Shown here piece by piece: positions 1 to 32,119 of a stretch of DNA of 32,119 nt. The stretch covers positions 1-32,119 of the forward strand of contig JAAZEB010000152.1 in assembly GCA_012512505.1 (NCBI GenBank), given 5' to 3'. Both the position numbers and the translations under genes were made by a program. The notes beneath the pieces were generated by a model. The model worked only from the letters and a program-made list of their open reading frames with translations. It made no database searches and was not told the origin of the DNA. Positions within the stretch are counted from its first letter, which is position 1, and each line of letters begins with the position of its first letter. Origin of the DNA: Armatimonadota bacterium (GTDB lineage: Bacteria > Armatimonadota > JAAZEB01).

Positions 1-168
1 CAGGAACTGGACACCACCCAGGTTCCCCCCACGGCGCACAGCATCCCGATGGAGAACGTCTTCCGCGACGACACGCCGCGCCCCGGCTTGACGCCGGCCG
101 AGGCGACCGCCGCCGCCCCGGAGAGCGCCGAGGACATGTTTGTGGTGCCGCGGATCGTGGAGACGTGA
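1..168 (+). CDS. gatC: Asp/Glu-tRNA amidotransferase subunit C, 3' end only
   Basis: The first 55 codons of the window, ending at TGA 166-168, read as the C-terminal half of GatC. The segment LDTTQVPPTAHSIPMENVFR followed by DDTPRPGLTP and the ending FVVPRIVET matches the usual GatC tail (LDT..V.PT.H....NVFR.D...P, then F.VP.VVE). GatC is the small subunit that ties GatA to GatB in the GatCAB amidotransferase, which converts misacylated Glu-tRNA(Gln) and/or Asp-tRNA(Asn) to Gln-tRNA(Gln)/Asn-tRNA(Asn) in the cytoplasm. The family is normally about 95 residues, so roughly the first 40 lie upstream of the window. gatA follows after 155 bases in which no further gene is visible. Confidence 0.9.
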   Translation, partial: QELDTTQVPPTAHSIPMENVFRDDTPRPGLTPAEATAAAPESAEDMFVVPRIVET

Positions 169-323
169 GCCGTCGGCCGGAGGGCACGCGACCCCGGTTC
201 GCCGGTCGATCCGCGGGATCGCGGTAGTTGGGTTGAGCAAGCCGGGTAGCGAGGGGCACGGCGACGACGCCGCTGCCGGATTGCCATGTTTGTCTGGTAC
301 CACCGATCTGGGAGCTTTCATTA

Positions 324-1781
<1,458 letters not shown>

Positions 1782-1968
1782 GTACCCTGGGCACTGAGGA
1801 GCCGTTCCGGAGCAAACCGGGCCTCTCGCGCGGTGCCGTGGGGCGCCCGGTACCCGGCGCGCCGCGGGCGGGGTTGTTCGCTGCCAGGACTTGAGGGATC
1901 CACCCGGCTCCCTGCGTGAGCTTCGTGCCTTGATGTCTTCGTGGGGATCGCGATCTCTGGAGACCAGA

Positions 1969-3402
1969 ATGACCGAGTTTGAGGCTGTGATCGGCATGGA
2001 GGTGCATGCCGAGCTGTTGACCGCTAGCAAGATGTTCTGCGGGTGCCCGACGACGTTCGGGGCGGCGCCGAACACCCAGGTGTGCCCGGTGTGCCTGGGG
2101 CTGCCCGGCAGCCTGCCGGTACCCAACCGGCGCGCGGTGGAGTTCGTCGCCCGCACGGCACTGGCGCTCCACTGCGAGATCTCGCCCCGCAGCATCTTCT
2201 ACCGCAAGAACTACTACTATCCGGACCTGCCCAAGGGCTACCAGGTCTCCCAGTACGGCGACGACCCGATTGGCCGCAACGGCTACATCGAGATCGTCGT
2301 TGGCGGGCAGACCCGGCGGATCGGCATCCGGCGCTGCCACCTGGAGGAGGATACCGGCAAGCTGTTCCACGTCTCGCCGCAGACCAGCGAGGTAGACTAC
2401 AACCGCTCCGGCGTGGCGCTGATGGAGATCGTCTCCGAGCCGGACCTCCGCTCCGCCGAGGAGGCCCGCGAGTACCTGGTGCAACTGCGCGCCATCCTCA
2501 CCTACCTGGGCGTGTGCGACGGCAAGATGGAGCAAGGCAGCCTCCGCTGCGAGCCGAACATCTCGGTGCGGCCCAAGGGCTCCGCCGCCTTCGGCACCAA
2601 GACCGAGCTGAAGAACCTGAACTCGTTCCGCGCCGTGTCGCGCGGCATCGAGTACGAGATCGAGCGGCAGGTGGCGGTGATCCGCGCGGGCGGGCAAGTG
2701 ACCCAGGAGACGTGGCGCTGGGATGAAACCCGGCAGGTCACCGCGCCGATGCGCAGTAAGGAGTTCGAGCAGGAGTACCGCTACTTCCCCGACCCCGACC
2801 TGGTGCCGATGGTCTTCACGCCGGACTGGGTGCAAACGCAGCAGGAATCGCTGCCGGAGCTGCCGCGGCAGAAGCAGCTTCGCTTCCAGGAGCAGTACGG
2901 CCTGCCGGCCTACGACGCCCAGATCCTCACCGAGACACGCGCCCTGGCGGACTACTTCGAGGCTGCCGCCGCCCGGCATGCCGACGCCAAGGCGGTCAGC
3001 AACTGGGTGATGGGCGAACTGCTGGGCCGCCTCAACGCCGCCAGCCTCGACATCAGCGAGAGCAAAGTCACCCCCGAGGGCCTGGCCGGCCTGCTGGATC
3101 TGGTTGCCAACGGCACCATCAGCGGCAAGATCGCCAAAGACGTGTTCGAGGAGATGTTCGTCAGCGGCAAGGCCCCGGAGGCGATCGTCCAGGAGAAGGG
3201 CCTGACGCAGATCAGCGACGAAGGCGCCCTGGCCACCACCCTGGACGCGATCATCGCCGCGAACCCGAAGGAGTGGGAAGCCCTGAAAGGCGGCAAGGAA
3301 CAGCTCACCAAGTTCTTCGTCGGCCAGGTGATGCGCGCCACCAAGGGCCGCGCCAACCCGCAGCTCGTCAACGACCTGCTGAAGCAGCGGCTCGCCTCCT
3401 GA
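1969..3402 (+). CDS. gatB: Asp/Glu-tRNA amidotransferase subunit B
   Basis: A 477-residue GatB, the kinase/transamidase subunit that activates the Glu or Asp carried on tRNA and accepts ammonia from GatA. The start [15 protein letters not shown] is the canonical GatB N-terminus. Cys24, Cys26, Cys39 and Cys42 form the CxC...CxxC motif of many bacterial GatBs. [22 protein letters not shown] and [17 protein letters not shown] are further family signatures in the catalytic domain. The last 150 residues or so form the helical and GatB/YqeY tail domains that bind tRNA. The ATG at 1969 is preferred over an upstream in-frame TTG at 1891: family homology begins at 1969 and a GGAGA lies five bases before it. 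A short GC-rich inverted repeat (3412-3428) follows the stop. Confidence 0.97.
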
Positions 3403-3519
3403 CGGGGTAAAGCGGCGAGATCCGCCGCGCCACGGGAGTAGGTTGGTCGCGCGCAGCGGGTATGTCCCTCCCTGGCCGGCACGGGCGATGCGCCGATTGC
3501 CGGGCCAGGCGAGGGGGCG

Positions 3520-4635
3520 ATGGACGGGGCAACGTTACTGGCCTTTATCCTGGGCGCGCTGGCGTTGGTCGCCGGTGCCGAGTCGCTGGTGCGCGGCGCC
3601 AGCCGGCTGGCGGTCGCCGCTGGCGTCTCGCCGCTGGTGGTTGGCCTCACGGTGGTGGCCTATGGCACCGGTGCGCCAGAGCTGGCGGTGGCGATTCGCT
3701 CGGCGCTGACCGGCCAGGGCGCGGTCACGGTTGGCAATGTGGTTGGGGCCAACATCCTGAACATCCTGTGGGTGTTGGGCGCCTCGGCCATCGCCCGGCC
3801 GCTGATACTCTCGCGCCGGCTGGTGCGCCAGGATGTGCCGGTGATGATCGCCGCGGCGTTCCTGCTGTGGCTGTTCGCGCTCGATGGAAGGCTGAACCGG
3901 TGGGAGGGGCTGCTCCTCTTCGCCGGGGTGGTGAGCTATACCCTTTACGTGGTCCGCGAAGGGCGCCGCCGGGGCCCCTGCCCCGAGAACTACCCTGAGG
4001 GGCTATGCCCAGAGGCCGCCGCCGAGCCGGGGAGGCACTGGCTCCTGTACCTCGCGCTGGTGGGGCTGGGCCTGCTGCTGTTGGGGCTCGGCGCCACGGT
4101 GGTCGTCAACGCGGCGGTGCTCCTCGCCCGGGCGCTGGGGATCAGCGAGCTGGCGATCAGCCTGACGGTAGTGGCCCTCGGCACGACGCTGCCCGAGGTA
4201 GCGACGTCGGTGGTCGCGGCCCTGCGGGGGGAGACCGACCTCGCCGTCGGCAACGTGGTGGGGAGCGTCATCTTCAACATCCTGGGGGTGCTGGCGGTGG
4301 CGGGCATCGTGGCGCCGACGGGGCTAGCGGTGCCGGTGGACGCGGTGCGCTTCGACATCCCGGTGATGGTGGGGGTCACGCTGGCGTGCCTGCCGATCTT
4401 CTTCGTCGGCCACCGCCTTGCCCGCTGGGAGGGCATCCTCTTCGTCTGCTACTACATCGTCTACACGACGTACCTCTACCTGCGCGCGGTGGAGCACCTC
4501 GCGCTGGCCTCCTTTAGCCGGGCGCTGCTTTACTTCGTGCTGCCGCTCACCGCCGTCACCCTGGCGGTCTACTACGCCCGCACGCTGCAGGCCGAGCGCA
4601 CCGCCGCGCGACGTGACGAGCGCCGCGCGGCGTAG
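3520..4635 (+). CDS. Calcium/sodium antiporter (CaCA family, YrbG-like)
   Basis: A 371-residue integral membrane protein of the Ca2+:cation antiporter superfamily, closest in layout to bacterial YrbG-type exchangers. Both signature alpha repeats are visible. The first spans about residues 40-85 (VAYGTGAPELAVAIRSAL, then VGNVVGANILNIL, key Glu54). The second spans about 210-260 (VALGTTLPEVATSVVAAL, then VGNVVGSVIFNILGVLA, key Glu226). Repeats of this kind face each other in the membrane and form the ion site. About ten hydrophobic segments are apparent, with a hydrophilic loop near 150-172 joining the halves. A purine-rich GAGGGGG sits just before the ATG. The gene converges on the kelch gene, with only eight bases between the two stop codons. 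Ion specificity cannot be read from the sequence. Confidence 0.9.
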   Translation: MDGATLLAFILGALALVAGAESLVRGASRLAVAAGVSPLVVGLTVVAYGTGAPELAVAIRSALTGQGAVTVGNVVGANILNILWVLGASAIARPLILSRRLVRQDVPVMIAAAFLLWLFALDGRLNRWEGLLLFAGVVSYTLYVVREGRRRGPCPENYPEGLCPEAAAEPGRHWLLYLALVGLGLLLLGLGATVVVNAAVLLARALGISELAISLTVVALGTTLPEVATSVVAALRGETDLAVGNVVGSVIFNILGVLAVAGIVAPTGLAVPVDAVRFDIPVMVGVTLACLPIFFVGHRLARWEGILFVCYYIVYTTYLYLRAVEHLALASFSRALLYFVLPLTAVTLAVYYARTLQAERTAARRDERRAA

Positions 4636-4643
4636 ACGGCACG

Positions 4644-5618
4644 CTAACGCCTCCGGGTCAGCTTCCAGACATCGGGGCGCATGTTGTTGCCGGCGACGAT
4701 CCAGAGGGCATCGGCGTAGACGAAGGGGCTGGCCGCGTGGCGGGGCGCCCAAGGGGTGTGCGGCAGCTCCTGCCAGTTCTCCCCATCGGTGGAGTACCAC
4801 ACATCGTTTCGGTTCTGCTGGTTCCAGCCTTCCAGCACCCACAGCCGGCCGTCCCACACCGCCACGTCGTGATACTGGCGGGGGTGCCAGGGGGCGTGCT
4901 CGCGGTGGCACTGCCACTGCACGCCATCGGCGCTGCTCCAGACATCGTTGAAGAAGGTGCGCTCGGGCCGCTCCGAGGTGTCGTAGGTGCCGCCGCCCAG
5001 CAGCCAGATTCGGTTCTGGAAAACGGCTGAATGCCCGATCATCCCGCGCGGCGCCCAAGGAGCGTGCTCGCACACCCGCTCCCAGTGCGCCCCATCGGCG
5101 CTGCACCACACGTCGTTGTAGTAGCGCAGCGGCGCCGGCGCGAACTGTGGCAGCGTCTGCCCACCCATCACCCAGATTCGGTCAGCAAAAGCAACGGTGT
5201 AGTGCAGCACGCGCGGACCCCAGGGCACGTTGTCACACGCCCGCTCCCAGGTGATGCCGTCGGCGCTGTTCCAGACATCGTTCTGGTAGTGCCCGCCGAT
5301 GCAATCGCCCCCGACGATCCACATCCGGTTGCGGTGGACGACGTAGCCGGCCGTATGGCGACCCTCCCAGGGCGCCTGGCGCACCTCCAGCTTCCACGCC
5401 GCCCCATCGGTGGACGACCAAACCTCGCTGTTGCAGATGCGCGGAAAGTGGCGCTTGTCACCGGGGTTCCAGCCGCCAAGGAGCCACATCCTCCCTTGGA
5501 AGGTGAGGGCGCCGGCGCCATCGCGGGCGGCGAAGTCAGCCTCCTCGGTAACGAGGTGCCACTGGTAGCCCGGGGTAGCCTGCGCGGCAGCGACGGTACC
5601 CGGCATTCCATCGATCAT
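4644..5618 (-). CDS. Six-bladed kelch-type beta-propeller protein
   Basis: A 324-residue protein made almost entirely of six imperfect repeats of about 48 residues. Each has the form NDVW-x-S-x-DG-x-x-W followed by APW-x-PR and a strand ending R-x-W-V-x-GG, which is the kelch/galactose-oxidase blade pattern. The first blade starts with QWHLVTEEADFAARDGAG, and the C-terminal PDVWKLTR probably closes the ring. No signal peptide, catalytic motif or other domain is visible, so it may be a cytoplasmic binding propeller; its ligand is unknown. I chose the ATG at 5618 because GGGAG lies eight bases upstream. An in-frame ATG at 5633 would add five residues but lacks such a site. The gene diverges from the FAH-family gene, with a class A repeat cluster between them. 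Confidence 0.8.
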   Translation of the reverse strand: MIDGMPGTVAAAQATPGYQWHLVTEEADFAARDGAGALTFQGRMWLLGGWNPGDKRHFPRICNSEVWSSTDGAAWKLEVRQAPWEGRHTAGYVVHRNRMWIVGGDCIGGHYQNDVWNSADGITWERACDNVPWGPRVLHYTVAFADRIWVMGGQTLPQFAPAPLRYYNDVWCSADGAHWERVCEHAPWAPRGMIGHSAVFQNRIWLLGGGTYDTSERPERTFFNDVWSSADGVQWQCHREHAPWHPRQYHDVAVWDGRLWVLEGWNQQNRNDVWYSTDGENWQELPHTPWAPRHAASPFVYADALWIVAGNNMRPDVWKLTRRR

Positions 5619-5654
5619 CGGTGACGCTCCCATCCGGCGGGGGGGGTGGCCGGG

Positions 5655-5860
5655 GATGGCCCCCCTAGCCCCCCAATCCTGGGGGGAACTGGTGGTTGGC
5701 CCCCCTGGCCCCCCAATCCTGGGGGGAACAAGCCGCCCCCCTGGCCCCCCAATCCTGGGGGGAACTCACCCACCGCCGAATCCAGTTCCCCCCGGTTTCG
5801 GGGGGGCAGGGGGGCCTTCCTTCCGATTCCCCCCGATCTCGGGGGGTCAGGGGGGCCATC
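5655..5860. repeat. Class A GC-rich palindromic repeat cluster, five copies, intergenic
   Basis: This fills most of the 402-base divergent gap between the kelch and FAH genes. Three copies read GCCCCCCTRGCCCCCCAATC followed by CTGGGGGGAAC (starting about 5659, 5699 and 5735). Two read in the opposite orientation, TTCCCCCC followed by GGTTTCGG or GATCTCGG and then AGGGGGGCC (5786 and 5827). Each copy is a C6/G6 hairpin with a short variable loop plus a second C6 or G6 arm. Spacings between equivalent points are 40, 36 and 41 bases, so there is no triplet periodicity. The element has no stop codon in any of the three forward frames here, which creates spurious open frames upstream of the FAH gene. 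The remainder of the gap (5861-6020) shows no gene. Confidence 0.9.
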
Positions 5861-6020
5861 CCCCGCCATCCCGGGCCTTCCCAGGCCGGCGCGGCAGGAC
5901 GTTCTGCCCGCGGCCCCGAAGGGGTTGCACGATGGAGTCCGGGGTTTGGTGTTCCGGAGGCAGGCCGGTGGGGAGGGAGCCTGGGCGGTGGCGCCGCAGG
6001 CGCGGCGAAAGGACGAGCGG

Positions 6021-6809
6021 ATGAAGATTGCGCGCTTTGTGGCTCGGGGGGTCGAGCAGTACGGCATTGTTGATGGGGAGCGGGTGCAAGCTACGCGAGG
6101 GCTGCCCTGGGAAAGCCTGGAGAAGACCGGCACGGAGTACGCCCTGGCGGAGGTGAAGCTGCTTGCGCCGGTGCAGCCCCCAGACGTGATCGCCATCGGG
6201 TTGAACTACAAGCTGCACGCCGACGAGAGCGGCATGCCCTACCCCGCCGCCCCGGTCATCTTCCTCAAAGCCACCAGCGCCGTGGTTGGCCCGGGCGACG
6301 CCATCGTGCTGCCGGAAATGGCGCCCTCGGCGGTAGATTACGAAGCGGAACTGGCGATCGTCATCGGGCGCTCGTGCCGCAAGGTGTCGGCGGAGGCGGC
6401 GCTCGATTACGTCCTCGGCTACACCTGCGGTAACGACGTGAGCGCGCGCGACTGCCAGCTCAAGCTGGACGCGCAGTGGGCGCGCGGCAAGAGCTTCGAT
6501 ACCTTCTGCCCCCTCGGCCCCTGGATCGAGACGGATCTGGATCCCGACCAGGCCCCGATCCGCCTGGAGTTGAACGGCGAGACGATGCAGGAGTCGAACA
6601 CCAGCGACCTGATCTTCTCCTGCCGGACGCTCGTCAGCTACTGCTCGCACATGGCGACCCTACGCCCCGGCACCGTGATCATGACCGGCACGCCTTCGGG
6701 CGTGGGGATGGCCCGCACGCCTCCTCGCTACCTCCAGCCCAGTGACCACGTTTCGGTGACCATCGAAGGGATCGGCACCCTCAGCAACTACGTCCGGGCT
6801 GACGAGTAG
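6021..6809 (+). CDS. Fumarylacetoacetate hydrolase (FAH) family protein
   Basis: A 262-residue protein of the FAH superfamily, which includes fumarylpyruvate hydrolases, acylpyruvases, 2-hydroxyhepta-2,4-diene-1,7-dioate isomerases and ureidoglycolate lyase-like enzymes. The metal site is complete: Glu108 and Glu110 in DYEAELAIVIG and Asp139 in GNDVSARD. His66 in NYKLHADESG is in the usual catalytic position. GTPSGVGM near the C-terminus is another family hallmark. The N-terminal 50 residues form the small FAH domain. The start at 6021 is set by GAAAGGA eight bases upstream and by where homology begins. The frame stays open far upstream through the class A repeats, but that extension is low-complexity Pro/Gly. 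The exact substrate cannot be assigned, and no catabolic cluster surrounds it. Confidence 0.88.
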   Translation: MKIARFVARGVEQYGIVDGERVQATRGLPWESLEKTGTEYALAEVKLLAPVQPPDVIAIGLNYKLHADESGMPYPAAPVIFLKATSAVVGPGDAIVLPEMAPSAVDYEAELAIVIGRSCRKVSAEAALDYVLGYTCGNDVSARDCQLKLDAQWARGKSFDTFCPLGPWIETDLDPDQAPIRLELNGETMQESNTSDLIFSCRTLVSYCSHMATLRPGTVIMTGTPSGVGMARTPPRYLQPSDHVSVTIEGIGTLSNYVRADE

Positions 6810-6864
6810 GCCCCCGAGGCAAGCAACCACGCCTGGCCGCGCTTTCGCGGCGCGCGCGGGGGCT
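6810..6864 (+). terminator. Nested hairpin after the FAH gene, possible terminator
   Basis: GCCCCCG (6810-6816) pairs with CGGGGGC (6858-6864) and encloses a perfect GCCGCG-CTTT-CGCGGC hairpin (6837-6852). It begins two bases after the FAH stop codon. No T-run follows, so intrinsic termination is only a possibility. Confidence 0.4.
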
Positions 6865-6923
6865 CGGCCGATGGCGTCGGGCGCCTAGCGCCAACGCTGA
6901 GGGACGATGGGAGGCAGGCGCAA

Positions 6924-9900
6924 ATGGGCATCAGGAAGCGCGTGTCTGGCCCCGCCACTTCCCCCCGGCTTCAGGGGGCCAGGAGGGCTACCCCCTCCTA
7001 TTCCCCCCGACCTCGGGGGGCCAGGGGGGCCTTCCCCTCCTGTTCCCCCCGGTTTCGGGGGGTTAGGGGGGCTGCCTTACTGGCCCTCTTCCTGCTGCTC
7101 GCTCCGGCAAGCGCGATGGAGATCGTGCGAGAGGGCAAGCCGGTAGCCACGATCGTGGTGCCGGCGAAGCCGCTCGCCGTGGTCTCGGCGGCGGCGCGGG
7201 AGCTGCAGTATCACGTCCGTGAGGCAACCGGGGCGGAGCTGACCCTCGTAACCGAAGACAAGAGGCAGGAGGCGGCAGCCGGCCAGCCGGCGATCTACCT
7301 TGGTGCCTGCCGGGCCACGGCACAGGCCGGTATCGATACGCGCACGCTGCCGCCGAACGGGTTCATCATCCGGTGCGTGGGCAACCGCCTCTTCCTGGCC
7401 GGCGATGACAGCGAGGGCGAGCCGTTCTGGGTTCAGCACGACAACCGCACGCGCGTTGGCACGCTCTTCGCCGTCTACGAACTCCTCGACCGCCACCTTG
7501 GCTGCCGCTGGCTGTGGCCGGGGAAGCTGGGCGAAGTGATCCCCCGGCGCCGGAACATCACCGTGAACGCCTGGAACCAGAAGGGCATTCCCTGGCTGCT
7601 GCACAGCCGCTGGCGTGACGGCAGTCCCTTCGTGGTCGGCACGCAAGGTTGGAGCACGCTCGATGCCCGGGCACGCTACCTGCAGGAGCAGGGGGTCTGG
7701 CTGCGTCGGCAACGCTTCGCCCTCGGCGTGAACATGGACATCCGGCACGCCTTCACCGGCTACTGGGAGCGCTTCGGCACGACGCACCCGGAGTACTTCA
7801 ACCTGCTGCCGGATGGCACCCGCCGGTCGGACCCCTACTACTTCGCTGGCGTGGGCGAACTGATCGCGATGTGCGTCTCCGAGCCGGCGTTCCACCGGCA
7901 GATCGTGGAGGACTGGCAGGCAACGCGCTCGCCGCAGGAGCCCTTCGTGGACGCGAGCGAGAACGATACGCTGGGCAAGTGCATCTGCGAGCGCTGCCTG
8001 GCGTGGGACGTGCCCGGCCCGGGCGTGCCGGCGTCCGCCGCGGAACGGGTCGCCGCCGCCCGCAAGGCGTTCGAGGCGCGCGACCCGGATTGGGCGCGGC
8101 ACCTTGGGTCGCTCTCGGATCGCTACGCGCGCTTCTACCTGGCGGTGCAGCGTGAGGCAGAGAAAGTAGACCCAAACGCGCGCGTGATGGGCTTCGCCTA
8201 CGCCAACTACGTGAAGCCGCCCCTGAAGACGCGCCTGAACGAGCGAATCCTGATCGGCGTCGTGCCGCCGGTGATGTACCCCTGGACCGAGGCGAAGCGC
8301 GCCGCCTTCCGCAAGCAGTGGGAAGGATGGCGCGCGGCCGGCGTCACCCTCATGCTGCGCCCCAACTACACCCTGGACGGGCACTGCTTCCCGATCTACT
8401 TTGCCCACAAGCTGGGCGAAGACTTCCGCTTCGCCGCCCAGCGGGGGCTGATCGCTACCGACTTCGACTCGCTCCGGGGCCAGTGGGCCACGCAGGGACC
8501 AAACCTCTACGTGCTCGGTCGCCTGCACGCCCGGCCAAACCTGACGACGGCGCAGGTGCTGAGCGAGTACTTCCGCGCCTTCGGCAAGGCGGAGCCGGCC
8601 GTGCGCGCCTACTTCGCCCACTGGGAGAAGGTCTCCGATAGCCTCACCGACGAGCGCATCGCCGCCATTGACCGGCAGCGCTCGCCGGAGGGCGGGGGCT
8701 ACGCCTACTTCCACCGCACCGCCCCGGGCATCTTCACCCCCGCCGTGATGGCGCGCGGGCGGGCACTGCTGGCCCGGGCGAAGCGGGCGGCCGCGGGCGA
8801 TCCCATCGCCGCGGCGCGTGTCGCGTTCCTGGAGAAGGGGCTGCGCAACGCGGAGCTGACCCTCGCCGCGCAGGCCGCCTTCGAGCACTACAAGAAGACC
8901 GGCGCCATCGCGGGCTACCGGAAGGCAATCCAGGCGCTGGATGCTTACCGCAAGCGCGTTGAGGGCGACAACGTGGCGAACATGGCGGCCCTCGCCTGGA
9001 TGGAATCGCTCACCTGGGAGCGGTCACTCCTCTCCCTGCTGTCGGATCCTGGCACGCCGCTGGAGGGCCCCTGGCGCTTCGCCTGGGATCCGAACCAACG
9101 CGGCGAGGGCGCCGGCTGGGCGGCCGACGACTTCGATGACGCAGGCTGGCAAACGATCGGCATCGACGGGCCGTGGGAGAAGCAGCCGGTCGGCCAGCAG
9201 TGGCGCAAAGAACATGGGAGCGACTACGACGGGATCGCCTGGTACCGCACCCGCTTCTCGGTGAAGCCGGCGGCCAGGCCGCAGCAGGTGCGCCTGGTCT
9301 TCGGCGCGGTGGACGAGGCGTGCACCCTCTGGGTGAACGGGCAGAAGCTGTTGGAGCGCCCCTTCCCCTACCAGGGGAACAACAACTCCTGGCAGGAGGC
9401 GTTCGAGGTGGATGTCACCGCCGCCGTGCGCACCGACCGGCCAACCACCCTTGCCGTGCGCGTGGAGGACAACTCCGGCGCGGGCGGGATCTGGCGGCCG
9501 GTGTGGGTGGTGCAGTCCGACGCGCCGGCCGCGGCGGAGGCAAACCTGATTCTGAACGGCGGCTTCGAGGCCGACGAGCCGGCCTGGGACCAGAGCATCA
9601 TGTGCGGGAAGTTCACCCTGACGCTGGACGACCAGGTGGCGCGCAGCGGCCGGCGCTCGGCGCGCATTGAATGCACCGAGATCGCTCCGCCGGAGGCGCA
9701 GCAGGAAATGCGCACGCGCGCCTGGGGCCGCTGGTATCGCACCGGGATCCGGGTGCAGCCGGAGAAGACCTACCGCCTGCGCGTGTGGGTGAAGACCTCG
9801 GCGGACTTCCGGGGCACCCTCGCCGTGTGGCTGCTTGCCGGCGGCAGCAAGGGCACGCTGGAGCTGAAAACGCTCAACACGGAGGGGATCTGGCGCCCGC

Positions 9901-10010
9901 TGTCGCTGGGGCAGATCGCCCCGGAGGCCGAGGAGGTCAGCCTCTACCTGAACCTAATGCACGGCACCGGCACCGCCTGGTTCGATGACGTAGAGCTGGT
10001 GGAGGAGTGA
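6924..10010 (+). CDS. Large secreted DUF4838 protein with GH2-like jelly-roll and C-terminal CBM
   Basis: A 1028-residue multidomain protein. GGGAGG at 6909-6914 supports the ATG. Residues 1-9 are followed by a 14-residue repeat array from class A DNA, then a hydrophobic stretch ending LLLAPASA (about 50-64) that looks like a signal peptide core and cleavage site. Residues 66-210 resemble the N-terminal domain of alpha-glucuronidases and related glycosidases (AARELQYHVREATGAEL; GTLFAVYELLDRHLGCRW). Residues 220-600 match DUF4838 proteins (ASENDTLGKCICERC; RVMGFAYANYVKPP). Residues 707-865 form a GH2-type sugar-binding jelly roll (LEGPWRFAWDP; WYRTRFSV; LWVNGQKL). Residues 873-1028 form a CBM4/9-like module (NLILNGGFEADEPAW; AWFDDVELVEE). 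Polysaccharide binding or hydrolysis outside the cell is likely, but the catalytic activity is not established. Confidence 0.82.
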   Translation: MGIRKRVSGPATSPRLQGARRATPSYSPRPRGARGAFPSCSPRFRGVRGAALLALFLLLAPASAMEIVREGKPVATIVVPAKPLAVVSAAARELQYHVREATGAELTLVTEDKRQEAAAGQPAIYLGACRATAQAGIDTRTLPPNGFIIRCVGNRLFLAGDDSEGEPFWVQHDNRTRVGTLFAVYELLDRHLGCRWLWPGKLGEVIPRRRNITVNAWNQKGIPWLLHSRWRDGSPFVVGTQGWSTLDARARYLQEQGVWLRRQRFALGVNMDIRHAFTGYWERFGTTHPEYFNLLPDGTRRSDPYYFAGVGELIAMCVSEPAFHRQIVEDWQATRSPQEPFVDASENDTLGKCICERCLAWDVPGPGVPASAAERVAAARKAFEARDPDWARHLGSLSDRYARFYLAVQREAEKVDPNARVMGFAYANYVKPPLKTRLNERILIGVVPPVMYPWTEAKRAAFRKQWEGWRAAGVTLMLRPNYTLDGHCFPIYFAHKLGEDFRFAAQRGLIATDFDSLRGQWATQGPNLYVLGRLHARPNLTTAQVLSEYFRAFGKAEPAVRAYFAHWEKVSDSLTDERIAAIDRQRSPEGGGYAYFHRTAPGIFTPAVMARGRALLARAKRAAAGDPIAAARVAFLEKGLRNAELTLAAQAAFEHYKKTGAIAGYRKAIQALDAYRKRVEGDNVANMAALAWMESLTWERSLLSLLSDPGTPLEGPWRFAWDPNQRGEGAGWAADDFDDAGWQTIGIDGPWEKQPVGQQWRKEHGSDYDGIAWYRTRFSVKPAARPQQVRLVFGAVDEACTLWVNGQKLLERPFPYQGNNNSWQEAFEVDVTAAVRTDRPTTLAVRVEDNSGAGGIWRPVWVVQSDAPAAAEANLILNGGFEADEPAWDQSIMCGKFTLTLDDQVARSGRRSARIECTEIAPPEAQQEMRTRAWGRWYRTGIRVQPEKTYRLRVWVKTSADFRGTLAVWLLAGGSKGTLELKTLNTEGIWRPLSLGQIAPEAEEVSLYLNLMHGTGTAWFDDVELVEE
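6958..7073 (+). repeat. Class A repeats in frame within the DUF4838 gene, 42-bp period
   Basis: Three copies start at 6959, 7001 and 7043, exactly 42 bases apart. Each reads TTCCCCCC, a six-base loop, G5-G6, then a two- to three-base link and AGGGGGGC or a variant. The translation is a 14-residue tandem repeat of the form SPR-x-x-G-x-R-x-A with a Pro-Ser pair. The array lies between the start codon and the hydrophobic core of the signal peptide. The orientation is that of the 5786 and 5827 copies of the intergenic cluster. Confidence 0.9.
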
Positions 10011-10087
10011 GGCGCTCCTCGTCCTCATTGTCCGTGCTTCGCCGGCCAGCCGCACCAGGCGACAGCTGGCGGCAACGGTCCTGGCCT

Positions 10088-10115
10088 TTGCGAACGGCCG
10101 CCTACGTGGTAAGAT
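10088..10115 (+). promoter_or_regulatory. Possible sigma-70-type promoter of the MNT/HEPN pair
   Basis: TTGCGA (10088-10093) and TAAGAT (10110-10115) are separated by 16 bases and lie 29 bases before the MNT start codon. Each hexamer matches the bacterial consensus at four of six positions, so this is a candidate only. It would let the pair be transcribed independently of the DUF4838 gene. Confidence 0.35.
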
Positions 10116-10143
10116 GGACGTGGGGTTTCCTGGGGGGTGAACG

Positions 10144-10467
10144 ATGCCGAGGGTCACACAGGACGTCATCGCCGAAGCCGTGCGACTGCTACGCGAGGCG
10201 GCGCAGCCGCTCCGCATCATCGTGTTCGGCTCACAGGCGCGCGGAGACGCGGGTGAGGATAGCGACATCGACCTGCTGGTCGTTGAAAAAGAGCTGCCTG
10301 ACCGCCATGCGGAGATGGTGCGCCTGCGGGACGCCTTGCGGCCGTTGCGCATCCCGATCGACGTGCTTGTGGCTACGGAGGAGCACCTGCGCGATTGGGG
10401 TGGTGTGCCTGGCACGGTCTTCCATGAGGCGCTGACGGAGGGCAGGGTGGTTTATGACGCCACTTGA
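10144..10467 (+). CDS. MNT-family nucleotidyltransferase (MntA-like antitoxin candidate)
   Basis: A 107-residue minimal nucleotidyltransferase. The signature GSx10DxD is complete: Gly29-Ser30 in VFGSQARGD and Asp41/Asp43 in SDIDLLVVE. A third acidic residue, Asp73, lies in PIDVLVAT. In characterised HEPN/MNT modules the MNT protein is the antitoxin and modifies or restrains the HEPN partner, in some cases by AMPylation. A GGGGGGTGA run ends four bases before the ATG. The downstream HEPN gene overlaps it by 14 bases, which indicates translational coupling. Whether this pair is a functional toxin-antitoxin system is inferred from architecture only. Confidence 0.88.
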   Translation: MPRVTQDVIAEAVRLLREAAQPLRIIVFGSQARGDAGEDSDIDLLVVEKELPDRHAEMVRLRDALRPLRIPIDVLVATEEHLRDWGGVPGTVFHEALTEGRVVYDAT

Positions 10468-10861
10468 GATGGCTCAGCTCCTGATGGAGAAGGCAGCGCA
10501 GGACGAAGCGGCGGCAGCCAGGTACGCCCACGACGCCGCGATCGCGGATGAGATCATCGGGTTCCACTGCCAGCAGGCGTGCGAGAAGATGCTCAAGGCC
10601 GTGCTCATGGCAGCCGGCGTGCCCTTCCCCCGGACGCATGACCTGACTGCCCTCCTCGACCTGTTGGCCACGCACGGGCGTGCGGTGCCCACTGCGCTCG
10701 ACAGCGTTCGCCTCTTCAGCCCGTTCGCCGTGGAGTACCGCTATGCCGCCCCTCCGGCGGAGTCACGCCCACTGGACCGCGTGGCAGCCGCCGACCTGGT
10801 GGCTCAGCTTCGCGCGTGGGCGGAAGCCGAACTGGCATCGTTGGCCAGTCCTACGTCCTGA
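10454..10861 (+). CDS. HEPN-domain protein paired with MNT
   Basis: A 135-residue all-helical HEPN-family protein. The core FHCQQACEKMLKAVLMAAGV followed by PFPRTHDLTALLDLL is the standard PF05168-type HEPN motif, and AVEYRYA near residue 95 is also typical. It starts inside the end of the MNT gene (14-base overlap) with a purine-rich GAGGGCAGGG upstream. HEPN proteins paired with MNT are often RNA-targeting toxins or tRNA/rRNA-associated factors. The RX4-6H ribonuclease motif of active HEPN toxins is not visible in this copy, so it may be inactive as an RNase or belong to the non-catalytic branch. The next gene starts 19 bases after its stop but has an unrelated predicted role. Confidence 0.85.
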   Translation: MTPLEMAQLLMEKAAQDEAAAARYAHDAAIADEIIGFHCQQACEKMLKAVLMAAGVPFPRTHDLTALLDLLATHGRAVPTALDSVRLFSPFAVEYRYAAPPAESRPLDRVAAADLVAQLRAWAEAELASLASPTS

Positions 10862-10880
10862 AGAAAGGGAAGTGCCCCAC

Positions 10881-11939
10881 ATGCTCACTCATCGGGAGAA
10901 CACTCTCCGGAACGCCCGCTTCCAGGGGCCGGAGTGGATCCCAATGACGGTCGCTTGCTCAAACGCCTCCTGGGATCAGTGGCGTGAGGAGCTGGAGGCG
11001 GTGGCGCTGCGCCACCCCGACTTCTTCCCTTACGTGCACGAGGGCTGGCGCGACTACGACCACTTCGACTTCGGGCCGGCGCACACAAAGGGCGTGCCCT
11101 TCACCGATGCCTGGGGCTGCACCTGGGAAACCGCCGTCAACGGGCTGGAGGGTGTGGTCACCAACACCCCCCTGGCCGACTGGGAGGCGTTCGAGACCTA
11201 CCCGTTTCCCGACCCGAACCGCACCGGTGACCGCGGCCCGGTAGACTGGGAGGCCACCGCGAAGGCGATCCGGGCCGCGCGCGAGGCGGGTCACCTCACC
11301 GCCGGCAGCACGGCGCACGGCTTCCTCTTCCTGCGCCTGCAGTACCTGCGTGGCTTCGAGAACCTGATGCTGGACATGGCCACTGGCGACCCGCGCCTGC
11401 AGCAGCTCATCGATAAGATCGTCGCTCACACCCAGGTGATTGTCAGGAACTACCTGCGCATCGGGGTAGACGTCATGGAGTTCGCCGATGATCTGGGCAC
11501 GCAGACGGCGACGATCATCGGCCCGGAGAACTTCCGGCGCTGGATCAAGCCGGCCTACACGAAGCTGATGGCCCCCTGCAAGGCCACCGGCACCCTCGTC
11601 GGCTTCCACAGCGACGGCTACACCCTCGATATCCTGGAAGACCAGGTCGCCGCCGGCGTAGACATCGTCAACCCGCAAGACCTGGCCAACGGCATCGACA
11701 ACCTGGCGCGCACCATCAAGGGGAAGGCCTGCATTCGCCTGGACATCGACCGGCAGACGATCATTCCGTTCGGCACCCGTAAGGAGATCCACGACCTGAT
11801 CGAGGAAGAGGTGCGCAAGCTGGGCGACCCAAGCGGCGGCCTGGAGCTGATCTGCGGCATCTACCCGCCCACCCCGCCGGAAAACGTGGACGCCCTCTGC
11901 GAGGCGTTGCGCAAGTTCCGCACCTATTGGTGGGACTGA
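10881..11939 (+). CDS. Uroporphyrinogen decarboxylase (URO-D) family protein
   Basis: A 352-residue TIM-barrel protein of the URO-D superfamily (PF01208). Recognisable segments are LTHRENTLRNARFQGPEWIP at the N-terminus, VMEFADDLGTQ, GFHSDGYTLDILED, GVDIVNPQDL and GLELICGIYPPTPPENVDAL. True HemE hallmarks such as the N-terminal Arg-rich FRQAGRY motif are absent. The H-x-C zinc motif of MtaA/CmuA methyltransferases is replaced by HSDG. It therefore probably belongs to the large group of URO-D-like proteins of unknown substrate, possibly acting on corrinoids, tetrapyrroles or demethylated substrates. AAAGGGA about ten bases upstream supports this start; the frame is open further upstream but overlaps the HEPN gene. 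It is followed by a second URO-D gene 80 bases on. Confidence 0.85.
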   Translation: MLTHRENTLRNARFQGPEWIPMTVACSNASWDQWREELEAVALRHPDFFPYVHEGWRDYDHFDFGPAHTKGVPFTDAWGCTWETAVNGLEGVVTNTPLADWEAFETYPFPDPNRTGDRGPVDWEATAKAIRAAREAGHLTAGSTAHGFLFLRLQYLRGFENLMLDMATGDPRLQQLIDKIVAHTQVIVRNYLRIGVDVMEFADDLGTQTATIIGPENFRRWIKPAYTKLMAPCKATGTLVGFHSDGYTLDILEDQVAAGVDIVNPQDLANGIDNLARTIKGKACIRLDIDRQTIIPFGTRKEIHDLIEEEVRKLGDPSGGLELICGIYPPTPPENVDALCEALRKFRTYWWD

Positions 11940-12019
11940 GGCAGAGTAGGTCGTCCTCATTCGTCACGGTGAGCGGGTGAATGCACTACCGTAGCGCGCG
12001 GGCACTCCAGGGAGGTAAG

Positions 12020-13219
12020 ATGACATCTAGAGAGCGGGTGGAGGCGGCCCTGCAGCACCGGGAGCCGGATCGGACGCCGGTGTTCGAGTACGTGCTTCTG
12101 GCGCCGGTGGCCGAGCAGCTTATCGGCCGGCCGTTCGTGGACTGCAATGGCGGACGGCACGGTTGGGACACGCTGATCGCCGAAAAAGGCTGGGAAGGCG
12201 CCGTCCGCCAGTACGCCCGGGATCAGGTGGAGATCGCCGCCTTGCTGGGGCACGACCTGCTCTACGTGGTGCCCAACCCGGCCCCACCGCGGATAGCCCC
12301 CCCTGCCCCCCCCGAAACCGGGGGGGAACGCGATGGGATGGCTTCCTCTGGCTCCCCTGACGCCGGGGGGGAACGCGATGGGGCGGCTTCTCCTCTCCCC
12401 CCCAAAGTTGGGGGGGAGAGGGGGGGCTCCTCCCCGAGGCCGCCAGACGACCCGGTGGAGCGCGTGCGGCAGCGAACTGAGGCGGGGCTGCAAGCACCCC
12501 TCCACGTGCCAGAGGAGACGCTCCTGGTCTACGTGCTCCTCAAGGAGGAGATGCGCCAGCGCGACCTGGACCTGCCGATCCTGGCGCCAGCCTACGGCCA
12601 CGGCATCTGGACCGACACCGACCTGATGCAGGCGATGCTCCTAGAGCCGGAGGTGGCGCACGCTCACTTCCGGCTGGCGACCCAGCGCTGCCTGGCCGCC
12701 ATCGAAGCCTACCTGAAGGTGGGGGTGGACCAACTCGGCGTGGGAGGCGACTTCGCGGGCAACCGCCCGATGATCTCGCCGCAGGCCTACCGCGAGTTCA
12801 TCATGCCGGAGGTGCGCGTGCTCTCGCGGCGGATCCACCAGGCCGGGAAGTGGGCGATCAACGCCAGCGACGGCAACCTCTGGTCAGTGATCGACGACTT
12901 CCTCCTCGGCTGCGAGGTAGACGGCTACCTGGAGATCGACAGTCACGCCGGCATGGACCTGCGCCGCCTCAAGGAAGCCTACGGCGACCGGATCACCCTC
13001 TACGGCAACATGGACTGCGGCACGATCCTCACCTTTGCCACGCCGGAGGAGATCCGCCGGGCAACCCACGAGTGCCTCGATGCCGGCTGGGGCAGCGGCG
13101 GGCACCTCTTCAGCGCCAGCAACGCCATCACCGCCAGCGTGCCCCTGCCCAACTACCTGGCGATGGTGAACGCCTACCGCGAGTACTTCGGTCTGGCGCC
13201 CCTGCGGCTGGCGGGTTGA
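12020..13219 (+). CDS. URO-D family protein with an in-frame repeat insertion
   Basis: A 399-residue URO-D-superfamily protein, about 50 residues longer than its neighbour. Family segments flank the insertion: TSRERVEAALQHREPDRTPV at the start and, after it, VGVDQLGVGGDFAG, ASDGNLWSVIDDFLLG, MDLRRLKEAYGDRITLYGN and MDCGTILTFATPEEI. Residues about 88-141 are a Pro/Gly/Glu/Arg-rich stretch encoded by three class A repeats; URO-D homology appears to resume near DDPVERVRQRTEAGL. GGAGGT at 12011-12016 supports the ATG at 12020 over an in-frame ATG at 11981. The substrate is unknown. The insertion probably forms a surface loop, since it lies between secondary-structure elements near the N-terminal third; that placement is an inference. 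Confidence 0.83.
   Translation: MTSRERVEAALQHREPDRTPVFEYVLLAPVAEQLIGRPFVDCNGGRHGWDTLIAEKGWEGAVRQYARDQVEIAALLGHDLLYVVPNPAPPRIAPPAPPETGGERDGMASSGSPDAGGERDGAASPLPPKVGGERGGSSPRPPDDPVERVRQRTEAGLQAPLHVPEETLLVYVLLKEEMRQRDLDLPILAPAYGHGIWTDTDLMQAMLLEPEVAHAHFRLATQRCLAAIEAYLKVGVDQLGVGGDFAGNRPMISPQAYREFIMPEVRVLSRRIHQAGKWAINASDGNLWSVIDDFLLGCEVDGYLEIDSHAGMDLRRLKEAYGDRITLYGNMDCGTILTFATPEEIRRATHECLDAGWGSGGHLFSASNAITASVPLPNYLAMVNAYREYFGLAPLRLAG
12291..12428 (+). repeat. Class A repeats in frame within a URO-D gene, 45-bp period
   Basis: Three copies with equivalent points at 12327, 12372 and 12417, exactly 45 bases apart. Each has C6-C8, a short variable loop and G6-G7. The first two are followed by the same GAACGCGATGGG segment. 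The translated unit is 15 residues with a GGERDG or GGERGG core. The orientation matches the 5659-5765 copies of the intergenic cluster and is opposite to the array in the DUF4838 gene. Confidence 0.9.
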
Positions 13220-13249
13220 GCCCGACGAAGCCCGGTGGAGCACCCCCGA

Positions 13250-13276
13250 GGGCGGGCAGGCTCCCGCCCCCGGGAG
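13250..13276. terminator. Hairpin between convergent URO-D and esterase genes
   Basis: GGGCGGG (13250-13256) and CCCGCCC (13263-13269) form a seven-base-pair stem with a six-base loop. An overlapping alternative hairpin, CTCCCG-CCCC-CGGGAG, occupies 13261-13276. The site lies in the 64-base gap between two converging stop codons, so it may terminate both strands. No clear T-run is present. Confidence 0.45.
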
Positions 13277-13283
13277 ATCAGGC

Positions 13284-14576
13284 TTACCGTGTCGCGGCGA
13301 TGTGCGCCCGGATCGCCTCGTCCGTCGCCCTGGCGAGCTCCGCTGAGACGGCATGCCCCATCAGCGGCTCGTTGACAATCGAGCGCTTGCCCTTCAAGGC
13401 GTTGTAGGCCGCGTAGACGCTGGTGGGTGGGCAGACTACGTCGATGAAGCCGACGCTGAAGAGCGCCTCGGCCCGCGTTCGCGCGGCGAAGTTGGCGCAG
13501 TCGAAGTAGCGCGAGACCTGCAGGACCTTGGGATCCGGCCGGCCGTTCGTCTCCGGCACCAGACGGGGCCAGCCGCTGATCCGGCCGATGGCGCCGCCGG
13601 TGTGATCGCAGATCGCCGGCACGCCGGCCGAGATGAGCGTCACGCGCGGGTCCAGGCCCGCCGCGGCGATGGCCTGCCCGCCGCCCTGGCTGCTCCCCTG
13701 CACGATCAGCACCTTCCCGTCCCACTCCGGCTGGCTGGTGAGGAACTCGATGGCGCGCACCAGGCGCAGGAACATCCCCAGGAAGTAGCACTGCTGGCGG
13801 TCCTCGCGGCCGGCAAAGGGATAGCCTTTCAGGTCACCGGCGTCCAACGCCTGGTAGAACGCCTGCGGCTGGCCGTTGGTGATGCCGTGGGCGTTCATGT
13901 CCATCGCCAGGGCGTGATACGTCTGCGCCTGCGCGGCCGCCGTGTGCAGGTTGGAAGTGTAAACGCCCGCGCCGTGAACGCACAGGATCGCCGGCAGGCT
14001 GCGCGGCGCGGCACCGGCCGGCCGGGCTAGGTAGCCGGAGACCGGCCGGGGCGGCACGCACGGCACCCGCACGTCAAAGCACTCGATCCCCGCCAGCGGC
14101 GAGGCAACCGGCGCCAGCGTCGGCGTCATCGGCACCCGCGCCAGGCGGCGCTTCTGGGCCTGCCAGAAGGCATCGAAGTCGTTCGGCACCGGCAGGCTCG
14201 GCCGGATCCGTAGCGGGTCGAAGCCCGCCCCGGCCATCGCCGACACGGTCGGCTGCCCCTCCACCGCGTAGGTGACCTGCAGGCGCAGGAAGCCGGGCTC
14301 GTCCAGGGTGCCCTCGAGGGAACCAGTTCCGTCGGGGAGCGACAGCTTGCCCTCGGTGACCGGAGGCACACCATCCTTGCTCAACGTGTAGGCCACTTCG
14401 GCGCCAGCGACCGGCTGGTCACCGCGCTTCAACGTCACCTGGAACCGGGCCTTCTCGCCCACCGCGTAGAGCGCCTCCGGCCGGTCGGTTGTGACCGCGA
14501 GGCTGAGGGCCGGCGCCTCGGCCGCGTGGGCCAGGGCCGGCAAGAGCGCAAGAATAAGCCAGAGCAGCGATCGCAT
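13284..14576 (-). CDS. Secreted acetyl-xylan-esterase (AXE1) type alpha/beta hydrolase
   Basis: A 430-residue exported esterase. MRSLLWLILALLPALAHA (1-18) is a good signal peptide. Residues 20-115 form a beta-sandwich-like N-terminal domain (AVGEKARFQVTLKRGDQPVA). Residues 125-430 are the AXE1/cephalosporin-C-deacetylase fold, with LPVPNDFDAFWQAQKRRL as its entry motif. The catalytic triad can be placed: Ser296 in GSSQGGG, Asp379 in GFIDVVCPP and His408 in LMGHA. Enzymes of this family remove acetyl groups from xylan and xylo-oligosaccharides. A strong GGAGGT seven bases before the ATG at 14576 rules out the longer upstream start. The gene diverges from the amidohydrolase gene across a 276-base gap in which no further gene is seen. 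Plant-polysaccharide deacetylation is the likely role, though the substrate is inferred. Confidence 0.88.
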   Translation of the reverse strand: MRSLLWLILALLPALAHAAEAPALSLAVTTDRPEALYAVGEKARFQVTLKRGDQPVAGAEVAYTLSKDGVPPVTEGKLSLPDGTGSLEGTLDEPGFLRLQVTYAVEGQPTVSAMAGAGFDPLRIRPSLPVPNDFDAFWQAQKRRLARVPMTPTLAPVASPLAGIECFDVRVPCVPPRPVSGYLARPAGAAPRSLPAILCVHGAGVYTSNLHTAAAQAQTYHALAMDMNAHGITNGQPQAFYQALDAGDLKGYPFAGREDRQQCYFLGMFLRLVRAIEFLTSQPEWDGKVLIVQGSSQGGGQAIAAAGLDPRVTLISAGVPAICDHTGGAIGRISGWPRLVPETNGRPDPKVLQVSRYFDCANFAARTRAEALFSVGFIDVVCPPTSVYAAYNALKGKRSIVNEPLMGHAVSAELARATDEAIRAHIAATR

Positions 14577-14852
14577 TAAGAGCACCTCCAGGGGCATCGC
14601 GCTGGCAGGGGGCATCCTCCAGGTCCCCTACCCCACTTCGCCGCCACCGGGAAGCCGGTGGCTCTTACGTGCCCCTGCACCTTCCCAGCGGGAGGTTCGC
14701 CGCCAGGGCCGGGCGGTCCTGGAAACGGCGTGCCGCGGCGCCGAGAAGCGAACCCACCGCCGGTGCACGAGGACACAGGAGCGCGCCCGCCGGCCGGCGA
14801 ATAGGGCAGCGCCAGGCCGGCAGGCCACGCGCCGGCGGAAGGAGGCCCCCAG

Positions 14853-16148
14853 ATGCAGCCGTACGACCACCTGTTGGAGCACATCGAGAGCCTGCAGATC
14901 ATTGACACCCACGAGCACCTGCCGCTGGAAAAGGAGATGTCGCGGCAGACCGACGTCCTCGCCGAGTGGCTGATCCACTACTTCTCCTGCGACCTGGTCT
15001 CCGCCGGCCTGCCCGAGTCGGAACTGGCGTGGGTACGCGATCCTCAAGGTGACCTGCGCGAGCGCTGGGCAATCGTCGCCCCTTACTGGCACGCGGCGAA
15101 GTCTACCGGCTATGGGCGGGCGCTGGCCTACGCCGCGCGCGACCTGTTCGGCATTGAGGAGATCAACGGCGACACCATCGCCGCTCTGAACGAGAAGATG
15201 ATCGCCACGCGAGCGCGGGAAGGCTACTATCACTGGGTGCTGCAGGAGAAGTCGCGCCTCCAGGTCTCCGTGCGCGACTCCAAGCCGGAGGGGGATGCCG
15301 ACCTGGAGACCGGCGATCCGTTCGTCTTCACGCTGCGCACCGACGGCTTCATCACTCCCGGGCACTACAACCAGCTCCAGGGGATGGGGGCGGCCGTGGG
15401 AGTCTCGGTCCACTCCCTGGCGGACTGGGAGGAGACGACCCGCCGCACCATCGAGAAGTACCTGGCGCGGCCGACGCGGGTGGTCTGCCTGAAGTGCGGC
15501 CTGGCCTACAGCCGCCCACTCCGCTTCGAGAAGGCGACCCGCGCCGACGCTGAGCGCGACTTCAACGAGCTGTTCACCGACACGAACCTACCGGCCTGGC
15601 GGCCGGGAATCAAGGTAGGCCGGGCGCTGCAGGACTACATGCAGCACTACGTCTGCCAGGTGGCCGACGAGCACGGGTTGACCTACCAGATCCACACCGG
15701 GCTTCAGGAAGGGAACGGCAACGTCATCTATGACTCGAATCCGACGTTGCTGACCAACCTCTTCCTGGAGTACGGCAACGTGAAGTTCGACCTCTTCCAC
15801 ATGGGCTATCCCTACGTGATGGAGCTGGGCAACCTGGCCAAGAACTTCCGCAACGTCTTCATTGACATGTGCTGGGGGCACATCATCAGCCCAGAAGCGG
15901 CGCGGCGCGCCCTGGTCGAGTGGCTGGACGCGGTGCCGGCCAACAAGATCAGCGCCTTCGGGGGCGACTACTGCTTCGTTGAGGGCGTCTACGGCCACCA
16001 GTACCTCGCCCGGCGCAACGTGGCCGCCTCCCTGGCCCGGAAGGTGGAAGACGGCTCCTTCGACCTGGAGCGCGCCCGGGAGATTGCCACCTGGGTGTTC
16101 GTGGACAACCCGAAGCGGATCTTCGGCCTGGAGCGCCTCCTGGGTTAG
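14853..16148 (+). CDS. Amidohydrolase-superfamily TIM-barrel protein
   Basis: A 431-residue metal-dependent hydrolase-like protein of the amidohydrolase superfamily. The N-terminal metal motif HxH is present as His20 and His22 in IIDTHEHLPLE. Later candidate ligands lie in IHTGLQEGNGN, LFHMGYPYV and FGGDYCFVEG (Asp). The C-terminal segment DLERAREIATWVFVDNPKRI with FGLERLL is the usual closing region of PF04909-type proteins. No signal peptide is visible, so it is probably cytoplasmic. GGAAGGAGG at 14836-14844 supports the start. Uronate isomerases and decarboxylases of the same superfamily have a similar layout, so a role in sugar-acid metabolism is possible. The reaction is not determined by what can be seen. 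Confidence 0.8.
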   Translation: MQPYDHLLEHIESLQIIDTHEHLPLEKEMSRQTDVLAEWLIHYFSCDLVSAGLPESELAWVRDPQGDLRERWAIVAPYWHAAKSTGYGRALAYAARDLFGIEEINGDTIAALNEKMIATRAREGYYHWVLQEKSRLQVSVRDSKPEGDADLETGDPFVFTLRTDGFITPGHYNQLQGMGAAVGVSVHSLADWEETTRRTIEKYLARPTRVVCLKCGLAYSRPLRFEKATRADAERDFNELFTDTNLPAWRPGIKVGRALQDYMQHYVCQVADEHGLTYQIHTGLQEGNGNVIYDSNPTLLTNLFLEYGNVKFDLFHMGYPYVMELGNLAKNFRNVFIDMCWGHIISPEAARRALVEWLDAVPANKISAFGGDYCFVEGVYGHQYLARRNVAASLARKVEDGSFDLERAREIATWVFVDNPKRIFGLERLLG

Positions 16149-16239
16149 ACGGCACTCGTTCGCCGCGCGAGGCGCGCGGAGGGTTACGCCCTGCGCCTGG
16201 AGCCTGGAGAAGAGCAGTAGGCAGACGGGGGTTAGCAAG

Positions 16240-16274
16240 CCGGCGAGGGGGAGCGGGCTGCCCCCCCTCGCCGG
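16240..16274. terminator. Strong bidirectional hairpin terminator candidate
   Basis: CCGGCGAGGGGG (16240-16251) and CCCCCTCGCCGG (16263-16274) form a perfect twelve-base-pair stem around an eleven-base loop. The site lies between the converging amidohydrolase gene and the two-gene operon on the minus strand. Only a weak T stretch (GTTT at 16283-16286) follows on the plus strand. Confidence 0.6.
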
Positions 16275-16294
16275 GCGCGTGGTGTTTCCTGCCG

Positions 16295-16975
16295 CTACAG
16301 CTTCACGTCGCCATAGGCGTTCACGTTCACCTGCGGCACGCGGTCGACGCCTTCCTTCGACTTGATCGGCACGAAGATGCGAATGCGAACCACCTTCTGG
16401 AAGGTGGTCTCCAGTTGGCCGACAAAGGCGGCCTTGTGCACCTGCGCGGCCGGCCCGGTCACGTTGGCCAGGCCGACGCGAACCCCGCTGCCCACGCTGA
16501 TGATCGGGCAGATCTTGCTGATCGGGCGGGCGAGCGCCCGCGCCAGGTTGTCGCGCCAGGCAGTGGCCAACTGGCGCGGCGTGGTTCGGTTCACGTTGGC
16601 GTGGAAGGTATCCGCCGTCACAATCAACTGGTCGCCAGCCATGACCACATACTCGCCGTTCATCTGGGCCACGCGCACGTCGTCTGGCGACGATTTGCCA
16701 TCGCGCAGTGCCTGATCCAGGCGCTGGGCCGCCGTGGTGGCCCGCTGGGCCGCCGTCAGGCCGCCGGCCGCCGAACGAATGCGGGTGACCACGCTGTCGC
16801 CCAGCAGCACTTCACCCTCGGACCGGCCGTCGATGAACCGCTCCCGGGCAACCACCAGGGAGGTGCCAGTCTGAGCAGCCACGGGGCGCACCGGGCCCAA
16901 CCGTCCGGCAACCAGCAACGCCGCTACCCCCACCGTGGCCAGAGCCAGGCCCGCCGCCATTCGCTTGCTCATCAT
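16295..16975 (-). CDS. Exported protein of unknown function with the SVGxG/VTGP domain (longer paralogue)
   Basis: A 226-residue protein starting MMSKRMAAG, with a hydrophobic segment (about 8-24) ending near PVAAQ that looks like a signal peptide or single anchor. Residues 40-140 contain GLTAAQRATTAAQRLDQALR, YVVMAGDQLIVTADTFHANV and QLATAWRDNLARAL. This pattern occurs in extracytoplasmic domains of several bacterial envelope proteins, including regions next to mechanosensitive channels. The last 75 residues (ISVGSGVRVGLANVTGPAAQ onward) align with the end of the neighbouring protein. GGAG precedes two adjacent ATGs; the second, at 16972, is equally possible. It is the downstream gene of a two-gene operon with a 19-base gap. 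Function unknown. Confidence 0.72.
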   Translation of the reverse strand: MMSKRMAAGLALATVGVAALLVAGRLGPVRPVAAQTGTSLVVARERFIDGRSEGEVLLGDSVVTRIRSAAGGLTAAQRATTAAQRLDQALRDGKSSPDDVRVAQMNGEYVVMAGDQLIVTADTFHANVNRTTPRQLATAWRDNLARALARPISKICPIISVGSGVRVGLANVTGPAAQVHKAAFVGQLETTFQKVVRIRIFVPIKSKEGVDRVPQVNVNAYGDVKL

Positions 16976-16994
16976 TGCGCTCCTCTCCCTTGGG

Positions 16995-17438
16995 CTACAC
17001 ATGGAAGTCGATGAGCGCCGTGACGCCCACGCCATTGAACTTCGGCTTCGGCAGCGACTCGAACGGGTTGAGGGAATCGACCGGCACCAACCCCTTCAGG
17101 CGCACCTCACCCCCAACGTTCATCTCGCCCTGGACCACCGCCTGGATCTTGGACACATCCTCCTGGGGGCCGGTGACCTGGGCGGCGCCGATGTAGGCGC
17201 CCTGGCCAACAGAGAGCACCGGCACCACCTTCGTGGCCCCATGCCGCTCGATGTTGTTCTGCATCAAGACGGTGTTGATTGCCGAGTTGATCTGTGGGCC
17301 GAACGTCTTGACAGCGAACCCGATCCCCATAACCTTCACGGCATCAGCAATCGTGCCCGAGAGCGCCCTCGCGGTCGTAGCGCCCCCGAGCACCGCCGCG
17401 CCTAGCACCAGGATGCCAAACCGGTATCGCCTCTTCAT
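16995..17438 (-). CDS. Exported protein of unknown function with the SVGxG/VTGP domain (short paralogue)
   Basis: A 147-residue protein with an N-terminal signal peptide (MKRRYRFGILVLGAAVLGG, cleavage likely after TTARA). After a helical stretch (IADAVKVMGIGFAVKTFGP, then INSAINTVLMQNNI) comes a C-terminal domain, VVPVLSVGQGAYIGAAQVTG onward. That domain shares its spacing and many residues with the end of the next gene's product: SVGxG, G-x-A-x-VTGP, a Lys and then a Val/Gln-rich strand, and LVPV/FVPI. AAAGGAG five bases before the ATG fixes the start; the open frame upstream of it is arginine/proline-rich noise. It is the first gene of the minus-strand pair and diverges from the WbsX-LamG gene. 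No known family was recognised. Confidence 0.75.
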   Translation of the reverse strand: MKRRYRFGILVLGAAVLGGATTARALSGTIADAVKVMGIGFAVKTFGPQINSAINTVLMQNNIERHGATKVVPVLSVGQGAYIGAAQVTGPQEDVSKIQAVVQGEMNVGGEVRLKGLVPVDSLNPFESLPKPKFNGVGVTALIDFHV

Positions 17439-17707
17439 CGCTCTCCTTTCTCCGCGCCCTCCGGCGCGGCGTGCCCTCCGTGGGAGGGTCTCCGCCCCAC
17501 TGCTCTCCGCGCCCGATGTCCCCGGGCGGTCAGTATTCCCACCGCCCTGATGGCTGGCGCGCGAAAGCCTCCGGACAGTGCTATTTGTATGACGCCCCCG
17601 CGCCCGATGGTGTTCTGAGCAGAACCGATGGCCGGGCAAACAGGGCCGGCCGCCGCGTCGCCGAACTATCAGGGCAAAGGCGCGCGGCAGCGCGGGAGGG
17701 GTATCCG

Positions 17708-19924
17708 ATGCGAAACTGGGCGGCGCTAAAGGTGGCTTTGGCGGTGCTCCCGGCGTTCGGCTGCCTGGTGGCGGCCAACACGCGGGAGGCAGCCACGGGA
17801 GACCCGGCAATGGAAGCAAAGATCGAGGTGGTCGACTTCCTGGCGGAGCGGTCGCTGGCGCGGGCCGGCCGGCCGGTGGGGCTCGCCGCCAGCGTGATCA
17901 ACCGGAGTGAGACCGACGCGGTGTTGAAGGTGACGCTGGACCTGCCGAACGGCCTGCGCGCGGCGAGCGCCCCGCCGGAGCTCAGCTTCCGGCTGACGGC
18001 AGGCGCGGCGAAGGAGTTGCGCTGGCGCGTGCGCGCTGACGCCCCGCTCTACGACGACCTGCGGCTGCGGGTGAGCACCGCCGGCCAGGTGGTGGCCGAA
18101 GCCTCGCTGCCAATGCGCTTCCTACCCCCGGTGAGCGTGCCGAAAGGTTACATCCCCGAGCCAAAGCCGGCCCAGACGCCGATTCTGATCGGTGCCCACC
18201 ACTGCCCGCTGTGGGAGGCCGACCGGCCGGAGATGTGGACGCAGATCCGCAAGCACCCGGAGCGCCTGCCGGCACTCGGCTTCTACGCCCAGGAGAACCC
18301 GGAGGTTGCCGACTGGGAGACGAAGTGGGCCGTGGAGCACGGCATCAGCTTCTTCATCTACTGCTGGTACCGCGCCAGCCAGGGCGAGCCGGTGAAGATG
18401 AACTTCGGCAGCGCGATCCACCAGGCGCTGTTTCACTCGCGCTACCAGGAGAAGCTGAAGTTCACCTTGATGTGGGAGAACCAGGCGCGCGGCACCGCCG
18501 GGGTGGCCGATGAGAACGACCTGCTGCAAAACCTGCTCCCGTTCTGGATCCGGGAGTACTTCCGGCACCCGAGCTACCTGAAGGTCGACAACCGCCCGGT
18601 GCTTTTCATCTACCGGCCGGAGTTCCTGATCGACGACCTGGGCGGCGAGGCAAACGTCGTCCGCGCGTTCGACAAAATGCGCCAGGCCTGCCGCGACGCC
18701 GGCTTCGCCGGGCTCTACATCCTTGGCGAGTACCGCGGCCTCGACGCCAACCACCTGCGCCAGATGCAGCGCCTCGGGCTAGACTACACCTTCGCCTACT
18801 GCTGGCACATCTCCGACAACCCGACCCCGGCACGGGCGATTGCCACCCAGATGGACTACCTCCGCCAGACGCAGGCGCTGGCGATCCTGCCCCAGGTGGT
18901 CACCGTTTCCCAAGGCTGGAGCGGCTGGCACGATGAGGGGAGCATCTGGCAGATCCCGCCGCGCGAGTATGAGGAGCTGCTGCGCCAGGCCAAGCAGTTC
19001 ATCACCACGCTGCCGCCGGGCGAGCTGGGCAGCCGGATGCTGCTGCTGGACAACTGGAACGAATGGGGCGAGGGCCACTACCTCGCTCCCCACACCGAGC
19101 ACGGCTTCGGCTACCTGGATGCCGTGCGCCGTGTCTTCGCCCCCGATGCCGGCCCGCACACCGACTTGCTCCCCGAAGACCTGGGGCTGGGGCCGTATGA
19201 CCGGCCCTACCGGGAACACCTGGTCCACGAGAGAAACCTGCGGCGCCTGCTTTCGCGGCGGGTAACCAAGCCCGGTGCGCCAAGGGGTCTCCTCGGCTGG
19301 TGGGCGTTCGATGAGGAGGGCCCGGTGGCGCTCGACTACTCCGGCCACCGCCTCGGCGGCGAGCTGCGTGACGCCCGGCGTGTTCCGGGGTGGGAAGGCA
19401 GCGCCCTCGAATGCCGGGGCGGATGCGTCGTCGTGCCGAACCATCCCCGCCTCTCGCCGACGGCGGGACTGACCATCGAGTGCTGGGTGAAGAGCGATCA
19501 GCCCGGCCAGGAAAACACCTGGATTGTCAACCGGGTGCTGGCTGGCAGCACCGACACCGGCTACCGCCTCGGGGTGCTCGGCGGCAAGCCCTGCTTCGAG
19601 GTACCGCAGACCGACTGGAGCCACCACCTGACCGCCACGGCCGACCTGCCCACCGGCCGCTGGGTTCACCTGGCCGGCACCTTCGACGGCCAGCAAATGC
19701 GCCTCTACGTCGATGGGAAGCTAGACGGCGTCATGGATCGGCCCGGCCCGGTGAAGCCGAACAACCTCCCCCTGCACCTGGGCAGCTACGAGGCCAAGCA
19801 CCAAGCCCACTTCGTCGGCCTGCTGGACGAGGTGCGCCTCTATGACCGTGCCCTCACCGCGGCGGAGGTTGCCCGGCTCGCCGCAGCCGGCACCTCCCCT
19901 GGGATGGGCCTCCAACCCCGATAG
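17708..19924 (+). CDS. Exported WbsX/GH99-like protein with C-terminal LamG domain
   Basis: A 738-residue exported protein. The N-terminus MRNWAALKVALAVLPAFGC is a hydrophobic export signal; the AFGC could act as a weak lipobox. Residues 35-145 form a beta-rich domain (VGLAASVINRSETDAVLKVT). Residues 160-475 match the glycosyltransferase-WbsX/GH99-like family (IGAHHCPLWEADRPEMW; GISFFIYCWYRASQGEP; LLDNWNEWGEGHYLAPHTEH). Residues 528-725 are a concanavalin/LamG-3 module (GWWAFDEEGPVALDYSGH; RWVHLAGTFDGQQMRLYVDG; LLDEVRLYDRALTAAEVARL). A role in recognising or cleaving extracellular polysaccharide fits better than cytoplasmic glycosyl transfer, because of the export signal and LamG; this is an inference. 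GGGAGGG seven bases before the ATG sets the start. Confidence 0.82.
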   Translation: MRNWAALKVALAVLPAFGCLVAANTREAATGDPAMEAKIEVVDFLAERSLARAGRPVGLAASVINRSETDAVLKVTLDLPNGLRAASAPPELSFRLTAGAAKELRWRVRADAPLYDDLRLRVSTAGQVVAEASLPMRFLPPVSVPKGYIPEPKPAQTPILIGAHHCPLWEADRPEMWTQIRKHPERLPALGFYAQENPEVADWETKWAVEHGISFFIYCWYRASQGEPVKMNFGSAIHQALFHSRYQEKLKFTLMWENQARGTAGVADENDLLQNLLPFWIREYFRHPSYLKVDNRPVLFIYRPEFLIDDLGGEANVVRAFDKMRQACRDAGFAGLYILGEYRGLDANHLRQMQRLGLDYTFAYCWHISDNPTPARAIATQMDYLRQTQALAILPQVVTVSQGWSGWHDEGSIWQIPPREYEELLRQAKQFITTLPPGELGSRMLLLDNWNEWGEGHYLAPHTEHGFGYLDAVRRVFAPDAGPHTDLLPEDLGLGPYDRPYREHLVHERNLRRLLSRRVTKPGAPRGLLGWWAFDEEGPVALDYSGHRLGGELRDARRVPGWEGSALECRGGCVVVPNHPRLSPTAGLTIECWVKSDQPGQENTWIVNRVLAGSTDTGYRLGVLGGKPCFEVPQTDWSHHLTATADLPTGRWVHLAGTFDGQQMRLYVDGKLDGVMDRPGPVKPNNLPLHLGSYEAKHQAHFVGLLDEVRLYDRALTAAEVARLAAAGTSPGMGLQPR

Positions 19925-20032
19925 GCCCTCGGCCCAATGTTGGAGGGGCGCATTCTAGCGGCTGCGGTCGGAGCGCCGGCGTCTCGCCGGCCGGCGTAGG
20001 AAACATCCGACGCCGGGGAGATGTTCCTCCTC

Positions 20033-20176
20033 CAGGAAAGATGGCCGGAGTACCCGAGCCATCGGGCTTCAGGGTTTGGGATGCCGCATTGCTGCGGCGC
20101 TCCGTCGCTCTCCCAGGCAACTGGCCGGAGTGCCCGAGCCATCGGGCCTCTTCGGGCTGGCCGCATTGCCACGGCC
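20033..20176 (+). repeat. Class B repeat cluster 1
   Basis: Two partial units downstream of the WbsX-LamG gene. Each has CTGGCCGGAGT or a variant, the hairpin CCCGAGCCATCGGG (20053-20066 and 20133-20146), and a GCCGCATTGCTGCGGC hairpin (20083-20098) that is degenerate in the second unit. The order is the same as in cluster 3 (28780-28985) and inverted relative to cluster 2 (25240-25364). With 19925-20032 (nothing recognised) it makes up the first part of the 613-base gap before the pilin gene. Confidence 0.85.
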
Positions 20177-20262
20177 CCCCGCTGTTCTACCCTGGAAATG
20201 GTCTCTTGTCACCCACCTAACGCTTGGATTGGCGATGGAGCCCCTTTTTCATTCTCCTGGGT

Positions 20263-20294
20263 GCCCGCCGGGTATGGGGGCTCCTACGGCGGGC
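20263..20294. other. Hairpin in the gap upstream of the pilin promoter
   Basis: GCCCGCCG (20263-20270) and CGGCGGGC (20287-20294) form an eight-base-pair perfect stem with a 16-base loop. It lies between class B cluster 1 and the pilin promoter and may mark a transcript end. Nothing else is recognised between 20177 and 20366. Confidence 0.4.
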
Positions 20295-20366
20295 GGAGCC
20301 GGCTTGCCCCTTGGGTCTGCGTCGCCCCGTGCGCGGCGACCGTTCGTAACAACATGCATTAGGAAC

Positions 20367-20411
20367 TTCTAATGAGACTCTAATCTGCTTTTAATCTTCG
20401 CACGCTATAAT
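20367..20411 (+). promoter_or_regulatory. Promoter with three 11-bp direct repeats (PhoB-box-like) and perfect -10
   Basis: TTCTAAT (20367-20373), CTCTAAT (20378-20384) and TTTTAAT (20389-20395) are direct repeats with consensus YTYTAAT, each separated by four bases and so exactly 11 bases apart. A perfect TATAAT follows at 20406-20411, ten bases after the last repeat, and no -35 hexamer is evident. This is the geometry of a PhoB/OmpR-family box replacing the -35 element. The stretch is conspicuously AT-rich against its surroundings. The predicted leader to the pilin-like gene is about 120 bases. Confidence 0.65.
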
Positions 20412-20537
20412 GGGGTGTAGGAATCGGGGGGCGCGCCACGCGCCCGCGGTGGGCACCCGCCTTGGGGCGATGCCCACGGTTGTTCACACCGGCTTCCATG
20501 CTGCCGCAAATCAAGGCAGGCAGGGAGGAGGAGCAAG

Positions 20538-21203
20538 ATGCGACGGAAAGGCGCCGGCTTCACCTTGATTGAGCTGCTTGTGGTGATCGCTATCATAGCG
20601 ATCCTTGCAGCGATTCTGTTCCCGGTCTTCGCGCGAGCCAGGGAGAACGCACGTAAGTCGAGCTGCCAGAGCAACGTGAAGCAGCTCGCCCAGGGCGTGA
20701 TGATGTACGCCCAGGACTACGATGAGACCCTGCTCGATCACTGTGGGCAAACCTCCGGCATCTGCTGGGCGGCAGGGATCTTCCCCTACATCAAAAACGT
20801 GGATGTCTACTACTGCCCCAGCAGCGGCTTCTCCAAGAGCGACTATGTGTTCGGCAGATACCGCTCAGCGGATTTGTCCGCCATGTTTGACTTCAACCCG
20901 CCGCTGCCGCGCAGCTATGCCTGGAACCTACTGATCGACAACCTCCGGTTGTCCCAGATCGACAAGCCAGCGCAGGTAGTCTGTATCGCCGACAGCGATG
21001 GCTTCGGCTATATGGCCCCCACGCACTCCTGCATCGGCTTCACCTCCTTTGGGGCCACCGCGGCCTGCGCCGCCGAGTACGCGCACATGCAACCGCGCCA
21101 CATGGATGGAATGATCCTGGCGTTTGTGGATGGGCACGTGAAGTGGTACACGGCCCAGGCGATCCTGGCCGGGTTCAGGAACGGGACTCTGCTGCCCAGC
21201 TAA
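20538..21203 (+). CDS. Type II secretion/type IV pilin-like protein with prepilin N-terminus (DUF1559-like)
   Basis: A 221-residue prepilin-like protein. The type III signal MRRKGAG precedes [16 protein letters not shown]: cleavage is expected after Gly7, Phe8 would be N-methylated, and Glu12 is the conserved Glu5 of the mature form. The following [16 protein letters not shown] and [20 protein letters not shown] form the pattern common in Armatimonadota, where such genes are present in many copies. The C-terminal [17 protein letters not shown] is the typical H-x-x-G...DGHVK motif of this H-X9-DG family. Several cysteines could form disulfides. GGAGGAGGAG upstream supports the start. It would need a prepilin peptidase and assembly machinery encoded elsewhere. 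Its role (pseudopilin or surface protein) is not defined. Confidence 0.88.
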
Positions 21204-21211
21204 CGAACCCA

Positions 21212-21286
21212 CCACGGAGCGCGAAGCGGGCGTGGTGTCGGGCGCCGGAGCAGGCGAATCCTGCCGGCGCCCGACGTGCTCCGTGG
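21212..21286 (+). terminator. Large nested stem-loop after the pilin gene
   Basis: An outer stem CCACGGAGC/GCTCCGTGG (21212-21220 with 21278-21286) encloses an inner twelve-base stem GTCGGGCGCCGG/CCGGCGCCCGAC (21237-21248 with 21264-21275), with a further GCAGG/CCTGC option in the loop. It starts nine bases after the pilin stop. It may end the pilin transcript or stabilise its 3' end; no T-run follows. Confidence 0.5.
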
Positions 21287-21297
21287 CCACCCGGACC

Positions 21298-21359
21298 GGC
21301 GGGTGGCGAATTCCTGATCGCGGGGGGCGACGCCCCCGCGTTCTCAGGGAAAACCCGCC
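21298..21359. other. Second nested inverted repeat, three concentric stems
   Basis: Three concentric arm pairs: GGCGGGT with ACCCGCC (21298-21304, 21353-21359), CCTGA with TCAGG (21313-21317, 21344-21348) and CGCGGGGG with CCCCCGCG (21319-21326, 21333-21340). The apical loop is GCGACG. It directly follows the pilin 3' structure and precedes the hdr promoter. Function unknown. Confidence 0.6.
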
Positions 21360-21383
21360 ACCAGCAATCAGGAGATCCCTCAA

Positions 21384-21413
21384 TTGACGCGCCCCGCCGT
21401 GGTCTGCTATAGT
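21384..21413 (+). promoter_or_regulatory. Sigma-70-type promoter of the hdr/flx operon
   Basis: TTGACG (21384-21389) and TATAGT (21408-21413) each match consensus at five of six positions, with an 18-base spacer and an extended -10 TG at 21405-21406. It is the only good promoter seen before hdrC, whose start codon lies about 300 bases downstream. Confidence 0.65.
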
Positions 21414-21419
21414 TGGGTG

Positions 21420-21721
21420 TGGCAGGCGGCGACGAGCTGCCGCCCTGTCTGCCCCGGCAACGGTACGTACGGTGCGGCACAGCGCGCGGGGATGCCGGCC
21501 TCTTCTGCCCTGGCGCTGTGCCGCGCTCTGTCCGCCCGAAGGCTTCACCGCCATCCGTACTGTCCTGAGCACTGAGCGCTGCTGCCGGGCGCACTCAGGA
21601 TGGCTCCCTCAACCCCCTGCCCCGCCCGTCCACTGGAACGCGACCGCGCGCCGCGCTGTCCTGTGTAGGGGTGACAGCGAATCGCGCCCCTACTCCGGGA
21701 GCGGCGAACCGAAAGGCATTG
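21420..21721 (+). promoter_or_regulatory. About 300-base structured leader of the hdr/flx operon
   Basis: No credible gene is seen. Inverted repeats include a perfect GCGGCACAGCGC/GCGCTGTGCCGC pair (21474-21485 with 21513-21524), a G/C-rich stem near 21421-21453, and GTAGGGG/CCCCTAC (21665-21671 with 21687-21693) just before the hdrC ribosome-binding site. The last resembles intergenic palindromes of the TAGGGGCGCGATT type seen in other bacteria. I do not recognise a known riboswitch class; it may be a regulatory leader or accumulated repeats. Confidence 0.4.
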
Positions 21722-22345
21722 ATGAAGCTCGGAAGTGTTGCGAGGGAAAAGACCCGCTCGGGGTTCCTGGCGGAAGTGCGCCGGCGCAGCGGCACGAACC
21801 CGGCCGATTGCTACCAGTGCGGCAAATGTACCGCCGGCTGCCCCCTCACCTTTGCCGGCGACCTGGACCCGGCGCGGGTGATGCGGCTGGTGCAGCTTGG
21901 GCAGCGCGATGCCGTGCTGCAGAGCCGCACCATCTGGCTGTGCGCCTCCTGCGAGACGTGTACCACGCGCTGCCCTCAAGAGGTGGATCTGGCGAGCGTG
22001 ATGGACGCCCTGCGCATCATGGCGCGCGAGGCCGGCCTCACCCAGGCGGCGCGCGAGGTTGCCATCGCCAATGCCGGGCTGCTCGGCAGCGTTAAGAGCC
22101 GCGGCCGCGTTCACGAGATGATGCTGGTGCTGCAGCAAAACCTGCGGACGCTGCACCTCTTCCGCGATGCCGAGAAGGGTCCCGTCCTGATGCTGAAGGG
22201 CAAGATGGATCCCCTGGGCCACAAGCGCGGCGCCCGCGACCAGGTGCGCCGCCTCTTCGAGAACGTGGCCCGGATGGAGGCGGCGGAGCGCGCCGCGTCG
22301 ACCACCCCGCGGTGCGCGTGCAGCGATGAAGGAGGGGAAGCGTGA
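21722..22345 (+). CDS. hdrC: Heterodisulfide-reductase subunit C-like iron-sulfur protein
   Basis: A 207-residue HdrC-like protein carrying two [4Fe-4S] motifs. These are Cys30-Cys33-Cys36-Cys40 (DCYQCGKCTAGCPL) and Cys74-Cys77-Cys80-Cys84 (WLCASCETCTTRCPQ). HdrC passes electrons from HdrA to the catalytic HdrB. AAAGG a few bases upstream fixes the ATG at 21722; an in-frame ATG at 21671 lies within the leader hairpin and lacks homology. The stop overlaps the GTG start of hdrB by four bases (GTGA), so the two are translationally coupled. The C-terminal tail after residue 180 is charged and ends in a Cys-rich RCACSDEGG. The position as first gene of a seven-gene locus identifies it as part of an Hdr/Flx complex. 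Confidence 0.92.
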   Translation: MKLGSVAREKTRSGFLAEVRRRSGTNPADCYQCGKCTAGCPLTFAGDLDPARVMRLVQLGQRDAVLQSRTIWLCASCETCTTRCPQEVDLASVMDALRIMAREAGLTQAAREVAIANAGLLGSVKSRGRVHEMMLVLQQNLRTLHLFRDAEKGPVLMLKGKMDPLGHKRGARDQVRRLFENVARMEAAERAASTTPRCACSDEGGEA

Positions 22346-23208
22346 GCTACGCCTACTTTCCAGGATGCTCGCAGCAAGGGATGGCGGCGGAGTTCGACCG
22401 CTCTGCCCGGAGCGTGTGCGACCGCCTGGGCATCGCGCTGAGCGAGATCCCGGACTGGGTGTGCTGCGGCGCCACGCCGGCGCACGCCACCAGCCACCTC
22501 CTCTCCATCGCCTTGCCCGCGCTGACGCTGGCGAAGGTGAAGGATGCCGACGCCGTGGCGACCGTCTGCGCCGCCTGCTACAGCCGCCTGCGCATCGCCA
22601 GCCATGAGCTGCGCGAGGACGCGGAGCTGCGCGCCCGGGTGAAGGAGGCGGCCGGCGTGGAGTGTGCCGGTGAGGTGCCGGTGCGCCACCTGCTCGATAT
22701 TCTGTGCAACGACCTGGGCGTGGCGGCGATCCGCGAGCGGGTGAAGCGCCCGCTGGCCGGTCTGAAAGTGGCCTGCTACTACGGCTGCCTGCTGATGCGC
22801 CCGCCGAAGGTGGTGGCGTTCGACGATCCCGAGAACCCGCGGGTGATGGACGAGGTCCTCGCCGCGGCGGGTGCCGAGTGCGTGGAGTGGCCCTACAAGA
22901 CGGAGTGCTGCGGGGCCAGCCTCAGCCTGGCGCGGCCAGACGTGGTGTGCAAGCTGGCCAACGACATCCTGCGCGAGGCGCGCGATGCCGGGGCGCACGT
23001 GATCGCCGTGGCCTGCCCGCTCTGCCACACCAACCTGGACCTGCGCCAGGCGGACGTTGCCCGGCAGTATGGGGTGCGCTACGAGATGCCGGTGCTTTTC
23101 TTCACTCAACTCCTCGGGCTGGCGCTGGGCGTGCCGGAAAAGGGCCTCGGCCTGAACCGGCTGATCGTGAGTCCCAAGCCGGTGCTGGAGAAGCTGGCGG
23201 CCGCGTGA
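22342..23208 (+). CDS. hdrB: Heterodisulfide-reductase subunit B-like protein with two CCG domains
   Basis: A 288-residue HdrB-like protein, the expected disulfide-reducing subunit. Both CCG domains are complete. The first is Cys9, Cys41-Cys42, Cys76, Cys79 (YFPGCS; WVCCGATP; VCAACY). The second is Cys149, Cys189-Cys190, Cys225, Cys228 (YYGCLLMRPP; ECCGASLS; ACPLCHTNLD). In the methanogen enzyme such motifs bind two noncubane [4Fe-4S] clusters that cleave a heterodisulfide. In bacteria lacking coenzymes M and B the substrate is another disulfide or unknown thiol, with DsrC proposed in sulfate reducers. GGAGG six bases before GTG supports the start. The full cysteine set argues for an active enzyme rather than a degenerate homologue. 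Confidence 0.93.
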   Translation: MSYAYFPGCSQQGMAAEFDRSARSVCDRLGIALSEIPDWVCCGATPAHATSHLLSIALPALTLAKVKDADAVATVCAACYSRLRIASHELREDAELRARVKEAAGVECAGEVPVRHLLDILCNDLGVAAIRERVKRPLAGLKVACYYGCLLMRPPKVVAFDDPENPRVMDEVLAAAGAECVEWPYKTECCGASLSLARPDVVCKLANDILREARDAGAHVIAVACPLCHTNLDLRQADVARQYGVRYEMPVLFFTQLLGLALGVPEKGLGLNRLIVSPKPVLEKLAAA

Positions 23209-23222
23209 GAGGGTGCTGATCG

Positions 23223-25214
23223 ATGGCTCGTGTTGGGGTCTTCATCTGCCATTGCGGGGAGAACATCGCGCGCACGGTGGATTGCGCGCGGGTGGCCGAG
23301 TATGCCGCCACCCTCCCCGGCGTGGCGCACGCGGTGGACTACCGCTACATGTGCTCCGATCCGGGGCAGCGCCTGATCGAGACGGCGATCCGCGAGCACG
23401 GACTCACCGGCGTCGTCGTGGCGTCGTGCAGCCCCCACATGCACGAGGTGACCTTCCGCCGCACCGTGGCGCGTGCTGGCCTCAACCCGTTCCTCTGCGA
23501 GATGGCCAACATTCGCGAGCAGTGCTCCTGGGTGCATGAGGATCGCGAAGCCGCCACCGCGAAGGCCTGCGAGCTGGTGCGCCTGATGGTGGAGAAGGTG
23601 AAGTGGAACACGGCACTCGAGCCGATCCACGTGCCGGTCACCCGCAAGGCGCTGGTAATCGGCGGGGGCATCGCCGGCATCCAGGCCGCGCTGGATATCG
23701 CCAACGGCGGCCGCGAGGTGATCCTAGTCGAGAAAGGCCCCTCCATCGGCGGGCACATGGCGCAGCTCTCGGAGACCTTCCCCACCCTCGACTGCTCGCA
23801 GTGCATCATGACGCCGCGCATGGTGGAGGTGAAAAACCACCCGAACATCACCCTCTACACCTACGCCGAGGTGGAGAAGGTAGACGGCTACATCGGCAAC
23901 TTCGCGGTGACCATCCGCAAGAAGGCGCGCTGTGTCGACGAGGCGCTGTGCACCGGCTGCGGCGAGTGCCAGAGCAAGTGCCCCCAGGGCAAGCTGAAAA
24001 CGTCGGTGATCCCCAACGAGTTCGACCTGGGCCTCAGCCGGCGGCCGGCCATCTACGTGCCGTTCCCCCAGGCGGTGCCGAACGTGCCGGTCATCGACAA
24101 GGAGCACTGCCGCTACTTCCAGGATGGCAAGTGCGGCGTCTGCCAGAAGGTGTGCCCGGCCAAGGCGGTCGATTTCACGCAGACAGACCAGGTCGTCACC
24201 GAGCAGGTGGGCGCGATTGTGGTCGCCACCGGCTACGACGTGATGTCGTCGGGCGAGTATGGCGAGTATGGCGGCGGGCGCTACCCGGACGTGATCGACG
24301 GCCTGCAGTTCGAGCGGCTGCTGAGTGCCTCCGGGCCGACCGGCGGCGAGGTGAAGCGGCCGTCGGACGGCAAGGTGCCGGAAACGGTGGTCTTCATTGC
24401 CTGTGCCGGCTCGCGGGATCGCTCGCACGGGGTGCCTTACTGCTCGAAGATCTGCTGCATGTATACGGCTAAGCACGCGATGCTCTACAAGCACAAGGTG
24501 CATCACGGGCAGGCCTACGTCTTCTACATGGACATTCGCGCCGGCGGCAAGAATTACGACGAGTTTGTGCGCCGCGCCATCGAGGAGGAGGGCGCCGTCT
24601 ACCTGCGCGGCCGCGTCTCGCGCCTCTATCAGAAGGACGGGCAGCTCATCGTCAAGGGCGCCGACACCCTCAGCGGCCAACCGGTGGAGATCGCGGCCGA
24701 CCTGGTGGTGCTGGCGACGGCGATCCAGGCGCGGCCGGGGTCGGACGCGCTGGCGCAGATGCTGAAGGTCCCTTACGACGGCTACGGCTTCCTGAGCGAG
24801 GCGCACCCGAAGCTGCGGCCGGTGGAGACGAACAGCGCCGGCGTCTACCTGGCGGGCGCTTGCCAGGCGCCGAAGGATATCCCCGAGACGGTGGCGCAGG
24901 CGAGCGCCGCGGCCAGCAAGGTGCTCGGCCTCTTCTCCATGGAGCAGATGGAGCGCGAGCCGACCGTCTCGGTGGTAAACGAGCGCACCTGCATCGGCTG
25001 CTTCGACTGCGAGCGCGTCTGCCCCTTCGGCGCCATCGAGCATCGGGAGATCCGCGACCGCCGGGGCAACCTGCTGAAGGTCGTCTCTCACGTGAACGAG
25101 GGGGTCTGCGCCGGGTGTGGCGCCTGCGCCACCACCTGCCGCAGCGGCAGCATCGAACTGCGCGGCTACACCGACGAGCAGGTTTTCGCCCAGATCGCCG
25201 CCGTGGGGGTATAG
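23223..25214 (+). CDS. hdrA: Heterodisulfide-reductase subunit A-like flavoprotein
   Basis: A 663-residue HdrA of usual length, the flavoprotein at which electron bifurcation is thought to occur. The N-terminal domain has FICHCGENIA plus Cys44, Cys69, Cys92 and Cys101. The FAD site is VIGGGIAGIQAALDIANGG (147-163), followed by EKGPSIGGHMAQL and the Cys191/Cys194 pair in DCSQCIMTPRM. An inserted ferredoxin region holds Cys243-246-249-253 and Cys296-304-307-311. A C-terminal ferredoxin domain holds Cys590-593-596-600 and Cys629-632-635-639. All are typical of HdrA. It starts 14 bases after hdrB. A class B repeat cluster and a HEAT-repeat remnant separate it from the Flx-like genes, but orientation and content indicate one operon. 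In FlxABCD-HdrABC, NADH electrons are thought to be split between ferredoxin and the HdrB substrate. Confidence 0.94.
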   Translation: MARVGVFICHCGENIARTVDCARVAEYAATLPGVAHAVDYRYMCSDPGQRLIETAIREHGLTGVVVASCSPHMHEVTFRRTVARAGLNPFLCEMANIREQCSWVHEDREAATAKACELVRLMVEKVKWNTALEPIHVPVTRKALVIGGGIAGIQAALDIANGGREVILVEKGPSIGGHMAQLSETFPTLDCSQCIMTPRMVEVKNHPNITLYTYAEVEKVDGYIGNFAVTIRKKARCVDEALCTGCGECQSKCPQGKLKTSVIPNEFDLGLSRRPAIYVPFPQAVPNVPVIDKEHCRYFQDGKCGVCQKVCPAKAVDFTQTDQVVTEQVGAIVVATGYDVMSSGEYGEYGGGRYPDVIDGLQFERLLSASGPTGGEVKRPSDGKVPETVVFIACAGSRDRSHGVPYCSKICCMYTAKHAMLYKHKVHHGQAYVFYMDIRAGGKNYDEFVRRAIEEEGAVYLRGRVSRLYQKDGQLIVKGADTLSGQPVEIAADLVVLATAIQARPGSDALAQMLKVPYDGYGFLSEAHPKLRPVETNSAGVYLAGACQAPKDIPETVAQASAAASKVLGLFSMEQMEREPTVSVVNERTCIGCFDCERVCPFGAIEHREIRDRRGNLLKVVSHVNEGVCAGCGACATTCRSGSIELRGYTDEQVFAQIAAVGV

Positions 25215-25239
25215 CGGGCGACCAGCGCCCGCGGCGAAG

Positions 25240-25364
25240 AGGCCCGATGGCTCGGGCACTCCGGCCAGTTGCCTGGGAGAGTAACGGAGTGCCGCAGCAA
25301 TGCGGCTTCCCACAGTGCGAAGCCTGATGGCTCGGGCGCTCCGGCCAGTTGCCTGGGAGAGCAC
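25240..25364 (-). repeat. Class B repeat cluster 2, inside the hdr/flx operon
   Basis: Two units in reverse orientation relative to clusters 1 and 3. Each contains CCCGATGGCTCGGG or a close variant, followed by ACTCCGGCCAGTTGCC or GCTCCGGCCAGTTGCC. Between the units is a GCCGCAGCAATGCGGC hairpin (25291-25306). The cluster lies between the hdrA stop and the HEAT-repeat remnant and ends abruptly at the remnant's first recognisable codon. Confidence 0.88.
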
Positions 25365-25508
25365 CGGACCCTCGTCAGGGCACTGGAGTACTCCGGCACA
25401 CCGGAAGCGATCCCGGTGCCGGCACCGCTCCTGAAGCACGCAGAGCCGGCGGTTCGCTACAATGCGCGAGTGGCCGTAAAAGCGCTTGGCAAGCAGATAG
25501 ACACATGA
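25365..25508 (+). pseudogene. C-terminal remnant of a HEAT-repeat protein
   Basis: About 47 codons read RTLVRALEYSGTPEAI, then PVPAPLLKHAEPAVRYNARV and AVKALGKQIDT. This follows the HEAT/PBS-lyase repeat pattern (aLeyLgdpeAip.L...L.h.epaVR..Aa.ALg). The frame stays open upstream but there it only translates class B repeat DNA, and no start codon with a ribosome-binding site is present at the junction. The stop TGA overlaps the next gene's start as ATGA (25505-25508), an arrangement typical of two translated, coupled genes. The simplest reading is that a HEAT-repeat gene once stood here and lost its 5' part where the repeats now lie. A short functional protein started from a non-ATG codon cannot be excluded. 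Confidence 0.55.
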
Positions 25509-26848
25509 TGAGCGATACCTTTGAGCCGAAGATTGTGGCGTTTGTGTGCAACTGGTGTACCTACACCGGGGCCGACCTGGCGGGCACCAGCCGGATGCAG
25601 TACCCGGCCAACGTGCGCATCATCAAGCTGCCCTGCACCGGGCGGATCAGCCCGCTCTTCATCATGAAGGCGCTGGAGCAGGGTGCTGACGGTGTGCTCG
25701 TCTCCGGCTGCCATCCGGGCGACTGCCACTACACCGCCGGCAACTACCACGCGCGCCGCAAGTACACCATCTTCCGCGAGATGCTTCACTTCCTGGGCGT
25801 TGAGCCGGAGCGCCTCTTCTTCTCCTGGGTCTCCGCCGCCGAGGGGCGCAAGTGGGCCGATCTGGTCGCCGAGGTCACCGACACGGTGCGCCGCCTGGGC
25901 CCCCGCCGCAGCGCCTGGGGTGAGCCGGTAGAGGGCATTGCCGCACCACGTCTGTCGGCCAACCCGGTCCCCTTCGAAGCGCCGGCCGGCACGTTCGCGG
26001 CCCAGGCCGAGGCGATGCGGGAGAAGGCCAAAGCACTCCTGGCCGGCGGCGAAGTGGGCACGGTGATCGGCTACGAGCAGGGCACGCTGCCGGGCACGGC
26101 GCGGCCGGCGTTCGTCTCCACGCCCGAGGAGGTCGACCGGCTGGTCTGGAACGAGCACTGCCACCAGAACCTGGCGGTCTACGCGGCCCGCAAGCCGGCC
26201 AAGCCGGGCAAGGTGGCCCTGGTGGTGAAGCCGTGCGACGAGCGGAGTCTCGTCGGGCTGCTTCAGGAGAACCGCCTCGCTCGTGAGGACGTGGTGCTGA
26301 TCGGGATGGCCTGCCACGGGGTACAGAGCGAGGGTGCCCTCGCGCCCCGGTGCGCCGCCTGCCAGACGCGCACGCCAGCGCTCGCCGACCCGGTGATTGG
26401 GGAGGCGACGCCGCCCACCGCCACGGCCGACCCAAGGCTGGAGCAGATTGCGCGCATCGAGCAGATGGCGCCGGCGGAGCGCTGGAACTTCTGGCAGGGG
26501 CACTTCTCGCGCTGCCTGAAGTGCTACGCCTGCCGCGCAGCCTGCTCGCTTTGCACCTGCGAGCGCTGCCTGGCGGAGAAGGCGCAGCCGCGCTGGATCC
26601 CGGCGCCGCCGGACGGGGCGGGCAACCTCTCGTGGCACGCGGTGCGCGCCTGGCACCTCGCCGGCCGCTGTGTCGACTGCGGCGCCTGCTCGGCGGCGTG
26701 CCCGGCCGACATCCCGCTCTACCTGCTCAACCTGAAGCTGGCGCAGGTGGTGAAGGACGCCTTTGACTACGAAGCCGGGCGCGACCCGGCGGCGGCGCCC
26801 CCCCTCACCACCTACCGCGAGGACGATGCACAGGAGTTCATCCGCTGA
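25505..26848 (+). CDS. FlxD-FlxC-like fusion: MvhD-type delta subunit plus 4Fe-4S protein
   Basis: A 447-residue fusion. Residues 8-140 are an MvhD/FlxD domain with Cys15-Cys18, Cys44, Cys69 and Cys74 (FVCNWCTYTGADLAG; LPCTGRISP; SGCHPGDCHYTAGN), which holds a [2Fe-2S] cluster and docks on HdrA. Residues 175-320 (KPCDERSLVGLLQE, GMACHGV) resemble FrhB-like/FlxC proteins. Residues 337-355 contain a dense CLKCYACRAACSLCTCERC motif, and 389-399 (CVDCGACSAAC) a second ferredoxin-type cluster. FlxC and FlxD are described as separate proteins in Desulfovibrio-type loci; here they form one chain. No clear ribosome-binding site precedes the ATG, consistent with coupling to the overlapping HEAT-like frame. 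The protein should link the NAD(P)H-oxidising module to HdrA. Confidence 0.85.
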   Translation: MMSDTFEPKIVAFVCNWCTYTGADLAGTSRMQYPANVRIIKLPCTGRISPLFIMKALEQGADGVLVSGCHPGDCHYTAGNYHARRKYTIFREMLHFLGVEPERLFFSWVSAAEGRKWADLVAEVTDTVRRLGPRRSAWGEPVEGIAAPRLSANPVPFEAPAGTFAAQAEAMREKAKALLAGGEVGTVIGYEQGTLPGTARPAFVSTPEEVDRLVWNEHCHQNLAVYAARKPAKPGKVALVVKPCDERSLVGLLQENRLAREDVVLIGMACHGVQSEGALAPRCAACQTRTPALADPVIGEATPPTATADPRLEQIARIEQMAPAERWNFWQGHFSRCLKCYACRAACSLCTCERCLAEKAQPRWIPAPPDGAGNLSWHAVRAWHLAGRCVDCGACSAACPADIPLYLLNLKLAQVVKDAFDYEAGRDPAAAPPLTTYREDDAQEFIR

Positions 26849-27888
26849 TGGCCAAGGCACTGCGAACCGAAGCGCTTCTCGATTTCCTACGGGCGGTCCA
26901 GCAAGACGCCCGACGCCTCGTTGCTCCGGTGGAGGAGGATGGGCTGCGCCTCTTCCGCGCGGTAGACCGCGTCGAGGAGATCACCCTGGCCGAGGGGAAC
27001 ACCCGCTGGTCGTTCAAGGAGGTCCTTTTCCCGCGGTCGGAGGCGCTCTTCCACTACCGGCTCTCAGGCGGGTCGGTGGCGCTTCAGGAGCCGGACCAGC
27101 CGGAGGGCGAGACGGTCGTCTTCGGCGCCCGCCCGTGTGATGCCGCCGGCCTCGCCGTGCTAGACGCCGTCTTCGCCCCTAACGGACGCCCGGATCCCGA
27201 CCAGGCGCCGGAGCACGAGGACCCGTTCTACCGCCGCCGCCGCGCCCAGACCACGATCATCGGCCTCGCCTGCCTTGAACCAGGGCCGGCCTGCTTCTGC
27301 ACCGCCGTCGGCCTCTCTCCCACCGGCACCGCCGGCAGTGATCTGCTGCTGACGCCGCTGCCGGACCAGGGGGTGTTCCTGGCCGAGGCGGTCACCGAGA
27401 AGGGCGAGCGCCTCCTCGCGGCCCACGCGCACCTCTTTACGGATACAGACGACACGAAGGAGCAGGCAACACGGGCCGCCGAAGGGCGCATCCAGCGGAC
27501 GGCCCTCTCGGGAGTGGGGGGGCCACTCGCCACCCTTTTCGAGGCGCCGCCGTGGGAGGAGCTGGCGGCGAGGTGCCTTGGCTGCGGGGCGTGCGCCTTC
27601 GTCTGTCCCACCTGCCACTGCTTCGACATCGTGGACGAGGGGAACGCCGCCGGGGGCAGCCGCTGCAAGTTCTGGGATTCGTGCGGGTTTGCGCTGTTCA
27701 CGGCGCATACCTCGGGGCACAACCCCCGCGCCACCCAGCCGGCGCGCTTCCGCCAGCGGGTGCTCCACAAGTTCCGCTATCTGCCGGAGCGCTTCGGCGT
27801 GCAGGGGTGTGTCGGCTGCGGGCGCTGCATCGCCACCTGCCCGGTGAACATGGACATCCAAGAGGTGGTGGCGAAGGTGACCGGGTGA
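26848..27888 (+). CDS. FlxB/HyhB/AsrA-like 4Fe-4S electron-transfer protein
   Basis: A 346-residue iron-sulfur protein of the family that includes sulfhydrogenase beta subunits, AsrA of anaerobic sulfite reductase and FlxB. The start overlaps the previous stop as TGATG. Residues 90-150 carry GARPCDAAGLAVLDAVF and GLACLEPGPACFC, both usual in the family. Clusters are bound by Cys243-246-249-253, with Cys256 and Cys258 (CLGCGACAFVCPTCHC), and by Cys321-324-327-331 (CVGCGRCIATCPVNMDI). KFWDSCGFALFTAHTSGHNP lies between them as in AsrA/HyhB. The role is electron transfer between the FlxA-like flavoprotein and the FlxDC fusion. The next gene starts 45 bases after the stop. Confidence 0.88.
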   Translation: MAKALRTEALLDFLRAVQQDARRLVAPVEEDGLRLFRAVDRVEEITLAEGNTRWSFKEVLFPRSEALFHYRLSGGSVALQEPDQPEGETVVFGARPCDAAGLAVLDAVFAPNGRPDPDQAPEHEDPFYRRRRAQTTIIGLACLEPGPACFCTAVGLSPTGTAGSDLLLTPLPDQGVFLAEAVTEKGERLLAAHAHLFTDTDDTKEQATRAAEGRIQRTALSGVGGPLATLFEAPPWEELAARCLGCGACAFVCPTCHCFDIVDEGNAAGGSRCKFWDSCGFALFTAHTSGHNPRATQPARFRQRVLHKFRYLPERFGVQGCVGCGRCIATCPVNMDIQEVVAKVTG

Positions 27889-27933
27889 CAGGCCCCGGGG
27901 TCTGCTCTCCCGCTACTCTGACCTGAGAGTGCT

Positions 27934-28773
27934 ATGGCAAACGTATATCTGCCTTACTTGATGACCGTGGCCGCGGTGCGTGACGAGACGCCGGACGTGC
28001 GGACGCTGCGCCTGGAGTTCCAGGACGAGAGCATCCGCGAGGGGTTCCGCTTCCGGGCGGGGCAGTTTGGGCTCTACTCGGTGTTTGGCCAGGGAGAGTG
28101 CGTCTTCTGCATCGCCAGCCCAGACACGCGCCCCGGGGCCATCGAGTGCAGCTTCAGCTACCGCTGGGGCGGCAAGGTCACCAGCGCCCTCTCGCGGCTC
28201 ACCGTGGGCGACACGATGGGTTTCCGCGGGCCCTATGGCAACTGGTTCCCGCTGGACGCGATGCGGGGCAAGAACCTGGTCTTCATCGGTGGCGGCATCG
28301 GCATGGCCCCCATCCGCTCCATCTTCGAGACGGCGCTAGACCAGCGGGCGGAGTTCGGCGACATCCTCCTGCTCAACGGCGCCCGCAGCGTCTCCGACCT
28401 GGTCTACAAGGCCGAAACCGAGGCTTGGATCGCCCGCGACGACATCACCTGCGTGAAGACGGTGGACCCGGGCGGCGAGACGCCGGAGTGGGATGGCAAG
28501 GTGGGGCTCATCCCCAAAGTGCTGGAAGAGTTGGCCCCCAGCGCCACCAACGCGCTGGCGCTGGTGTGCGGCCCGCCGATCATGATCAAGTTCGCCCTGG
28601 AGTCGCTGGCGAAGCTTGGGTTCGGCAAAGAGCAGATCTACACCACCCTGGAGAACCGGATGAAGTGCGGCAGCGGGCAGTGCGGGCGCGGCAACATCGG
28701 CGGCTGCTACGTCTGCAAAGACGGCCCTGTCTTCAGCGCCGCCGAGCTAGAGCAGCTCCCGCCGGAGTTTTAG
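27934..28773 (+). CDS. FlxA-like FAD/NAD(P)H oxidoreductase subunit
   Basis: A 279-residue ferredoxin-reductase-fold protein of the sulfhydrogenase-gamma/AsrB/FlxA group, the predicted NAD(P)H entry point. FAD binding is shown by FRFRAGQFGLYSVFGQGE (38-55). The nucleotide-binding glycines are in FIGGGIGMAPIRSIFETAL (117-135), and VCGPPIMIKF is the usual C-terminal strand. The C-terminal cluster region should read C-x4-C-x2-C-x-n-C. It shows Cys245, Cys250, then Gly253 where Cys is expected, a non-canonical Cys258, and Cys261 (MKCGSGQCGRGNIGGCYVCK). It is the last gene of the operon. A weak purine-rich site (GAGAG) precedes the ATG. Class B cluster 3 follows six bases after the stop. Confidence 0.9.
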   Translation: MANVYLPYLMTVAAVRDETPDVRTLRLEFQDESIREGFRFRAGQFGLYSVFGQGECVFCIASPDTRPGAIECSFSYRWGGKVTSALSRLTVGDTMGFRGPYGNWFPLDAMRGKNLVFIGGGIGMAPIRSIFETALDQRAEFGDILLLNGARSVSDLVYKAETEAWIARDDITCVKTVDPGGETPEWDGKVGLIPKVLEELAPSATNALALVCGPPIMIKFALESLAKLGFGKEQIYTTLENRMKCGSGQCGRGNIGGCYVCKDGPVFSAAELEQLPPEF

Positions 28774-28779
28774 AGCCCC

Positions 28780-28985
28780 CCGGCAACTGGTCGGAGTACC
28801 CGAGCCATCGGGCTTCACACTGGAAGAAGCCGCATTGCTGCGGCACTCCGCGGCTCTCTCAGGCAACTGGCCGGAGTGCCCGAGCCGTCGGGCATCGGCA
28901 GTCTCCGCGGCTCTCTCAGGCAACTGGTCGGAGTATCCGAGCCATCGGGCTTCACACTGGAAAAAGCCGCATTGCTGCGGCGCCC
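28780..28985 (+). repeat. Class B repeat cluster 3, the most complete copy
   Basis: Roughly three units of about 60-80 bases. GGCAACTGGTCGGAGT or a variant starts at 28782, 28862 and 28919. It is followed by CCCGAGCCATCGGG or a variant, then in the first and third unit by TTCACACTGG and GCCGCATTGCTGCGGC (28829-28844 and 28967-28982). Units are joined by CTCCGCGGCTCTCTCAGG. The middle unit is shortened and lacks the GCCGCA hairpin. The cluster fills most of the 299-base gap between the FlxA-like gene and the converging DUF1080 gene. Confidence 0.9.
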
Positions 28986-29008
28986 CATGGAAGGCGGGGT
29001 GCCTCCAC

Positions 29009-29030
29009 GGGGCGCCGTAAACGACGCCCC
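29009..29030. terminator. Hairpin between convergent FlxA-like and DUF1080 genes
   Basis: GGGGCG (29009-29014) pairs with CGCCCC (29025-29030), and inside it CGT-AA-ACG continues the stem after one mismatch. It lies between converging genes, so it may stop transcripts from both. No T-run. Confidence 0.45.
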
Positions 29031-29072
29031 TGACCCTAGGGACAAGCGCCCTGAAGGACGCTCCAGAGCTGG

Positions 29073-30548
29073 CTACTGCTTCCGCGTTGGCAGCGGGATC
29101 AGCCGGATGTTGCGGAACTCCATCGCGCTGCCCTCCGACTGCAGGCAGATCTTGCCGGGTACCTCCTCGCACCCGGTGGCCCAGTTCTGCAGCACGCCGT
29201 TCACCCGAACGATCAGCTCGCCACCGTCGAGGATGATGTCGTAGGTGTTCCACTCGCCAAGCGGGCGCTCGCTCGATTCGCACAGCTTCACCGTGCGTCG
29301 GCCCTCCGTGCGCGCTGGGTCCGTCGTCATTGTGAAGTCGTCGATGTTCCACAAGTCGCCGACGCTGCCGGCCTGCCCCTGGCACTCCACGCTCTTGGGC
29401 CACACCTTGTCGGGGCCAGTCATCCGCAGCAGCACCCCGCCATTGCCGGGCGCCAGGTGGCGGAACTCCAGGTGCAGGATGAAGTTGGTGTAGTCCGCCG
29501 TGGTGCGGATGTAGCCGGTGGGCTGCCCCTGGGTGGCGAGCACGCCGTCCTTCACTGACCAGCCGGCCTCCACCCCGTCGGCAGAGAAGGTCCACCCAGT
29601 GAAGTCCTTGCCGTTGAAGAGCGACACCGCGCCGGTCTCCGCGGGCGTCTGGTCGACCAGTTGGGCGGCGAAGCGGTCGAAAGCGGCAACGCACTGGCCC
29701 ACTTCCTGAACCAGTTGCGGCGAGTGGTGCTCGTACTCGATGGAGAAGGTGCCGGTGAAGCCCTGGCGACGCACCTCGGCGAGGAGGGCGCGCGTGTCGC
29801 CCGCGCCGGTGCCCCAGGGCACGTCGTGGGCTTCGTTCTTGCCAAACTCGGTCAGGTCCTTAAAGTGTAAGGTGATGATGCGACCCTCGAGCTTGCGCAA
29901 GGCCTCCAGCGGGTTGACGCCGCTGCGCATCCAGTGGCCGGTGTCGGCGCAGGCGCCGATGCGCCGCGAGCGGCCGCGGCAGGCTTCCAGCACCGTATCC
30001 GGGTTCCAGTAGTGCGACGGCTTCGGGTGGTTGTGGATCGCCACGTTGATCCCATACTCGCCGCACAGCTTGTCGATCACGTCGAAGGCGTCCGGCGCCG
30101 GCTCCGAGCAGATCGTCTCAATCCCCAGGTCCTTGGCAAACTCGAAGACCCGGCGTGATGCCGCCTCGTCCTTGCTGAGGCCGGTCACCCCGAAGTTGAC
30201 CGCGGCCACGCCCGCCTGGCGCAGTTTCGCCTTGAGGAGGTCGCGGTCTTCCTTGCTCATCCCCTCGCCCACCGGCACGTCGCGCTCCGGGCTCAGCCGC
30301 TGGCCGGGGAAGAACTCGATCACCTTCAGCCCCAGCGCCTGCGCCTGGTCGATCGCCTCGAAGGCGGTGAGGTTGTTGAAGGTCCAGGCCTGCAGCCCCA
30401 GCCGCCAGCCAAGGCGTGCCGATGCCGAGTCGTCCCGCGCCGCCACCGCCGCGCGTGCCGGCCCCGTTCCCAGCAGAACCGTCAGCAGGCCGGCCGCCAG
30501 CATCCACGTGCCGCGGCGCCGGCCGCACCCCTTCGCGTTGCTCCCCAT
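29073..30548 (-). CDS. Exported sugar-isomerase-like TIM barrel fused to a DUF1080 domain
   Basis: A 491-residue exported fusion. Residues 1-34 form a signal peptide with arginines (GRRRGT) before a hydrophobic core, possibly Tat-like. Residues 46-310 are a xylose-isomerase-like/AP-endonuclease-2 TIM barrel (LGLQAWTFNNLTAFEAIDQA; LKVIEFFPGQ; VAIHNHPKPSHYW; CADTGHWMRSGVNPL; ITLHFKDL; FSIEYEHH), with several likely metal ligands. Residues 318-491 are a DUF1080 (3-keto-disaccharide-hydrolase-like, LamG-related) domain (SLFNGKDFTGWTF; GWSVKDGVLATQG; WNTYDIILDGGELIVRVNG; MEFRNIRLIPL). A role in 3-keto-sugar or glycoside breakdown outside the cytoplasm is plausible. AGGAG eight bases before the ATG at 30548 fixes the start. 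It is divergent from the GH16 gene; no gene is seen in the 251-base gap. Confidence 0.88.
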   Translation of the reverse strand: MGSNAKGCGRRRGTWMLAAGLLTVLLGTGPARAAVAARDDSASARLGWRLGLQAWTFNNLTAFEAIDQAQALGLKVIEFFPGQRLSPERDVPVGEGMSKEDRDLLKAKLRQAGVAAVNFGVTGLSKDEAASRRVFEFAKDLGIETICSEPAPDAFDVIDKLCGEYGINVAIHNHPKPSHYWNPDTVLEACRGRSRRIGACADTGHWMRSGVNPLEALRKLEGRIITLHFKDLTEFGKNEAHDVPWGTGAGDTRALLAEVRRQGFTGTFSIEYEHHSPQLVQEVGQCVAAFDRFAAQLVDQTPAETGAVSLFNGKDFTGWTFSADGVEAGWSVKDGVLATQGQPTGYIRTTADYTNFILHLEFRHLAPGNGGVLLRMTGPDKVWPKSVECQGQAGSVGDLWNIDDFTMTTDPARTEGRRTVKLCESSERPLGEWNTYDIILDGGELIVRVNGVLQNWATGCEEVPGKICLQSEGSAMEFRNIRLIPLPTRKQ

Positions 30549-30799
30549 GATCGCTGCTCCTCTCCACCTCCAGGCAGGCGCGGCGGCTGCCGCCCCCGCC
30601 GGCGTCTCCTCGTAGTTCGGCAAAGCATCGCTCGATTCCCGCCCGCTGGGCCGGGGGCAGCAGGATCTACGCCCCGCCGCTGCCAACTGCAGGATAGGGC
30701 CCGCGGCCGGGGCGCCGGCAGATCCCCTGTCGGCACCGAGGGCCGCCCCAAAACGGTCAGTCGCGACCGCCAACCGCGGATCGCGCTGGGGAGGGAAGC

Positions 30800-31606
30800 A
30801 TGAACGGGATCACTTGGCTGCTGGCGGTGGCAGGCACCGCCGTGCTGGGAGCCGCGGCCGTATGCGGCGCCCTGCCAGAGGGGGCAGACGGGGGGCCCAA
30901 CCTCCCGCCGGCGCCGGAGGGAAAAGCCTGGAAGCTGATCTGGCACGACGAGTTCAACGGCTACGTGCTGGACCCGCGCAAGTGGGAGGTCCCGCCGGAT
31001 GCTCCCCGCCGCGACGGCTGGTGGATGCGCAAGGCGGTGGAGCTAGACGGCCAGGGCCACCTGGTGATCAACACCCTGCACGATGGCACCCGCTACGTGG
31101 ATGGGTGCGTGCGCACGCGCGGCCGGTTCGAGCGCGCCTTCGGCTACTACGTTGTTCGGGCGAAGCTGCAGACGCAGCCGGGGCATTGGCCGGCGTTCTG
31201 GCTCTACAACAGTTGCGTGGGCAACCTCGGCGAGGGCGGGCGCAACGGCGCCGAGATCGACATCTTCGAGAAGCCGTGGCGCGACGAGCGCGTGCAGCAC
31301 GCGCTGCACTGGGATGGCTACGGCAAAGAGCACAAATCGGCCGGGCATGTCTCCAAGGTGCCCGGCGTGATGGAGGGCTGGCACACCTTCGCGCTCTGGT
31401 GGACGCCGGAGGAGTACGTTTTCTACGTGGATGGGCAGGAAACGTGGCGCACGAGTGAGGGAGGCGTCTGCCAGGTGCCGCTTTACCTCAAGCTGAGCGA
31501 CGAGATCGGCGATTGGGCCGGCGACATCAAGGAAGCCCAACTGCCCGACCGCTTCCTGGTCGACTACGTGCGCGTCTACGATCTGGTCGACCGGCAGCCG
31601 CGCTAG
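30800..31606 (+). CDS. Secreted glycoside hydrolase family 16-like protein
   Basis: A 268-residue GH16-fold protein. The N-terminal hydrophobic segment (about 5-23) is an export signal. The catalytic motif ExDxxE is present as Glu152, Asp154 and Glu157 in NGAEIDIFEKPW: Glu152 is the expected nucleophile and Glu157 the acid/base. WKLIWHDEFNGYVLDPRKWE is the standard opening of GH16 enzymes, HWPAFWLYN lines the cleft, and FLVDYVRVYD is the usual last strand. GH16 members cleave beta-1,3/1,4-glucans, agarose, carrageenan or xyloglucan; which of these applies here is not clear. GGGGAGGGA lies a few bases upstream of the ATG. The gene stands apart from its neighbours and is likely transcribed alone. 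Confidence 0.9.
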   Translation: MNGITWLLAVAGTAVLGAAAVCGALPEGADGGPNLPPAPEGKAWKLIWHDEFNGYVLDPRKWEVPPDAPRRDGWWMRKAVELDGQGHLVINTLHDGTRYVDGCVRTRGRFERAFGYYVVRAKLQTQPGHWPAFWLYNSCVGNLGEGGRNGAEIDIFEKPWRDERVQHALHWDGYGKEHKSAGHVSKVPGVMEGWHTFALWWTPEEYVFYVDGQETWRTSEGGVCQVPLYLKLSDEIGDWAGDIKEAQLPDRFLVDYVRVYDLVDRQPR

Positions 31607-31711
31607 CGCCTGCCGTCCGCTTCCGCCTACGGTGGATAGCCTCCTCGTCGGAGCCAGCTCCAATACCGGGCAGGCCCTGGTAGAGGAGGGGTCTCCCGGT
31701 CTGCGGGGGCC

Positions 31712-31740
31712 TTGACGGGGGCGCCGGGAGGGTGCATAAT
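31712..31740 (+). promoter_or_regulatory. Sigma-70-type promoter of the terminal exported-protein gene
   Basis: TTGACG (31712-31717) and CATAAT (31735-31740) are separated by 17 bases, and each matches consensus at five of six positions. The start codon is 58 bases beyond the -10 element. This is one of the best promoter matches in the window. Confidence 0.7.
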
Positions 31741-31798
31741 AGCATGGCCCTGCCTTGGACCAGCGGCAGGACCACCCTGCAGCAGGGAAGGAGATCCC

Positions 31799-32119
31799 AT
31801 GAAGCGCATACTGATCGCGGCAGCGCTGACGCTAACCGCCCTGACCACGGCCATGGCGGCAGAGGACCAGGCCTACCTCGGCCTCTTCGTCGAGACAAAG
31901 GTGATGAAGATGGCGGGGATGCCCGCCATGCCGGAGCTGCCCGCCGGCGTAGATCTATCCCAGGTTCCGGGGCTGGCCAACCTAATGGGGATGGGAGCGC
32001 CCCAGCGCGCCCTCACCGTGCGGCTGTGGTCGCCTGGGCTGGCACCCAAAGAAGCCACGGCGCACCTGCTCGTGCCGGCCGGCCTGAAGCAGGGCGAACG
32101 CCTGGACCTGGAGCTGTAC
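31799..32119 (+). CDS. Exported protein of unknown function, 5' part only
   Basis: The first 107 codons of a gene that runs past the window. AAGGAGA five bases before the ATG and a strong promoter upstream support it. MKRILIAAALTLTALTTAMA is a good signal peptide with cleavage expected before AEDQ. The mature part begins AYLGLFVETKVMK and has a Met/Pro/Gly-rich stretch (MAGMPAMPELPAG, then LANLMGMGAP). It continues with beta-strand-like sequence (ALTVRLWSPGL; ATAHLLVPAGLKQGERLDLE). I do not recognise a family. The Met-rich segment could be a flexible linker or bind soft metals, but nothing seen distinguishes these. Confidence 0.75.
   Translation, partial: MKRILIAAALTLTALTTAMAAEDQAYLGLFVETKVMKMAGMPAMPELPAGVDLSQVPGLANLMGMGAPQRALTVRLWSPGLAPKEATAHLLVPAGLKQGERLDLELY

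Follow-up and report, generated by a model that had tools for sequence, protein, structure and literature searches.

The 45-bp-period array within an MtaA/CmuA-like gene of the URO-D superfamily most probably arose when an untagged REP-like palindromic repeat, specific to this lineage, was inserted in frame and amplified locally. The window analysed here is a 32,119-nt stretch of a contig from the draft genome of an Armatimonadota bacterium (5.66 Mb, 396 contigs, 97% complete), referred to below as the host genome. The initial annotation had placed the array in frame at 12291-12428 of a URO-D-family gene and had taken its units for a mobile or amplifying palindrome that is tolerated in coding DNA. 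The placement, the amplification and the tolerance were borne out. The first bases of the three units are 12291, 12336 and 12381 (spacing 45 + 45), and one stop-free frame runs through them, read as APPAPPETGGERDGMA, SSGSPDAGGERDGAA and SPLPPKVGGERGG, respectively; copies occur genome-wide and are found in frame in the genes of HypF, CarB, the MtaA/URO-D-like protein and others. The features of the window are collected in Table 1.

Table 1. Repeat units, arrays and the genes that carry or adjoin them in the window
Feature	Coordinates	Strand	Basis and remarks
Extragenic five-unit array (+++--)	5657..5858	.	Between divergent genes 4644-5618 (-) and FAA hydrolase 5988-6809 (+)
DUF4838 / glycoside-hydrolase-like gene with second array	6942..10010	+	PF16126, PF02837; gene call
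Second in-gene array	6959..7072	-	Three units, spacing 42 + 42; residues 6-44, before signal-peptide-like stretch ALLALFLLLAPASA
URO-D-family paralogue, no insert	10881..11939	+	PF01208 E 7.2e-19; sequence read
MtaA/CmuA-like, URO-D-superfamily gene with insert	12020..13219	+	PF01208 E 7.8e-23; gene call; Foldseek
Unit 1	12291..12335	+	45 bp, intact C7...G7 palindrome, CCCCCCCTG outer tract
Unit 2	12336..12380	+	Degenerate; GGGGGGGAACGCGATG common to units 1 and 2; 80% identity to unit 1
Unit 3	12381..12428	+	Diverged, near-perfect palindrome CTCTCCCCCCCAAAGTTGGGGGGGAGAG; scores on both strands

An untagged, lineage-specific repeat family

The repeat belongs to a REP-like family that is lineage-specific and untagged. 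Its unit has the consensus GGCCCCCCTGR-CCCCCC-(G....C or A....T)-GGGGGG-AAC and forms a 32-33 nt hairpin with an outer C6 tract. The strict core CCCCCCN6GGGGGGRA matched the host genome 148 times, evenly across the strands, compared with 4 matches for the reversed pattern, and the family is therefore not a product of chance. A covariance model recovered at least 189 copies in the host genome and none in two genomes of the same family, and a unit-specific pattern run on 291 genomes of the phylum gave 101 matches in the host and no more than 3 in each of the others. Strict-pattern matches in three of these genomes (G062, G074 and G040) were considered as members of the family and rejected, being rather other palindromes or few copies. 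G062, another Armatimonadota genome, has a distinct palindrome family of its own, CCCCCCGC..GCGGGGGGAA, with 29 matches, many of them at contig ends (for example, L046 and L054). In G040 (L148, L154), a few copies of CCCCCCTAACCCCCCATTAATGGGGGG are followed by a GGGGGG tract, an architecture that resembles that of the host family.

The pair that closes the loop covaries: among 261 copies, 155 have G-C at this place and 100 have A-T, and in an alignment of 57 sequences double-sided changes fell in 23 cells, compared with 9.9 expected from shuffles. A strand-specific RNA argument drawn from loop pair 2/5, which reads A.C on one of the strands and G.U on its complement, was discarded, as the computed hairpin energies of the two strands are alike (-14.21 vs -14.18 kcal/mol). 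Searching the window against Rfam gave no match. The units carry neither a GTAG nor a CGTC tag; the stem is preceded by CCCCCCTGR and followed by AA[C]. The missing tag places the host family outside the two described REP superfamilies despite its REP/RPE-like behaviour.

Genomic placement and architecture of the arrays

Gene context was scored, with calls from a home-made caller, over 1.33 Mb picked mostly around known copies. The 297 units in this sample form 100 arrays: 79 are intergenic, 18 lie in called genes and the other 3 extend across a gene end. Given the sampling, the in-gene fraction should not be read as the rate for the genome as a whole. Intergenic arrays mostly begin 2-30 nt past a stop codon, and 57 of the 58 within 30 nt are in sense orientation, the remaining one being antisense. 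Convergent gaps hold 15 arrays per 68 gaps, compared with 4 per 130 for divergent gaps (p = 4e-5); the five-unit array of the window is among the few in the latter class. The extragenic copies most likely function or persist as hairpins at the 3' ends of transcripts. Within the minus-strand ORF adjoining the five-unit array, the stretch 4770-5427 holds five direct repeats at intervals of 141-168 nt, with a Kelch-like, W/G-rich translation.

Spacer identity is 0.61 between adjacent units and 0.32 across arrays, and this sharing of spacer sequence by neighbours indicates local tandem duplication. Arrays frequently terminate contigs of the draft, and such assembly breaks suggest that the true copy numbers exceed the assembled ones. 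Degenerate copies inside genes are probably under-counted as well.

Arrays of mixed orientation are all polarised: the order +...- was found in 53 and -...+ in none, with one further array of the form -...-. The outer ends of these mixed arrays are thus inverted repeats, GGCCCCCCTGG and CCAGGGGGGCC, which might suggest a true MITE, a non-autonomous element bounded by terminal inverted repeats and moved by a resident transposase. We regard such an origin as doubtful, because numerous arrays consist of single or same-orientation units and a search covering the Y1/RAYT family found no cognate transposase (PF01797 had 0 matches in the 97% complete host genome, whereas 5 of 14 controls were positive). 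No target duplication was readable; the nearest same-family genome, 75% identical in the HypF protein, offers no DNA-level empty site near enough for dating an insertion.

For an inserted and locally amplified REP-like repeat, the course of events would be as follows. Units would arrive through a copying process, which may be template switching at hairpins or transposition acting in trans, and would then multiply by local tandem duplication. A copy inside a gene would persist only where it adds a net length divisible by three, keeps the frame open and puts its Pro/Gly-rich loop into a linker that tolerates it. A bolder proposal, which we consider rather unlikely, is that a RAYT-independent process spreads the untagged C6/G6 hairpins and repeatedly places them at the domain junctions of core enzymes, as a recurrent source of interdomain linkers.

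The array in the MtaA/URO-D-like gene

The best NCBIfam matches of the array-bearing gene, which possibly has an alternative start upstream at 11981, were to the MtaA family (methylcobamide methyltransferases), yet below the cut-off. The top Foldseek match of the modelled protein was 4ay7, a methyltransferase of M. mazei, and URO-D structures were also retrieved. Coding signal flanks the array on either side. The folding of the array region surpassed that of 200 out of 200 dinucleotide shuffles (z = -4.3). Unit 2 gave a weak profile match of 7.1 bits.

The mapping of the insert on a predicted structure, as suggested by the initial annotation, placed it in a low-pLDDT loop that follows a strand near residue 81 and precedes a helix beginning at residue 145. 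In this AlphaFold2 model, built from an alignment of only 7 sequences and with a mean pLDDT of 72, the pLDDT is below 50 over residues 93-140 and about 27 in the middle of that stretch. The loop is accordingly predicted to be disordered, and the Pro/Gly-rich segment most likely has no catalytic role of its own. The predicted translation of the insert contains the candidate tryptic peptide DGMASSGSPDAGGER.

Alignment of the protein with 11 orthologues (twelve sequences in all) showed a linker of 57 residues in the window protein and of 17-25 residues in the orthologues, at the same position between 'YVVPNP' and 'DDPVER'. The nearest orthologues, with 53-66% identity, come from other Armatimonadota, Sumerlaeota, Omnitrophota, Ruminiclostridium and Spirochaetes. 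Their linkers are hypervariable, unrelated in sequence and frequently Pro-rich, and comparison of the sequences suggests that the repeat lengthened a linker that was already hypervariable beforehand. The net gain is hence about 32-40 residues rather than the roughly 50 first attributed to the repeats, although these are indeed in frame and stop-free. Unrelated Pro-rich loops of equal length at this site in orthologues had been named as evidence against the initial reading; the loops found there are frequently Pro-rich but far shorter. The adjacent URO-D gene, to which the array-bearing gene had originally been compared, indeed has no such insert. Being a diverged paralogue, however, it is the wrong comparator.

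Arrays in other genes

In-gene arrays are few and stop-free, and they lie in linkers, at domain junctions or at termini. In HypF, the array-derived stretch separates the zinc fingers from the YrdC domain and is missing from 3vth and from the relatives, with a net gain of 25 residues over 3vth; the HypF of a genome of the same family has a shorter linker of unrelated sequence. The insert in CarB occupies the junction preceding the second synthetase half and adds 46 residues relative to E. coli CarB (1bxr was used for comparison), and the linker at this junction in the same-family genome is likewise shorter and unrelated. An unassembled array seems to interrupt one CusA/CzcA pump gene: contig C333 (L163) ends and contig C275 (L178) begins within an array, the two parts covering positions 2-145 and 146-1020 of PF00873, so that the gene would be continuous over the gap. 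Further arrays were found in the tail of an N6/N4 methyltransferase and in DUF58, GH123-like and heparinase-like proteins.

Two more arrays are at the C-termini of glycosyltransferases and two in N-terminal extensions before signal-peptide-like stretches. One of the latter is the array at 6959-7072, on which the initial annotation had made no remark and which could instead be 5' untranslated, as the start codon is uncertain. Terminal cases are weaker, given that the genuine start or stop codon may be at another position; several arrays also touch contig ends.

The frequency of arrays at contig ends and the error-prone nature of C6/G6 tracts would fit an assembly artefact or simple GC-rich slippage in place of an inserted repeat. 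This is very unlikely, since in the URO-D-like, HypF and CarB genes the sequences on the two sides of the array encode, in a single frame, successive portions of the same protein, and slippage yields neither a covarying loop pair nor a fixed orientation. It is also improbable that the URO-D-like loop is a selected, functional Pro/Gly-rich linker grown by tandem duplication, its likeness to the genome repeat being secondary. The variable, frequently Pro-rich linker at the same site in every orthologue does indicate that the site favours such sequence, and units 1 and 2 appear to be locally duplicated. However, the DNA palindrome and its outer C-tract match the genome-wide family, and the same type of repeat-derived peptide occurs in unrelated host proteins and not in the HypF or CarB of relatives, which argues against a protein-specific origin.

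Unit period and reading frame

The proposal that selection holds the period at a multiple of three, with a corresponding bias inside genes genome-wide, was upheld only in part. All seven same-orientation spacings in genes (42, 42, 42, 42 and 48, plus 45 and 45 in the URO-D-like gene) are multiples of three, but so are 43 of the 84 intergenic ones, among which 42 is the commonest. The in-gene excess is present but weak, with a Fisher p of 0.012 when the URO-D pair is included and 0.041 when it is left out, on spacings that are few and non-independent. Opposite-facing pairs in genes have spacings that include 34, 44 and 76, and the units are stop-poor, 88-99% being open per frame. By eye, nearly all copies in genes seemed to be read in the register that yields PP...GG, an impression on which no claim is based. 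It is the net length of the insert, not the period of the unit, that must be a multiple of three, and any open frame shows as much. The period is therefore only partly due to selection; most simply, the tandem period of 42 bp is one that the repeat prefers and that happens to fit coding DNA, with selection acting on total length and site.

Relation to known palindromic repeats

Coding palindromes are best known in reduced intracellular genomes and some Proteobacteria. Palindromes in frame have been described in Rickettsia, Wolbachia and several REP-bearing genomes (PMC3733652, PMC2996958). The Rickettsia palindromic elements (RPE) and those of Wolbachia are short palindromes that have entered non-structured segments of housekeeping genes in frame (PMC2996958, PMC3733652), and some RPE families bear a terminal CGTC tag (PMC3733652). 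Similarly, the host repeat is found in frame in conserved genes (HypF, CarB and MtaA/URO-D-like) and is absent from their orthologues. In contrast to RPE, the host family has a different consensus, lacks the CGTC tag and belongs to Armatimonadota, not Rickettsiales, and most of its copies, unlike RPE and Wolbachia elements, lie outside genes in 3'-end arrays built from a 32-nt unit.

REP elements of the GTAG and CGTC superfamilies are 20-40 nt hairpins that form inverted dimers and clusters near 3' ends, in unidirectional or convergent gaps; a minority lie inside genes, including clusters that encode 43-82 residues (PMC3733652). The host palindrome resembles them in its size of 32-33 nt, in its high copy number in one genome (148 by the strict pattern, at least 189 by the covariance model) and in its mainly extragenic placement (79/100) near 3' ends, in convergent (15) more than in divergent (4) gaps. 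It differs from these superfamilies in carrying no GTAG/CGTC tag, in the absence of any RAYT/Y1 match, in its occurrence in one Armatimonadota genome and in an outer C6 tract that could compete with the stem. The PARCEL coding palindromes of Mollicutes are tandem palindromic DNA read in frame as 25-residue amphipathic modules (PMC2996958). The host repeat is likewise tandem palindromic DNA read in frame, but its repeats are of 13-15 residues, Pro/Gly-rich and predicted to be disordered.

A literature search on palindromic repeats of Armatimonadota returned no title on the topic. Judged by the sources searched, the repeat family is new, while the phenomenon itself is not. The host of this family is a 5.7-Mb Armatimonadota genome with inserts in the well-studied CarB, HypF and CusA/CzcA, where they can be located on solved structures or family profiles. 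This makes it a good system for studying the RAYT-free spread of a repeat and what sets the tolerance of proteins to 25-46 extra residues.

The window also contains a second, unrelated intergenic palindrome family (20036-20183, 25235-25368 and 28778-28986), with CCCGAGCCATCGGG and GCCGCATTGCTGCGGC hairpins accompanied by GGCAACTGGYCGGAGT, which also forms direct and inverted copies, 50-119 nt. The same-strand gene run at 21775-28773 includes ferredoxin-like Cys motifs and, by eye, resembles a heterodisulfide reductase (HdrABC/MvhD-like) cluster.

Follow-up and report, generated by a model that had tools for sequence, protein, structure and literature searches.

The segment at 20357-20411 of the window (the whole stretch of DNA analysed, 32,119 nucleotides from an Armatimonadota bacterium) is probably a class-II-type activator promoter, one of 17 places in the genome at which an OmpR-family array would switch pilin-like and a few other genes, with the response regulator encoded on contig C208 as the best candidate for the protein that acts there. 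Judged from sequence, identification of the segment as a response-regulator operator of the OmpR/PhoB family is well supported.

Re-reading of the array, directly and by script, bore out three heptamers with starts exactly 11 apart, ending 10 nt before a TATAAT, as first described in a sequence-only reading of this DNA (Table 1). The AT-rich island lacking a -35 hexamer was likewise confirmed: the hexamers 16-18 nt from the -10 are TCTGCT, ATCTGC and AATCTG, none of them -35-like, and AT content is 65% over 20355-20411 vs 31% for the window. The description as a triple direct repeat was correct for the three direct half-sites and incomplete in missing a fourth, inverted one, which reads ATTAGG at 20358-20363 in the window copy where the consensus is ATTAGA, and which together with box 1 forms the pair ATTAGA-N4-TCTAAT. 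The predicted operator comprises three direct half-sites and one inverted half-site in place of the -35. The spacer G two positions 5' of the -10 is found at 16 of the 17 genomic sites, as part of the TG of an extended -10 at ten of them and as CG in the window copy. Allowing up to three mismatches, the heptamer pattern had a single match in the window and none in 100 shuffles. An RNA element in the 5' leader was rejected, since the window, leader included, gave no Rfam match at the gathering threshold.

Table 1. Features of the predicted promoter and its target gene, in window coordinates
Feature	Sequence	Position	Strand	Remarks
Inverted half-site	CATTAGG	20357-20363	+	consensus CATTAGA, the reverse complement of TCTAAT[G]
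Direct half-site 1	TTCTAAT	20367-20373	+	TCTAAT in 17/17 genome sites
Direct half-site 2	CTCTAAT	20378-20384	+	consensus TYTAAY in 17/17 genome sites
Direct half-site 3	TTTTAAT	20389-20395	+	TAAT in 17/17 genome sites
10-nt spacer	CTTCGCACGC	20396-20405	+	length 10 in 17/17 sites; conserved G at 20404
-10 hexamer	TATAAT	20406-20411	+	TANNNT in 17/17 genome sites
Predicted 5' leader		20418-20537	+	start near 20418 inferred from the -10
Pilin-like target gene, 221 aa		20538-21203	+	prepilin N-terminal methylation motif, DUF1559 (SBP_bac_10)

The genome from which the window comes (G000; 5.66 Mb in 396 contigs, completeness 96.92) contains eight exact copies of the pattern, where about 2e-7 would be expected from base composition and the reversed control gave none. 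With up to three mismatches in the 18 core bases there were 19 matches, representing 17 distinct sites, since two are arrays read one repeat on; the reversed-pattern control yielded 10 matches at this threshold and none in stricter searches. Alignment of the 17 gave the consensus ATTARN-N4-TCTAAT-N5-TYTAAY-N5-NYTAAT-N10-TANNNT, with the N10 and TANNNT kept in every one. Four bases 5' of the first TCTAAT, the inverted half retains ATTA in all 17 sites and the full ATTAGA in 12. A search keyed on this half, ATTARNNNNNTCTAATNNNNNTYTAAY, with up to two mismatches found 19 matches (control 0), namely the same 17 at zero mismatch, one reverse or shifted re-reading, and a decayed site on contig C358, which lies 5' of another pilin gene with one mismatch and without a -10. 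The genome has 13 exact copies of ATTAGA-N4-TCTAAT (control 0), corresponding to the 12 full sites and the decayed one. On these sequence counts the 17 distinct sites and the decayed one make up a closed set.

The motif is thus not confined to the window, and regulon candidates lie beside it elsewhere: by N-terminal sequence, 14 of the 17 sites precede DUF1559/prepilin-type genes, for which a simple binomial gives a chance of about 5e-38. The remaining three targets encode, on C246, a 129-aa protein that belongs to no known family; on C281, a membrane protein of 90 aa; and, on C208, a methyltransferase. The 221-aa target itself belongs with the DUF1559 prepilin-type proteins by its methylation motif and its DUF1559 match, scoring above cut-off for PF07963 (36.4 bits), PF07596 (38.2 bits) and TIGR02532 (30.7 bits), and below the cut-off of 19 for TIGR04294 (12.3 bits); its C-terminal end is a degenerate H-X9-DG. 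A pilin profile had 51 matches in the genome, some of them fragments of one gene. When upstream regions were scored over 24 half-site positions, 14 reached at least 20, one reached 19, and the remainder did not exceed 13. One signal thus probably switches on a set of scattered surface-fibre genes. Directly 3' of the pilin gene, at 21671-28773, lie genes that by eye resemble heterodisulfide-reductase-type and iron-sulfur electron-transfer subunits. Chance translations of three intergenic stretches of the window (20040-20170, 25210-25400 and 28780-28990) repeat "LSQATGRSARAIG...", and these stretches are probably a dispersed repeat family of the genome.

Binding, activation and signal, as we infer them from sequence, would begin with a kinase that phosphorylates an OmpR-family response regulator, which would then fill the cooperative array of one inverted and three direct half-sites, at 11-bp spacing, on one face of the DNA. 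If the -10 is set at -12 to -7, the three direct half-sites occupy -50 to -45, -39 to -34 and -28 to -23, with the inverted half-site at -60 to -55. The array, spanning -60 to -23, would abut the -10 and substitute for the -35, with the regulator contacting sigma and holding it at a TATAAT otherwise too weak, and the same module at 17 places would turn on scattered genes together, 14 of them pilin-like. It is quite improbable that the array is instead a repressor site or the site of an unrelated DNA-binding protein, as the inverted half-site, unusual next to direct repeats, might suggest; an activator suits better because each of the 17 arrays ends 10 nt before the -10 and a -35 is lacking, and a 7+4 period is typical of OmpR-family tandem dimers. 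That the repeats are an alternative sigma recognition sequence, or a spreading element of no regulatory role, is barely credible. The copies are indeed dispersed, and box presence does not track the pilin tree, but the -10 is TATAAT-like with a conserved G two bases 5', box, spacer and -10 are preserved in copies whose flanks and leaders differ, and 14 of 17 copies are positioned 5' of one gene family.

The activator promoter's likely regulator was sought through the genes beside the boxes, here and in related genomes. In G000 and in G203, whose regulators are 86% identical, the regulator and kinase genes come first, then the box and the methyltransferase gene; in G024 and G025 a box is followed, all on the same strand, by genes for a PepSY protein, an OmpR-family regulator and a kinase; and in G021 a box heads genes for TolC, a membrane-fusion protein (MFP), an RND pump, the regulator and the kinase. 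The G021, G024 and G025 regulators cluster with the C208 regulator and its orthologue in G203 (support 96/92 in a tree), so that the box adjoins the operon of one regulator clade in five of seven box-bearing genomes, from two families, the contigs of G022 being short. This linkage, the 11-bp period and the invariant N10 to the -10 are those of an OmpR-family operator, and the C208 response regulator likely binds the boxes; in G000 no box lies directly 5' of the regulator gene itself. The regulator is encoded with a 668-aa kinase, the periplasmic region of which gave a weak Pfam CHASE4 match (E 0.055), and a low-confidence AlphaFold model of the sensor (pLDDT 60, two sequences) resembles Cache-type sensor domains, a hint that the sensor may be of Cache type.

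Another OmpR-family regulator of G000 could bind the boxes in place of the C208 protein, since the genome has nine full OmpR-type matches to choose from, G204 (80% complete) has boxed pilins and no C208 orthologue was found in it, and two regulators adjoin unboxed pilins on contig C260. This is unlikely, as only the C208 clade adjoins boxes, in five genomes of two families, and of the nine matches only C208 has an N-V-x3-Y-x2-Y recognition helix. The C260 locus (L091:4592-10551), where two OmpR-family regulators and a kinase stand beside unboxed pilin-like genes, suggests a second pilin control circuit.

The recognition helix of the C208 regulator can be set beside that of M. tuberculosis PhoP, which is reported (PMC4832192) to recognise TCACAGC repeats separated by exactly 4 bp and to make contacts through Asn212, Val213, Glu215, Ser216, Tyr217 and Tyr220; where the repeats allow, its cooperative binding can extend to trimers and tetramers. 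The PhoP operator (TCACAGC-N4-TCACAGC, PDB 5ED4) has the same 7+4 spacing as the boxes. Alignment of NVIDVYVNY in C208 with NVVESYVSY in PhoP showed matches at Asn212, Val213, Tyr217 and Tyr220 and departures at Glu215 (Asp in C208) and Ser216 (Val in C208); the residues kept contact T4, C5 and A8 of TCACAGC, positions in common with TCTAATS. The shared helix residues may explain the box specificity of C208. Unlike the PhoP system, the half-site here is TCTAATS, C208 is not a PhoP by family score, and the organism belongs to another phylum.

A response of the pilin-like gene to phosphate, or to another two-component signal, had been proposed from the likeness of the array to the PHO box. The PHO box of E. 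coli ends ten bases from the -10, and the boxes here share this position, in the place of the -35. They agree also in repeat length and spacing, PHO-box units being 7-nt direct repeats with 4-nt spacers, 11 nt in all (PMC4415409); at least two such heptamers make a PHO box, and three occur in all 17 sites. Of the proposed PhoB/OmpR-family regulator, the OmpR/PhoB-class operator replacing the -35 is supported, and PhoB itself is not: the C208 regulator scored 192.6 bits against the PhoB model TIGR02154, for which the cut-off is 296.2, and unlike in the PhoB system the box-linked regulator is CopR-like. The boxes also differ from the E. coli PHO box (CTGTCAT) in heptamer, in the extra inverted half-site and in having no counterpart at pst, where the scan that had been suggested found no box: a PstB search led to the pst operon contig C217 and to C143 (best PstB match), and when these were read the best alignment was only 11 of 18 positions. 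No pst or pho gene is among the 17 targets. Regulators resembling PhoB do exist in the genome, for example on C260 (TIGR02154 248.0 bits, below the cut-off of 296.2), and those of C260 carry the helices RTVDVHIRW and RNVDVHIRT. That a PhoB-type phosphate regulator binds the boxes, with the pilins as part of a Pho regulon, is accordingly very improbable; the link to phosphate was rejected, and phosphate as the signal is unsupported.

The model nearest to the C208 regulator is that of CztR/SilR/CopR (TIGR01387), at 266.8 bits and below the cut-off of 279.2, as is the G025 regulator at 260.5 bits. The copper box of CusR/CopR is an inverted ATGACA-N4-TGTCAT, with which the pair ATTAGA-N4-TCTAAT agrees in geometry. 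In family f7, and only there, RND efflux operons adjoin the regulator, much as CusR is located with cusCFBA (PMC8249747). Unlike CusR/CopR, the arrays have two further direct half-sites, the targets in G000 are pilins rather than metal pumps, and the kinase sensor differs.

A scan of 291 genomes of the phylum, where the named kin are mostly Armatimonadota and Zipacnadia, with at most one mismatch found three-box sites in eight: G000, G203 and G204 of family f1, G021, G022, G024 and G025 of f7, and G237, whose match is off-pattern. Among the 15 further sites listed, N10-TANNNT is present in 11, and four in G021 and G022 have AATAAT, CATACT or AATACT there. Both G203 and G204 carry the box before a homologue of the C246 protein, and G203 also before one of the methyltransferase; the boxed pilins of G204 are spread over five contigs. 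In G203 there are 110 pilin matches and two boxes genome-wide, neither of them 5' of a pilin; all 12 pilin upstream regions examined lacked a box. G023 has no site within three mismatches, though its regulator has the same helix as C208, and in G020 (f7) the palindrome ATTAGA-N4-TCTAAT is found without mismatch 107 nt 5' of a pilin-like gene, with the regulator-kinase pair next on the contig. Among named relatives, 80 loci (454,187 bases) contained no convincing box. The palindrome ATTAGA-N4-TCTAAT alone, across the phylum, occurs outside f1 and f7 at about the frequency of the reversed control; one exact copy, from a third family (G046:C16:17659-17674, L321), is 73 nt 5' of a pilin-like gene and may be there by chance. 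In G204, about seven tandem 11-bp TCTAATGCAAT units stand 5' of a boxed pilin on C223 (L240:111-193), a possible slippage-prone operator able to vary its repeat number. In G021 and G022, pairs of boxes a few hundred bases apart (L235:4434 and 4951; L234:1527 and 2024) precede genes for a PepSY protein and a PAP2-type membrane phosphatase-like protein.

A tree of 61 pilins, for which the bootstrap had not settled, was built from 36 of 51 matches in G000, 12 of 110 in G203 and 13 of 40 in G204, leaving out proteins with fewer than 130 aa beyond the motif, those in which the search motif was missing and those not fetched; contig ends truncate the boxed pilins of G204 at C6 and C72. Boxed and unboxed proteins were mixed, with 17 label changes, at least nine of them forced by supported branches, about as many as with shuffled labels. 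A single clade of boxed pilins was thus rejected, and even close paralogues differ, as in the C236 triplet of two boxed genes and one unboxed. The mixed tree and the 110 pilin matches of G203 with no boxed pilin therefore argue that the pilin regulon is young or easily lost, and the link to the regulator operon appears older.

In summary, the target gene belongs to the DUF1559/prepilin-type proteins of Planctomycetes, Lentisphaerae and Armatimonadota, which number dozens to more than 100 copies per genome (74 paralogues in Rhodopirellula baltica; PMC2754498). No operator or regulator for the family was found in the literature searched, most subscription journals lying outside it. The operator joins inverted and tandem half-sites, and the promoter is spread over paralogues irrespective of their tree. 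A tentative picture is of a movable promoter module gained and lost before single pilin paralogues independently of their coding sequence, through which one two-component system, possibly with a Cache-type sensor, would select which among dozens of pilin-like proteins are made together; its regulator would have moved from controlling efflux and envelope functions, as in f7, to a repertoire of surface fibres in G000 and G204. A shared operator would mark a co-regulated subset of these proteins, and the candidate regulator now named gives a starting point for learning when DUF1559 proteins are made, and why.
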